The notes below the pieces were generated by a model. The model had not been told where the DNA came from, did not search any database, and saw only the letters and a program-made list of their open reading frames with translations. Source: Beroe forskalii (lineage: Eukaryota > Ctenophora > Nuda > Beroida > Beroidae). Taken from it: a DNA stretch of 64,000 nucleotides. A program made the translations under genes and the position numbers. The DNA lies in NCBI GenBank assembly GCA_011033025.1, contig WFMF01000017.1:310001-374000 (forward strand). Direction: 5' to 3'. Below are positions 1-64,000 of the stretch, one piece after another; the stretch's first letter is position 1; each line of letters opens with the position of its first letter.

Positions 1-534
1 TGACAAATCTTCATAATTTGACTGTAGACACTGCACACATTCAAGAAGGTATGGAATTCTAAGTCAACTAAGCTGTAAGATGATAATATACATTCTATCA
101 CTCACTACATCTTAGTTCGAAATCGGGTAGATAGCTTAATTGATAGCGCTTTGTATAAATGAAACTAAAAGACTCACTGACCAGTCGTTAACTGAGGGCA
201 GAGTGTATTGCATTTGCAAGTGTTAATCATTATTTGAAATATAGTATACAATGTAAATTTAAATTGCTAATTTTAATTTAATCATTTGTTCAACTTAAAA
301 TAGTGTTTTAGTTTAATTTACAATTTTTTCATTTTTGTTATAATTATATCAGTAATCTAATGTAGAACGCAACTTTTCTGTAGATTTTTCTTTACATGAA
401 AAATGATTCTATCCAAGGTTATGAAATTTTCAAATTAACATGTCAATGTTATTACATACAACATAGCGCACGAGCAAACTTGTTAATTCAAATTCTATCG
501 CGATTTTCCAATTCCAACATGAACAAATATCTTG
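1..534. other. AT-rich flank, no gene seen
   Basis: I see only short open frames here, with no splice-bounded exon or known protein motif. The sequence is AT-rich, unlike the GC-rich minisatellite that follows. Confidence 0.5.
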
Positions 535-539
535 CCAGA

Positions 540-883
540 AGTTGTCTGACCCCTCGTGCGCGCCCCGACTCGCGGAACCCCCTTGTCTGACCCCTCGTGC
601 GCGCGCCCGACTCGCGGAACCCTTTGTCTGACCTCGTGCGCGCCCCGACTCGCGGAACCCTTTGTCTAACCCTCGTGCGCGCCCTGACTTGCGGAACCCC
701 TTGTCTGACCCCCTCGTGCACGCCCCGACTCGCGCGGAACCCCCTGTCTGACCTCCTCGTGCGCGCCCTGACTCGCGGAACCCCTTGTCTGACCTCCTCG
801 TGGGCGCCCCGACTCGCGGAACCCCCTTGTCTGACCCCCTCGTGCGCGCCCCGACTTGCGGAACCCCCTTGTCTGACCCTACG
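540..883. repeat. GC-rich minisatellite, about 40-45 bp unit
   Basis: Roughly eight imperfect units are built around GTCTGACCCCCTCGTGCG followed by CGCCCCGACTCGCGGAAC. Unit length varies by a few bases, so the open frames crossing it in several phases are repeat artefacts. The same unit reappears at 4673-4840, directly beside the outer end of a foldback element. Confidence 0.85.
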
Positions 884-1491
884 AAACCTATGCACTCATT
901 GGTGCGCGGCGCGTACACGCCATTTAGGTCCGCGCGTTACGTCGAGTTTTGGTAGCGTTAGGCTCAAATAATTAGACGATCCGTCTATCAACATTCCAAT
1001 GCGCGGCGCGCGATCGCGCGCAGCACATTCAAAATCAGTGATTCATACTTTTTGTTCTTAACAAATGCACTTGCAGAACAAGGGTGGGAACGTGAACGAA
1101 TACATACCTTATTTTCCCTTATTCAACTGCATGGCCTTAAGGTCAACACTCAACGACAGAACGGCGTAAAAATCCTATTACTATCGTGGTCAAGACAGTA
1201 ACAAAAAAGAAACGCAGCAAGAGATCAGATCAATCAAGGCGAAAATCGGTGACTTTCGAGGCCTCTATACTTTAAATTGACATGGCCACAAATAACCGGT
1301 AGAAAGACGTTGTAGGAAGCCAAAGCTTTGCGGCATATATAATACCCACACTATTCATTGAGAGCCTTTTTTACTAGTCATTCATGGCCGCTATGAGTGT
1401 CATATAATTGGGAGAACGAGGTCGTTCAGATATAACACTCGCGTATACGACTGTCGCCTATTATTGGCTTTAGTGATAAGTGATCATTGTC
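884..1491. other. No gene seen
   Basis: This unique-looking sequence lies between the minisatellite and the foldback element. It has a GC-rich palindromic patch near 1000-1020 but no coding evidence. Confidence 0.4.
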
Positions 1492-2102
1492 CAGAAGGTT
1501 TCTCGACGGTTTTCGGTACTTTAGACCATGCTGAACAAAACGTACTTGCTGCCGTTCGATGAATCGACGTCCTGAGGGGTGATATGGCCACGCCCATTTT
1601 TGCCCTCAGGCGGTATTATGAGACCTAATTATTTCAAGTTCTGATGGTCATAGAGACTTCAGAATTGAACCAGAGTATCTATCTCATCAAGGGGAACAAC
1701 TTTTTCTCTGCCAACTTTTTTGTCAGATAATTAGTTAATTGACCAATTAGCTAATTGGGTAATTTTCAAAAATCCTAAAAAATTTTTCATGGCTAAAAAT
1801 GATCACAATTACCTGAAACGTGGAAGAAAGTGGTTTTTAAGAATATTTTGAAAAATTTTTCACTTAGAAAATTTTCGGACTTAGAAAAATTTTGAGCGAA
1901 AAATCAAAAGTTTCATTTTTTGCATCCTTAATTAACTTGGTCTAATAATTGTTGGCTTCTAAAAGTCACTGCGATTGCTTTTTGCTGTTCTGACAGCATA
2001 TTTTTACTGCTCCTAATGGAAGTTTGCCCTCTTCAGACTTTCAGAACTGGTTTCAGAGCCAGGATCAGAGTAAAGCTGTGACAACTTACCTCCCCGAATA
2101 AG
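1492..2102 (+). repeat. Left arm of foldback, high-identity part
   Basis: This part pairs with 4070-4672. It starts CAGAAGGTTTCTCGACGG, and the right arm ends with the exact reverse complement. Confidence 0.85.
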
Positions 2103-4069
2103 CGCCTTGCTTATGATGCCTTCACTGCACTTGATTTGTACTTTGTAGCCAAGGTCAAGATAAGCTGCCCCTCCTCAAGTAACTAGAAGTGTGCTCTCTT
2201 CATTACTGGCTGCAGAGCCAGGTTCACCACTGTTTACAAGCAGGTGACTGCCCCCCTTAACAAGACCACTCCAATCATGGTGCTCAGAGAGCCGCTCCCA
2301 CTGTCTAAGTGTGGAAGCGGGATCTGAAAGGAAAGCTGTGGAACAGACCTCCCCAAATGAGCGCCTTGCTGCTGATGCCTCCAGTGCACTTGATTTGAAG
2401 CCAAGGTCAAGATAAGCTGCCCCTCCTCATATCACTACTGGAAGTGTGCGCTCTTCAGACCTGATCACAGAGCCAGGATCACCATTCACCACTGATTTGT
2501 GTTGACAGGAAGTTGACCACCCCTGTTCCTGACCATTGCAACATGTGGAAGGGGATCTGCCTCCCCTTCCATTGCTAGGTCGCTAGGATTGCCAGAATGA
2601 CCCACCAGACTGTTCAGCCAGGAGAACCCCTGTTCTCCCCGAGACATGGAACACCCATCACCAATTGACGTTTTTGTTGCCGTCCCCCTAGAAATGGGGG
2701 GTCTGCAGTGAGACTCCTGACACACTGAACAGACATCAATGTTGCTACCATGCTGAACTGTACTTCAAGCTGCTCGACAGAGCGACAGATGCTGTCAAGA
2801 CTCAAGCAGAACTTCTGGATGAGTAACCGATCGAGAACTCACCAATCAAGCAATCAGGGATGACGTCGCCAAGAATGGAGCCATCTTCTTCATTCCAGCT
2901 GCTAATTTTGTACAGTTAGGAGAACCCTAAAGCCCCTTCTTACTGTAAACATGGCTTCCTTCTTCTGCTAGTTTCATGGCATGTGGAACTAACAGAGAGC
3001 TCGGCGCTTCCCTGAGTCTCACCCACTGTATCATTGCTGAGGGCTCGCACAACGGTTTCCACTCCATGGCCCTCGACTGCTCAACTCCACCCTGTGGAAG
3101 TTCCTGAAAGCCCATCTTAACAGTAGTCAATATCTTCAAATTTGTTTAAGTCAAGGCTTCGCCTTCAGCACAAGATTAAGCTGAGAGTCCTTCACACTCT
3201 GTCAGCATCACCCACTAGAAGTAGAACAAAGGAAAGTCTTCGATCTTGGCGAAGTCCTGAGCTCTGATTGATGAGTTCTCAATCTGCTAATCTGGTACCT
3301 ACTCATCCAGAAGATCTCCTCAGCAAATATGCTTGAAGGGGGACTGTTTAAAGTGCAAGTTGTAACCCTGGTATCGGGCCACAGCATTGTGGATTGCCAG
3401 CTCGTACTGCAAGAGAATGTAGGAGGGTTGGTAGGCAACCCAGGTCAATAACTAAGAAGATAGAGGGACAGTCCGTCTTGGAAGAAGTCATGGATAATGA
3501 AAAAAGATTGCATGTTTGTATAGGTTGGGTGAGGAAGGACTTTTGGGTGCCATCCATGATCCAGTGATTGTAGTCCACCATGCCAGCAGTATTGGTGTCT
3601 ACTCACTGTGTCAGGCGTCCCACAGCAGAAGGCACTGGTTGTTGTGAGAGAGAATTTAGTCAGAAAGGTTGATGGGAGTTACTGGTCTTGGGGATAACAG
3701 GGGTTCTCCCTGCATGGCAGCCTGGCGGGTCCGTCTGGCTATCCTTAGAAGGGAGGAGGTGGCAGCCCATCTTGGCTTCAAGTGCAGGGCGCATGTATCA
3801 GCAGCAAGACGCTCATTTGGGGAGGTCATTTTCCACAGCTTTCCTCTCAGATCCCGCTTCCACATAAAGACAGCAGGAGCGGTCAGCGGCTCTCTGAGCA
3901 CCATGATTGGAGTGGTCTGGTACAGGGGGCAGTCACCTGCTTGTAAACAGTGGTGATCCTGGCTCTTCAACCAGTAATGAAGAGAGCACACTTCTAATAA
4001 CTTGAGGAGGGGCAGCTTATCTTGACAAATCAAGTGCAGTGGAGGCATCATAAGCAAGGCGCTTATTTG

Positions 4070-4672
4070 GGGAGGTAAGTAGTCCCAGCTTTACTCTGAT
4101 CCTGGCTCTGAAACCAGTTCTGAAAGTCTGAAGAGGGCAAATTTCCATTAGGAGCAGTCAAAATATGCTGTCAGAACAGCAAAAAGCAATCACAGTGACT
4201 TTTAGAAGTCAAAAATTATTAGACCAAGTTAATTAAGGATGCAAAAAATGAAACTTTCGTTTTTTCGCTCAAAATTTTTCTAAGTCCGAAAATTTTCTAA
4301 GTGAAAAATTTTTCAAAATATTCTTAAAAACCACTTTTTTCCACGTTTCAGGTAATTGTGATCATTTTTAGCCATAAAAAGTTTTTTAGGATTTTTGAAA
4401 ATTACCCAATTAGCTAATTGGTCAATTAACTAATTATCTGACAAAAAAGTTGTCAGAGAAAAAGTTGTTCCCCTTGATGAGATAGATACTCTGGTTCAAT
4501 TCTGAAGTCTCTATGACCATCAGAAGTTGAAATAATCAGGTCTCATAATACCGCCTGAGGGCAAAAATGGGCGTGGCCATATCACCCCTCAGGACGTCGA
4601 TTCATCGAACGGCAGCAAGTACGTTTTGTTCAGCATGGTCTAAAGTACCGAAAACCGTCGAGAAACCTTCTG
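4070..4672 (-). repeat. Right arm of foldback, high-identity part
   Basis: This is the reverse complement of 1492-2102, with about a dozen substitutions over 600 bases. It runs straight into the GC-rich minisatellite at 4673. Confidence 0.85.
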
Positions 4673-4840
4673 ACCCCTCGTGCGCGCCCCGACTCGCGGA
4701 ACCCCCTTGTCTGACCCCCTCGTGCGCACCCCGACTCGCGGAACCCCCTTGTCTGACGTCGTCAGACCCATTATTTCAGGGGGTCAGGCAACGCCTGACA
4801 AGTCTGACTCCTCGTGCGGGCCCGACTTGCGGAACGGGGC
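4673..4840. repeat. Second block of the GC-rich minisatellite
   Basis: Two to three units of the repeat seen at 540-883 begin directly at the foldback terminus. A perfect GTCTGACGTCGTCAGAC palindrome interrupts the block near 4751-4767. Confidence 0.8.
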
Positions 4841-5484
4841 CCAACCAAGCACACTATTTGACAGCACTCCCCGCTAACGTGATGTGAACAAACTCCAATT
4901 CTGTTATCTCAAAAACCGGTTTGTTTGATTTCAATTGAATTTGATATCCAAATCCAATCACCGTTTTGGCTTTGCAGCGAATCGCGCATTCTAAATTTAA
5001 TTGGCAAATTTGCGATATTGAGACTCATTCTAAAAGGCAGATATATTTATAACTTTGGCAATTTTTATGTGTCGAAAAGCTAGGTTTCTACTTGATCAGA
5101 AACAACAAAAACCGACATCGGCCCTCAGGCCCCCTTTAGAGATCTATAAACGCTGATTTTCGAGGATATGTGTCTCACGTGGCACCCTTTTGAGACTCAC
5201 TTCTCACTTTGTTAATTACTCAATTATGACTTCACAGGACACGTTACATTATACATAAAGTCAAATAATACCACTTTTTACAACCCTGCAAAAAATGGAG
5301 GAGTTTCAACTCCATTTGGTTGAGTTACTAGTGGGCAACAGCGGGCACTAAACAGTTCCTTCCATTATAACTCCACTCATGAAAAGGTCACCTTCACTAG
5401 CTATAGTATTACTATTAGTAATCATACGTGCCAAACTTGGGAAATATTAAGTTTCTAGTTGTACCTGCTCATTAGACGTGAGCT
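4841..5484. other. Downstream flank of the J-domain gene
   Basis: This lies 3' of the minus-strand J-domain gene and should hold its 3' UTR and poly(A) site. I see no clear AATAAA close to the stop codon and no other gene. Confidence 0.4.
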
Positions 5485-5676
5485 TCAAGTTGCCGCTTTT
5501 GATTGGTTGAGTTTCCTGTAGTACTCGTGGGACTGGAGTTGCTGTTTTTCAACTTCACTCTTCTCCCTGGAAAAGGACGGGTTTCTTTCCATGAACCGGG
5601 GCCAACTAACAGAGTCGGGGTCAGACAAAGCTCGCTCCAAAGGATTGCTCAGTTTAGAGCCTATCCCCTTGGAATC
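5485..5676 (-). CDS. J-domain gene, coding exon 5 (C-terminus)
   Basis: The acceptor is ctctgcatag, phase 0. It encodes a 63-residue charged tail starting DSKGIGSKLSNPLERAL and ending RKLNQSKAAT before TGA. The intron before it is 124 bases. Confidence 0.75.
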   Translation of the reverse strand, partial: DSKGIGSKLSNPLERALSDPDSVSWPRFMERNPSFSREKSEVEKQQLQSHEYYRKLNQSKAAT

Positions 5677-8600
5677 CTATGCAGAGATGATCTATAATAA
5701 AGTTTAGATGAATGAGTGAATTTCATACTAGAGCATCACAGCTGAAATGGCACGGAAGATCTGACAATGGGACATGAGGGTAACAGATTGCAATTTAAAC
5801 CTTTAAAAAGAGAACTAACGTTGCGGCGAGGAGTATTCTGAAGAGACATCCTGTGAGCAGGAGCACTCCCAGAGAGAGGAGAACGCCAGACACCGCCACA
5901 CTCAGCCCCCGCTGCACTGACTCCCCCGGGGAGGAAGGGGAGGAAGAGGAGGAGGAGGAGGAGATACTACCAGACACGTGATCTCCCACTGAGTCACCAG
6001 TCAAGGGCTGTCGCTCCACACTGTCCACAAACATTGAAGACTTATTTAATATTATCACTTAATCACACAAATTGGCGTGTATTAATAACCAAATAACGAT
6101 AAACATTCATACAGTAATTGTCTCACTTTATACTTTTATAGGTTACAGAAAGCTTTAAACTTAAAGAATGATCTAACGCGGGGTTAACTTTAAGGTTAAA
6201 CAAGAATTGCGTCTGCCGGTGCCTTGTTTTCCGTTGTTCCCGTATGCAGGCGCTTAATTTCCCTCTCCTATGTGCTTGATTAAACGCGCACATGCACGTG
6301 GGCGATTGATCGGTCCCGATGCATTGCACGTGACAAATTCTACGCGTGCACAATCACCAAAATTCGTATAACTCTTTGAAGATTCGTTTGTTGCGCGTCG
6401 TTCCCAGTTTCATGAACAAGGGATTCATTTTTGTTACGCGTTACATGTACTTTAGAGGCGTAAGACGAACACGCACACAATATAGAGCCCTGCGAGAGCA
6501 GGGCTCTATATGATATTTAAATGTCGACAGTACAGCGGAGCTGGAGACATTTAAATGATTTAGAGTGCGAGGCGAAGCGAAGCTGAGCCGAGTGCTCTAA
6601 ATCATATTTCTGCAGTGAGTTTGAGCCTCAAAAGTACTATAGTAGTCGAACGGTGTTCAAAAGACACACCCTGTACACAACAAGCACACATTACCTTATA
6701 TGGTAATAAGCAAAATGCTTGTTTACACATAACAAAAAAGCGCATAACTGAGCCGTCTTTTGAGCAATTTTGATCAAATTTTCAGGATATTACGGGCAAC
6801 ATATGACCACTATAATGCTAGAGTAGCTAACATTTTTGGCCTTCAGAAATTGAGATATCTTAAATAAACCGGTTTTATGTTTAAAAGTTATCGCTTTATA
6901 ACTGGCTTTTCGGTCATAACTCCGCTTCTGGAGCTCAAAAATGAATCTAAACTTCACTGAGATGTTGCTTTTATGAAGCTCTAGATATCCTGAAAGTTTC
7001 ATCAAGTTTGCTCGAAAAACCTCGGAGATATGCACATTTTTGTAACGCAAAAGCAAAGGTCGCATAGATTTGTATTTAAATTGGTATTAAATAACAGTGT
7101 GTCATAACAAACACATGAAATAAAGCGCGTGTGGTAACACGACTCTACGCATATAGTACAACCCTTGTCGTGAGACTACTACATCATTTAAATGTCTCCA
7201 GCTGCGCTGTCGACATTTAAATATCATATAGAGCCCTGCTCGCACAGGGCTCTATATTGTCTGCGTGTTCGTCTTACGCCTCTAAAGTACATAAAGCGTT
7301 TAATCGTCAACTCATCCTGTCTGTAAGCGAGACGGACAATAGTCGACAGGGTGTTTAAATGAAGGCATGCTTCAATAACAGTCAAGGGGAACAGGAAATT
7401 AAGCGCCAGCATTCGATCAAATTGGAATTCTTTGAAAAAGTATCCAATCAATTAGAATGGCAGTGTTTAAAACTTGCGAACGAGGTGCTGCGTAGCAGCG
7501 CCGAGTGAGCTGTGTGTTTGCAGGCCCAATGGGCCAGCTAGTCATTTTATATTTTGCAAAAAAAGAAAAAAATCTTACACCATTTGTGGAAATTTCTCCC
7601 CCATTTTTAATTTTAGAGATTTCTCCCCCATTTGTAGAGATTTCTCCCCCACCCGGGCACTTTTCAGAATTAACAGTACGGATAAAGGTAGTATACACAA
7701 ATTCTCCCACAATCCTTCAAAACACGATCTCTGCTAACCCTCTCATTTGCCTTTTTGTAAAACAAAAACGCAATTGGAGAGGGAAAAATTGGTTTGAAAA
7801 GGTGACTATGATTTTTAAAAAATAAGAAAAGTGATGTGAGTTTGTGAGTAACCGGAGTCCGTAGTTGTACTTTGTGAGAAGGAAACAGAATAATATGCAT
7901 TGAAAAGTTTAAAAAGAGACAAAAACAAAACACTAGCGTATTTCTACATTCAAACCTCGAGAATTGAAAAGCGTGCTTGGTAACAGACCTCTTAAGGAAG
8001 TCTGAGTCGGCGTCCCCAGCAAAGTTACAAGGGGTGTCCTCCCCCTGCCGCCCTGTCTGAGGTGGCGTGTAGGTGGCGTCAGGTGGCGTGTAGGACATGA
8101 GGGCGTTGTAGGACTCCTGCAGCAACACATACTCAGCTGCTTTACTGCTCTCTCCAGCGTGCAGGTCCGGGTGGCACTGCGGTGAAAAGTGTAGGCGGTG
8201 CCGGGTGGCACTGCGGTGAAAAGTGTAGGCGGTGCCGGGTGGCACTGCGGTGAAAAGTGTAGGCGGTGCCGGGGGGCACTGCAGTGAAAGTGTAGGCGGT
8301 GCCGGGTGGCACTGCAGTGAAAAGGCAGTGCCGGGTGGCACTGCGGTGGTGAAAAGTGTAGGCGGTGCCGGGTGGCACTGCAGTGAAAAGTGTAGGCGGT
8401 GCCGGGTGGCACTGCAGTGAAAAGTGTAGGCGGTGCCGGGTGGCACTGCAGTGAAATGTGTAGGCGGTGCCGGGTGGCACTGCAGTGAAAAGTGTAGGCG
8501 GTGCCGGGTGGCACTACAGTGAAAAGTGTAGGCGGTGACGGGTGGCACTGCAGTGAAATGTTTAGGCGGTGCCGGGTGACACTGCGGTAAAAAGTGTAGG

Positions 8601-11600
8601 CGGTGCCGAGTGGCACTGCAGTGAAAAGTGTAGGCGGTGCCGGGTGGCACTGCAGTGAAAAGTGTAGGCGGTGCCGGGTGGCACTGCAGTGAAAAGTGTA
8701 GGCGGTGCCGGGTGGCACTGCGGTGAAAAGTGTAGGCGGTGCCGGGTGGCACTGCAGTGAAAAGTGTAGGCGGTGCCGGGTGGCACTGCGGTGAAAAGTG
8801 TAGGCGGTGCCGGGTGGCACTGCAGTGAAAAGTGTAGGCGGTGCCGGGTGGCACTGCGGTGAAAAGTGTAGGCGGTGCCGGGTGGCACTGCGGTGAAAAG
8901 TGTAGGCGGTGCCGGGTGGCACTGCAGTGAAAAGTGTAGGCGGTGCCGGGTGGCACTGCGGTGAAAAGTGTAGGCGGTGCCGGGTGGCACTGCGGTGGCC
9001 GGGTGGCACGGTGCCGGGTGGCACTGCGGTGAAAGTGTAGGCGGTGCCGGGTGGCACTGCGGTGAAAAATGTAGCGGTGCCGGGTGGCACTGCGGTGAAA
9101 AGTGTAGGCGGTGCCGGGTGGCACTGCAGTGAAAAAGTGGCGGTGCCGGGTGGCACTGCGGTGAAATGTAGGCGGTGCCGGGTGGCACTGCAGTGAAAAG
9201 TGTAGGCGGTGCCGGGTGGCACTGCAGTGAAAAGTGTAGGCGGTGCCGGGTGGCACTGCGGTGAAAAGTGTAGGCGGTGCCGGGTGGCACTGCGGTGAAA
9301 AGTGTAGGCGGTGCCGGGTGGCACTGCGGTGAAAAGTGTAGGCGGTGCCGGGTGGCACTGCAGTGAAAAGTGTAGGCGGTGCCGGGTGGCACTGCGGTGA
9401 AAAGTGTAGGCGGTGCCGGGTGGCACTGCGGTGAAAAGTGTAGGCGGTGCCGGGTGGCACTGCGGTGAAAAGTGTAGGCGGTGCCGGGTGGCACTGCGGT
9501 GAAATGTGTAGGCGGTGCCGGGTGGCACTGCAGTGAAAAGTGTAGGCGGTGCCGGGTGGCACTGCAGTGAAAAGTGTAGGCGGTGCCGGGTGGCACTGCA
9601 GTGAAAAGTGTAGGCGGTGCCGGGTGGCACTGCGGTGAAAAGTGTAGGCGGTGCCGGGTGGCACTGCAGTGAAATGTGTAGGCGGTGCCGGGTGGCACTG
9701 CAGTGAAATGTGTAGGCGGTGCCGGGTGGCACTGCGGTGAAAAGTGTAGGCGGTGCCGGGTGGCACTGCAGTGAAAATGTGTAGGCGGTGCCGGGTGGCA
9801 CTGCGGTGAAAAGTGTAGGCGGTGCCGGGTGGCACTGCCGGGTGGCACTGAAAAAGTGTAGGCGGTGCCGGGTGGCACTGCGGTGAAAAGTGTAGGCGGT
9901 GCCGGGTGGCACTGCGGTGGCGTGTAGGCGGTGCCGGGTGGCACTGCAGTGAAATGTGTAGGCGGTGCCGGGTGGCACTGCAGTGAAATGTGTAGGCGGT
10001 GCCGGGTGGCACTGCGGTGAAAAGTGTAGGCGGTGCCGGGTGGCACTGCGGTGAAAAGTGTAGGCGGTGCCGGGTGGCACTGCGGTGAAAAGTGTAGGCG
10101 GTGCCGGGTGGCACTGCAGTGAAAAGTGTAGGCGGTGCCGGGTGGCGGTGCCGGGTGGCACTGCGGTGAAAAGTGTAGGCGGTGCCGGGTGGCACTGCAG
10201 TGAAAATGTGTAGGCGGTGCCGGGTGGCACTGCAGTGAAAAGTGTAGGCGGTGCCGGGTGGCACTGCAGTGAAAAGTGTAGGCGGTGCCGGGTGGCACTG
10301 CGGTGAAAAGTGTAGGCGGTGCCGGGTGGCACTGCGGTGAAAAGTGTAGGCGGTGCCGGGTGGCACTGCGGTGAAAAGTGTAGACGGTGCCGGGTGGCAC
10401 TGCAGAGTGGCGGTGCCGGGTGGCACTGCAGTGAAATGTGTAGGCGGTGCCGGGTGGCACTGCGGTGAAAAGTGTAGGCGGTGCCGGGTGGCACTGCGGT
10501 GAAAAGTGTAGGCGGTGCCGGGTGGCACTGCAGTGAAAAGTGTAGGCGGTGCCGGGTGGCACTGCAGTGAAAAGTGTAGGCGGTGCCGGGTGGCACTGCA
10601 GTGAAAAGTGTAGGCGGTGCCGGGTGGCACTGCAGTGAAAAGTGTAGGCGGTGCCGGGTGGCACTGCAGTGAAAAGTGTAGGCGGTGCCGGGTGGCACTG
10701 CAGGAGTGGCGGTGCCGGGTGGCACTGCAGTGAAAAGTGTAGGCGGTGCCGGGTGGCACTGCAGTGAAAAAGGCGGTGCCGGTGGCACCGGGTGAAAAGC
10801 AGGCGGTGCCGGGTGGCCCTGCAGTGAAAAGTGTAGGCGGTGCCGGGTGGCACTGCAGTGAAAAGTGTAGGCGGTGCCGGGTGGCACTGCAGTGAAAAGT
10901 GTAGGCGGTGCCGGGTGGCACTGCAGTGAAAAGTGTAGGCGGTGCCGGGTGGCACTGCAGTGAAAAGTGTAGGCGGTGCCGGGTGGCACTGCGGTGAAAA
11001 GTGTAGGCGGTGCCGGGTGGCACTGCAGTGAAAAGTAGGCGGTGCCGGGTGGCACTGCAGTGAAAAGTGTAGGCGGTGCCGGGTGGCACTGCAGTGAAAA
11101 GTGTAGGCGGTGCCGGGTGGCACTGCAGTGAAAAGTGTAGGCGGTGCCGGGTGGCACTGCAGTGAAAATGTAGGCGGTGCCGGGTGGCACTGCGGTGAAA
11201 AGTGTAGGCGGTGCCGGGTGGCACTGCAGTGAAAAGTGTAGGCGGTGCCGGGTGGCACTGCAGTGAAAAGTGTAGGCGGTGCCGGGTGGCACTGCGGTGA
11301 AAAGTGTAAGCGGTGCCGGGTGGCACTGCGGTGAAATGTGTAGGCGGTGCCGGGTGGCACTGCAGTGAAAAGTGTAGGCGGTGCCGGGTGGCACTGCGGT
11401 GAAATGTGTAGGCGGTGCCGGGTGGCACTGCGGTGAAAAGTGTAGGCGGTCGCCAGCACCGGGATTTGGGAATGTGGCAAGCTTAGATCTATAGAAAATT
11501 TATGTCTTTATGTAATTCATTCCATTTCCCTTGTTTAGCACATAAAGGCATTTAATTATTCAACTAAAAAAACAGGGGTACGGACCTCTTTAGCTTTCTT

Positions 11601-11910
11601 GAAATAGGCACTCTTTATTTCTTTCTTAGAGGCATTTTCATTGACTCCTAGTCGGTCTAGATGGACCTTGGAAATAAATCTGAAATGTAAAATGGAGATC
11701 TATAGAATCTCAATCAGCAAATGTTCATTACCAATACATTTAAAAAATTTCCTTGTCCTAAGTGGTGGAAAGAGAGCAATTCTAGAAACACCGTCAGCAG
11801 TATGATTCATAACTAGCTGTTGTCGGTATACTTTGGTCGGAGGAAGATGAGAAAATAAACCTGGCAAAGGGAAGAGCTTTGTATCTGAATGCTAAGCTAC
11901 ATCTTATCAT
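5485..11910 (-). CDS. Mitochondrial-type J-domain membrane protein, DNAJC4-like (5 coding exons)
   Basis: The coding exons on the minus strand are 11910-11861, 11679-11586, 8176-7989, 6020-5801 and 5676-5485. They total 744 nt, giving 247 aa. All introns are GT-AG and the phases (2, 0, 2, 0) match. The N-terminus (MIRCSLAFRYKALPFAR) is Arg-rich and lacks acidic residues, like a mitochondrial presequence. Residues 22-76 form the J domain: an LDRLGVNENAS start, a helix II with KSAYFKKAKE, HPD at 50-52, and a helix III ending QESYNALMS. A Ser-rich linker (129-142) precedes hydrophobic residues 149-183, then a charged tail (ERNPSFSREKSEVEKQ) ends at TGA. J proteins stimulate Hsp70 ATPase through HPD. 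The length and J-then-membrane order match animal DNAJC4 (known about 240 aa); DNAJC30 is the main alternative. A 3.3 kb minisatellite sits in intron 2. The assembled model is inferred; no transcript evidence is available. Confidence 0.8.
5801..6020 (-). CDS. J-domain gene, coding exon 4 (Ser-rich linker and membrane segment)
   Basis: The acceptor is gtttgtggacag and the donor TTAAAG then gtttaa, phase 0. It encodes VERQPLTGDSVGD, an eight-Ser run, and hydrophobic GVLLSLGVLLLTGCLF plus ILLAATLVLFL. An alternative donor (gttagt at 5822) would end in phase 2 and would not fit exon 5. Confidence 0.8.
6446..7290. mobile_element. Complete copy (A) of a terminal-inverted-repeat element
   Basis: Terminal repeats of about 110 bases (6446-6560 and about 7190-7290) are reverse complements. 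Each contains a subterminal palindrome of the type TATAGAGCCCTGC...GCAGGGCTCTATA and an ATTTAAATGTC block. The interior has no transposase. Interrupted relatives in the opposite orientation lie at 28596-32385 (copy B) and 44697-47729 (copy C). The element sits in intron 3 of the J-domain gene. Confidence 0.8.
7291..7988. other. Intron 3 of the J-domain gene, remainder
   Basis: There is no exon or known element here apart from three short ATTTCTCCCCCAT-like repeats near 7590-7650. Plus-strand open frames here look like chance. Confidence 0.4.
7989..8176 (-). CDS. J-domain gene, coding exon 3 (HPD and helix III)
   Basis: The acceptor is cacttttcaccgcag, followed by TGCCACCCGGAC, which encodes Cys-His-Pro-Asp. 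Helix III (AAEYVLLQESYNALMS) and a TPP-rich linker follow. The donor is AAGAG then gtctgt, phase 2. The acceptor and first coding bases are reiterated in the adjacent minisatellite. Confidence 0.88.
8177..11450. repeat. 34 bp minisatellite in the J-domain gene intron, about 95 units
   Basis: The unit is GTGTAGGCGGTGCCGGGTGG followed by CACTGCAGTGAAAA. There is a frequent A/G variant in CTGCAG/CTGCGG and an AAG/ATG variant, plus a few truncated units. On the minus strand every unit reads cacttttcaccgcag then TGCCACCCGG, which is the acceptor and first coding bases of exon 3. Because 34 is not a multiple of three, all three minus frames stay open for about a thousand codons. These giant frames are repeat artefacts. 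Confidence 0.95.
11586..11679 (-). CDS. J-domain gene, coding exon 2 (J helices I-II)
   Basis: The acceptor is tttacatttcag and the donor GAG then gtccgt. It encodes FISKVHLDRLGVNENASKKE and onward to KKAKE, the first half of a J domain. It ends in phase 0 just before the HPD-bearing exon. Confidence 0.85.
11861..11910 (-). CDS. J-domain gene, coding exon 1
   Basis: This exon holds the ATG and 16 further-coding triplets plus two bases. The donor is GCCAG then gttta. It ends in phase 2, which exon 2 requires. I chose this ATG because it is the only start I found upstream that splices into the J-domain frame. Confidence 0.65.
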
Positions 11911-12669
11911 GTGATCCTATCTAGAGAACTCTTGCACCATTTGGTTCTTAGTTCTGTTCCATAAACTGCAGGGGGTAAGGTACATAGGGCTTCACAGATC
12001 AGATGCCTCCATACTATGTCAAGAAAATGGTAATACTGACATACAGTACAATGTTTGTGTGTGCTCAGCATTCAAACTCAAAAGCAACACGTCAAAACGA
12101 TGCTAAACATGCCAAATAGGAAGTGATAAGTACGTTCCCATGGTAGAGACAAGTTTTTTTTCTTTTTTTTTCAGAAAAAACTGACTTTGCTATATCTCGA
12201 GTGGTCTTGGTGAGGACAATAAAAGAGCTGCATTGTCTCTTTCTTCTACCAGCCTTTTCTACCACCTATGGGAAGTGTTGCTTTAGAATTTGAGCACTGC
12301 AGTAATTATGCTGTTTATTCTACCAGCCTCATTCCTCAGTGATTATAGAATTAAATCTCGGCTATTTGCTGCCATCATTTTGCTATTCAAAGCAAGGTGG
12401 TAAACAAATCAATGGATGCAGTTTAATAAGCTCTCTCATCAATAACTTACAAGGTTAACTTTAACAGTAAAGTACAAACTTATAAAACATACTGACTTCA
12501 GTCTGACCTAGTGAAGAGATATTAGCTAATTTAGGGTCACGTAACTAGCCCTAGTCAGGCTTCACTAATGGATCCTTATGAGCGAAATACTAAGTTACCA
12601 TCAAATAAAGAACATATTTTGTCATTCAGAGGAACGAAATGAGGTTGAGTCTAGGTTGGATTGATACGG
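11911..12669. other. Intergenic spacer between the two host genes
   Basis: This should contain the 3' UTR of the CCP-like receptor gene and the promoter and 5' UTR of the J-domain gene, both minus strand. No other coding evidence is seen. Confidence 0.5.
12314..12319 (-). promoter_or_regulatory. Candidate poly(A) signal of the CCP-like receptor gene
   Basis: TTTATT on the plus strand is AATAAA on the minus strand, about 350 bases past the stop codon at 12670. The position is plausible but nothing else confirms it. Confidence 0.35.
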
Positions 12670-12838
12670 TCACTCATGATTTGTGTTCGGAGCTTTAACT
12701 TCCGGTGAAGAAATAGAAGCACTATCGAAGTCCTCATTAGTAACTTTAGTAGGCTTCCGCTGAGCTTGCTCCTTCTTAAAGACTGCCAACTTTTCACTGT
12801 ACTCCCTCTTTGCGGCGAGGTACTCCGCCCGTTTCTTA
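12670..12838 (-). CDS. Receptor-like gene, coding exon 8 (C-terminus)
   Basis: The acceptor is aacttatttctacag. It reads [20 protein letters not shown] to KAPNTNHE, then TGA. Its acceptor and first four bases (TAAG) are the core of the neighbouring minisatellite unit. Confidence 0.8.
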
Positions 12839-15800
12839 CTGTAGAAATAAGTTACATGACTCAAAACAGATAAACACACCAACTTACTGTTGAAATAAGT
12901 TACATGACTCAAAACAGATAAACACACCAACTTACTGTTGAAATAAGTTACATGACTCAAAACAGATAAACACACCAACTTACTGTTGAAATAAGTTACA
13001 TGGCTCAAAAACAGACAAACACACCAACTTACTGTTGAAATAAGTTACATGACTCAAAACAGATAAACACACCAACTTACTGTTGAAATAAGTTACATGA
13101 CTCAAAACCACTCAAAAACACATAAACACACCAACTTACTGTTGAAATAAGTTACATGACTCAAAACCACTCAGAAACAGATAAACACACCAACTTACTG
13201 TTGAAATAAGTTACATGACTCAAAAACAGATAAACACACCAACTTACTGTTGAAATAAGTTACATGACTCAAAACAGATAAACACACCAACTTACTGTTG
13301 AAATAAGTTACATGACTCAAAACAGACAAACACACCAACTTACTGTTGAAATAAGTTACATGGTGTACTCAAAAACAGATAAACACACCAACTTACTGTT
13401 GAAATAAGTTACATGACTCAAAAACAGATAAACACACCAACTTACTGTTGAAATAAGTTACATGGTGTACTCAGAAAACCACCAAATTTTACTGTAAAAA
13501 AACACACATGGTGTACTCAAAACAGACAAACACACCAACTTACTGTAGAAATAAGTTACATGACTCAAAACAGACAAACACACCAACTTACTGTTGAAAT
13601 AAGTTACATGGTGTACTCAAAAACAGATAAACACACCAACTTACTGTTGAAATAAGTTACATGACTCAAAAACACTCAAAAACACATAATGTGGGTGTCT
13701 GGGGTGAGAGTGGGAGATACCCTCTGATTTATCAAGCAATACGTCTTACACTTAATTATTTCAAACGAATATCCAAACTACCTGAGAGCACATTTATCAA
13801 AGCTGCACTGTGTGAACAAAAAGCATTAAATCTCCCTTGGTACAAAAACATTGAACCCCTTTTAAAAATTGATGAAATTTATCACCAAGATCACGTAACA
13901 GCGTCGCGTGTGTTAAAAAATCCAAATTTCAAACCAAAAATTGCGCCAAATGGCCAATCAAGAACTCAACCGCTACCAAGTCGCAAATTCCGTATACAGA
14001 CTATAGTAAAGTCACTTACTGAACACTTCACTAATTGCTGGGAATATGAAAAATCGGAATCGTCCAAATTATCATTCTATCATGCATGCAAGAAAAAATT
14101 CGCGAGAGAACCATATTTAGATATATCAAAGGGTTTTTCACGAAGATATAATACAACCAAATTCAGAATTAGTTCTCATGATCTGGAAATAGAATGTGGA
14201 AGATACAATAACGTACCGAGAGAAGCGCGTATTTGTTCATGGTGTAACACATCAATGGGTGTAAACGTGGTAGAAGATGAGGCTCACGCAATCAATGACT
14301 GACCTTTATGGTAGCCTGCGCAATAAGCTTATCACGAGACTGAATAAAGCCCCGGGATCTCAATTTCACGTGCCCATTAACCAACCCTCAACTTAAAACT
14401 CACTTTCACACTCTTCTATCACCATATCATGTCTTGACAAACCCGGACAACCACAGCACATTTAACGAACATCACACAGTCACTCAAACCGGGGATATCT
14501 TACAAAATCAGAGACGCGAATACATAATCAACTGTATGTGCACGTTTTTATGCCATGTCATAGAAACCAGACGCAAATATATCAACGAGTTAAAAGAAAA
14601 AGAGAACCGAGCAAACACACTCACTATTTATATAGCAAATGGCATATCACAAAACTAAAATGAAGGTAAAAATGGTGTGCCACATTCCGTCACTTATGCA
14701 CTGATTAACAATTCTCATACCTTACTCTTACACATTCACATCGGTTTGATTTCACTGCCAAATCTACAGGGTTGGAAATATCCTGCATACTGGGCCTCAC
14801 CTATTCACAGCCTATGCCCCAAGACTCGGTCACACCTCAGCACAGTAGTGCCCTACGATAGATTATCACCCTACAACCCTGTGTGCGAGGATTAATGCTA
14901 ATACAGATGATTATAGTATTGTGCCGAGAAGTCACACCCATTATCTAACGTCGAAAGAAACGTGAGAAATCACCTAACGTGAGAAATCACTATTTTATTC
15001 AACTAACGTGGGATTAAACTGCTCATATGAAAAGTGTGATGATAAAGTTAACTTTTGTGTGCGTTTCACCCAACCGAATCGACTTTCAAATAATAGGTTA
15101 ACGAAATGGTTGACGAATATTCTTAATTCTCAGACAATATGTTTATGGTTCAAATTGCTAGGAAGAGATAACTGTGAAATGATGAAATGGATTTCAAACA
15201 GCTATTGACAATTTGTGTGACTTTGTTTATCATAACCGATATGAACAATGAAAATATTGTGAGATTTTAATTTTTGATATCAGGATATTATCAAATATGA
15301 AAATATATGAGACAGGAAAGACTTTTACATGAAATAAAGGATGATGTTTGTTGTTGTTGTTATTGTACAATATAACAACCAACGTTAGTTGGTTGATATT
15401 TTATATTAAACCTTGTAAAACCTTGTAAACCTTGTAAACCTTGTAAACCATAAACACACCAACTTACTGTAGAAATAAGTTACATGACTCAAAACCACTC
15501 AAAAACACATAAACACACCAACTTACTGTAGAAATAAGTTACATGACTCAAAAACACTCAAAAACACATAAACACACCAACTTACTGTTGAAATAAGTTA
15601 CATGACTCAAAAACAGATAAACACACCAACTTACTGTTGAAATAAGTTACATGACTCAAAAACCACTCAAAAACAGATAAACACACCAACTTACTGTTGA
15701 AATAAGTTACATGACTCAAAACCACTCAAAAACAGATAAACACACCAACTTACTGTTGAAATAAGTTACATGGTGTACTCAAAACCACTCAAAAACAGAT

Positions 15801-18800
15801 AAACATACCAATTTTTCTATTTTTGAGTGTTTCTGAGTGTCACCACCACCAAGATTTAGTTCAGACCATGAATATAAAAAGGGCCATAGATCGTTTACCT
15901 ATAAGTACAACCATTGTCCAGTTCTAATTCTAGTTACATTTTGTAGATACATCTTATTGACGAGATACTGGCCTAGACGGATCGCTCAATTTACCGAACT
16001 ATCGAGAGTATTGGGGATGAAATTTTCACATTTTCTAAGTAGTTGACAACACGGATAGTGGAGATTGCAACTGCATAGTCCAGAAAGTCATCCAATTATT
16101 TAATCCACAATTCACCTCATCTCGATCCTAAGTAAGTTGACGTCAGACTGCCGGAGAGGTCTCTGCTCACTTGTCTCCTCTTGAGGTATAGAACGATGGG
16201 AAATGATGATCATTTCTCTTAATAAGAGCATTAGAAAATATATCTAAAATCATAGAATTAGCATTGACTCTGCTTGAGAGAAGTAGAAGCCATCTACCGA
16301 CCTATCTCAAGAGCTTGAAGTTGAGACCATATATTTATAACTCATACGGTCGTATAAAAGTAAACCAATGACCCCTTGGTGACCTCTACTGACCCTTTTT
16401 ACTACTTAACTAATTAAAACTGAGACTGAAAAGGATTTGTCGAAGTATGATTGACACCGAGAGGAGTTATACGAATATTTCTCTCCATGTCCAAGTATGT
16501 CAGGGAATACCTGGATTCTGACGAGGGGGTCGTCGCAAGGTGGATTTCTTTTACCAGTTAATTCAGCAACTCATGAAGAGTTTTAAGTTAACTTACATGT
16601 ATCCGGCACTCGGCAGGGGCTCTGAAGGGCCCGATATCTCGGTTACTCGCACCAGCCTCCCCTTGCTCTCATCCCAAACCAGCCTGTGAGTGTCGTCCAA
16701 TGGTTGGCTGGGCCTTTCACTGACACTGCACGGGTTATCATTTCGTGAAGTTGACCCATGTAATCGGGCCGGGATAAAGGAAGGATGCTTAAAATAAACT
16801 TTGATATGTACAATGTACGATGTACTGTGCAGTATACAGGTTGTAATGATACCTTAAAACACTATAAAGTATACATTTCACACCTGAGGTCGGAGTAAAC
16901 ACCTCCCCACCCGGAGCTAATGGCTCGTCTAGCGGCTGCCATGTGACCTGCCATAGTCTTCGTCTTGTTGTGTCTGCCCGTCTCCAGATCTTCCTTCGTT
17001 CTGTACATTTCAAGGAACCTATTATCAACCTATTATGTAGTATGTAATTATTTAGTCAAAGTTTCATTCATATCGTCAAGGTTCCAATCTGTAATTATAT
17101 AAAAATTGTGTTTGATATCCCTAATTTCTTCATATATTTTAACATTTTAACTTTTTTTAATCATCAATTAATATGGGCACATTTACTATTTTTATCTACA
17201 TACTACAGTACAGAAGTGTTGCAATATGATCAACCATGTCTCTATAATGATAATTTATTTCTCGGCTTCTATGATTATCATAAAAATATGATTTGATTGG
17301 TATAATTGTAGGGGAACACTGTTATTATGGCTAAGCTGTGTTGTGTTCCCCAAGTTCTATGTTGCATTAATAGGTAGGAAATTTTGAATAGTGTTATTGT
17401 ACATATTATTGCAATCCCAGTGGAATAATTATAAAATGTGGCAGGGAATGAGGATTTAGATGGAGAAAAATGTTTTTTTTGTTTAGCGGCGTCTATTCAG
17501 TCGTGATTTTATATATTGATCATGTGGAATTACATATCTTCACTACGCAACATTACACGATTAATTTACAGAGTTACAGCTCTACACATACAAATGAAAT
17601 AATGCAACGTGACTTTCTTTTCACATTGTGCAACGTGCACGCATGATTTAAGTGTTTCAGGACAAAATAGTAAGTATTATTTTGTGGCGCGCACACACTC
17701 GATGATTAACTAATTGCTTTATACACATATTCCGTGTACAAAGCAATTAGTGTAATCATCGAGTGGTGTGCGCGCCGCGCGCGCAGCGCACAACTTACCT
17801 TATTAAATTAAGCTCGGGACTCTGGTGCATAACGCAGAGACTAGAGAGCTGAATTACAATTTATACTATCATGGTGTCTTAATCAATCAATTTAAATGCC
17901 TTTCCGAGTCATTAGAGATTTCACTATCGTCTATCCAGACCATGATCTCGACGTCGACCTTACTATAACATTATTTCGGACCATATCATTATTATAAAGG
18001 AAAGAGGCACTTCTACGTTTGTGTATGAATAACCCAAACGCCGAAGCTAAAAACGTTGAAATCCCGCAATTTTTTGCAGGCGGTAGAAAAATAAACTTAA
18101 AAGATAGCATTAAAAATTATTTGAATTTAGGATTTTTCCGTAAATAATGCTCAAAGTTGAAAAGGAATCGCGAAAAAACAATATCGAGTTCAAGATTTAA
18201 TTCACCAGTTGCGCGCGTCGTTATGGTGATTGGTGATTATAGCGCGCAAAAACTGCACGTGCATTTTAACGAAGAATCTGCCATTTCGTTACTGTGTACT
18301 TTGGAAACGTTTCAACTGTTTTAAGTCATAATTTACGTTCTCAATGGAATTTTCGAGTTTGGTAAAAAATTTCAACAGAAGGCTATCAACTCTAATCACT
18401 ATTGTAGGAGAAAAGGTAAAAGTTGAACAATTTGTTCCATTGAGAAAATCATCGATAATTCTTTCATATATCAAGATATTAATTGTAGTTTCGATGGTGT
18501 GCTGCGAGGATTCGACAGGAGGAATTCATATTGACTCAAGTGAGAAGTGGGTTCTAAACAGATGAAAATGCGGACAATTTTGACTTCAATGATGAGTTTG
18601 GATTCAAATCTGTTGCCCATCTTTTCTCCGAATCTGAACTTTGGATTATGAATAATAATAATAATAATAATAATGTTTTGGCAGCTTAGCCAACTCAACT
18701 CTTACATAAAAACTCTAAATCTACCCCAATTCCAAATCATACTGTAGATTGTTATTCAGTTTGGTGATTAACAAACAAATCAGTGGACCTCTCATACTTC

Positions 18801-21800
18801 TATTTAGAGTCTGAGTTCGAACTGACCAACGCAGTACGACGACGTCGTCCAAATGAACCATTGCTAACAACCTCACCCTTTTTACGAATGACCCATTTAA
18901 TAGATGGTTCGTTTTGATCTTTTCCTTCAATTTTTTCGACGAGTTCTGCTCTTGCTTTTCGTTCAGCAAATGTCCGATCCGGTGCGATGTAAACTTTGGA
19001 GTACTCTTCAGAGCGTTTCAGATGCTTCGACCTTTCTAGCACCTTGGTCGCAATGAACTCACTCTGGAACTGAACTCGTAGTGTACAGGTTGATACGTCT
19101 TGTCCTATTTCGTCATCATGATGGAAATCGTTCGATTTCAATAGTTCCACATAATTAGGTTTTATGGTAAACTCTAATCTATTCTCCATTCGTTTCAGTA
19201 CACCGTCAAGTTCACTTCTGTAGTCGAAGATATCATTCTCGAGATCATCGTGAATTCCTCGTATACCATAGAATACGAGGTTACATCTTCTGTTGGACGC
19301 TTTCATCTCTCGGAAACCATTTGCTTAGCCAATTTTTCGGGTTGATTGCTTACTCCGTTGTTATAAGTTTCTGCTGACTTCTGTAGTATATCGGCATATG
19401 ATGAAACTTTTTCAGCCTCTTCATACACTTTTTCTGCCTGATTCTCAATGTCTGCCTTGAGTTCCGATAATTTCTTTCCATTTTCTTTGACTTCTTCCAG
19501 GATGCTGTTCATCATTGTAGTTTGGGAGGACATTCCTTCTTCAATGCTAGAGTTCAGAGTATCAATTTGATGTCTTTCCATTTTCATGTTTTCTGTTTCT
19601 TTCTTGTGGTTCTTGAGATATTTCTGGGCCTCATAAAGGCATGTGAAAAGATCAAATGTCAACTCTGACATGGGCCCTTTGTTGAACTTTTTTTCAATAT
19701 CTTTCGGTTTTACTCCGCCACTTCCTCCAAGCGTGAAAATCTCGGAACAAAGCTCTTCCATTCGTACCACCAGGGAATCCAGTTTACTCGTCATAGTTGT
19801 TCACAAGTCGCACAAACCACAAGGTGGTAGGTGGAGAGGTGGTGTCGCCTTACTGGTACTGTTAAAAGTCGGAGAGCGAAATCGAAACAAACGATAAGTA
19901 GAAATAAGAGAAGTAGAGTAGAAATAAGAGAAGTTGAAACCATTGTTGAAACCATTGTTCTTGAGATCTTCTTACTTTCTTATTTACTGTTATGTGTCCT
20001 CGATATAAATTTGCAATCTCAAAATCTGCACTATTTATTGATTCATATTCAAATCCTATACAAATAAATTTCGTAATTTCGTTACGTTACACCCCTACCC
20101 CCAGTAACAAAAAATTGCATCAATGACTTCGTTCAATTTGTTGTACGTCCAACTGACTATACGTCCAATTAAAGTTAGGAGTGAGTTATAAACAGATGAA
20201 AATGAGGACAATTTTTAATTCAATTTTTTTGCTCATCTTTTCTCCGAATCTGGACTTTGGATTATGAAACCATTGTTCTTGAAATCTTCTTATTTACTGT
20301 TGTGTCCTCGACATTAATTTAGTAATTTACGATCGCAAAATCTGCAATTTTTAAAATTAATATTCAAATCCTATGCAAATATTTCGTAATTTCTTTACGT
20401 TGCACCCCTACCCCCAGTAACAAAAATTGCTTCAATGACTTCGTTCAATTTATTGTACATCCAACTGACTATACGTCCAATTAAACGGAAAACCCAACGG
20501 GTTTTCTCGTCATTATTATAAAGGATTAAGGCAGTTGAAGCACCGTGCTTAGCGCAACCCAAACGCCGGCTAAAAACGGAGTTGAAATCCCGCAATTTTT
20601 TGCAGGGCAGTAGAAAAATAAATTCCCTCTACAGAAGCATTATTTTATTTGAATTTAGGCTTTAGATTTTCCGTAATTAATGCTCAAAGTTGAAAAGGAA
20701 TCATGAAAAACAATATCGAGTTCAAGATTTAATTCACCAGTTGCGCGCGTCGTTATGGTGATTGTGATTGCGCGCAAAAAACTGCACGTGCATTTTAACG
20801 AAGAATCTGCCATTTCGTTACTGTGTACTTTGGAAACGTTTCAACTGTTTTAAGTCATAATTTACGTTCTCAATGGAATTTTCGAGTTTGGTAAAAAGAT
20901 TGCAACAGAAGGCTATCAACTCTAATCACTATTGTAGGAGAAAAGGTAAGACTTGAGCATTTTGTTCCATTGTAAAAATCAGCGATAATTCTTCCATGTG
21001 AAGATATTCGTAGTTTCGATGGTTTTTTGCGGGGATGCGACAGAAGGAGATATTTATAATTGCTCAAGCTATAAGTGGGTTCTAAATAGTAAATAGTTAC
21101 AGATAAAAATGCGGTCAATTTTGATTCAATGAGCTTGGATTCAAATTTGTTGCCCATCTTTTCTGCGAATCTGAAGTTTGGATGAGAAAACCAATGTTCT
21201 TGAGTTCTTCTTACTTACAGTCCTAAAGATTAATTTACAATCGCAAAATCTGCAATATTTTTGATACATAATCAAATCCTATGTAAATATTTCGTAATTT
21301 CGTTACGTTGTACCCCTACCCCCAGTAACAAAAAAATTGCCTCAATGACTTCGTTCAATTTATTGTACGTCCAACTGAATATACGTCCAATGAAAGATAA
21401 AACCCAACGGGTTTTCTCGTATGGTATATAAAATAGATGGACACGCGCCAATCGGGTCCATTTTGGGATACTGCCCGAGGGCATAAGCCCGAGGGATGTA
21501 TCCGGTTTTTGCCCGAGCCCGTAGGGCGAGGGTCTAAACCAATATGGACCCGATCAGGCAAGTGTCTATATATTATAGACCCGCATGAAAACGTCAGAGG
21601 GTTCTATAATTATATGGCTTCTATGGAACACTATGAATCACATAAACACTACATTCACACAATAGATGACATAACTAGTTCCTGGACGTATTAACCCTTT
21701 GAAGTCGATTGGTCACCTGTGACCCATGACATGAAATGCATTCTGTGCATTCATTACAATGAGTTTGAGGCCATATTTTACAGTTTCTATTCAATCAATG

Positions 21801-24800
21801 CCTTGACTAGCTATTGACGTATCGTTTTAAGATTGTAATCGAGCTTACAGCTTAATTGAGCTGCCCAATTATGTTAATTATCCAATTAAATTTTCAATAA
21901 TTAATTAGGAGGCTTTCTCCGTATATTCCTATGGTCTAAATCATTCTAGGAACATGTAGATCTAGTGCATTTACAACAGCTGCCAGAAATTTGAAAGAAT
22001 CGGAGTCAAACAACTGAGATTGTTTTTAATTTCTGGGTCACATATGACCCAATCGTCAATAAGTCCCCTTTTTTAAGGGGGGGTTCAACCCAAATTTTTT
22101 GGAAAACAAGTTTCTGAGATAATGGTTGACCCAAAAGGTACACCCCTGGGGCCAACTTTTTGGCTGGGTTTGGTACCCCCAGACCCACTGGTGCCGCCGT
22201 GCCCAAAAATGGGCCCGAAATGGGCATATTTTTTCAAAAGCGACTTGGGCGGGATCTGAGGTGTGCAATCGATAGATGATGGTCCCCTGAGTTACCATTA
22301 AAAAAAAAAATTTGAAGTCGATATCTCAAAAAAAATGGCCGAGTTATGGCCGAAAAACGTATGCCCAAATATGGGCATACGCGCGTTGCGCAAGCCTATT
22401 TTGTCCCATAACTTGGTCAAATATCAATATTTTTGAATGAAACCAACTTTATTCGATAAATAACGTTAAGTTACGTATTCTCTGCAAGTATGGGGTTGAT
22501 TGCTGCTAAAATGGCGATTTGAGGTCCAAAAAACTTCCAAAAAACCACAAAATCGCCATTTTCTCGGTTTGCCGTTTTGCGATAATTGACTTAACATTTT
22601 TTTCAATATCTCAGCCGTTTCTCAATATTTTTACATGAAAATTTCAGAATCGCTTCAAAACTAAATTTCGCACTTATTCTATAGATGGATTTTTGATTGA
22701 GGTCCCCAAAAAAAATTTTTGGTCCTCGGACCAAAAATCCCCGGGGATTTTTGCAGGAGTCTCATGGCTACTTTGGGATCCTGCAGCTTTTTTAAGAGTC
22801 CAATGGCTTTTTTAGGAGTGTGACAGCTTTTTTAGCAATGAAATTGAATGACGCGCGTTTTGTGCGCGCTAATTGGATTCTGACGCAGTTAGCAAATTAC
22901 TCCTTTATCAAAACTAACAAGTTGAGATGATATGAATAGATGCGCGGCGTAAAATAGACGAATACTAATATCAAGTCTCCATATTAACTGTCAACCTAAA
23001 TTGGCTTTTTTGCTTCGATTTGGACAAATTTTGGCTGGGATTGTCGCTCCCACATTCCTCCTATTATTCCACTGGGACTTGCAATATATAATTTATTAAA
23101 CCTTTGAAATAAAAAAGGCTCGGGTTAGGGTTATTAGTTTCAAGTCTCGACCAATCACCATGCAGTTTATCGCCTTCCCAGCCATGCTCTAAGCGTAATA
23201 CAAATCCTATGCAATGAGTGTCCATTTTGTGGTTTTTACTTCGAGTGTTGTATTGTATGGAACTATACCAATTTTCAGTAGCAATGAGGCTACCTGTACT
23301 ACGAACACATGCCTTGATTGGCATCTCAATGTTCTTGTGGCTTGTTTTTGATTTCTATGGATTTAATTCTATATTTTTCTTATTTCGGCACATTGCCAGC
23401 CCCTCCGTGCGTTTCCAAACAAACAAAAAAACATTCAATTTCAATAGAGACAATCCAATGATACTCGAAGTGATTAGTAAATAGTGCCAGGACCATGACA
23501 AAATGAACTGTAGATGAACTCAGAAATAATCCATTGATACCGCCACCCACTTACCTTAGAACCATCCACACGCCGACCAACCCAAAGGAACCAAACCCCA
23601 ATAGAAGGAGGAAAGCGTACGCATCAGCTAGACCGAGGAAGGTTGACTCCGGGCTTGTTAGGGAGGAGGAACTGGGCTCAAAACAGTACTTCCTCTGAGA
23701 TCCGGGAGTGTGGTAGCCGTCTGAAGGAGGGGGGTGGTGTCCTCAAAACAATGAAGGAGAGGGTGGGTCGTGGGGAAGAGGGAGGAGGGAACTGTCCTCA
23801 AAACAATGAAGGAGAGGGGTGGGTCGTGGGGAAGAGGGAGGGAGGAGAACTGTCCTCAAAACAATGAAGGAGAGGGGTGGGTCATGGGGAAGAGGGAGGA
23901 GAGGAACTGTCCTCAAAACAATGAAGGAGAGGGGTGGGTCGTGGGAAGAGGGAGGAGGGAACTGTCCTCAAAACAATGAAGGAGAGGGTGGGTCGGGGGA
24001 AGAGGAGGAGGGGAACTGTCTCAAAACAATGAAGGAGGGGTGGGTCGTGGGAAAGAGGGAGGAGGGAAACTGTCCTCAAAACAATGAAGGAAGGGTCGTG
24101 GGGAAGAGAGAGGGTGGGTCGTGGGGAAGAGGGAGGAGGAACTGTCCTCAAAACAATGAAGGAGAGGGGTGGGTCATGGGGAAGAGGGAGGGAGGGGAAC
24201 TGTCCTCAAAACAATGAAGGAGAGGGGTGGGTCGTGGGGAAGAGGGAGGGGAACTGTCCTCAAAACAATGAAGGAGAGGGGTGGGTCGTGGGGAAGAGGG
24301 AGGGAGGGGAACTGTCCTCAAAACAATGAAGGAGAGGTGGGTCGTGGGGAAGAGGGAGGAGGGAACTGTCCTCAAAACAATGAAGGAGAGGGGTGGGTCG
24401 TGGGAAGAGGGAGGGAGGGAACTGTCCTCAAAACAATGAAGGAGAGGGGTGGGTCAGGGGAAGAGGGAGGAGAGGAACTGTCCTCAAAACAATGAAGGAG
24501 AGGGGTGGGTCGTGGGGAAGAGGGAGGGAGGGGAACTGTCCTCAAAACAATGAAGGAGAGGGGTGGGTCGTGGGGAAGAGGGAGGGAGGGGAACTGTCCT
24601 CAAAACAATGAAGGAGAGGGGTGGGTCGTGGGGAAGAGGGAGGGGAACTGTCCTCAAAACAATGAAGGAGAGGGGTGGGTCGTGCGGAAGAGGGAGGGAG
24701 GAGAACTGTCCTCAAAACAATGAAGGAGAGGGGTGGGTCGTGGGGAAGAGGGAGGGAGGGGAACTGTCCTCAAAACAATGAAGGAGAGGGGTGGGTCGTG

Positions 24801-27800
24801 GGGAAGAGGGAGGGAGGGGAACTGTCCTCAAAACAATGAAGGAGAGGGGTGGTCAAGATTAGAAGGAGGAAACTGCAAAATAATGAAGGAGAGGGGTCGT
24901 CTGGGGAAGGCAAGGAGGAACCTCTCAAACAATGAAGGAGAGGTGGAGGGGGGAAGAGGAGGGAGGATGTCCTCAAAACAATGGAAGGAGAGGGGTGGGT
25001 CGGGAAGAGGGAGGGAGGGGAACGTCAAAACAATGAAGGAGAGGGGTGGGTCGTGGAAGAGGGAGGGAGGGAATACAAAACAATGAAGGAGAGGGTGGGT
25101 CGTGGGGAAAACAATGAATGAGGGGACCGGTCAAGTTTTTGATTAAAACAATTTGCGATAGGTACGAAGAGGAGGAGGGGAACTGTCCTCAAAATAATGA
25201 AGGAGAGGGGTGGGTCATACCGAACGGAATTGACCATTGAACTATGCCTCAAACAATAACTATGGTGGCTTAAAGACAGCAAAGAGTAAAAACAACCTTT
25301 TGCACAGCTGTCTATTAGAGGAGGGAGAAACATTTAAAAAAACAAAATAAAACATGCATAAGGCATGTTGATTCAAAGCAAACAATGAAAGAGGTGGTCT
25401 AATGTATATTTGAGGGATTTTCAATTGGTTGTAATATTAAAACAAAACAAAAAAGGTCTTCGTGGGTCGTGGGGAAGAGGGAGGGTAGGGAAACGTCCTC
25501 AAAACAATGGGGAGGTTGTTCGGGAAGAGGGAGGAGGGAAAGATTGATTCAAAACAATGAAGGAATGGGGTCTGTTTAAAGAGGAAGGAGGGAAATTGTC
25601 ACTCAAAACAATGAAGGAGAATGTATCAGGGAAATAGATAAAGCAAGACTATTCAAAACAATTGAATGTTAACAAAATAACCTTGAGAGGAGGGAGGGAA
25701 ACTGAACAAAACAATGAAGGAGAGGTGGGTTGAAGATGGAGGGAGGGAACTGTCCTCAAAACAATGAAGGAGAAGGTGGATCCGGCGTGGGGAAGTATCA
25801 TCTGTAGTTGAACATGTTCCTCCCAAAAACAATGAGGTGCAAGGGTGGGAAACAAGTGCCTGAAGAGGAGGAGGAACTGTCCTCAAAACAATGAAGGAGG
25901 GGTGGTTTCAAGAGGAGAGGGACCGTCATAAACAATGAAGAGAGGAGGGTAAAGAGGGAGGAGAGGAAGTTGAAACAAAACAATGAAGGAGAGGGGTGGG
26001 TCGTGGGAAGAGGGAGGGAGGGGAACTATCAAAACAATGAAGGAGAGGGGTGGGTCGTGGGAAGAGGGAGGAGGAAACTGTCTCAAAACAATGAAGGAGA
26101 GGGGTGGGTCATGGAAGAGGGAGGAGGGAACTGTCCTCAAAACAATGAAGGAGAGGTGGGTCGTGGGGAAGAGGGAACCACGCGTCTCAAAACAATGAAG
26201 GAGAGGGTGGGTCGTGGGAAGAGGGAGGAGGGGAACTGGCCTCGGTAAACAATGAAGGAGAGGGGTAAATGGGGAAGAGGGAGGAGGAGGAACATCCTCA
26301 AAACAATGAAGGAGAGGGTGGGTCGGCTGGGAAGAGGGAGGGAGGAACCTCAAAACAATGAAGGAGAGGGTGGGTCGTGGGAAGAGGGAGGGAGGAAAGT
26401 CCTCCAAAATGAACAATTTTTAGCAGCAAAAGGGGCTCGGGAAGAGGAGGGGAACTACCTCAAAACAATGAAGGAGAGGGGTGGGTCGTGGGGAAGAGGG
26501 AGGAGGGAACTGTCCTCAAAACAATGAAGGAGAGGGTGGGTCGAAGAATCAAGAGGGGAGAAGTAGTTCAACTCAAAACAATGAAGAGAGGGGTGGGTCG
26601 TGGGAAGAGGGAGGAGGGTATCGATAATTAAAAACAATGAAGGAAATGGGTCGGGGAAGAGGGAGGAGGGAAACTGTCCTCAAAACAATGAAGGAGAGGG
26701 GTGGGTCGATGGGAAGAGGGAGGGAGGGAACTGTCCTCAAAACAATGAAAGTAAGAGGGTGGGTCGGGGGAAGAGGAGGGAGGGAACGTCTCAAAACAAT
26801 GAACGAGAGAAATGAAATGGGTTAAAACAAGGAATTTGCATTTGGAAGAAGGGAGGGAACTGGTTCAAAACAATGAATAGCAAGAGGTGGGTCGGGGAAG
26901 AGAGGGAGGGAGGGAACCTCAAAACAATGAAGGAGAGGGTGGGTCGTGGGGGAAGAGGAGGGAGGGGCCGCCCAAAACGGGAAAACAATGAAGAAACAAT
27001 GAAGGGTGGGTTTATGGGAAGAGGGAGGGAGGGAACTGTCCTCAAAAACAATGAAGGAGAGGGGTGGGTCGTGGGAAGAGGGAGGGAGGGAACTGTCCTC
27101 AAAACAATGAAGGAGAGGGTGGGTCGTGGGGAAGAGGGAGGGAGGGGAACTGTCCTCAAAACAATGAAGGAGAGGGGTGGGTCGTGGGGAAGAGGGAGGG
27201 AGGAGAACTGTCCTCAAAACAATGAAGGAGAGGGGTGGGTCGTGGGGAAGAGGGAGGGAGGGGAACTGTCCTCAAAACAATGAAGAAATATCAAGATTGT
27301 AAAATGAGCAAAACAAAATGCAAAATAAGAATTCTGATCATTCTGGTTCAGGCAAGGAGGCATCTAGACAATCATCAGTTTTATGGAGGGGGAATGTGTG
27401 TCCGTATCATGTTATTTACCTCGGTTTACTCCCTCACTTGTGTAGGCATTACCTCTCTCGTCGACACCGTGAGACTTTACATTGCTCCTGCGCCTGGAGA
27501 TATGAGGTACATTACAAAGTTATCTTTTCGGATGCATGAAATGTCTTCTTAAGTAGTAATGAAGGACCGGTCAAGTTTTGATTATTATAATTTGCGATAG
27601 TACGATGAAGTTAAATCTGAAAATTAAAACCGAGTATCGTACTCATACCGAACGTTAAATTGACCATTGATCTATGCCAAGAGCAGTCTCATAACTATGG
27701 TGGCTTAAAGACAGCAATGAAAGAAGTTAAAACTAACCCTTTATGCACAGCTGTCTATTAGAGCTAAAAAGAAACATTTATATCAAAATTTCAAAATAAA

Positions 27801-30800
27801 ACATGCATAAGGCATGTTGATTCAAAGCATCATAATCAAAATGTTCTCTAATGTATATTTGATAAATTTTCAATTGGTTGTAATATTAAAACTTTTCTTG
27901 AAAAAAAAGGTCTTCAGTTTGTTCTTAAAAATCCCAATATCAGTACATTCTTTCAGTTCAGATGGGAGGTTGTTCCAAAGAGTAGGCGCACTAGAAGTGA
28001 AAGATTGATTACCAGCAGCTGATTTAAATGAAGTCTGTTTAAGTGTTGGAGTGCGACTTCCACTGATGTTGTTGTATTGCAATGTATCAGACAAATAGGA
28101 TAAAGCAAGACTATTCACGCATTTGAATGTTAACAAAATAACCTTGAATTCGATTCTCTCCTGAACTCTTAGCCAATGCAACTCTTGAAGATGGTCATTG
28201 ACAGATTCAGTTTTCTTGAGTCCAAGGAGGATCCTACAAGCACGATTTTGTATCATCTGTAGTTGCTTCATGTTACTTGAACTGATCCCATAATACAGAG
28301 AATTGCAGTAATCAAGACTGGAGAAAACAAGTGCATGAATAAGAGTTTCACACTGATTCTTGGTGAGGAATCGTTTCATTGCTGCAATTTTTCTCATCAA
28401 TTTTTCTTCGATTTCATTATTGAGATGTCATACTCAGTTTAGAGTCCAGAGTAAATCCTAAACTTTTTGCAGTTGAAACAAATCTAATACAAGTTGAAGG
28501 AGTTAGGAATGTCCCATGAATTTTCAGTTCAGATAGAAGTTTGGGCTTGCCAAAGACAATTATCTCAGTCAATGGCAGTGAAACATAATGTATGTATGTA
28601 TAGTAGTCTCACGACAGGTTTAGACCGATTTAGAGGGTAGTACTATCTGCGTAGAGTCGTGTGCTACACGCGCTTTATATCCACTCGCGTGCGCTTTTTG
28701 AAGACATTTTAGGTAGCGGGCGCGCGCGGCCCGGTAAAATATCTGCACGCTAAATTTGATATACCCACCGGATATAGCCCGGCCCGCGAGAGCAGTTCTG
28801 TGTCGGTTGCAATATAGCCGCCTCTTGGAAGAAAATATTTTTTGGTGCTTAACCGGCTGAGATCATTGAAAGTGTCCACAATAACAATTTTAGCAGCAAA
28901 ATATCGATCATGAGGCAAAAACTGGCAAATAGAAGGATTTTTGTGGAGTTCATTATCGACAAAAACATCGAGGCGATGGAAAGTTAAGAGTCAAAACACT
29001 GAAACTGATATTCATCATTGTTCTGCAGCTTACTGAATCATGAAATTATGAGAAGTAGTTCAACTTCAAAATAGAATTGGATTAAAAATTGACAGCAAAA
29101 CAACATAGGTATCGATAATTAATAAATATTCAGCAAAATATGTGGCCAACAGTAGACAAAAGTCGAGTCAAATATCAGAGAAAACAGTGAACTGCAGTGA
29201 TAGCAGTGATAGCAGCAATTCTGTAAAATTCTGTAAAAGCAATCATTCCGAGAAAGAGAAGTAAAAAGATACAAAATCAAAAACGAGAGAATGAAATACA
29301 ATATCATGAAATAAAGTTAGGAATTTGCATTTGTGTTGATCATTAATTGCATTGCCATGTTGTCATGGTTACACATTCTTCGGAAATAGCAAGAGGTGAG
29401 TGAGAGCAATACGTCATTATCATTAGTAACAATGGTGCATTATTTTTTCTCACACACAGCGGATACGATGTAAAATAAATGCCGCCTAATTACCGCGACA
29501 CTCTGATACATTGTGCAACTTCTCATGAGAAAAATTTTGAGGGACACTTTATTCTATTGACTTACCATATTCAACCATGGTAATTACGTCATTCTCATTT
29601 GTCTACTATTATAACAGTGCTGCAGAGTTTCACCAAATGTAAATACACTCATTTTAACCCATTTTTTCATCGTTTTGTATCTCCTTTCAAGTTCTGCTGT
29701 AACTGATGCGTTTCACAAAGTGACATGCTACCATTTTCCCCTTTGTTCGTTTTTCCGATTATTGTTTGTTTTTCCAAGATTGCTAGTGTTTTAAGTTTAA
29801 TAAACAGCATCTAACCACAATTTTAGCCAATAATCCTTCGATTGCAAGACCATTGAGATTGATCCATGCTTTGATTTGATTCGCCTTTAAAATTTTCGCC
29901 CTCGGACCCTTCTGGCCCTCGGGCTCATAACTTCTACATAAGCTTTACCAACCCCTTCGATCAAAATTACTTACGGTGCTTAATCGTGTTTGTATTGCAT
30001 TTGTGAAAAAATTAAATTTTTGTTAATTAGAGAAAAAAACTCAATATTATTGTTGCAAAACCTTCCTGTGTGTTCAAATCTTCGAGGATTTACTTGAACA
30101 TTCAACTTTTTTCATCTTAGATATGCCATTCTCCCAAAAAGCTCACGCGAGTGGATATATACCATATACTCCTCGCCTCATGGGCTGAATTTCGTATAGC
30201 ACTCGGGCTCTTCGAGCCCTGCGTGTTATACGATATATCCCACTGGGCTAGCGCCCTCGAGGGATATATTTTCTGTATCGCGCATGCGCGTGCGATATGA
30301 AATTCAGCCCTAGAGGCTGCGGGTATATGTATATATATCATGTGTTTGTTATGACACACTGTAATTTAATACCAATTTAAATACACATATACGCGACCTT
30401 TGCTTTTGCGTTACAAAAATGTGCATATCTCCGAGGTTTTTTGAGCAAACTTGATGAAACTTTCAGGATATATATGGGCAAATCCACGAAAACGAGGAAA
30501 AATTTTGAAATTTGAAATCATCAGTCCAGCAAAAAGTTTTGACTTCAAATGAAAGCTAAGACTTTCCTCTAAATGATGCAAAAAACCGCATCAAAAAATA
30601 TTGAAAGACCTCGACGATTTGCGCGATTGAGTAAGGGCTACTTTTGGACAATGTTCAGCCTCAATTAATGGCATTTTGAATTATCATAAAGAATGCTTAT
30701 ATTTGTAATCAAGGGAATAATTTTGCTTAATAGTGGACTTTTGATCTAGTTTGATTCATATTTTAATATGAAAACTCGCTCTCTAACTATTTTGAAGTGA

Positions 30801-33800
30801 CGTTAAAACTCTTTGGGGACAATTGATGTGCGTTACGTAACAAAATGATGCAAAAGTTTTGTAAAGCCTTAATTCATTTCCATTTATGCCGAAAACTCAT
30901 TTTCAGCTGTTTTGGATACTTTTGGTCGTCATGGCACATGTGTGAAAAGCTTAGACTGATCAAATTTAGACAATATGGCCTTGTGCGTTACGTAACGTTA
31001 CGTAATGCACAAAACTTTTTCCAATTAATTTTCAATGAAAGAAACTGCAAGAAATAACCATTTCTAATCAGAAAATTCTGTAATAACTTACAGATAAGGA
31101 ATGTAAAGTAAATTTGAACTTAGAAAAGAATTACAAAGAAAAAAGTTAGTATTTAGTCATTCAATCCCACATACATTAGAAAATCAAAGCATAAATCGAT
31201 AAATTTTCTTTTCTAGAACCTAAATGCTATCAAAAAATGTATTCAGGGGTATAAGATATCAATGCCCTTGAGGAATTGTGCTTTAATGGCCTCAAAAAGT
31301 GATTTTCTCAAAAATTTGCCACTTTGTGACACATGAAAAAAACATCTTTTTCTACTAGCAAACTCGAAAATCGTTGAATTTGGCCCTCTCTCACGATAGG
31401 AATCGGCCGTTATTCATCTTGGAAAGTTGCTGGGTGATACCAAGAGTTATCTTAACCCTGTCAGAAATGAAATATTCTAAGTATGACAGTAAAATCATAG
31501 AAAATTGATCCAATTTTTTGCTACACTTTTGATGGCCTAATATGGACTGAAATTGATAGAACCACCAACATTTTTAGATTGAGGACCTTGATTGCTCCTG
31601 CATCTAATTGAGGCCTTACTATGCCAATAGAACAGTATAAAATAGGTCTATTCACAGTGAGGAAAATTTGTGCATTACGTAACAGGCAATTTGTGCATTA
31701 CGTAACAAATTATGTGAGCCTGGTAAAAGAAAATGGAGTGCATCAACCAATAAAAGCATTGTTAAACTTAAAAGTTTATATATTCTTCTATCATTAGAAA
31801 CTAGTGTGAACTCCCCATTCGCTCACATGGAACTGACTTTTGTGATCAAATTCTGTCAATTGATTTTATTAGATCCAGTCCTGTGCGTTACGTAACATTT
31901 TTGATGGCTTGTGTAAAATTTTCTTTGCAACCAATTCTCATTCAAAACATCAAATAGGCTCAACGAATGTTTGAAGTTTGTCTCTAAAGCAAGGAATAGT
32001 GCTGTGATGACTTCAATTTGGCTGCCTTGACCTTTGAATCCTCAAAATCGAGTAAAAAGTGTGCGTTACGTAACGTGGATTTGGACATATAGAGCTCGAT
32101 GAGAGCAACATCTCAGTGAAGTTTAGATTCATTTTTGAACTCCAGAAGCGGAGTTATGATCGAAAAGCCAGTTCTTAAACGATGACTTGAAAACATAAAA
32201 GCGGTTAATTTGCCATATCTCAACTTCGAAGGTCAAAAAAATGTTAGCTACTCCAGGATTGTATTTGTCATATGTTGCCCGTAATATCCTGAAAATTTGA
32301 TCAAAATTGCTCAAAAAACGGCTGAGTTATGCGCTTTTTTGTTATGTGTAAACAAGCAATTTGCTTATTACCATATAAGCTGAAGGCTCCTGTTTACATG
32401 GGAGACTAGCCGAGTGACGCCACAGATCAACACCTCAATCTTCATGAGTTTATCATTATGTATCCTAAACCTTATTTTGCCCTAACCATAACCATAACCT
32501 TAATGCTGGCCTTAAACCTAACAAATCCTGATCCTTAAACCCCAGCACTTTTTGGGTTAGGGTTTGGGCTAGGGTTTGGGCTAGGGTTAGGGTTTGGGTT
32601 TGGGTTAGGGTTTGGGTTTCGGTTAGGGTTTGAGTTTGGCTTAGGGTTTGGGTTCGGGTTCGGGCTTGGGTTTGGGTTTGGGTTGGGGTTTGGGTTTGGG
32701 TTTGGGTTGGGTTTTGGTTACGGTTTGGGTTAGGGTTTGGGTTTGGGTAAGGGTTTGGGATAGAGTTTGGCATGGGTTAGGGTTTGATAAGGGTTACCTC
32801 AAATCCTAAACCAAACCCGAACCCTAACCATATCCATAACCTTAATGCTGGCCTTAAACCTAACAAATGCTGACCCTAATCCTGATCCTTAAACCCCAAC
32901 ACTTTTTGGGTTAGGGTTAGGGTTTGGGCTAGGGTTTGGGCTAGGGTTAGGGTTTGGGTTTAGGTTTGGGTTCGGGTTTGGGTTCCGGTTAGGGTTTGGG
33001 TCAGGGTTTTGGTTAGGGTTTGAGTTTGGATTAAGGTTTTGGTTAGGGTTTGGGTTCGGGTTTGGGTTTGGGTTTGGGTTAGGGTTTGAGTTAGGGTTTG
33101 GGTTTGGGTTAGGGTTTGAGTTAGGGTTTGGTTTATGATTTGGCTTAGGGTTTGGGTTTGGGTTTGAGTTAGGGTTTTGGTTAGGGTTTGAGTTAGGGGT
33201 TGGGTTAGGGTTTGGGTTAGGATTTGGGTTAGGGTTTGGGTAAGGGTTTGGGATAGAGTTTGGCATGGGTTAGGGTTTGATAAGGGTTACCTCAAATCCT
33301 AAACCAAACCCGAACCCTAACCCTAACCCAAGCCCAAACCCAAACCCTAACCCAAACCGTAACCAAAACCCAACCCAAACCCAAACCCAAACCCCAACCC
33401 AAACCCAAACCCAAGCCCGAACCCGAACCCAAACCCTAAGCCAAACTCAAACCCTAACCGAAATCCAAACCCTAACCCAAACCCAAACCCAAACCCTAAC
33501 CCTAGCCCAAACCCTAGCCCAAACCCTAACCCAAAAAGTGCTGGGGTTTAAGGATCAGGATTTGTTAGGTTTAAGGCCAGCATTAAGGTTATGGTTATGG
33601 TTAGGGCAAAATAAGGTTTAGGATACATAATGATAAACTCATAAAGATTGAGGTGTTGATCTGTGGCGTCACTCGGCTAGTCTCCCATGTAAACGGGAGT
33701 CTTTATTATCTATGACAATGGGGTAATTCGCCCGTAAGACCTATAAAACATATATAATTACAAACCATAATATAATCCTGTCAGTCAAATGCGATAAAAC

Positions 33801-36800
33801 CGCGGATATCTGATTTTCTGATATGATAATGCTGCGAGTATTTTCATGCGTGTAACTTGTAATGTAGCTCTTGTCCCATTAAACACACAGCTAGTAGACT
33901 GCCTCCAATCAATGCTTTGCTTTTACAGCTATAAAATGACTTAAAACGGTATATGTTCATAATTTGTCGATATTTTTGCCTCAATGTTAGCTTGACAACG
34001 TCATTTAAGATTTCTTTTCTTAAACACAAGAATATTATTTAACCATGTTATATACTTTTGCTTAGCCCGAGCCGATCAGACGCAAGCTGATCAAAGGAAA
34101 CGTCAAAGGATAGCCAAAGGACCCATGCTCTGCTCAAAACAACATCAACAGCAACAACAACAGATATAAGGATAACAACGGCAATATTAACAACATTTAC
34201 AACATTTTCAACAGTTCTTTGTCTTCTGTTCCAGGCAGTTTCCTGGAACTGGGCTTTGCCCATTGAGCCCAGTTAAATCCCAATCGATGGGAATATGATT
34301 TTCACAGTCTGGTTGGGTCAGGCCACTCTGTGATCCACTAGACGAAGGGAGGTGGTACATAGCCACCTTCGGCTGATACCTGACCTAATCTGCAGGCAAG
34401 CATTGACTTGCTTTGCAGTCCGTTTGAAGCCAGGGGCGTTGGTAGAATCCCAGACCTGTGTGGTCCAGGACTGGATTCTGCTCTCAGCCCAGGATATAAC
34501 CCGCAGTCGGGTGGCCTAAAAACCACCCAGGAGTTCACACCCTTAGCCTAGTGTATTAGGGATAGTCTCTATGCTCAGCATGGCTGCACTGGCCTGGTTG
34601 ATTAAACCGACCTTGGCCGTTTTACTAAGACTACTATCTGATTTTCTTGTCAAAGCTTGAAATTTTTTAGAAATTCCCCATCGGCGCCGATCGGCGCCGA
34701 TCAGCGCCGATGGGAAAATCTGGAATAAAATGCACCAGACAGCCTCCGATCAGCGCCGATGGGAAAATCTGGAATAAAATGCACCAGACAGCCTCCCTTA
34801 TACAGGTGTTTTTATCGGCGCTGATCGGCGCCGATCGGGGGCAGATCGGCGCTGATCGGCGCCAATCAGCGCCGACGACCGTCGACCGCCGATGAAAAGT
34901 TGCCGATTTCCCTAGCCGGCGCCTAGCCGGTGCTGATCGGCGCTGATCGGCGCTGATCAGCACTGATCAGCGCCGATCAGCGCCGACCAGCGCCGATCGG
35001 CGCTGAGTCGGCGATTTTGCAATGTGGTCGTTTGCCGTTTTGTGGGGGTGTGTGTGGGGGTGTGGGGTGTGTGTGTGTCGATGAGGATTTAACACTTCTT
35101 TCTTTTCTTGTTTTTGTATGGAGACAGTTTTCATTTTGATTTTCAGTTTGATATTTTTTTTCGTTCTTTCGAAGACTTTAGGAATTAGAGTGTATTTTGT
35201 AACGGATAAACTTCTCAGAATTCATGACTATCATTGATGATATATCCATTGAAATATCACAAGAACACAATGTTCAGATGGAACTGTCGAAGACTTTGAA
35301 TTTATGAAATTTTAAACCAGTTATGATTTTGTAGGTAGTAGTATTTTCTAGCTGTTTCATTTTGATGTCTGGTGATTTGATTTCTGGTTTGCATATCAGT
35401 GCAGATTCTTATTCAGAATCTTTGAAGTTTTATTTTTCTTCTCTGATGGATTGATCACAGTCTTTGGTGTAGTCTTTTGAGTGTAGTGATAATTTGACCT
35501 AATTAATTTATAATGTAACCTACTTGCTCTAGTAATGTATCTGCTAGTTTGAAGGCGTTTCTTCTGATTTACGAGTTTTGTCCAGATTTTAGTTTGATGC
35601 TTTCATTTTTCTTTTTGAAGATATGGCTTATTTTGTCTGGAGATATGGGATAGTTGTGCTGTTTGGGTAGCTGTAATTGAGATCCTATTTTCAGGTAGTC
35701 TGCAGTTTTGTTACCTTCGTAGCCTTAGTGTCCAGGTATCCAGTTTAGTTTTATCCATGTTTACGCTATGGAGCTAAAGTAATCTGGGGTTGTGTTGAGA
35801 AACACACTTCTGTATATATACCAACATTTGACACAATAGCTGTTCGGACTGAATGTTACTTGGTTTATGTCAAGACTTCATATCATTATTTTATTAGGTA
35901 TGTTAGATTTGGCTGCTACACAGCACCTCGTTCGCAAATTTCAAACCCCGCAACTCAAATCAACTAAATTATTTTTACCGCATCAAAAATTCTAATCACA
36001 CCAAAAGGTAAAGCCCGAAATCAAAACAGCATTAAACCGTAAAGAACGCGCGCGCGATTAATCTGCACGTGCAATATCTGTATCCATAGCAACGGCGCGA
36101 CTAAGCCCAGCTTAGCCTTTCTTTCTCCTGATATTTCCTTGGCAAGCTCTAATTTAATGGTGTGCGCCCGCACAAACATTATTCACGTGTGAATTTACTT
36201 TATTATTAAGATGTCATGGGGGTCTATGGATTGCATTATGCTTTTCATGGTTTGGGTTTAGGGACATGGGGTTATGTTAGCAATGTGAATAATGCATTCC
36301 TTGCAGTGATGAAAAACTTTGCTGCTATTCTCTATTCATCAAGCATTTCATACTAAGATGTATCCACTGCTTTTTTGCTAAATTACCTGATGCATGCGTT
36401 CGTTGGCCATTGCCATATTCATGATGTATTCCATGTTCTTGCATTTGTTGACTACCAAAAATGTACCCAAAGGGTGTTTGATTATCCTATATTTTTTGCT
36501 TTTCCTACTAACTATTGAGACACGGATGATTGCTGATCATGATTAGCACTTCCGTACTGTGTATGTAGATAATAATAAGTGCAAATTGTACGAGGAACAG
36601 CCGACAGCCGAGTCAATATGCACAATATGCATAGGAAGGATGACTGATTGTCATACTATAAGTATAAAAGTACGCATAAGCATGCATTTATGCATAATAA
36701 TACGGTTTTGCTTTTAAGTTCCGCCTATTATTGCGCAATGCGCACTAGAATATATCCAGAGGGAGGTATACCTGTGTGTACAACCTGAGACGTGTTCGCG

Positions 36801-39800
36801 TTCTAATAATAACCTGCGCCGTACGGGAATATAGGTGGGCCTACGACATCAACTTAATACTTCACACTGTAAAAATGACGTCATCAGTCTAATAATACTA
36901 CTGCTATATGCCACGCGCGAGAAATAGGCGGCCAGGCGGGTAGGATGACGTAATTATCATATGATAATGTACTGAGTTGATGACGTTGATCCGCCTATTT
37001 CTCGTGCGCGGAGTATAGTACTGTGTGTGTGTCACACCTGGCCAGTGCTCACTGAGCAGGATACCTGGTACTGGCTGCCAGCTATATTGAATACATCGCG
37101 CATTATATCGGCTACATGTTGGGATACTTCTTGAGGGTGTAGCCTGAGGGATGTATCCGGTTTAGACCCGCAGCCCCTAGGTCGAGGGTCTAAACCAATG
37201 GGGACCCGATCAGGCAAGAGTCTGTGTTTTATAAATTCCGATGTGAACCTCAGAGGGTTCTATAAATAGCAACGACACATTCACATTTCACATAGAACAT
37301 AACACAGCTGATACAAGTTACGTGTGGTCTACGTTTTAATAGAGCTTGAGAGGCATCGTTTTATTAGATATTAAAATAATAAAGCATGATTTGAGTCGTC
37401 TTTATCACTTTAGATATTATGAGGAATTGAAGGAAATAACAGTAATTCTATATGAGTTTTTGGTAGGTATATAAATGATTGTACCAAGCAGTACAGTAAT
37501 GGTTGAAGATAAAACCGAAAGAAAATATGATATTTTCATTTTTGTTTCTTCGTTGCCCCTACTAAACTATGACAAAAGAAAAAATCATAATAATTATTCT
37601 GATAATTATAATAATCTTATAAACCTCGCGTCAATCCAGTCGGGGGTGTCACTGCAGGACCCCTAAATGGTCTTGGCATTGCCCAATCAGGGCACGAGTT
37701 TACAGTCAGCTCGCATGCTGATTGGTCAATGTCAAGGCACCTACAGGAGAGTACGGTAAGGTAATACAGTCGCACTGATTCTAGAACCCCACGTTACACA
37801 GTGAAGTGTTACAAACGTTGTATTTTACACTGCTGATGTGTTTAAATATAAAGTGCAGCTGACACTGACGGTATCTTCATAGATTAACAGAGTCAACTGA
37901 TGACGTTTTAGTGGAAGTGTTTTTTGTGTACTACAAGTATGAAATATATGACTTAACCCTGTCTCTAGTACCCACCGCATATTATTTCCTAATAATCATT
38001 CTGAATTTTGACATGGAATTAATTGAACACAGCAAAATAATCGGTATATAATTTTGTGTACAGGTGGCGTTGATGGTGTTCAGTACACTCTGTGTACACT
38101 CAATAATGTTGTGATTAATGATGAACATTTATGAATTGGTATTTGTATTGTATAGCAGTATAATTATATTTGATCATACCTTGTTGTATTCATAAATCAG
38201 GAAATTTGTTGGATATCTCGAGTAAAAGATAGGAAACTAACTTGGTTACTTGGTAATTTGTTCATGTATGTAATTCCGTGGCAGTTAAATAAGCGGTTAC
38301 ATGTCGAAAAGTCGAAGTGGTGACCGTATAGCACTTCGACACGACCACGGTTGAGGCCAGGGACCGCCGACACTGTGTAATCTAAATCTTGGCTGTATTT
38401 AATCATATTCGTCGCAATAGAGCAGTAGCAATGACGGACGAGGCGTGCCCAGGTCATTATCGAAGTCATTGAGATCATGGAACCGGATTATACCCGGACC
38501 AGAAATATCTGAGACTGAATTTTCTCCGACCAAACAACAGTATTTCTTCCCACTCGGGTCTGACGAACCTCGTCCGAATTTTTGATTTAGAGTGATAGAA
38601 TCAAATTTCATTTGTGAAAAATTTTATTCACTGTTATTCAGTGGAGACCATAATATAACCAAACTTATGTACAATTCTAACTTCATAGTATTTGGAATCA
38701 GAATTTAGAGTCCGAAGCTTTCGATTCTTCAGATATCTTGTAAAATTTTCCTCTGTTTGATTGTTTGATTTTTTTCAAATTCAAAATTTCATCAATTTCG
38801 AGGAAGATACCCAACTCCCGTTTCAATTTTCATGCATTAAAACATTAAAATAGGAAACAATTCCGATATCATATTGTTGTAAGGCTGAAACATTATAAAA
38901 TCTTCATTTATACTTTTATCGAAAAGTAAAAAAAAACGGTTATCGATTAGTGATGATATAATTTAAAAAATTTGGATCGTAAAAAATCTACAAAAGATCA
39001 AAGATTAATCTCTCGAATAAAAAATCTGCAAAAGATCAAATCCCCTGACATAAAATAGATAAAAGAGCATAGAAATTTTGACACCCATGAAATAATTTAA
39101 AATCAAAATTTAATATTCAAAAGTTTGTCAAAGTCTCACATTATTTGGAAAGTCTTAGGTCATACGTGAAATCAAAGTTATCTGTAATCCCCAGTTCAGG
39201 ATGTTAGTTGTTGTTATGAGCGGTTGCAGTGTTGTCCGAGAAATCACTTATTTGTTTCTCGATTTGACCTTCTGAAAACTATTTTGACTCTCTGAAAAGA
39301 TTAGGATTCATTCCTTCATTCATTATTCAATTTCAATATAATGTCGTGATCATTATTATAACAAAACTTGGAATATCTAAGGTTCACGAACCGATGGTCA
39401 TAATTTTCAGTTAACTCTTTTCAATCTCGAGGTTAATTTTAAATTAAGAAACTTCATGTTCATTCAATGAATCAAATTACTAGAATACAATAGATAATCA
39501 ATGGATATGACGTTGATTATAGGATACCTGATTTAACCTGATGATGGGTCTTGTGCTTTGTTTCTTGCTAACTTATCACCTCATGTTACATTGTTATACA
39601 CTTAGACTCTGAACGTAACTATTAGCTGGAGATGATCTCGAATATCAATAGGATTTTAATAAAATCCTACATTCGTCGATCAATTGAAAAATGCATGGCT
39701 GACCGTTGGGATTTGGCAGTGATTATGATACAATATAAGATGAAATGATATACTTCTTTCACAGGAAGGCGCTAAAAAACGATCCCGGCAACCGTTTATC

Positions 39801-41388
39801 AGAGCAATGTCTTCCAATGGGGCATATAACACATTTTAATAATCAAGATAGGATAATTAATTAATATGTTCTTAGAAAATCTTTATATGTACAAAATATC
39901 GGTCGGAGATACTTAGCTTTTCATACTTACCTCGTCTTTGACACTCAGGAAGCGGATCGTTACTGTCATCAGGGTATGGTTGGAAGTTCCCTAACGAACA
40001 CTTCATGGTCGTCGGTCCGCCGGCTCCGTAGTGCTTCACAGGGCAAGCCACTGAAACCACCGTATCATGTGGTACTGGTAGCGAGGGAGAGGTTTTCACG
40101 TTATCACCGAGAGTTCTACAGTCAGCTGAAATGAGGAATCGGTCATCGGATTACGTGTTGCAATATCATAGTATATACATCATAATATGGCAGTCTTTTT
40201 TGTGTACAAAATTTATATTGTGCAGGTTTATATTAATATCTTGGTACAGAATTATATATATCTCATCATATCACATCAGCATATCATAGAAATATAGACA
40301 TTCAAGACTTGATATGATCTTGGAGACTCGAGTGGAATTATGATCGAAACTAATCCACTCATCATAGCATGTTGCTTGATTGCTTTCATGGGAATCACGA
40401 TGAAATTACTGAAATGAGTGATGTGGCAGTAACCAAAGCTGAGGAAGTGAGAGGCTCCTTACAGACCATTGCTATTGCGACATCAAATTATGGGGCTATT
40501 ACAGGCCTAGATTAAGATCAGGCTTACCTGGAAGAAAAAATTCAGATTGTCTATCAGGGGTGACAATTCTGTCAACTACAGTGTTGAAAACTGTGTAGTC
40601 CTTATCAGCCACACTGGCCTTTACCTGCAATTCGTTCAAAACAATGAAAATTAACTAGTAAAAAAAGGAAAGGAGCCAATAACTTGGCTGTATTAATCAG
40701 CAGGAATCAAAAAGTAAAAACATGTTTGTACATAAAACTTCATAATGTGTATAGGTAAGGTGAATACTGCATATTTACGATATTAAGATGAAATAACTGG
40801 TTTGGTATCTCGTTTACTCATCTGTGCAGCAAAAACAGAAAACTGTTACTGACCTCAGTAAAGCATATATTGATTGCTTGCTCGTTTATCCAATGCAATT
40901 TGCAAGCATTTCCACAGTCTAATTGAGAATCAGTAAACTCAAAGTCAGCTGTACACGTTACCGTCGAATCCCCTTCATCACAGTGTAAATCACTTTGACC
41001 GGTTAGATCAACACCGTTCTTTTTCAGATAAACAACTTGTGAAGTAAAATCATGATTATATCCTTGACACTTCCCTAAGGTAAATGTCCACGGTTGATCT
41101 TTGGGAGCAGAGAATCCGACGGTAACTGCTGGTAGAGTTGTGGGATATTAGAGCCGTTCTGTCCGGGTTATAGGATCTATTATACAAGACTAGAAATACC
41201 AAAGAGGACAAACACTCAGAATAATATAACACCTGATATCAAGTGTAAAATATCGAGGTTTCTCAAAGAAAGTCTGAGATTGTGTAAATCACGGCATTTT
41301 ATCAAAAACTGAAGAGTTAGTTAGTTCATCTCATTCTTATTAAACTATGAAAATACTTACAAAGGATGATCCAAAGGAACATCGTCAT
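12670..41388 (-). CDS. Single-pass membrane receptor-like protein with sushi/CCP-like module (8 coding exons)
   Basis: The exons on the minus strand are 41388-41361, 41128-40854, 40624-40528, 40125-39931, 23720-23555, 17000-16884, 16719-16597 and 12838-12670. They total 1170 nt, giving 389 aa, with GT-AG ends and compatible phases (1, 0, 1, 1, 2, 2, 2). A signal peptide ([17 protein letters not shown]) is followed by a six-Cys region (Cys 30, 59, 68, 81, 85, 98). Next comes a four-Cys module (136, 161, 176, 195) spaced like a sushi/CCP domain but without its usual Trp. Residues about 232-253 ([20 protein letters not shown]) span the membrane, followed by RTK. The tail has YSDL and a Lys-rich segment ([17 protein letters not shown]). 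I do not recognise an orthologue. A cell-surface receptor or adhesion role is inferred. The exon 4-5 link crosses 16 kb and could miss exons. Confidence 0.7.
12839..13689. repeat. About 48 bp minisatellite upstream of exon 8, left block
   Basis: About 15 units occur. On the minus strand each contains catgtaacttatttcaacag then TAAGTTGG, a near copy of the exon 8 splice acceptor. Some units carry extra CACTCAAAAACA or GGTGTACTCA segments. Confidence 0.93.
13690..14658 (+). pseudogene. C-terminal ORF2 remnant of the non-LTR retrotransposon
   Basis: The reading starts [20 protein letters not shown] and includes [45 protein letters not shown] and a Cys pair (ICSWC) before VEDEAH. These motifs are typical of the region after the reverse transcriptase in animal non-LTR elements. 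A stop at 14302 and a frame change precede a second part (14434-14658) with [18 protein letters not shown]. The catalytic reverse transcriptase and endonuclease are absent, so the copy is dead. Confidence 0.75.
13690..15449 (+). mobile_element. 5'-truncated non-LTR retrotransposon inserted in the minisatellite
   Basis: The element interrupts the 48 bp array, which resumes at 15450. It carries the C-terminal part of an ORF2-like protein, then an AT-rich 3' UTR, then a tail of short CCTTGTAAA repeats (15411-15449). The 5' junction lies inside a repeat unit, consistent with truncated target-primed insertion. Short ATA/CATA microhomology is present at the ends. Confidence 0.8.
15450..15815. repeat. 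About 48 bp minisatellite, right block
   Basis: About seven further units of the array at 12839-13689, on the far side of the retrotransposon insertion. Confidence 0.9.
15816..16596. other. Intron 7 of the receptor-like gene, remainder
   Basis: No exon or recognisable element was seen. Confidence 0.4.
16597..16719 (-). CDS. Receptor-like gene, coding exon 7 (cytoplasmic)
   Basis: The acceptor is ccgtgcagtgtcag and the donor ACAT then gtaagt. It encodes [20 protein letters not shown] to PLPSAGY. The preceding intron is 164 bases. Confidence 0.78.
16884..17000 (-). CDS. Receptor-like gene, coding exon 6 (cytoplasmic)
   Basis: The acceptor is gaaatgtacag and the donor CTCAG then gtgtga. In the phase dictated by exon 5 it reads [20 protein letters not shown] to GGVYSDL. 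Another frame is also open, but it would hit a stop early in exon 7. Confidence 0.75.
17686..17776. repeat. Hairpin with about 35-base arms
   Basis: The left arm runs from GGCGCGCACACACTCGATGA to GCTTT and the right arm is its near-complement. About 19 bases separate them and they end in GCGCGCC. It could be a tiny MITE or a cruciform-forming element. Confidence 0.7.
18800..19306 (-). CDS. Retrotransposon ORF1 second part, RNA-binding-like domain
   Basis: The 168 aa product begins [20 protein letters not shown]. The start is RRxNLVFYGI-like, and the C-terminal half has [20 protein letters not shown] and a [10 protein letters not shown] segment. Both resemble the RRM and C-terminal domains of L1-type ORF1 proteins. 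It starts inside the stop codon of the coiled-coil frame. The two may be coupled ORFs or one ORF broken by a single-base change. Confidence 0.65.
   Translation of the reverse strand: MKASNRRCNLVFYGIRGIHDDLENDIFDYRSELDGVLKRMENRLEFTIKPNYVELLKSNDFHHDDEIGQDVSTCTLRVQFQSEFIATKVLERSKHLKRSEEYSKVYIAPDRTFAERKARAELVEKIEGKDQNEPSIKWVIRKKGEVVSNGSFGRRRRTALVSSNSDSK
19303..19794 (-). CDS. Retrotransposon ORF1 first part, coiled coil
   Basis: The 163 aa product begins [20 protein letters not shown]. Long Glu/Lys-rich heptad-like stretches run through the middle and C-terminal thirds ([20 protein letters not shown]). Coiled-coil trimerisation segments are known from non-LTR ORF1 proteins. Its TGA overlaps the ATG of the next frame as ATGA. 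Confidence 0.65.
   Translation of the reverse strand: MTSKLDSLVVRMEELCSEIFTLGGSGGVKPKDIEKKFNKGPMSELTFDLFTCLYEAQKYLKNHKKETENMKMERHQIDTLNSSIEEGMSSQTTMMNSILEEVKENGKKLSELKADIENQAEKVYEEAEKVSSYADILQKSAETYNNGVSNQPEKLAKQMVSER
21440..21605. repeat. Palindromic short element, copy 1
   Basis: Outer arms ATCGGGTCCAT and ATGGACCCGAT flank GCCCGAGGGATGTATCCGG and GCGAGGGTCTAAACC. A second copy is at 37110-37265. This is probably a hairpin MITE family. Confidence 0.65.
21606..22960. other. Noncoding, several short palindromes
   Basis: No gene seen. A GTATGCCCAAATATGGGCAT palindrome (22359-22380) and a run of repeated phrases such as GGTCACNTRTGACCC near 21713 and 22036 are present. Confidence 0.4.
23077..23554. 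other. Intron 5 sequence beside exon 5
   Basis: No further exon was recognised. Short open frames on both strands lack support. Confidence 0.4.
23555..23720 (-). CDS. Receptor-like gene, coding exon 5 (membrane segment)
   Basis: The acceptor tract is ccccccctccttcag and the donor AAG then gtaagt. It encodes [15 protein letters not shown], a Ser-rich stalk and the membrane span ending WMVLR. The 58 bp minisatellite begins exactly at its acceptor. Confidence 0.8.
23721..27290. repeat. 58 bp minisatellite upstream of exon 5
   Basis: The unit is GTCCTCAAAACAATGAAGGA, then GAGGGGTGGGTCGTGGGGAA, then a purine-rich GAGGGAGGGAGGGGAACT. Clean units occupy 23740-24845 and 27010-27290. The middle is degraded in an unusual way. 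On the minus strand the array supplies a strong pyrimidine tract right up to the exon 5 acceptor. Confidence 0.93.
24845..26900. other. Mosaic zone: array units blended with downstream unique sequence
   Basis: Short pieces identical to 27292-29400 appear between array fragments in the same order and at a nearly constant offset. Starts pair 25125 with 27565, 25351 with 27800, 25641 with 28103, 26421 with 28891, 26561 with 29053 and 26831 with 29320. The offset grows from 2440 to 2492. This is best explained as an assembly consensus artefact, not real sequence. Confidence 0.85.
27870..28575 (-). pseudogene. 3' part of a CR1/L2-type reverse transcriptase
   Basis: The main open stretch (28400-27870) has [53 protein letters not shown] and [14 protein letters not shown]. 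This is the usual tail of CR1/L2-like non-LTR polymerases. A preceding stretch (to 28575) reads [14 protein letters not shown] and [12 protein letters not shown] in another frame, so the copy is broken. The sequence below 27870 is probably its 3' UTR. It lies in intron 4 of the receptor-like gene. Confidence 0.85.
28596..28684 (-). mobile_element. Copy B of the terminal-inverted-repeat element, first fragment
   Basis: It matches 44697-44775 and the reverse complement of about 7110-7180 (TAGTCTCACGACA and GCGTAGAGTCGTG motifs). The copy continues at 30331-30470 and 32091-32385, so two insertions split it. Confidence 0.7.
28677..30160. mobile_element. Nested insertion with short terminal inverted repeats
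   Basis: TATATCCACTCGCGTG at the left is mirrored by CACGCGAGTGGATATA at the right, and the arms extend into GCTTTTTG. The interior is AT-rich with no coding domain. It splits copy B. Confidence 0.6.
30161..30330. repeat. Palindromic block within the copy B insertions
   Basis: It holds inverted pairs such as GGGCTGAATTTCGTAT with ATATGAAATTCAGCCC, and CGGGCTCTTCGAGCCC. It is flanked by TATAT tracts and lies where copy B should be continuous. Confidence 0.6.
30331..30470 (-). mobile_element. Copy B, second fragment
   Basis: It matches the reverse complement of about 6985-7105 and continues copy B up to CTTTCAGGATA, where the next insertion starts. Confidence 0.7.
30471..32090. mobile_element. 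1.6 kb insertion with 18-base terminal repeats and seven GTTACGTAAC-type dyads
   Basis: The ends are TATATGGGCAAATCCACG and the inverse of TATATGTCCAAATCCACG. The flanks rejoin the copy B sequence. Inside, RTTACGTAAY palindromes start at 30832, 30987, 30997, 31674, 31697, 31887 and 32065, mostly preceded by TGTGC. No transposase frame is visible. Confidence 0.7.
32091..32385 (-). mobile_element. Copy B, third fragment
   Basis: It matches the reverse complement of about 6690-6985. It stops at ACCATATAAG, where the telomere-like element begins. Confidence 0.75.
32387..33701. mobile_element. Palindromic element with degenerate telomere-like core
   Basis: The ends carry CCCATGTAAAC-type and GTCACTCGGCTAGTC inverted repeats. 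The first unit (to about 32800) is reverse-complemented at about 33285-33701, and a second direct unit lies between. The core is a degenerate TTAGGGTTTGGG array (hexamer variants GGTTTG, GGTTAG, GGTTCG). The reading frames of alternating Pro-Asn across it are repeat artefacts. It is interstitial, with ordinary sequence on both sides, so it is not a chromosome end. Confidence 0.8.
33702..34676. other. Noncoding, no gene recognised
   Basis: The GC-richer block 34268-34650 looks like a short interspersed repeat, but I cannot place it. A GGTAGAATCCC segment near 34440 faintly resembles a tRNA B box. Confidence 0.35.
34677..35013. repeat. Array of GATCGGCGCCGATC-type palindromes
   Basis: More than fifteen copies of the self-complementary 10-mer ATCGGCGCCG or its variants (ATCAGCGCCG, ATCGGCGCTG) lie in 340 bases. 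A 50-base direct duplication containing AAAATCTGGAATAAAATGCA also occurs. Strong hairpins are expected. Confidence 0.8.
35040..35080. repeat. GT/GGGGT microsatellite
   Basis: A run of GTGTG and GGGGGTG. Confidence 0.8.
35569..35760 (-). pseudogene. Non-LTR retrotransposon RNase H fragment
   Basis: The minus strand reads [11 protein letters not shown], one stop, then [17 protein letters not shown]. This matches the conserved W-x-P-G-H-x-G-x-x-G-N-x-x-A-D motif of retroelement RNase H. Stops surround it. The AT-rich flank 35080-35560 is probably the decayed remainder on the same strand. Confidence 0.7.
35767..36900. other. Noncoding
   Basis: No gene seen. A GC-rich patch near 36048-36110 (CTGCACGTGCA and CCATAGCAACGGCGCG) resembles part of the 17987 repeat family. 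Confidence 0.4.
36905..37015. repeat. Hairpin element
   Basis: CGCGCGAGAAATAGGCGG at the left is mirrored by CCGCCTATTTCTCGTGCG at the right. The centre is palindromic around ATTATCATATGATAAT. Confidence 0.75.
37110..37265. repeat. Palindromic short element, copy 2
   Basis: It shares GAGGGATGTATCCGGTTT, GTCGAGGGTCTAAACCAAT, GGACCCGATCAGGCAAG and CAGAGGGTTCTATAA with 21440-21605. Confidence 0.65.
37266..39930. other. Noncoding stretch of intron 4 of the receptor-like gene
   Basis: There are short hairpins at 37660-37745 (CAATGTCAAGG-type) and 38311-38341 (GTCGAAGTG with CACTTCGAC). The block 38540-38580 shares CCCACTCGGGTCTGACGA with 59865. I searched by eye for more CCP-type exons and found none. 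Confidence 0.45.
39931..40125 (-). CDS. Receptor-like gene, coding exon 4 (CCP/sushi-like module)
   Basis: This is a phase 1-1 exon, as is usual for shuffled extracellular modules. Four cysteines occur in [23 protein letters not shown] and PECQRR. The pattern resembles a CCP domain ending in P-x-C. Confidence 0.82.
40528..40624 (-). CDS. Receptor-like gene, coding exon 3
   Basis: The acceptor is gaattgcag and the donor CCAG then gtaagc. It encodes a Cys-free linker, [20 protein letters not shown] onward. Phase 0 in, phase 1 out. Confidence 0.8.
40854..41128 (-). CDS. Receptor-like gene, coding exon 2 (six-Cys ectodomain)
   Basis: The acceptor is ctctaccag and the donor GAG then gtcagt. It encodes the end of the signal peptide and a region with six cysteines and no domain I can name. 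The acceptor is a CAGCAG tandem, so a one-residue isoform is possible. Confidence 0.85.
41361..41388 (-). CDS. Receptor-like gene, coding exon 1 (start, signal peptide)
   Basis: ATG ACG ATG begins a hydrophobic MTMFLWIIL. The donor gtaagt follows after phase 1. A second in-frame ATG lies two codons on. Confidence 0.75.
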
Positions 41389-43281
41389 TGTAGCCTGTTT
41401 TCTTTGCCAGTAACCAGACTCAGCAATCAGTGATTACATGATAGTAGTTACATATTATAATCCTGTAAGGTGTCAGAGATTACAGCTGGACAGTTACGTC
41501 TCAAGCCAAGAAAACGTTTTGAGCATTTTATTTATAAGAAATCCAGAAGGAGGGAGGGGGGGGGAGAAAACTTTTCAAGTAAAGCATACCAATGCGAATT
41601 CAAATAGTGCCAAAGCAGTATTTTGGAGGTAAGATGCCGCGGGCCGTCGCTTTAATATTATGTAATAGTTAGCCGATTACAATGAGATTCAAGAGTTGAA
41701 GAGTTAACGGTGCAAATGTCCACTCTTCGGGAGACTAGAAAATACGAACCTGCCAATAGGACAGTGGGGGTAATGACATGGTGATCTCTTAGTAATATAC
41801 GAAGCGTTTTGCGTGAAGATTAATGCTCCAATAATTGCGTGGCCCGTAAAACAACGCGGCGTTTATTGCTGTACCCTAAACGATCGATTACGCCAATCCA
41901 AAGCGTTGTGAGATGGTTAAATTTTAAGAGTCCATCGAGCCGAAGATCACTTTTAATTTTATGGGTAAATACGATGATGTCTATGAGCTGATACTTTCTC
42001 AACAAAATGCGCTGAAACCGCTGAAACAAAGAAACGAGTAAATAACCTAGCCAAAGATGGAAAACCCTTGCAAAGTTAAGAAGGCGACAACTTTTGAAGC
42101 ACCCGTTTGCATGCCCACCTATATTATCCCTAAATTATGGTGTTGCTTGAATGACAATAAGATTACACGAGATTTAAGACGACTGACCGGCTACACATAT
42201 CCATGACAATGCACCACTTTTCAGGTACCGTCCTTCCAAGGTTTGCGTCCGTGAGCTCATGGCATAATTTATGCTGGGGCACCAGGATTAGGGGGCAGGT
42301 CAATGAGAGGTGTCAACGATTATAAAAGCCTGTGTAGAATCGAGGCGTCAAAGCGAAGAATATAACGACAAAGAATATGATTACAGCATATTCACTATTA
42401 TGATTTAAACATTAGACAACTGGACAGGTGCTTGTTTATGGTTTATATTATTTGCGTGGTTAAATGTGATGGAGCACTGGCTATCACGTAAAATCTGTAC
42501 CGAGCTGGCAGATAATGGCAGAGCGTGTCTGTATATAGTTTAATAACAACTCTACGCAGTGAAATGAATACAGACTATATATTATATCACCAACTTCATG
42601 TCTCAATTAGAAACAAAGGTACCTTTCAATTACTGATAATTATTTTGCTGATTGTTTTTACCGCATTAAAAAAGTTCGTTCATTACCAATTAATTAAATA
42701 CTGGAGCAGAAAAGATTACCTATTCACCAGCGTTCACCAATGATATGCCAAGGTTCCTTGCACGTGATGCATTGTGCTATTCAACATACTTTGTCGTGCT
42801 GGTGGAGTAGCTGGGGCGAAGCCCGCATTGGTTTTTTCTAAGGGGGGCCTTTGAAGCTAAGTGGGGGGCCTATAATTCTATAAGTAAATTTTCATTTCTC
42901 CGAGCTCTAATTTTGCATGAAACATACAACTAAAATAATCTTTCCTGTTTGTTTGAATTCTGAAAAGGTGAATTTCAAGGAAATTTCTGTTAAATTGAAC
43001 TTGATTTTACACTTCATTTGGATACATTCAAGGTATGGCCTAGACCCCCTAAAAATTTCAGAGGGAAAAGCCTTTAGGAAACTAAGGGGAGCCTTTCTGT
43101 CAATGATTTTTTCAATGTTCCCATGATGTTAACTTATTCTTAATCTACAGGCTTTCAGAATAACAGCTTCTAACTTCTCAAATGTCTAAAGCATTTGCCC
43201 GGATGCTTATATGATAATTAATAAGATAATAACTAAGTAATTAGCTGTCACCACTTTTTTCTTAATTTGTTTTATTGAAAA
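41389..43281. other. Upstream region of the receptor-like gene and beyond
   Basis: The 5' UTR and promoter of the minus-strand gene should lie just above 41388. No CpG-rich block or clear TATA placement is visible. No other gene seen. Confidence 0.4.
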
Positions 43282-44518
43282 ACGAGAAAACCCGTTGGGT
43301 TTTCCGTTTAATTGGACGTATAGTCAGTTGGATGTACAATAAATTGAACGAAGTCATTGAAGCAATTTTTGTTACTGGGGGTAGGGGTGCAACGTAAAGA
43401 AATTACGAAATATTTGCATAGGATTTGAATATTAATTTTAAAAATTGCAGATTTTGCGATCGTAAATTACTAAATTAATGTCGAGGACACAACAGTAAAT
43501 AAGAAGATTTCAAGAACAATGGTTTCATAATCCAAAGTCCAGATTCGGAGAAAAGATGAGCAAAAAAATTGAATTAAAGCTCATTGAAATAAAAATTGTC
43601 CTCATTTTCATCTGTTTATAACTCACTCCTAACTTTAATTGGACGTATAGTCAGTTGGACGTACAACAAATTGAACGAAGTCATTGATGCAATTTTTTGT
43701 TACTGGGGGTAGGGGTGTAACGTAACGAAATTACGAAATTTATTTGTATAGGATTTGAATATGAATCAATAAATAGTGCAGATTTTGAGATTGCAAATTT
43801 ATATCGAGGACACATAACAGTAAATAAGAAAGTAAGAAGATCTCAAGAACAATGGTTTCATAATCCAAAGTTCAGATTCGGAGAAAAGATGGGCAACAGA
43901 TTTGAATCCAAACTCATCATTGAAGTCAAAATTGTCCGCATTTTCATCTGTTTAGAACCCACTTCTCACTTGAGTCAATATGAATTCCTCCTGTCGAATC
44001 CTCGCAGCACACCATCGAAACTACAATTAATATCTTGATATATGAAAGAATTATCGATGATTTTCTCAATGGAACAAATTGTTCAACTTTTACCTTTTCT
44101 CCTACAATAGTGATTAGAGTTGATAGGCTTCTGTCGAAATTTTTTTACCGAACTCGAAAATTTCATTGAGAACGAAAGTTATGAATTAAAACAGTTGAAA
44201 CGTTTCCAAATGACACGATAGCGAAATGGCAGATGCTTCGTTAAAATGCACGTGCAGTCTTGCGCGCGCTATAACATGTAGCCATAGCAACGCGCGCAAC
44301 TGGTGAATTTAACCTAGAACGCGATCTTCTTTTTAGGGAGGATTTTTCAGACTTTCGACGTTATTTACGAAAAATCTAAAGCACAAATCCTATTTTTGGC
44401 CATGCTATCTTTTAAGTTTATCCATTTTCTACCGCCTTGCAAAAAATCGCGGCTTTTTAGCTTCATTTGTGTCAGTTATTCATACACAAACGTAGAAGTG
44501 CCTCTTTCCTTTATATTA
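43282..44518 (-). repeat. Inverted third copy of the 17987-21420 repeat, with empty retrotransposon site
   Basis: It is the reverse complement of 17987-20510 without 18653-19946. The junction bases at about 43856 show the pre-insertion sequence. Confidence 0.88.
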
Positions 44519-44696
44519 AAGATTTGAAGCATGTCAAGAACAATTAATTTCAATTACGACGATAGGCAAATATTAAAGAAGTAGGAGTTTTCAGTCGGTA
44601 GGTATAGCAGGGCCAGCATACAGCATATATGTCAAACACAACGAAGCAGCTATGCAGAATAGGATGAAGATTAGGTATCATAATAAACCAATATAG

Positions 44697-44821
44697 TAGT
44701 CTCACGACAAGTTTTGACCGATTTAAAGGGTAGTACTATATGCGTAGAGTCGTGTTCTACTCGCGCTTTATATCATGTGTTTGTTATGACACACCAATTT
44801 AAATACACATCTACGCGACCT
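44697..44821 (-). mobile_element. Copy C of the terminal-inverted-repeat element, first fragment
   Basis: It matches 28596-28684 and 30331-30400 joined. It ends in TCTACGCGACCT, which is repeated at 47108 where the copy resumes. Confidence 0.8.
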
Positions 44822-45480
44822 GCTCCATGCGAGCCCAACAACCCAATAGCTCCATGTGAGCCCAAAAACTCAATAGCTCCTTGTGTGCCCTATAACCCAA
44901 TAGCTCCATGTGAGCCCAACAACCCAATAGCTCCAGGTGAGCCCAACAACCCAATAGCTCCTTGTGAGCCCACATTCCAAACTCAATAGCTCCAGGTAAG
45001 CTCAACAACCAATTAGCTCCAAGTGAGCCCAACAACACAAAAGCTCTATGTTAGCTAAACAACTCAACTGCTCGATCTAACCCCAATAACTACATTTGAG
45101 CAAAATTACCAAAGAGCCCCATCTGAGCTCAACTACCCAAGAGCTTCGTGTGATTTACAACTACCCTACACCCCTCAAACTCATCCATTCACAAAATTGC
45201 TTCCAGTTTTAATCGATACAGATCACCATGGTCATTGGCTATTGGCAACACCCCACTCTCTTTTGGTGTGGTGGGTGGAGAATAACGGTGTTATCCTCCT
45301 CCCCAAGAGCAATGACTTGGGAGCCCAACAACCCAATAGCTCCATGAGCCCAACAACCTAATAGCTCCATCAAAACCAAACAGCTTCATATCTGCATTAG
45401 CCCAACAACCCAACAGCTCCATGAGCCAAATAGTTCCATGAGCCCAACAACCAAATAGCTCCCATGCATCTCCCCAACAA
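44822..45480. repeat. Irregular 22-27 bp minisatellite blocks
   Basis: CCCAACAACCCAATAGCTCC units with variable GTGAG or ATGAG linkers occupy 44822-45070 and 45315-45480, with a unique spacer between. Confidence 0.8.
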
Positions 45481-47107
45481 ACCAAAAACTCCTCACTATA
45501 AAAAATAGTACAAAACTGCTGCCAGTTATAATCTACCTATTTTAGGTCAAAGTTTTTGGCAACACTCTTCTTTCTTTTCGAAGTGGGGTGGGTGGAGAAT
45601 AACAGAGTTGTTCTCTGCCCAAGAACCAAGACCTGAAGCCTTTGCTCCAAAAACCAGCTGTTTCCAGTGAACACATGAACAATTTGTACTGAAAAACGCA
45701 GCTTTGTTACACCATATGACATTACATGATAATGACGCACATTAAACAAAAAAAAACAGAAAAAATGCATGCACCAAAGTTTGCTTCCAACCTAGTACAA
45801 ATTTTGGCATACAAATTTACCAAATTTAACAATTTACCAAATCAACATTAATACTATAACCACTTTGTCAATGAAAAATGACGACAAACTTTATTGATAT
45901 AACAAAAAATCATTGCACACCAACTTCTTTTACACTGGAACGTTTTAAACTAATCATTCCTGAAACCAGTGGATAATAAGAATTCAGTTATTAGAAACGT
46001 ATAAACACACCATCACTCATAGATGAAACACAAAATATTAAGCTGTCCCAGCATTTAAGTCAATCAAAAAACCATTCTTATAGATACATAAGAATAGTAT
46101 GCCAGTAGACATAAATATTGCGATGAAACTCACTTGAGAGTTCATCAATAAAACACAAAAAGCTTGCCATACACACCAAAAAAAGATATGAAAAGGACTT
46201 TGATAGTGGATACCTCATCACATGCAGTAATAACAACATGGATAACTATCACTTGAAGATTTCATAAGCTAAACATCAAATGCAATTAAGCACACACTAC
46301 CGTCAATGTAATCGGCAAACTGCACAAATCATAAATTAACTGAGAAAAAAAGCAAGGTTACTCATAATTATGAGTTACAGTATACATCAGCTTAAAAACA
46401 TCAGCTTAAAAATATGGGAGTACTTATCATGGAAAATCCCTCCTTCATTAGGTAAACAATGGATCATCGAAAATGAAACAAGAAAGAACTAAATTATATA
46501 ACCATCAAAATTATGTGGAAAGTAAGCAAAAAATCCAAGTATGTTGATGCCAATGATAGTCGACCAGAGAACACTGCTCAGAGACGCTTTAGTAATAACA
46601 TAGTAAACTGCCTCATTCTTGAGCCTGAACAAAACACACTTTTTCGATTTCAAAAAGAGCCTCAAGGACAGGAGCTTCACTTGCAGGAATACACAAAAAC
46701 AACAAACCAAGAAATATAAACAAACCAAAAAAGGGGGATTCACTCTGTTTGCCCAATAATGAGAAACATGACTCAGGACATTCTTTCCCATTACTTGTCC
46801 AAGAAATAAAGAAGAATGGGAGGAGAAGATTTGGTTGCTTCATCGCCTCAAAAGAAGCAAACCGTATGTTTTCGGGCTCAAGTTGAACAGACAGATAACT
46901 GCTTGAGTTGGGGCCATTGGGGTCTATTACCCAATTGGAGAATAATTGGCGAACAATTTTCTGTATAGATATCTGTCCTCTACTATATAGACTATTAGTT
47001 ATGCCAACATATCAGCCAAACCGCGACCGTTGCCTCTCAGACTATGAGGGGCCATGTCGTATGGCACAGCGCCTCCGCGGAAGCGCATTTTACCTACCTT
47101 ACCTACC
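44822..47107. mobile_element. 2.3 kb insertion with 12-base target duplication
   Basis: TCTACGCGACCT lies on both sides (44810-44821 and 47108-47119), and the host element is continuous once the insert is removed. The right end is a short-repeat tail of TTACCTACC, which with the long target duplication suggests retrotransposition. The interior has no protein domain I recognise. Confidence 0.8.
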
Positions 47108-47729
47108 TCTACGCGACCTTTGCTTTTGCGTTACAAAAATGTGCATATCTCCGAGGTTTTTTGAGCAAACTTGATGAAACTTTCAGGATGTTTAGAGCTT
47201 CATAAAAGCAACATCTCAGTGAAGTTTAGATTCATTTTTGAGCTCCGAAGCGGAGTTATGACCGAAAAGCCAGTTGTTAAGCGGTAACTTTAAAACAAAA
47301 CACCGGTTTATCTGTCATATCTCAATTTCTGAGGGTCAGAAATGTTAGCTACTCCAGGAATGTATTGGTCATATCTTGCCCGTAATATCCTGAAAGTTTG
47401 ATCAAAATTGCTCAAAAACGGCTGAGTTATGCGCTTTTTGTTTTGTGTTAACAAGCATTTTCTATTATTACCATATAAGGTAATGTGTGCTTGTTGTGTA
47501 CAGGGTGTGTCTTTTGTACACCGTCCGACTACTATATAGTTTTTTAGAGGCTCCAGACTCACCGCAGAAATATGATTTTAGAGCACTCGGCTCAGCTTCG
47601 CTTCGCCTCGCACTCTAAATTATTTAAATGTCTCCAGCTACGCTGTCGACATTAAATATTATATAGAGCCCTGCTCTCGCAGGGCTCTATATTGTCTGCG
47701 TGTTCGTCTTACGCCTCTAAAGTACATGT
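47108..47729 (-). mobile_element. Copy C, second fragment with one terminal repeat
   Basis: It is the reverse complement of about 6446-7060. It ends in the ACTTTAGAGGCGTAAG-type terminus with the GAGCCCTGC palindrome. Confidence 0.85.
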
Positions 47730-48250
47730 AATATTATAGCTGAATATCCGGTGTAAACTCATTAAGTTTTCTAATTTTATTACTCAGATATATATAAACA
47801 AATATTTTTTCACATAACAGCACTCTATTGGTTTGTAGGTTGAAATAAAACGACCTGCCTCTTATTCTGGTTATTGTTTGGGCTATGAAAGATACCCATA
47901 TCATAAAAAAGCGTCGTCAAAAATAGAAACGGAGTAATAACCGATCAATTCACTATTTACGGACGTTTCTACTTTTTTTACGATCAAGATCTTTCCAACG
48001 ATTTAAATCTTAAGTCTTACGATTTGAATCTAAAAATTAATTAATTTGTGACTTTTAGCTTTACTTTTCTTCTAGGTAAGCGCTATAAAAATTTCAAGAA
48101 GGCTATTCATTTGAATAACCAGATAATTAAGTCCATTTATTCTGTTCCTTAGCATTTCCACTGTAAGTACTCACTACTCAGCAACTGAGTACCTACTTAG
48201 TTTGTTGTTCTTACAATTAATTTCCTTCGCAAACTAATTAACTTCTTGTT
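47730..48250. other. Noncoding
   Basis: No gene or clear repeat seen. Confidence 0.4.
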
Positions 48251-48294
48251 ATTAAAGGCCCTCCCCAACGTCGGAGCTCGTACAGGACTTTCCC

Positions 48295-48625
48295 AAGTTG
48301 TCTCGGGTTTTAACGGTTTTTGCGCGCTTTCGCGGGTTTGCGGGTTTTCACGGGCTTTCCCCGGGTTTTTATGGGCTTTTGCGGGTTTTCACAGGCTTTT
48401 GCGGGTTTTCACGGGCTTTTGCGGGTTTTGACTCGAGCTTTTGCAGGTTTTTACGGGCTTTCGTGGGTTTTGGCGGGTTTTCACGGGTTTTTACGGGTTT
48501 TCGCGGGTTTTTTACGGGTTTTTGCGGGCTTTTGGCGGGTTTATACGGGCTTTTGCGGGTTTTTACGGGCTTTTGCGGGTTCTTACGGGCTTTTGTGGGT
48601 TTTACGGGCTTTTGTGGGCTGTGTG
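48295..48625. repeat. Simple repeat of TTTTGCGGG and TTTTCACGGG
   Basis: Units of 9-11 bases alternate GCGGG, ACGGGC and CACGGG after T runs. The Phe-Gly-rich open frames here are artefacts. Confidence 0.85.
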
Positions 48626-48758
48626 TAAAATGTGTATCTTGATGATACTGAGTTTTTCAATACTAAAATTTATTGAATTATATTATTATTTTCCGAAAAA
48701 TGAACGTTTTAGTAAGTGTTTTTGCAGGAAAGTATGAAGCTTTCAAGATGGAAGATAT

Positions 48759-48858
48759 NNNNNNNNNNNNNNNNNNNNNNNNNNNNNNNNNNNNNNNNNN
48801 NNNNNNNNNNNNNNNNNNNNNNNNNNNNNNNNNNNNNNNNNNNNNNNNNNNNNNNNNN
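48759..48858. other. Assembly gap, 100 N
   Basis: Exactly 100 undetermined bases, a conventional placeholder for a gap of unknown size. Confidence 0.99.
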
Positions 48859-49787
48859 AGACCCATAAACGTTAGAGCTAAGGCAGTCACACAAGCTCCA
48901 TAAAAGAGTAAAGGAGCAAAGGTGCTTTGAACTTTTGAAACCATGCATGGTAAACACTTTTTTGACCCATAATGTTCTTAAACAACGTTATGATTGCATC
49001 ACTTTACTTTGGCCCGAATGTGCAAATTCTGATCCATTAAAACAATCATAATGTAATTCACAACGAAACATCTGACATTTGTTTGAAATGATAGAAGATT
49101 TTGCCGAGGGTAGCATCGCACACAAATAATAAGTCGCACACGAACAATATGCCCCTGACACTGTCAGTGACAGTATAAATTCTTGCGCCTATTGTTCGCG
49201 CGCGACGCATAACATGCCCGGGCAGGTTCAGCGGCAGTAAGGGAAATGTCGCAAATGTGTCATTGGTTGCGTGAGAATCCTTCATTTCGTTGCAGTACAG
49301 TAAGTTCATTGCTCATACGGCCCGTGCACTTATCTCCATCGCTTTCATGTAATTCGACCGTACGTTCATCTTATTCACCTCTATGTCTTTATGTGAAAAT
49401 GCAAGAACTCGAGAAGCATCTCTAAATTGGCATCTCTATGCCACGTAGCCCAGTAAATTCGCCCGGTAAACTTGAATGAATTGATATCGAGTGGGACAAT
49501 TTCCGAATTGATTCGAGTGTTGTCCGAATTGGAGTCGTGTCATTTTGAGACTAAAACACGGATGACGATGATACTGATAATACGAACATAAGTTTTAGTA
49601 AATGTCATAACTTTAAACACCAATTCATGAGTTATATAGTCAAACATGAATGATAACTGACCCGCAAATAATTTTCTCCATACAAATTGTGAGTTGCATT
49701 TCATTTTGTTGCAAATTAAGGGAATGACATGATTAATTATAAGGCGTCTGCATAGACTTAGGTTGATCAAAAATCAGGTTTAATGTA
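48859..49787. other. Noncoding
   Basis: No gene seen. A short CTGACACTGTCAGTGACAGT palindrome lies near 49156. Confidence 0.4.
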
Positions 49788-50085
49788 TAAAAAACACACA
49801 AATGTCGCTACAAATATTTTTTCTTCATAATTCTTTATGTATCAGTTAGAAAACTAAATTCCTCAGAAACAAATGAAGGCAGATTTTTTGATTTAGACCT
49901 CTAAAAATTTTGAGCCCATTTTATGCATATTTTGCCAAATTTTTTACTAAAATGGGCCAAAAAGTTACGGAGGCCTAAATCAAATATCTGGCTCCATTTG
50001 TTTCTGAGGAATTTTGTTTTCTATCTGATGCAAAACAATTCATGAAAAAATATTATTCGTAGCAATATTTGTGTGAGTTTTTACA
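49788..50085. repeat. Inverted-repeat element with about 115-base arms
   Basis: 49788-49905 and 49968-50085 are imperfect reverse complements (AATTCCTCAGAAACAAATG with CATTTGTTTCTGAGGAATT). A 60-base loop separates them. This is a MITE-like foldback. Confidence 0.8.
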
Positions 50086-50099
50086 TTAACCCATATTCT

Positions 50100-50560
50100 C
50101 CCATTGTCCTATATATAGGACAGGTACTATATAGAAGCCTCATTTTGCAGAGAAACGTTATTTTTACTCAATTTCTTTGCACTGCATGCCTGAAGGATGT
50201 ATTGGGTCGTAGAAACAAACCTGAATGCATGGTTATTTTTGAATGCATGATATATGCATAGAAAGTGGTACAATTTTCATGATTTCCAATTAACATGACC
50301 TAGCGTGATATTTCCCAAAATTTGGACCAGCATGAATCTTGTTTTTACCTGTTATCGATAGCCAAGGCATGTGCAAATAATTATGGGCGGTTAAATTTTG
50401 TATATAAGAAATGCATAATTGCATAAAATTCATGCATAATTGAGTGTACTATATATAGTACGTTATTTGAAAATAGACGTACTATATCTGGTACGTCCTA
50501 TAAGTAGGACATTATATGAAAATTTATGTCCTAAATATAGCACGTACTATATGTAGGACA
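50100..50560. repeat. Cluster of GTMCTATATATAGKAC-like dyads
   Basis: GTCCTATATATAGGAC occurs near 50107. Then GTACTATATATAGTAC, GTACTATATCTGGTAC, GTCCTATAAGTAGGAC and two further variants occupy 50446-50560. Each is a 16-base near-palindrome. Confidence 0.75.
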
Positions 50561-51075
50561 TTAATTTTTGAATAATGCTCTACATATACTCATATAGCAC
50601 GTATCTCGACATATAAGCCTCAACAGACTCGGCTAAAGCTCACTTAAATATGTTTGGTGGACTTGATTGGGCCTTTAGCACCAAAAAAAGTTTGCTGCAG
50701 AGTAAAAAACCACCATGGAGTAAAGCCTGTAGTGGAGTATTAGTCCGTCAATCAATTCTACTGATGGAAGTTGCTAGCAGAATTTGCTCCGCAAGTGAAC
50801 TCTGCTCCTATATCATGCATGTGTTCTACATTAGCGAAAAATAGTTCATAACGAACTCCTCAGTCCACCAGCGGGAGTCTATTTTGCCCAGGAATCAACA
50901 TGTATGAAAAACAGTTTACATTCTACCAAGTGGTGTCTACATCTATCATATTGTGGTAATATTCGCATTGATTGAGCCTCGTTTCAATGGATAAGGACAC
51001 TGCCAATTTAAACTGACCATTTTCAATCGCTTATCAACACGTCTTGTCCATTTATTTAGCCATTGGTACACTTTC
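50561..51075. other. Noncoding
   Basis: No gene seen. Confidence 0.4.
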
Positions 51076-51077
51076 AT

Positions 51078-52040
51078 AGGTCAGGAGAGGTTAACCAAGG
51101 GGTCAGGAGAGGTTACCCAAGGGATCAGGAGAGGTTAACCAAGGGGTCAGGAGTGGTTATTGGTTAACCAAGGGATCAGGAGAGGTTAACCAAGGGGTCA
51201 GGAGCTGGTTAACCAAGGGGTCAGGAGAGGTTAACCAAGGGGTCAGGAGTGGTTATTGGTTGACCAAGGGATCAGGAGAGGTTAATCAAGGGGTCAGGAG
51301 AGGTTAACCAAGGGGTCAGGAGAGGTTAACCAAGGGGTCAGGAGAGGTTATTGGTTAACCAAGGGGTCAGGAGCTGGTTAACCAAGGGATCAGGAGAGGT
51401 TAACCAAGGGGTCAGGAGAGGTTAACCAAGGGGTCAGGAGAGGTTAACCAAGGGGTCAGGAGAGGTTATTGGTTAACCAAGGGGTCAGGAGAGGTTAACC
51501 AAGGGGTCAGGAGTGGTTATTGGTTAACCAAGGGATCAGAAGAGGTTAACCAAGGGGTCAGGAGAGGTTAACCAAGGGGTCAGGAGAGGTTAACCAAGGG
51601 ATCAGGAGAGGTTGACCAAGGGGTCAGGAGAGGTTAACCAAGGGGTCAGGAGAGGTTAACCAAGGGGTCAGGAGAGGTTAACCAAGGGGTCAGGAGAGGT
51701 TAACCAAGGGGTCAGGAGTGGTTATTGGTTTAACCAAGGGATCAGAGAGGTTAACCAAGGGGTCAGGAGCTGGTTAACCAAGGGATCAAGAGAGGTTAAC
51801 CAAGGGGTCAGGAGTGGTTATTGGTTAACCAAGGGATCAGGAGAGGTTAACCAAGGGATCAGGAGAGGTTAACCAAGGGGTCAGGAGAGGTTAACTAAGG
51901 GGTCAGGAGGTTAACCAAGGGGTCAGGAGCTGGTTAAAAGAGGGGTCAGGCAAATGTAACCAAGGGTCAGGAGAGGTTAACCAAGGGGTCAGGAGAGGTT
52001 CATCAGGGGGTCAGTAGAGGGTTGCCAGGAGTCAGAGAGT
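51078..52040. repeat. 21 bp minisatellite with a 28 bp variant
   Basis: The main unit is GGTCAGGAGAGGTTAACCAA plus GG, and the longer form contains GTGGTTATTGGTTAACC. About 40 units are present, degenerating at the right end. Confidence 0.93.
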
Positions 52041-52920
52041 CATTTGTACACTTTCATAGGACCAAAATAAGTTTTGCTCCAGTTTTTCCTTCAATATGTT
52101 TGAAAACATCTGTAAATTTCGCCGGATTGTCCACTTATTGACTCCCTACTACGTTTGATGAGACCCGTACTATATATAATGATTAATGACGTTCCATTTA
52201 AAATGATCATTTTTACCACGAATAAGGATATCATTATAGTATCATTTTGTTGTCAGCTTGAGAAAGATCATAATTGTCATAATTTGATAACTGTTAGCAA
52301 AACAAGACTGTTAAGTACCGTGCCTTAATAATGAGTTAACGAGTGATAGGAACCTGAAAACATTCGACCTCTCGAGTGATTACGTTATTATGTATCAGTC
52401 AGACACAGTTGATCAGTTATCAAGAATAGGGTGGTGATGAATGGTGAAAAGAGATAACGTAGCCAGAGTATTTTATCTACATACTACAGTACGGAAGTGC
52501 TAATAAGGATCCGCAGTCAACTCTAAATAGTTAGTTGGAAAGGGAAAAATAGAGATCTGTGAGATCAGGATATGCATAATATACAAATATGTGCAGCGTA
52601 CGCAGTGTTTCACAGTTGACAGGTAAAATGAGCCGAATGAGTTGGGATTGGAGTAATAAAGTCCCCTATCATGAAAAGGAGATACAATTATAAGTTCATA
52701 AGATTTGTGTATACACATCTCTAAGAGTGCCTAGATAGCTAGATGACTAGAAGAACATATTTCTTGACAAACTGAATATCAATAAATATCCTATTAGTTA
52801 TGTCCCATAATTATACGGGTTGATTCACCTTGACTCTGACACTTATTCCGGATTGATCATGGCAGGCTTCAGATTGATTCGGCTCGTTTCGATATTTATT
52901 CGGGTTGAATCGTTGATTCG
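52041..52920. other. Noncoding
   Basis: No gene seen. Confidence 0.4.
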
Positions 52921-52924
52921 GTTG

Positions 52925-53605
52925 ATTTACTCGAAACAAGCCGAAACAAGCGAAACAAGCTGAAACAAGCGAATCAACCCGAAACAAGCCGAAACAAGCG
53001 AATCAACCCGAAACAAGCCGAAACAAACCGAAACAAGCGAAACAAGCGAAACAAGCGAAACAAGCCGAAACAAGCGAATCAACCCGAAACAAGCCGAAAC
53101 AAGTGGAAAATGCAAAACTGCTTGTTTCGAGTTGATTCGCTTGTTTCGGGTTGTTTCGCTTTTTCGGCTGAGTCGATTGTTTTGGGTTGTTTCGGCTTGT
53201 TTCGGGGTGATTCGGCTTGTTTCGGGGTGATTCGGCTTGTTTCGGGTTGTTCCAGGTTTTAGTAAAAAAAATTGGCTTGATTCGGGCTTGATTCGGGTTG
53301 TTTCGTGTTTTTTCTGTCGTATCAAGCGAAACAAGGCGAACCAACCCGAAACAAGCGAATCAACCCGAAACAAGCTGAAACAAGCCGAAACAAGCCGAAA
53401 CAAGTGGAAAATACAAAACTGCTTGTTTCGGGTTGTTTCGGGTTGATTCGCTTGTTTCGGGTTGTTTCGCTTGTTTCGCTTGTTTCGGGTTGTTTCGGCT
53501 CGTTTCGCCTTGTTTCGGCTTGTTTCGGAAGGTTTTTGGGTTGGTTCGGGGTGGTTTCGGGTCGTTCCGCTTGTTTCGGCTTGTTTCGGGGTGGTTTCGC
53601 TAGTT
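52925..53605. repeat. Two adjacent long hairpins built from a GAAACAAGC repeat
   Basis: Blocks of CGAAACAAGC (52930-53100 and 53320-53405) are each followed by inverted blocks of GCTTGTTTCG (53121-53275 and 53421-53590). Each loop contains GTGGAAAATRCAAAACTG. Confidence 0.85.
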
Positions 53606-55180
53606 CCTGCTTTTAGTATCTGAGAAGCCTCATGCTTTTGGCATGTTTAGCATGTCCAATATTTGCAAAGTTATTCTAGCTTGAGTGATTCCTTGAGAAT
53701 GCGCGGCGTAAACTTCTTAGAATTCTGCTGAGGCGCGTCGCAGGCAATTATTTCCGAACATGGTTTAATCACTTAATCGGGCGTAAAAATGCGCCCCGAC
53801 TTTTTGGCGGGAATAATAAAGTGTGTGGCCCTGTTTGTGACTTCGAAGAAGTGCGCGCGCGAACAAACAGGGACACATAGCATGTGGCAATTTGATTTTA
53901 ATATATTATCAAACTATGCCCTATGTTTGACATCACTCGAACTGATTGAATCGAAAAGGCACTTTCTTCAACGAAACTGTACTACGGTGGCCGAGCAGGC
54001 TCACTTTTTACATAAAAATTTTACATAAAAATTTTATGTAAAATTTTTGAGCCTTTCGTCAACCCGTGGCCGAGGAGGATCAAAATTTTATGTAAAAATT
54101 TTGAGCCTTTTCGTCCACTGCAGGCCGAGAAGGATCACTTTATTTCACATAAAAATTTTTGATACTCCTCGCTTCCATAGATCTAATTTCAGCATAATGG
54201 CCATTGGCCACGTCGTTTGCACCTGCTGTGGCCGAGCGCGCGGCGCGGTGGTGCGGCGCGCACGCGCAGATGGAATTCTGACAAATTATTTGAGTCGATT
54301 TTTTTGTATTTTGTTGCCTTGAGCAGTAATTATTAAAATTAATTTGATGAAAAGGCCGTAGAATTATTTTTCTAATGAACCATGGGCACGTGTTTCTGAA
54401 TAAATAATTCTGTTGAATCAATGATCTTAAATGTCAGTATTAAATCAGAATATCCTATAAATCATTTTAATTATTTATTTCTATGAATAATTCAAATATT
54501 TCTATGAATTTATTTGAAATAAAAAGAAATGTTTCTTCAAGACATCAATTTCTATGAATAGAAGTATTTTGCAATGGATAGAGCTTCATGGATACTTTGG
54601 TTAATTGGGCTATCCATCTGAATGCTTTTGATGCTATAAATCAAATTATTTTATGTTGTTAATTGATGAATTATGAATTATCTTATGAATTATCTTATGA
54701 ATTATGTTTTATAAAAAGGATTGGGGCTATATTTGTGACAAATGTAAACTGTTTCTATGCTTGTACATTGATGTTTTAAAGAAATTCTTTATTTTATGGA
54801 TTTTTCTCTACTAAATTGGTAACTGCTGCTTCTCCAACATAGCCCTTTAGCTGCAAAAGTCATGCCACAATAATGCAATGTCCCAGAAAATATATGGACC
54901 ATTCAAGACTCTTTCATTTTAGAGATTTAGGCAATTATTGCATCCACTTCATCCACATGACAGTGAAACCAGGCTTGTGGCATAAAAGATTAACCCTTTC
55001 ATAAATGCAAGCTAGCTTCCTTATTTGGACATGAACAAATTTGAATTAACAACAATTCATGCTCTGCACCAAAGGCAGCATTACTCAAAAATTCCTTGAG
55101 AAGCTCTTATAGTTACAATTGAAAGTTGTTATTTCATTTTAAAAGTTTAATGGTTGTTCAGTTGTTATAACTTGTGTAGG
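53606..55180. other. Noncoding with short palindromes
   Basis: ACATAAAAATTTTATGTA-type palindromes between CGAG-rich spacers lie at 54001-54165. A CCCTGTTTGT / ACAAACAGGG pair lies at 53830-53873, and GAATTATCTTAT repeats lie near 54670. No gene seen. Confidence 0.45.
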
Positions 55181-55660
55181 TAATACATGTCCAGATTTGC
55201 CTGCTCCTGTCTACTGGTGCCTCCTTGAACTGCAGAAGAAGGTTCCCTGATATGATGTGAGCTACAAATTACCTACCGCTTGCAGCTGCAGACTTCTTGC
55301 AGTTGAATACAATACAATGCAACAGGTTAGCTATAATAATCATGAAGTAACATTTCGAGATAAGAAATTGGAAAGATTTAAGATTTCAATATTGCCAGAT
55401 ATTGAATATGTAATTAATTCATTGTAACTATAAGGTTGATGGTCATTAATTTGTTAAAACTCATGTAATTGTAATACCTGTCCAGGTTTGTCTACTCCTG
55501 TCTCCTGCCTTCAGTGAACTGCTGAAGTATGTTTCCTGTTCTGAAGCAAGTTACTAAGTACCTACCACATGCAGACCTTTTCAACACAATGCAATCTAAC
55601 AGGTAAACAGTGCTAGATTTCATAAATATGTTTGAATGTTGAATTAAGGGACTTGATGGG

Positions 55661-56227
55661 CCCAGTGGAATAATATGGGGAATTTAGGAATTAGATTCCC
55701 AGTCAAATTTCCAAATAAGAAATCGAAAAAAAGGTTAAATTCGAACGAAATAAGCTTTTCTGGACACATTCTGTAATTGATGAACTCAAAATCATAAAAT
55801 TCATAGAGCTGAATACCATAATCGACCTTTCCCGGTACCTAATCCGAATCCAGCAGCTGCATTCCCACTGCATTCCCAAACCAGCCATCACATTCCCAAA
55901 TCAGCCACCGCACTCCCAAACCAGCCACTGCATTCCTAAACCAGCCGCGGTATTTCCTTGTGTTTGACTTTGGTCAAACTTTTTTAGTGAAAACTATCTA
56001 AATAGCCATCATAAACATTTTAAAATAATTACCATATTCAATGAAAAACATTGTTGCACGTTTCTATTGTTTCTCTAGCTAGCAATTGAACTTATTTTTT
56101 AAAATTTCGGTCATTTTAGTAAAACGTCATACAGTCAAAACCAGCTGGTCTTTACCCAAAGCTGAAAAAGCCTCTTTTTACTCTTAGTTACATATTCCCA
56201 GCCACTTTTTAAAATTATTCCACTGGG
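55661..56227. mobile_element. 567 bp hAT-like nonautonomous element
   Basis: It has perfect 14-base terminal repeats CCCAGTGGAATAAT and a perfect 8-base target duplication TTGATGGG (55653-55660 and 56228-56235). Eight-base duplications are typical of hAT elements. The interior has a short ATTCCCAAACCAGCC tandem repeat (55855-55945) and no transposase. Confidence 0.8.
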
Positions 56228-56449
56228 TTGATGGGGTTTGCAAATATAGGAGCCCCAAATAAACGCAATTTTGACCTCAAATGCCCATGATCCTTCATAT
56301 ATGATGGAGTCCATTATACTACCATACTGTGTGAGGGATATGATTGGAGTTAAACCCATGTCAAGGAGGCAAAAAGCCCATGTATCTTAAAATTGATACA
56401 TGGGCTACCCCTACTTACCAGCACCATAGAATGGACAGATGTTAAATAT

Positions 56450-56592
56450 AGTCTTTATCATCGAGGTTCAGGGGGTTAATCGCTAAATTATCATCAAGGG
56501 CGAAGCCCGAGATGAAAATTGGAGTTGAATCCGAGACCGAAGGTCGAGGATTTAACGAGCGATTAACGCCCGAAATGGAGATGATAAAGAAT
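56450..56592. repeat. Short hairpin MITE-like element
   Basis: TCTTTATCATC and GGTTAATCGCT at the left mirror AGCGATTAACG and GATGATAAAGA at the right. The centre has GGGCGAAGCCCGAG. Confidence 0.7.
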
Positions 56593-58766
56593 ATTTTACA
56601 ACGACATACAAAATGACGCATGTGAATATGCGTTAAATTGCATAATTAGCCGATATTGGATATCGTTTACATTGGTGTATCATATCTGTTAAATTAAGAA
56701 GGAATTTATACTAGGTAGTGAATCTGGCATTCTGGCACACAGCCTGCATCTATTTTAAAAGTCACGTAGTCTGTTACGAGGTGATACCTATGGACGTCAT
56801 GAAAAATCATTGTCACGTTTTCAGTATGAGCAGCGAGACCCCAATAAAAAGACACAAAGAGATTGGTCGCTTGATAATCAAAAATTAACCACACTAAAGT
56901 AGGCAATAATCAAAACTTAACGTCAGAAAACTCGTACATAATCTACAATTAACCATACTAAAGTCGGTCATAACCTCATTGAAACTTTCTCATTCATTCC
57001 AGTATGAAGCTTACATAAATCTATGAGCATGTTATGAGCATGAATTTCAATTCATTATTATTATTTTTGCCTACTAACTTTAAAGACATGGACTGATCGG
57101 GGTACAGCAATTCTGTACTGTGGTTAGTAGATAAAAATAATCAAAAACTTATAGCGGGTTAATATGACCCTAGGAGTTTTAAAATAATGCAGTAATCACA
57201 TTGCCATTTCAGTGTATGAGTAGAAGGTTGACGGTTGTCAATAACTTTTTCAAACTCATGTAATTGAAAAACGTGTCCAGGTTTGCCTACTCCTGTCTAC
57301 TCATAGACTGGAACTGCTGAAGAAGGTTCCCTGATCCGATACATGCTACTGAGCACTGCCCCACACCTGCCGACCTGCAGACCTTTTCGATGCAATATAA
57401 TCCAACAGGTAAACTATGATAATCATTAGCAGGTGGGGATCAGAAACTGGAAAAATTTAATTGAATTCTGAATGGTCTGATATTGATTACCGTAATAATC
57501 ATTGATGGTTAATTAGTTGTGAAAACTCATGTATCATACGTTTTCAGGATTGACTGCTCCTGCTGATGCTTCTTTGGTCGGTGCTTATCCTGGTACTTCC
57601 TTGAACTTTTGATGAACATTCTCTGATCCGATAGGAGCTTCTGCCTCGCACCTGCTGACTTTCCAATACTGCAAGCAGCACAAAATAGCACCTTGGAATC
57701 GAAAAATTGGGAGAATTCCATTGATTGACCTCAGAATGGACAGATATCAATTAATCATAATAATATTCTATCCCATCGTTTAAGCATATGATTAGGTAGA
57801 TGGTGTACGTTTTGACATGTGTCTTCGTGCATTTGATTTTGAGCACTTGCATCACCGACTTTCGCTCGAACGACCGTAAATAATTGAGGGAAGCAATTAA
57901 TTTAAAGAAAACAGGCTATAGGGACCGTTCACATATTACGTAATCATTTTTTGGGCATTTTCCCCTTCTCCCCTCTCCATAATCAAACGTTGTCTCGGCC
58001 AACCCCCCCCTCTTTTGGCAAATATTACGTAATCACGACACGACCCCCCTCCAGAAAGCTGAAACAAAGATCTTTACTTTAGCATGTTATAATTGCATTG
58101 AAAACATACTTCTTCAGATGTGCTTTTTCAGACAATATTGATGAGGTGCAAAACTTGATTGACTTAGAATTTTAATTTTCTGGAGGGCAAAAGGCAAGAT
58201 TTTTTGTTGATATGACTACTAGATTTAATGTTTTATGTTACCATATTACCATAATGCTCAATTGTGATTAAATGTTCTTGAAAAGGATCCAAAAGGATGT
58301 GAAACGTCACTCAACAGTTACCGCTTAGATGCCTAGAGAATTGAGTTTCTTAATTATGGTTAAGCGGGTTAAAAATGTGTGCTTTATTATTATAATTGAT
58401 AATCATTTTAATGATCTATGTTCAGCGAAACTAAATACCTAACGAACACAGTTTGGATAGTATTGAAATATAATTAGAACTATAGAAATATTGGAAATTG
58501 CCTTTTTTACACTTTTAGCCCACTTTACGAAGAAAAATCGTATATTCGTCCACGCAAAAAATATGTTTTATCCTACAGAAACTACTTTTTGGCCCAAATT
58601 TATGAAAATAGGAGGTGAAAATTTCGTATTCAGTTTTTTTTTCAAGATTTGAGATCTCCATTGAAATGCAATTTTTATCGAATGATGGTCAAATCTTTTG
58701 GATAAGGAGCAGTTTTTGTCATGAAACTTGGAGGTCATGAAACTAAGAGGTATACCTTATCGGACA

Positions 58767-58820
58767 TAATTAACACGGACATTAAATTCACGCTGAGCAC
58801 ATCAGCGTGAGTATTAATGT
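58767..58820. repeat. Hairpin with GTCCGTG termini
   Basis: CACGGACATTAA and CACGCTGA pair with TCAGCGTG and TTAATGTCCGTG. GTCCGTGA occurs three more times in the next 60 bases. Confidence 0.75.
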
Positions 58821-58945
58821 CCGTGAAAATTTTGTCCGTGATACTATTGTCCGTGATTTTCAGGTCCGTGAAAATTAAGTCCGGTATTTCCTCTTAAAAT
58901 TTCTAGGGTAGAGAAGCAAAATTTTTGACTTTATCTGTTTAAACG

Positions 58946-59104
58946 AAGGTTCCGCAACTCAATAGGACTGAAAGAGCTTTTAGTTTTGCTGCTCCCATTG
59001 TGTGGAATAGATTACCATATAGTCTCAGAACATGTGAAAATGTAGATGACTTTAAGAAAAAGCTTAAGACACATTATTTTGATATTGCTTTTGGATCCCT
59101 TTGA
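58946..59104 (+). pseudogene. C-terminal end of a CR1/L2-type reverse transcriptase
   Basis: A 52-residue stretch reads KVPQLNRTERAFSFAAPIVW, NRLPYSLRTCENVDDF and KKKLKTHYF, then TGA. It matches the family's A-P-x-x-W-N-x-L-P and F-K-x-x-L-K-T motifs. A TTTA microsatellite at 59225-59250 may be the 3' tail. Confidence 0.82.
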
Positions 59105-59754
59105 ATATGATTAAGACATAATTGACTATAACATTTAAGAGTCGCTTTAGATGACTGGATTCTGCTTAAAGCATTGCGTTTTTAAATTAGGATCTTTATT
59201 AGTTTTAAAGCGATAAATAAATTTAGATTATTTATTTATTTATTTATTTAAACGCAATAACAAAATTTTTAAGGAAATTATGCTTCTTTTTATGCTTAGA
59301 ACCTGTTATATGGAAATTTATCACATTAATTAACGAAATATATTGAAAAAATCTTGAAATCAAGTATTCAAATCGTTGTAAAAATGGAAAAAATCGAACC
59401 GAAAATTTGGAGATTTTCTTGAAATTTGAAGTGGCAGGATCGAGCGTGAATAATAATGTCCGTAAAATTTTGATAGTTATGTCCCCTCGGCTGATTACGT
59501 AATATGTGAATGATCCCATATTCATATTCATGCCATTCCACAAACCTGAGATGAAACTCACATGTAGCCATATAATAATCCTTATGAGCATTATGAATAC
59601 TTGGAGCCATATTAAGCATATTAAGCATATTCCATATCTAAATTATACTTATGATTACATAATGAACATTTGAATAATCTTTTTACCAGGAAGCAACTCG
59701 GCAGATTTTTGGTTAATTTTGCCGTTTTATATCGGGCGATTAACAAACGAATGG

Positions 59755-59808
59755 GATATCGAAAATTATCACACGAGGCGTCAGCCGAGTTTGACAATTT
59801 TCGATATC
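59755..59808. repeat. Hairpin
   Basis: GATATCGAAAATT is mirrored by AATTTTCGATATC around a GAGGCGTCAGCCGAG centre. A weaker outer pair (TTAACAAAC with GTTTGTTAA) encloses it. Confidence 0.75.
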
Positions 59809-59830
59809 ACACGATCCATGAGTTTGTTAA

Positions 59831-60360
59831 TTGTATTATTACTCGACAAAACAGTTCTCCCTCCCACTCGGGTCTGACGACCCTCTTCTGAATTCAACGT
59901 TTTTATAGATTTTCGAGTGCTCCTTCATAAAATCAACAATTTATTTAACGATATTCTGCTCTATTATTCCGCCACTTTGCAGTAGTTATACAAAGGAGAT
60001 ATATCGATAATTATTACAATGGAGTTTGAGCCACGGGAGGAATAATCGATTTTAAAACTTTCTGTTCTTTTCAAAGGTTAAAGTGTAATTTTTGAATCTG
60101 AAACGATTTAACCTTGGAAACTGACCAAATTTACTGAAAGAACTAAGTTAGGAATTTTAATTTGGAGCCCGGTTAATCATACATCAGATGGGTGATATTT
60201 ATGATTGGCATGGTTTTCGATTATCTTTTGATAGAATTTTGATTTTCCTCTACTTTGCGATAAAATAGTAATTTAAATATGCTAACTGAGGGTAACTGAG
60301 GAGTGTGACGGGCTTTCTTAGGAGTGCGATTGGCATTTACTTTCTTAGGAGTTTGATAGG
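59831..60360. other. Noncoding
   Basis: No gene seen. Confidence 0.4.
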
Positions 60361-60364
60361 CTTA

Positions 60365-60670
60365 CTTACGGGTAACACACCCCTCTCAACTCATAACATA
60401 CCCCTATCTCATCGTAACCCACCCCTCTCCACTCATATTATACCTCTATCCACTCATATAACACCCTTCTCAACTCATAACGCACCCTCTCAACTCATAA
60501 CAACCCCCCTCAACTCATAACACACCCCTCTCCACTCATAACACACCCCTCTCCACTCGTAACACACCGCCGCCACTCATATTATACCTCTCTCCACTCA
60601 TAACACTCCTCTCCACTCATAACAGACCCCTGTCAACTCAAAGCACACCCCTCTCCACTCATAACACACA
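60365..60670. repeat. About 21 bp minisatellite
   Basis: Units are of the form CACCCCTCTCCACTCATAA, about 14 imperfect copies. Confidence 0.9.
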
Positions 60671-62095
60671 CCTGAACAAACCTCCCGTACCTCAGAAATC
60701 AGAGAAACCCACTGCAGACTCTTCAAGCGACCTTTTCTTTAACGTTTCGAGCATTTCCCTTTAAATTTTTAAGCAATATCACAACTTTTTCGACCTTTTC
60801 CCAATTGTAAGGTAATCCCTCATTTCTGCATTAACAGTTTATTCGTTATTATTAACGCAAGATAAAAATTTCTAAAATATATATAATATCACCGCTATAT
60901 CTGGTGGAAGCGGGGATGGAGCACAATGTAATCTGTATCCCCAGTCTGGGGATCAAAATAAAGCTAACACAGACTTGTGGTCCATTTTATGATTTTGTTT
61001 TGTTATGTTTCATATCTTTTGCTGCCGTGTTTGATGTGTCAGAGTTTATTTCTTGAGTTTTAAGTTAGGGTTTTAAGATCGGTATAGATATTAAATATAC
61101 ATGCATATTGGCGCCATTCTCATAGCTCGATGTACTTAAGCATGTTGTGATCATTGGCCTCTGTATTTATTTGTTACATAATACCATGGCGCTATGATTA
61201 GGCATTTATGCTACATTGACTTTTTATGAATTAACGAATGGCGAAGGGAGTGTCAACTTTTTCAACCTCTTCGATCATGATATAAAGAAATAATGTATGA
61301 TGTGCATATAATTCTTGAAACGATGATTCATATGAAACACTGATTCGTATGAATTGTTTTTATAGCGTTTGCTTTCATTGTTTCGTATATGGCAGGGTAT
61401 TGATACAATAAATGCTCACATGGGTATTAGAATAGCCATCGTAATTGCACTCGCAAGCTCGTGCAATGACTTCAATTAATGCACTCGCAAGCTGGTGCAT
61501 TTATTGCATGAATCCCACTAGCAAGGTCGTGCATTTATTGCATGAATCCCACTCGCAAATGTGCATTTACCGTATAAAACATGATTCCTAAATTTGCACG
61601 CTCGTGAAAATGCCAGTTATATTCTCCTTTTAACTGCATAGTAGGAGTTATTTGAACGGGAGTGGTGATAAGAATTTTGAAAGATATACTCATTGTATCT
61701 ATTAAATGATTGTGAAATATAATTGAACAGTTAATGAACTAAGTATATGAAGTGTATTATTTTGTCTCTTCAAATTTGTTACTGAACTTCTGGGGAGATC
61801 AGTATTGGCTGATATATTGATCAGGGTTGGATTAGATTGGATATATTGGGTATATATATTTGGGAAAGATAGTGTTGTATTATAGATAAGAAAAGTGATT
61901 GACTGATATAAGTGATAACTCATTGCCCGTTTATATCATCAAAAGTTACGTTGTGCTTTTTTGTCCGACAACTAACAAAGTATAAGACACGGTGAGTCGC
62001 TGCGAACTATAGTATATCAAAACCCTGCCTCGTTAGGCACCGCCCCTTCGGGCTCTTTCACTCGGCCTCTCGAGTACTCACCATCTGGTGGCCTC
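60671..62095. other. Likely includes the 5' LTR of the retrotransposon; boundaries not resolved
   Basis: An LTR should end just before the primer-binding site, but with one LTR in the window its start cannot be fixed. A repeat of GCACTCGCAAGCTCGTGCA and variants lies at 61445-61625. Confidence 0.4.
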
Positions 62096-62113
62096 GGTGG
62101 GATTTCGTTGTTA
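62096..62113 (+). promoter_or_regulatory. Candidate tRNA primer-binding site
   Basis: TGGTGGCCTCGGTGGGAT starts with TGG two bases after ACTCACCA, as expected if an LTR ends in CA. The tRNA was not identified. Confidence 0.35.
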
Positions 62114-62209
62114 TTGTTTTGTGCAGGGATATTTTAAGTTTTAGAAGGGTATTACGTGCTATAGTGTAGTCAGAGTTAGTGGTAGTGAGTAACGAGTTTG
62201 AGTGTTGAG

Positions 62210-63637
62210 ATGGCTACCATTACGAAGTTGAGGATGGAGATAGACGATCTGACTCAGAGGAAGGAGTTGCTAGATCAGAACGATGAGGATTACGCTGAGA
62301 ATCTGGATAAGGTGGCGACTGAAATCGATGAAAAGGTTGATCAGTTGATCGCCTTAGCACAAGATCTCGAGCACAAGTTGGCTTGTCAGCCACGTGCGAG
62401 TAACATTGCGGAAAAGCAGGAAGGAAGTTTTAGTCCCGTTGAACCTGGTACGAGTACTCCAGTCCGTGGTACTAGTAAAAATCTCTTCCCGTTGCCGAGA
62501 GATGAAGCTGATCAGGCGAATGTTGATGTGACTGGTATTTCTCAGAAGACAGACAAGCTGAAGCTTGTTAAGATCGCCAAACCCCAGTCGTTTAACAAGG
62601 GTGATAACATAGATGTTTTCCTGGAGCAGTTCGAGCGCTTCATAACTCTTGGTAACTTCAGAGACCAGAATCTGGATTTCTACTTTCTGTCCTTGATTAA
62701 GGATGAGAAGATGTACATGAAACTCCGCTCAGTGAAGCTCTCACGTCTTGAGAAGTCTCATGCCGGGTTGCTGGTTGCAGCTTACAAGAGAGTTCTCTAC
62801 CCGGAAGCTGAAGTTATTGCGTTGAGGAACAGTCTTGCACTGTTGAAGCAATCTGATGGCGAGTCGATTGAGGAATTCTCGTTGAAGATCGAACGTCTTG
62901 TGGAGAAGGTGTACCCTAATGAGCCGTTTGGGCCACAAGCTGCCCTGACCACCTTCCTCAACGGGCTCATGGATGTAGAGGTTAAACGAGCTGTGCTACA
63001 GAAGTCGCTGAAAACATTCCGTGAGAATGTGGATGAGGCTGTGAAGGTCGATAAGATAAACAAATCTTTGGCGGAGTCCTCCTCTTCTGGCTCAAACTTG
63101 GGAAGTAGCGTTGAGAACCATGTTGGTTCAGTAGAAGTGATGAGGGTTAATAGCCAAGAGTCTGTGAGTGGACCACGTCCCCGTTGGAACGTGGCTGGGA
63201 ACGTAACTTCTGATCCATCTGTAGATGGTAGGCATGCTGTCGCAGGTGCCGATACTTGGAGACCCCGATTTCCTTCCGGTGGGTTTCGTGGCAGATACAG
63301 TGGTTTTAGAGGAGGCTATCGCAGTAATAACCGTGGTTATAATCCTGTGGGGTATAGGAACAACTTTAGACCGAATTATGGTTACAGGAGTCGTCAGAGT
63401 CCATACTCGGATGCGTATAACAACTCGAATTATGGTAGGAACCAACATTATAACGGGGGTTATTATCGTAACAATAATCGCGATAGTGATCGTGGTAATT
63501 TCAGAGGTGTAAATGCTGTAAATCAGAGTAATAATCAGAGTTCATATCGCGGTAACGTTGATTATCAGAGTAGGAACGCTGATGGTTTAAACTACACAGG
63601 GGTTCAAGGAACGCAGCTACCTCGGATGCCCCAGTAA
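62210..63637 (+). CDS. gag: LTR retrotransposon Gag
   Basis: The product is 475 aa; I chose the ATG at 62210. The Glu/Lys/Leu-rich N-terminus (residues 1-58) looks coiled-coil. About 120-270 is a retrotransposon Gag core (FNKGDNIDVFLEQFERF, EEFSLKIERLVEKVYP, LTTFLNGL). The last 130 residues are rich in Arg, Gly, Tyr and Asn with many RG/RGG steps, and I see no CCHC zinc knuckle. The RG-rich tail probably replaces it in RNA packaging. The frame is intact, suggesting a young copy. The stop lies 82 bases after the pol frame opens. Ty3/Gypsy is likely but not proven without the polymerase. Confidence 0.88.
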   Translation: MATITKLRMEIDDLTQRKELLDQNDEDYAENLDKVATEIDEKVDQLIALAQDLEHKLACQPRASNIAEKQEGSFSPVEPGTSTPVRGTSKNLFPLPRDEADQANVDVTGISQKTDKLKLVKIAKPQSFNKGDNIDVFLEQFERFITLGNFRDQNLDFYFLSLIKDEKMYMKLRSVKLSRLEKSHAGLLVAAYKRVLYPEAEVIALRNSLALLKQSDGESIEEFSLKIERLVEKVYPNEPFGPQAALTTFLNGLMDVEVKRAVLQKSLKTFRENVDEAVKVDKINKSLAESSSSGSNLGSSVENHVGSVEVMRVNSQESVSGPRPRWNVAGNVTSDPSVDGRHAVAGADTWRPRFPSGGFRGRYSGFRGGYRSNNRGYNPVGYRNNFRPNYGYRSRQSPYSDAYNNSNYGRNQHYNGGYYRNNNRDSDRGNFRGVNAVNQSNNQSSYRGNVDYQSRNADGLNYTGVQGTQLPRMPQ

Positions 63638-64000
63638 ATAATGTAAATGCTGTGAACAAAAATGCGTGTGCTAACCAGCTCGTTACCCGGGGTAAATGTT
63701 CGGAGAATGATGTCACGTGTTTTCTTGACAGTGGATCAAGTGTTTCTTTAGTAAACGGTGCGTTTGTGAAGCATCTTGGACGCATGGGAGATTTGTACCA
63801 GAGTCCTGTCCATTTATCTTCCTTTACAAACGATAAAATTGAAACTCTTGGATGTATAGATTTAGAATTAACACTTTTAGATACTAAAACCTTACACAAA
63901 TTCCATGTGGTAAACATGATGGACACTGATATGTTACTTGGTGTGGATTTCCTAACTACTGCAAAACTTAAACTGGATTTTGGTAAGAGAGAGTTACTCT
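63556..64000 (+). CDS. pol: LTR retrotransposon Pol, protease part (runs off the window)
   Basis: The frame lies -1 to gag and is open from 63556 to the window end. It encodes a retroviral-type aspartic protease: the active-site motif FLDSGSSVSLVNG (Asp at 63727-63729) and the second conserved motif DMLLGVDFL. No ATG suits an independent start, so it is probably made as Gag-Pol by frameshifting. Reverse transcriptase and integrase would lie beyond 64000. Confidence 0.88.
63586..63592 (+). promoter_or_regulatory. -1 ribosomal frameshift heptamer T TTA AAC
   Basis: TTTAAAC is in the gag frame as T-TTA-AAC (codons for Leu and Asn), the canonical X-XXY-YYZ arrangement. It lies in the 82-base gag/pol overlap, and a -1 slip enters the protease frame. 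Seven bases downstream, GGGG and CCCC can pair across about 26 bases, with a GTTC/GAAC stem inside. Confidence 0.82.

Follow-up and report, generated by a model that had tools for sequence, protein, structure and literature searches.

The stretch of DNA analysed here, hereafter the window, covers 64,000 nucleotides of the ctenophore Beroe forskalii (contig WFMF01000017.1, positions 310,001 to 374,000). Its minus strand carries a DnaJ-domain gene that was modelled with in-phase GT-AG introns (Table 1). The product matches the DnaJ family (Pfam PF00226, E 6.9e-12), its J-domain has the HPD motif, and the join between exons 2 and 3 aligns without gaps to solved J-domains (e.g. PDB 6iws, E 3e-6). 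Among 5.8 billion proteins there were two matches (E up to 0.001), which cover 20–22% of the query; one is labelled bacterial and the other has no name, so they offer no related species for comparison. The whole window yielded no Rfam match at gathering scores.

Table 1. Features on the minus strand of the window
Feature	Position	Strand	Basis or remark
Exon 1 (MIRCSLAFRYKALPFAR), putative start	11861..11910	-	phase and GT-AG only
Exon 2, first part of J-domain, ends ..KKAKE	11586..11679	-	donor GT at 11585
Intron 2	8177..11585	-	3409 nt; about 160 nt minus all array units but one
34-bp minisatellite over 3' splice junction of intron 2	8167..11450	-	94 decoy AG/TGCC acceptors plus the real one
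True exon 3 acceptor AG, last array unit	8177..8178	-	J-domain alignment
Exon 3, starts TGC CAC CCG GAC (Cys-His-Pro-Asp)	7989..8176	-	188 nt; donor AAGAG/GTCTGT
Exon 4, with a hydrophobic stretch that by eye may be a membrane helix	5801..6020	-	phase and GT-AG only
Exon 5 including stop codon	5485..5676	-	phase and GT-AG only
Terminal exon adjoining second array (T AAG AAA CGG GCG GAG ...)	12670..12838	-	coding score
Second acceptor-spanning array, neighbouring gene	12835..13674	-	48-bp unit ..TAACTTATTTCAACAG/TAAG
Further units of second array	15450..15811	-	set apart by inserted dispersed element at about 13675-15449

The minisatellite reads, on the minus strand, as repeats of ...cacttttcacYgcag/TGCCACCCGG, that is, the acceptor followed by the first 10 nt of the DnaJ-domain exon, so that each unit joins 24 nt of intron 2 to 10 nt of exon 3. 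The original prediction had spoken of about 95 such copies, and this figure is borne out: TRF gives 97.0 copies at period 34 (score 3534; 32.3 copies and a score of 5504 when read as period 102), and 95 AG/TGCC sites were counted from 11427 to 8176, of which 92 keep all ten exon bases. TGCCACCCGG has 101 matches at up to two substitutions, the true exon start at 8176 included. Upstream of 8176, 78 of 100 units have the exact length of 34 nt. Seven of ten private substitutions fall in 10 of these 78 full-length units (8210-8615), the tally leaving out the 22 units of other length, and the two units adjoining the exon are perfect.

All three minus-strand frames stay open, over 981 to 1270 codons, across all or most of the array, which would fit an exon 3 that starts at the first unit, at 11427, and is translated as a long coding repeat. 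We regard this as very unlikely. The openness follows from a single unit that has no stop codons; a start at 11427 would add 3251 nt, which is no multiple of 3, and the frames stop in exon 4; frame is kept by only 28 of the 94 decoys; and an insertion 5' of HPD would split the J-domain.

Arrays at other splice junctions

The array is not singular, since it recurs in kind in other genes of the genome. A survey of 277 kb, made up of 144 kb from C214 (the contig of the DnaJ gene), 33 loci of 2.4–3.2 kb and three 10-kb pieces of contig C411, contained 133 arrays, 80 of them in the 144-kb stretch, where 39 had three or more copies. Coding-like flanks were found at 13 of 199 acceptor-type edges and 8 of 192 donor-type edges, as raw counts; with three or more copies, the raw counts were seven and two. 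These edge counts leave out three of the 33 loci, which are the same stretches as three others. Four of the seven acceptor-type edges belong to confirmed arrays; as judged by reading, two others extend an open frame that belongs to the repeat itself, and the last is found 5' of a start codon. The coding score rests on a training set of only 30 J-domain stretches, with a cut-off of 2.5.

Within the 144 kb of C214, acceptor-spanning arrays lie in three further genes. The one neighbouring the DnaJ gene (window 12835-15811) has 22 acceptor units, the real one included; its terminal exon agrees in phase with an upstream exon whose end is at 16597, and no protein family match was found for it. In a SUMF2-like gene, the real acceptor is at C214:260827. 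The score of its exon is just above the cut-off, and in the second copy of this gene, on contig C480, the joined exons align without a gap at the join to PDB 1y4j (1.1e-34). The two copies have 14 and 6 units (up to two substitutions), beside exons that differ at 4 of 154 bases. In CDC27, the real acceptor is at C214:269656, and an alignment of three joined exons to PDB 4rg6 (4.1e-49) shows no gaps. Here the two copies carry 13 and 41 acceptor units (up to one substitution) in introns of 946 and 1593 nt, beside exons that differ at 4 of 204 bases, all of them third codon positions. The second copies of CDC27 and of the SUMF2-like gene may be alleles or paralogues. At its other end, the CDC27 exon adjoins a donor-spanning array with the unit GGCTAAG/GTAAGGGC.., and both 5' and 3' exon boundaries are thus affected in this genome.

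Among 30 other DnaJ loci, of which L029, L038, L045 and L048 were read in part and the rest as TRF tables, one has an acceptor-spanning array: L048, a DnaJ gene on contig C190, where a 113-bp junction unit occurs about three times. At L038:2420-2496 a piece with TTTCAGAA is present twice, as a candidate junction repeat. Further candidate arrays lie at C214:265325 and 257380/258905, beside an exon without protein family support. As a separate observation, the genome gave no Hox-type homeodomain match above 56% identity, which makes a lancelet improbable and is in keeping with an animal outside Bilateria.

Origin of the 34-bp array

The 22-base junction core CACTTTTCACYGCAGTGCCACC matches exactly at 65 places in the 216-Mb genome, every one of them inside the 34-bp array, and its reversed control has none in the whole genome. 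The 34-bp unit was not found elsewhere in the assembly, so a closest match outside this locus, which the original prediction named as a refutation, is not seen. The ten exon-side bases should predate the array, because they encode part of the His-Pro-Asp motif. Together with the gapless join and the locus-specific unit, this agrees with the origin first proposed, and a duplication across the intron 2/exon 3 junction is well supported.

We consider it very likely that the array is a minisatellite of the kind called mirages in lancelets (see below), which arose from a duplication of the junction and then expanded, the last copy being used and the upstream copies being intronic. The mutational path would have begun with a tandem duplication of one segment, made of 24 nt from the end of intron 2 plus 10 nt from the start of exon 3, and unequal exchange or slippage may then have raised the number to about 95 copies. 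Every duplication would leave a complete acceptor directly 5' of the coding exon, and its cost would therefore be low: only the copy at 8177/8176 need serve, and those upstream would simply be intron.

It is extremely improbable that a pre-existing minisatellite came to lie next to the exon and shares the ten bases by coincidence or conversion. The contig is rich in arrays and some units do recur, as does a 22-bp unit at window 51079 and C214:385534; however, the 34-bp unit is found at the DnaJ locus only, the common bases encode His-Pro, and other genes with other units show the same relation of array to junction. An assembly artefact, with a wrong repeat number or a misbuilt array, is also highly improbable. 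A second copy of exon 3, on C411, extends as far as the acceptor region, where it has small indels, and ends in a gap of about 9.4 kb before any second unit shows, which could be read in this way, but variant sites are spread through the 34-bp units in irregular order, so that the units are not exact copies, and similar arrays at other junctions are far shorter and pose less of an assembly problem.

Choice among the acceptors

The acceptor at 8176 stands among near-identical competitors. As a point against use of the last copy, no mark that distinguishes this acceptor was found in the surrounding sequence or in predicted local pairing. The 44 nt around it are identical to those around the decoy at 8210, and a yUnAy branch-like motif lies only 6 and 40 nt upstream of the AG in the 34-bp unit. 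Decoys run into GTGCC-ACCC-GGCAC, which is predicted to fold alone at -6.9 kcal/mol and whose right arm is absent from the true exon. Masking of the decoys by this hairpin was rejected as a marker, because predicted pairing fails to separate the true site from them. In 80-nt windows, AGTG has a predicted probability of being unpaired of 0.02 at the true site, against a mean of 0.01 across the 94 decoys, 11 of which are at least as open; in 150-nt windows, the values are 0.004 and 0.001, with 3 of 94 decoys at least as open. As for the A of the AG, the true site is in fact more closed than the average decoy (0.24 vs a decoy mean of 0.78; 0.30 vs 0.74).

What directs splicing to the last copy is probably exon definition, this acceptor being the closest to the exon 3 donor, and occasional leakage to nearby units may occur. 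The original prediction placed the donor at 11586, which is in fact the last base of exon 2, and held that the transcript would gain repeat-encoded exons if the last copy were not chosen; use of a decoy would instead lengthen exon 3 at its start.

The alternative acceptors could themselves be functional, for example as a dial that routes some transcripts to decay or inserts blocks encoded by the repeat. There are 94 AG/TGCC decoys, 66 of them frame-shifting, and in three other arrays (second, SUMF2-like and CDC27) the consensus unit contains stop codons. Such a role is nevertheless unlikely: the in-frame share of the decoys is about that expected by chance, the AG is not seen to be better kept than other positions, nearly every one of which is invariant across the units, and in lancelets RT-PCR suggested that regular splicing is unaffected by mirages (PMC3087553).

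Choice between competing AGs is usually studied with few sites, and an intron with about 95 near-identical acceptors, together with its sibling arrays, offers a natural case of competition. Constant use of the last copy would mean that this intron does not follow first-AG scanning from a fixed upstream branch point, and that the decision must fall to exon definition or to where the branch point lies. A route to stepwise lengthening of introns without harm to the exon is also shown by these arrays.

Relation to mirages and other intronic repeats

A wider reading, which we put forward tentatively and at somewhat less than even odds, is that splice junctions, acceptors above all, recurrently seed minisatellites, that introns grow by copying of their 3' ends, and that the spliceosome reliably ignores up to about 94 near-identical acceptors upstream of the one used. 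It is strengthened by L048, because that array sits on another contig. If it is true, these genes are natural tests of how the last among many equal acceptors is chosen, and mirages greatly exceed lancelets in age or in distribution.

In amphioxus, mirages are described as minisatellite-like tandem duplications over 5' and 3' intron/exon boundaries, in Adh3, the globins BflGb6 and BflGb9, and also troponin C and PGBD5 (PMC3087553; PMC3902484). Their copy number differs between haplotypes, with 6 and 3 units in those of BflGb6, and they are described as evolving in concert in their interior, with less homogenised units at the boundary (PMC3087553). A non-exhaustive search, with subscription literature mostly outside its scope, found no repeats termed mirages outside lancelets; in PMC7960049 the word denotes a transposon class. 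Like the amphioxus repeats, many of whose units carry AG/GT signals (PMC3087553), the 34-bp array spans a junction and its units carry a splice signal, the acceptor AG, and the recurrence in other genes of this genome suggests that mirages extend beyond lancelets. Unlike BflGb6, the Beroe forskalii DnaJ array has about 95 units, and, in contrast to amphioxus mirages as far as these sources describe them, four acceptor arrays lie here within 144 kb.

A published intron 1/exon 2 duplication likewise crosses the junction, with branch site, polypyrimidine tract and 3' splice site; there one duplication gave a new intron, whereas here the many copies all lie within a single intron, with no sign of a new one. 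The CeRep25B repeats of C. elegans are likewise intronic minisatellites near splice choices, but they are intronic motifs, and copies of splice junctions are not described in the sections of that source drawn on here (PMC4039745).

Structure and uniqueness of the 34-bp array

The five predicted exons of the J-protein gene join into a single continuous frame of 247 codons, and the product carries a DnaJ domain (PF00226, 6.9e-12). The join between exons 2 and 3, KKAKE/CHPD (slashes mark splice junctions), is gapless in the alignment with solved J-domains, and the predicted exon 3 acceptor is therefore fixed by homology at 8177/8176. Intron 2 would measure ~160 nt if just one array unit were retained; the remaining introns of the model are 181, 1968 and 124 nt long. 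A second exon 3 copy on another contig, C411, extends to the acceptor region, shows no second unit and is followed by a ~9.4-kb gap. Intron 3 contains an element (window 6445-7280) with inverted ends around gagccctgc..gcagggctc; it shares its matching stretches of C411 with pieces at window 28599, 30334, 32083, 44691 and 47105.

The minisatellite at the exon 3 acceptor comprises 97.0 copies (TRF) and holds 95 AG/TGCC sites, namely 94 decoys and the true acceptor, with the ten exon bases fully kept at 92 of the 95. These counts agree with the original prediction of about 95 copies of the acceptor and the first codons of the HPD exon, offering about 95 decoys before the true site. The real junction is the last array unit (...cacttttcaccgcag/TGCCACCCGG), followed by ACC where the other units have CACC. 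Upstream of the point where exon 3 truly starts lie 100 units, 78 of them exactly 34 nt long, and in these 78 (the 22 units of other length being excluded) two positions are polymorphic, one five bases 5' of the exon (35 C, 43 T) and one within the pyrimidine run (10 A, 68 T). Besides them, just 10 substitutions occur across the 78 units, 7 of which fall in ten exon-near units (8210-8615); both exon-adjoining units are perfect.

The possibility that the closest match to the unit lay elsewhere in the genome was examined, and both core and unit were found at the J-protein array alone. Searching with a 22-base core that includes one ambiguous base gives 65 exact matches genome-wide, every one inside this array, and the reversed core, used as a control, has no exact match genome-wide; a separate genome search with the array unit, in which counts are minimum values, gave matches solely at the J-protein locus.

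Exons of the J-protein gene model and arrays at splice junctions (window positions unless a contig is named; C214 is the contig bearing the window)
Feature	Position	Strand	Unit	Basis or context
Exon 1	11910-11861	minus		GT-AG borders, phase
Exon 2	11679-11586	minus		GT-AG borders, phase
Exon 3	8176-7989	minus		GT-AG borders, phase, homology at its acceptor
Exon 4	6020-5801	minus		GT-AG borders, phase
Exon 5	5676-5485	minus		GT-AG borders, phase
J-protein array	8167-11450	minus	34 bp, TGCCACCCGG-CACCGCCTACACTTTTCACYGCAG	acceptor of exon 3
Second array	12835-13674; further units 15450-15811		ends TAACTTATTTCAACAG/TAAG	neighbouring gene
SUMF2-like acceptor array	C214:260372-260842		34 bp, ...GCACTAAAACCGCAG/GATTGTACGATATGAT	runs into SUMF2-like exon
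CDC27 acceptor array	C214:269244-269664		27-31 bp, ...CGTGACCCCCTCAG/GTTCTGAAC	runs into CDC27 exon
CDC27 donor array (L060/L061)	C214:269885-270085		GGCTAAG/GTAAGGGC...	other end of same CDC27 exon
L048, DnaJ gene	C190, ~1840-2150 of minus-strand reading		three copies of 113 bp, ...CAG/GGAAATGAGGAAGAGGCACACAG...	exon by eye

Recurrence of junction-spanning arrays and length changes beside conserved exons

The surveyed 144 kb of C214 contains four arrays that span an acceptor and one that spans a donor, and the 30 DnaJ loci elsewhere contain one short acceptor-spanning array, at locus L048. The L048 unit starts at the acceptor and takes in ~40 nt of the J-domain exon, and its last copy runs into GNEEEAHRVYQTIQEAYDCLSDPQ, J-domain sequence. 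The second array of the window, which has 22 acceptor units including the real one (at most 2 substitutions from the pattern), leads into a predicted exon, T AAG AAA CGG GCG GAG..., whose phase is compatible with an upstream exon ending at 16597; protein-family searches gave no match for the product. It is interrupted by a dispersed element (window 13675-15449), for which a 13800-15200 query gave at least 42 genome matches, its own copy included, with 40 of 68 candidates scored; several matches of the element are at 96-98% identity.

In two further genes, which are firmer examples than the second array, array length changes beside conserved exons. The SUMF2-like exon alone matches PF03781 (7.2e-7) and PDB 1y4j (7.5e-11), and the preceding exon (C214:259427-259567) ends in ..NSY plus one base. 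In the second copy, on contig C480, the joined exons read NSYG-LYDMIGN, with no gap at the join against sulfatase modifying factor 2 (1y4j, 1.1e-34). This copy has 6 acceptor units against 14 on C214 (at most 2 substitutions), and between the exons of the two copies, which are alleles or paralogues, 4 of 154 sites differ, by count three at third codon positions.

The three joined CDC27 exons (..AHIAV/VLNAMKR.., ..FLKAK/IHRKMG..) align gaplessly with CDC27 over 145 residues (4rg6, 4.1e-49). Two exon copies lie ~26 kb apart on one contig (C214:242111-244131 and 268592-270085), as a tandem duplication or as two haplotypes placed end to end. The former has 41 acceptor units (at most 1 substitution; 32 exact) and an intron of 1593 nt, against 13 units and 946 nt in the latter, and the 204-nt exons differ at 4 sites, all third codon positions, and encode an identical protein. 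The first donor of the donor array looks broken, because its exon-adjacent copy reads AAG/ATAGGG against AAG/GTAGGG in the second gene copy (~C214:244026).

Other repeats were noted. A 28-bp array (L038:1334-1465, contig C261) ends just 5' of a DnaJ gene's apparent start codon. Two arrays, at window 51079-52035 and C214:385534-386585, have the same flank and are built from the same 22-bp minisatellite unit (GGTCAGGAGAGGTTAACCAAGG), which is reverse-complemented in the C214 array, and a similar 41-42-bp unit (TCTGACCCCCTCGTGCGC..) occurs in two arrays at window 542-879 and 4669-4757. At window 62189-63637 an open frame of 482 codons matches Retrotrans_gag weakly, at 24.0 bits against a cut-off of 24.1.

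Decoy acceptors and possible origin

Use of an upstream unit would lengthen exon 3 at its 5' end. The array is open in three frames because the unit lacks stop codons, and 29 of the 95 sites (28 decoys and the true one) are in frame and read on into exon 5, a share close to the one-third chance expectation. A stop is met inside the array for 32 sites and in exon 3 for 3 (35/95 together), and in exon 4 for 31/95; starting at the first unit (11427) adds 3251 nt and breaks the frame.

The first step was probably a tandem duplication across the splice junction, as originally proposed; this origin is largely supported by a unit unique to the locus whose exon bases form part of the HPD sequence. The exon is probably older than the array, since part of its His-Pro-Asp motif is encoded by the shared bases. 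Growth probably proceeded by unequal exchange or slippage, and expansion is probably near-neutral, given that a complete acceptor still adjoins the exon in every product. Overall, the original observation is confirmed and its interpretation largely supported.

The last copy is probably picked by exon definition. In the 34-bp unit the sole yUnAy-like motif is TTCAC, situated 6 nt upstream of the AG in its own unit and 40 nt upstream of the following one; speculatively, the branch point of one unit might serve the next unit's AG. Local RNA pairing was tested as a marker of the last copy and failed.

Comparison with amphioxus mirages

An Antennapedia-class homeodomain query gave 18 genome matches (best E 1.3e-10, 44% identity), the top identity being 56% on a 36-residue piece. 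Much closer matches would be expected from a lancelet carrying Hox genes, and an assembly of 216 Mb is also small for a lancelet; the host is read as a non-bilaterian animal, perhaps a comb jelly or sponge.

This class of structure is already known in lancelets. Tandem repeats across exon-intron boundaries, termed "mirages", are described in amphioxus Adh3 and the globins BflGb6 and BflGb9 (PMC3087553), while PMC3902484 names Adh and troponin C, and PGBD5 for repeats of a similar kind. According to PMC3087553, both boundary types are duplicated, haplotypes differ in length (6 against 3 units), Adh3 shows somatic instability, and normal splicing seems from RT-PCR to go on undisturbed. The Beroe arrays match this description, with tandem units over acceptor and donor junctions, but the J-protein array differs from the amphioxus mirages in its size (~95 units) and host. 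New features are the host, the size of the array and the way in which arrays of this type cluster in adjacent genes.
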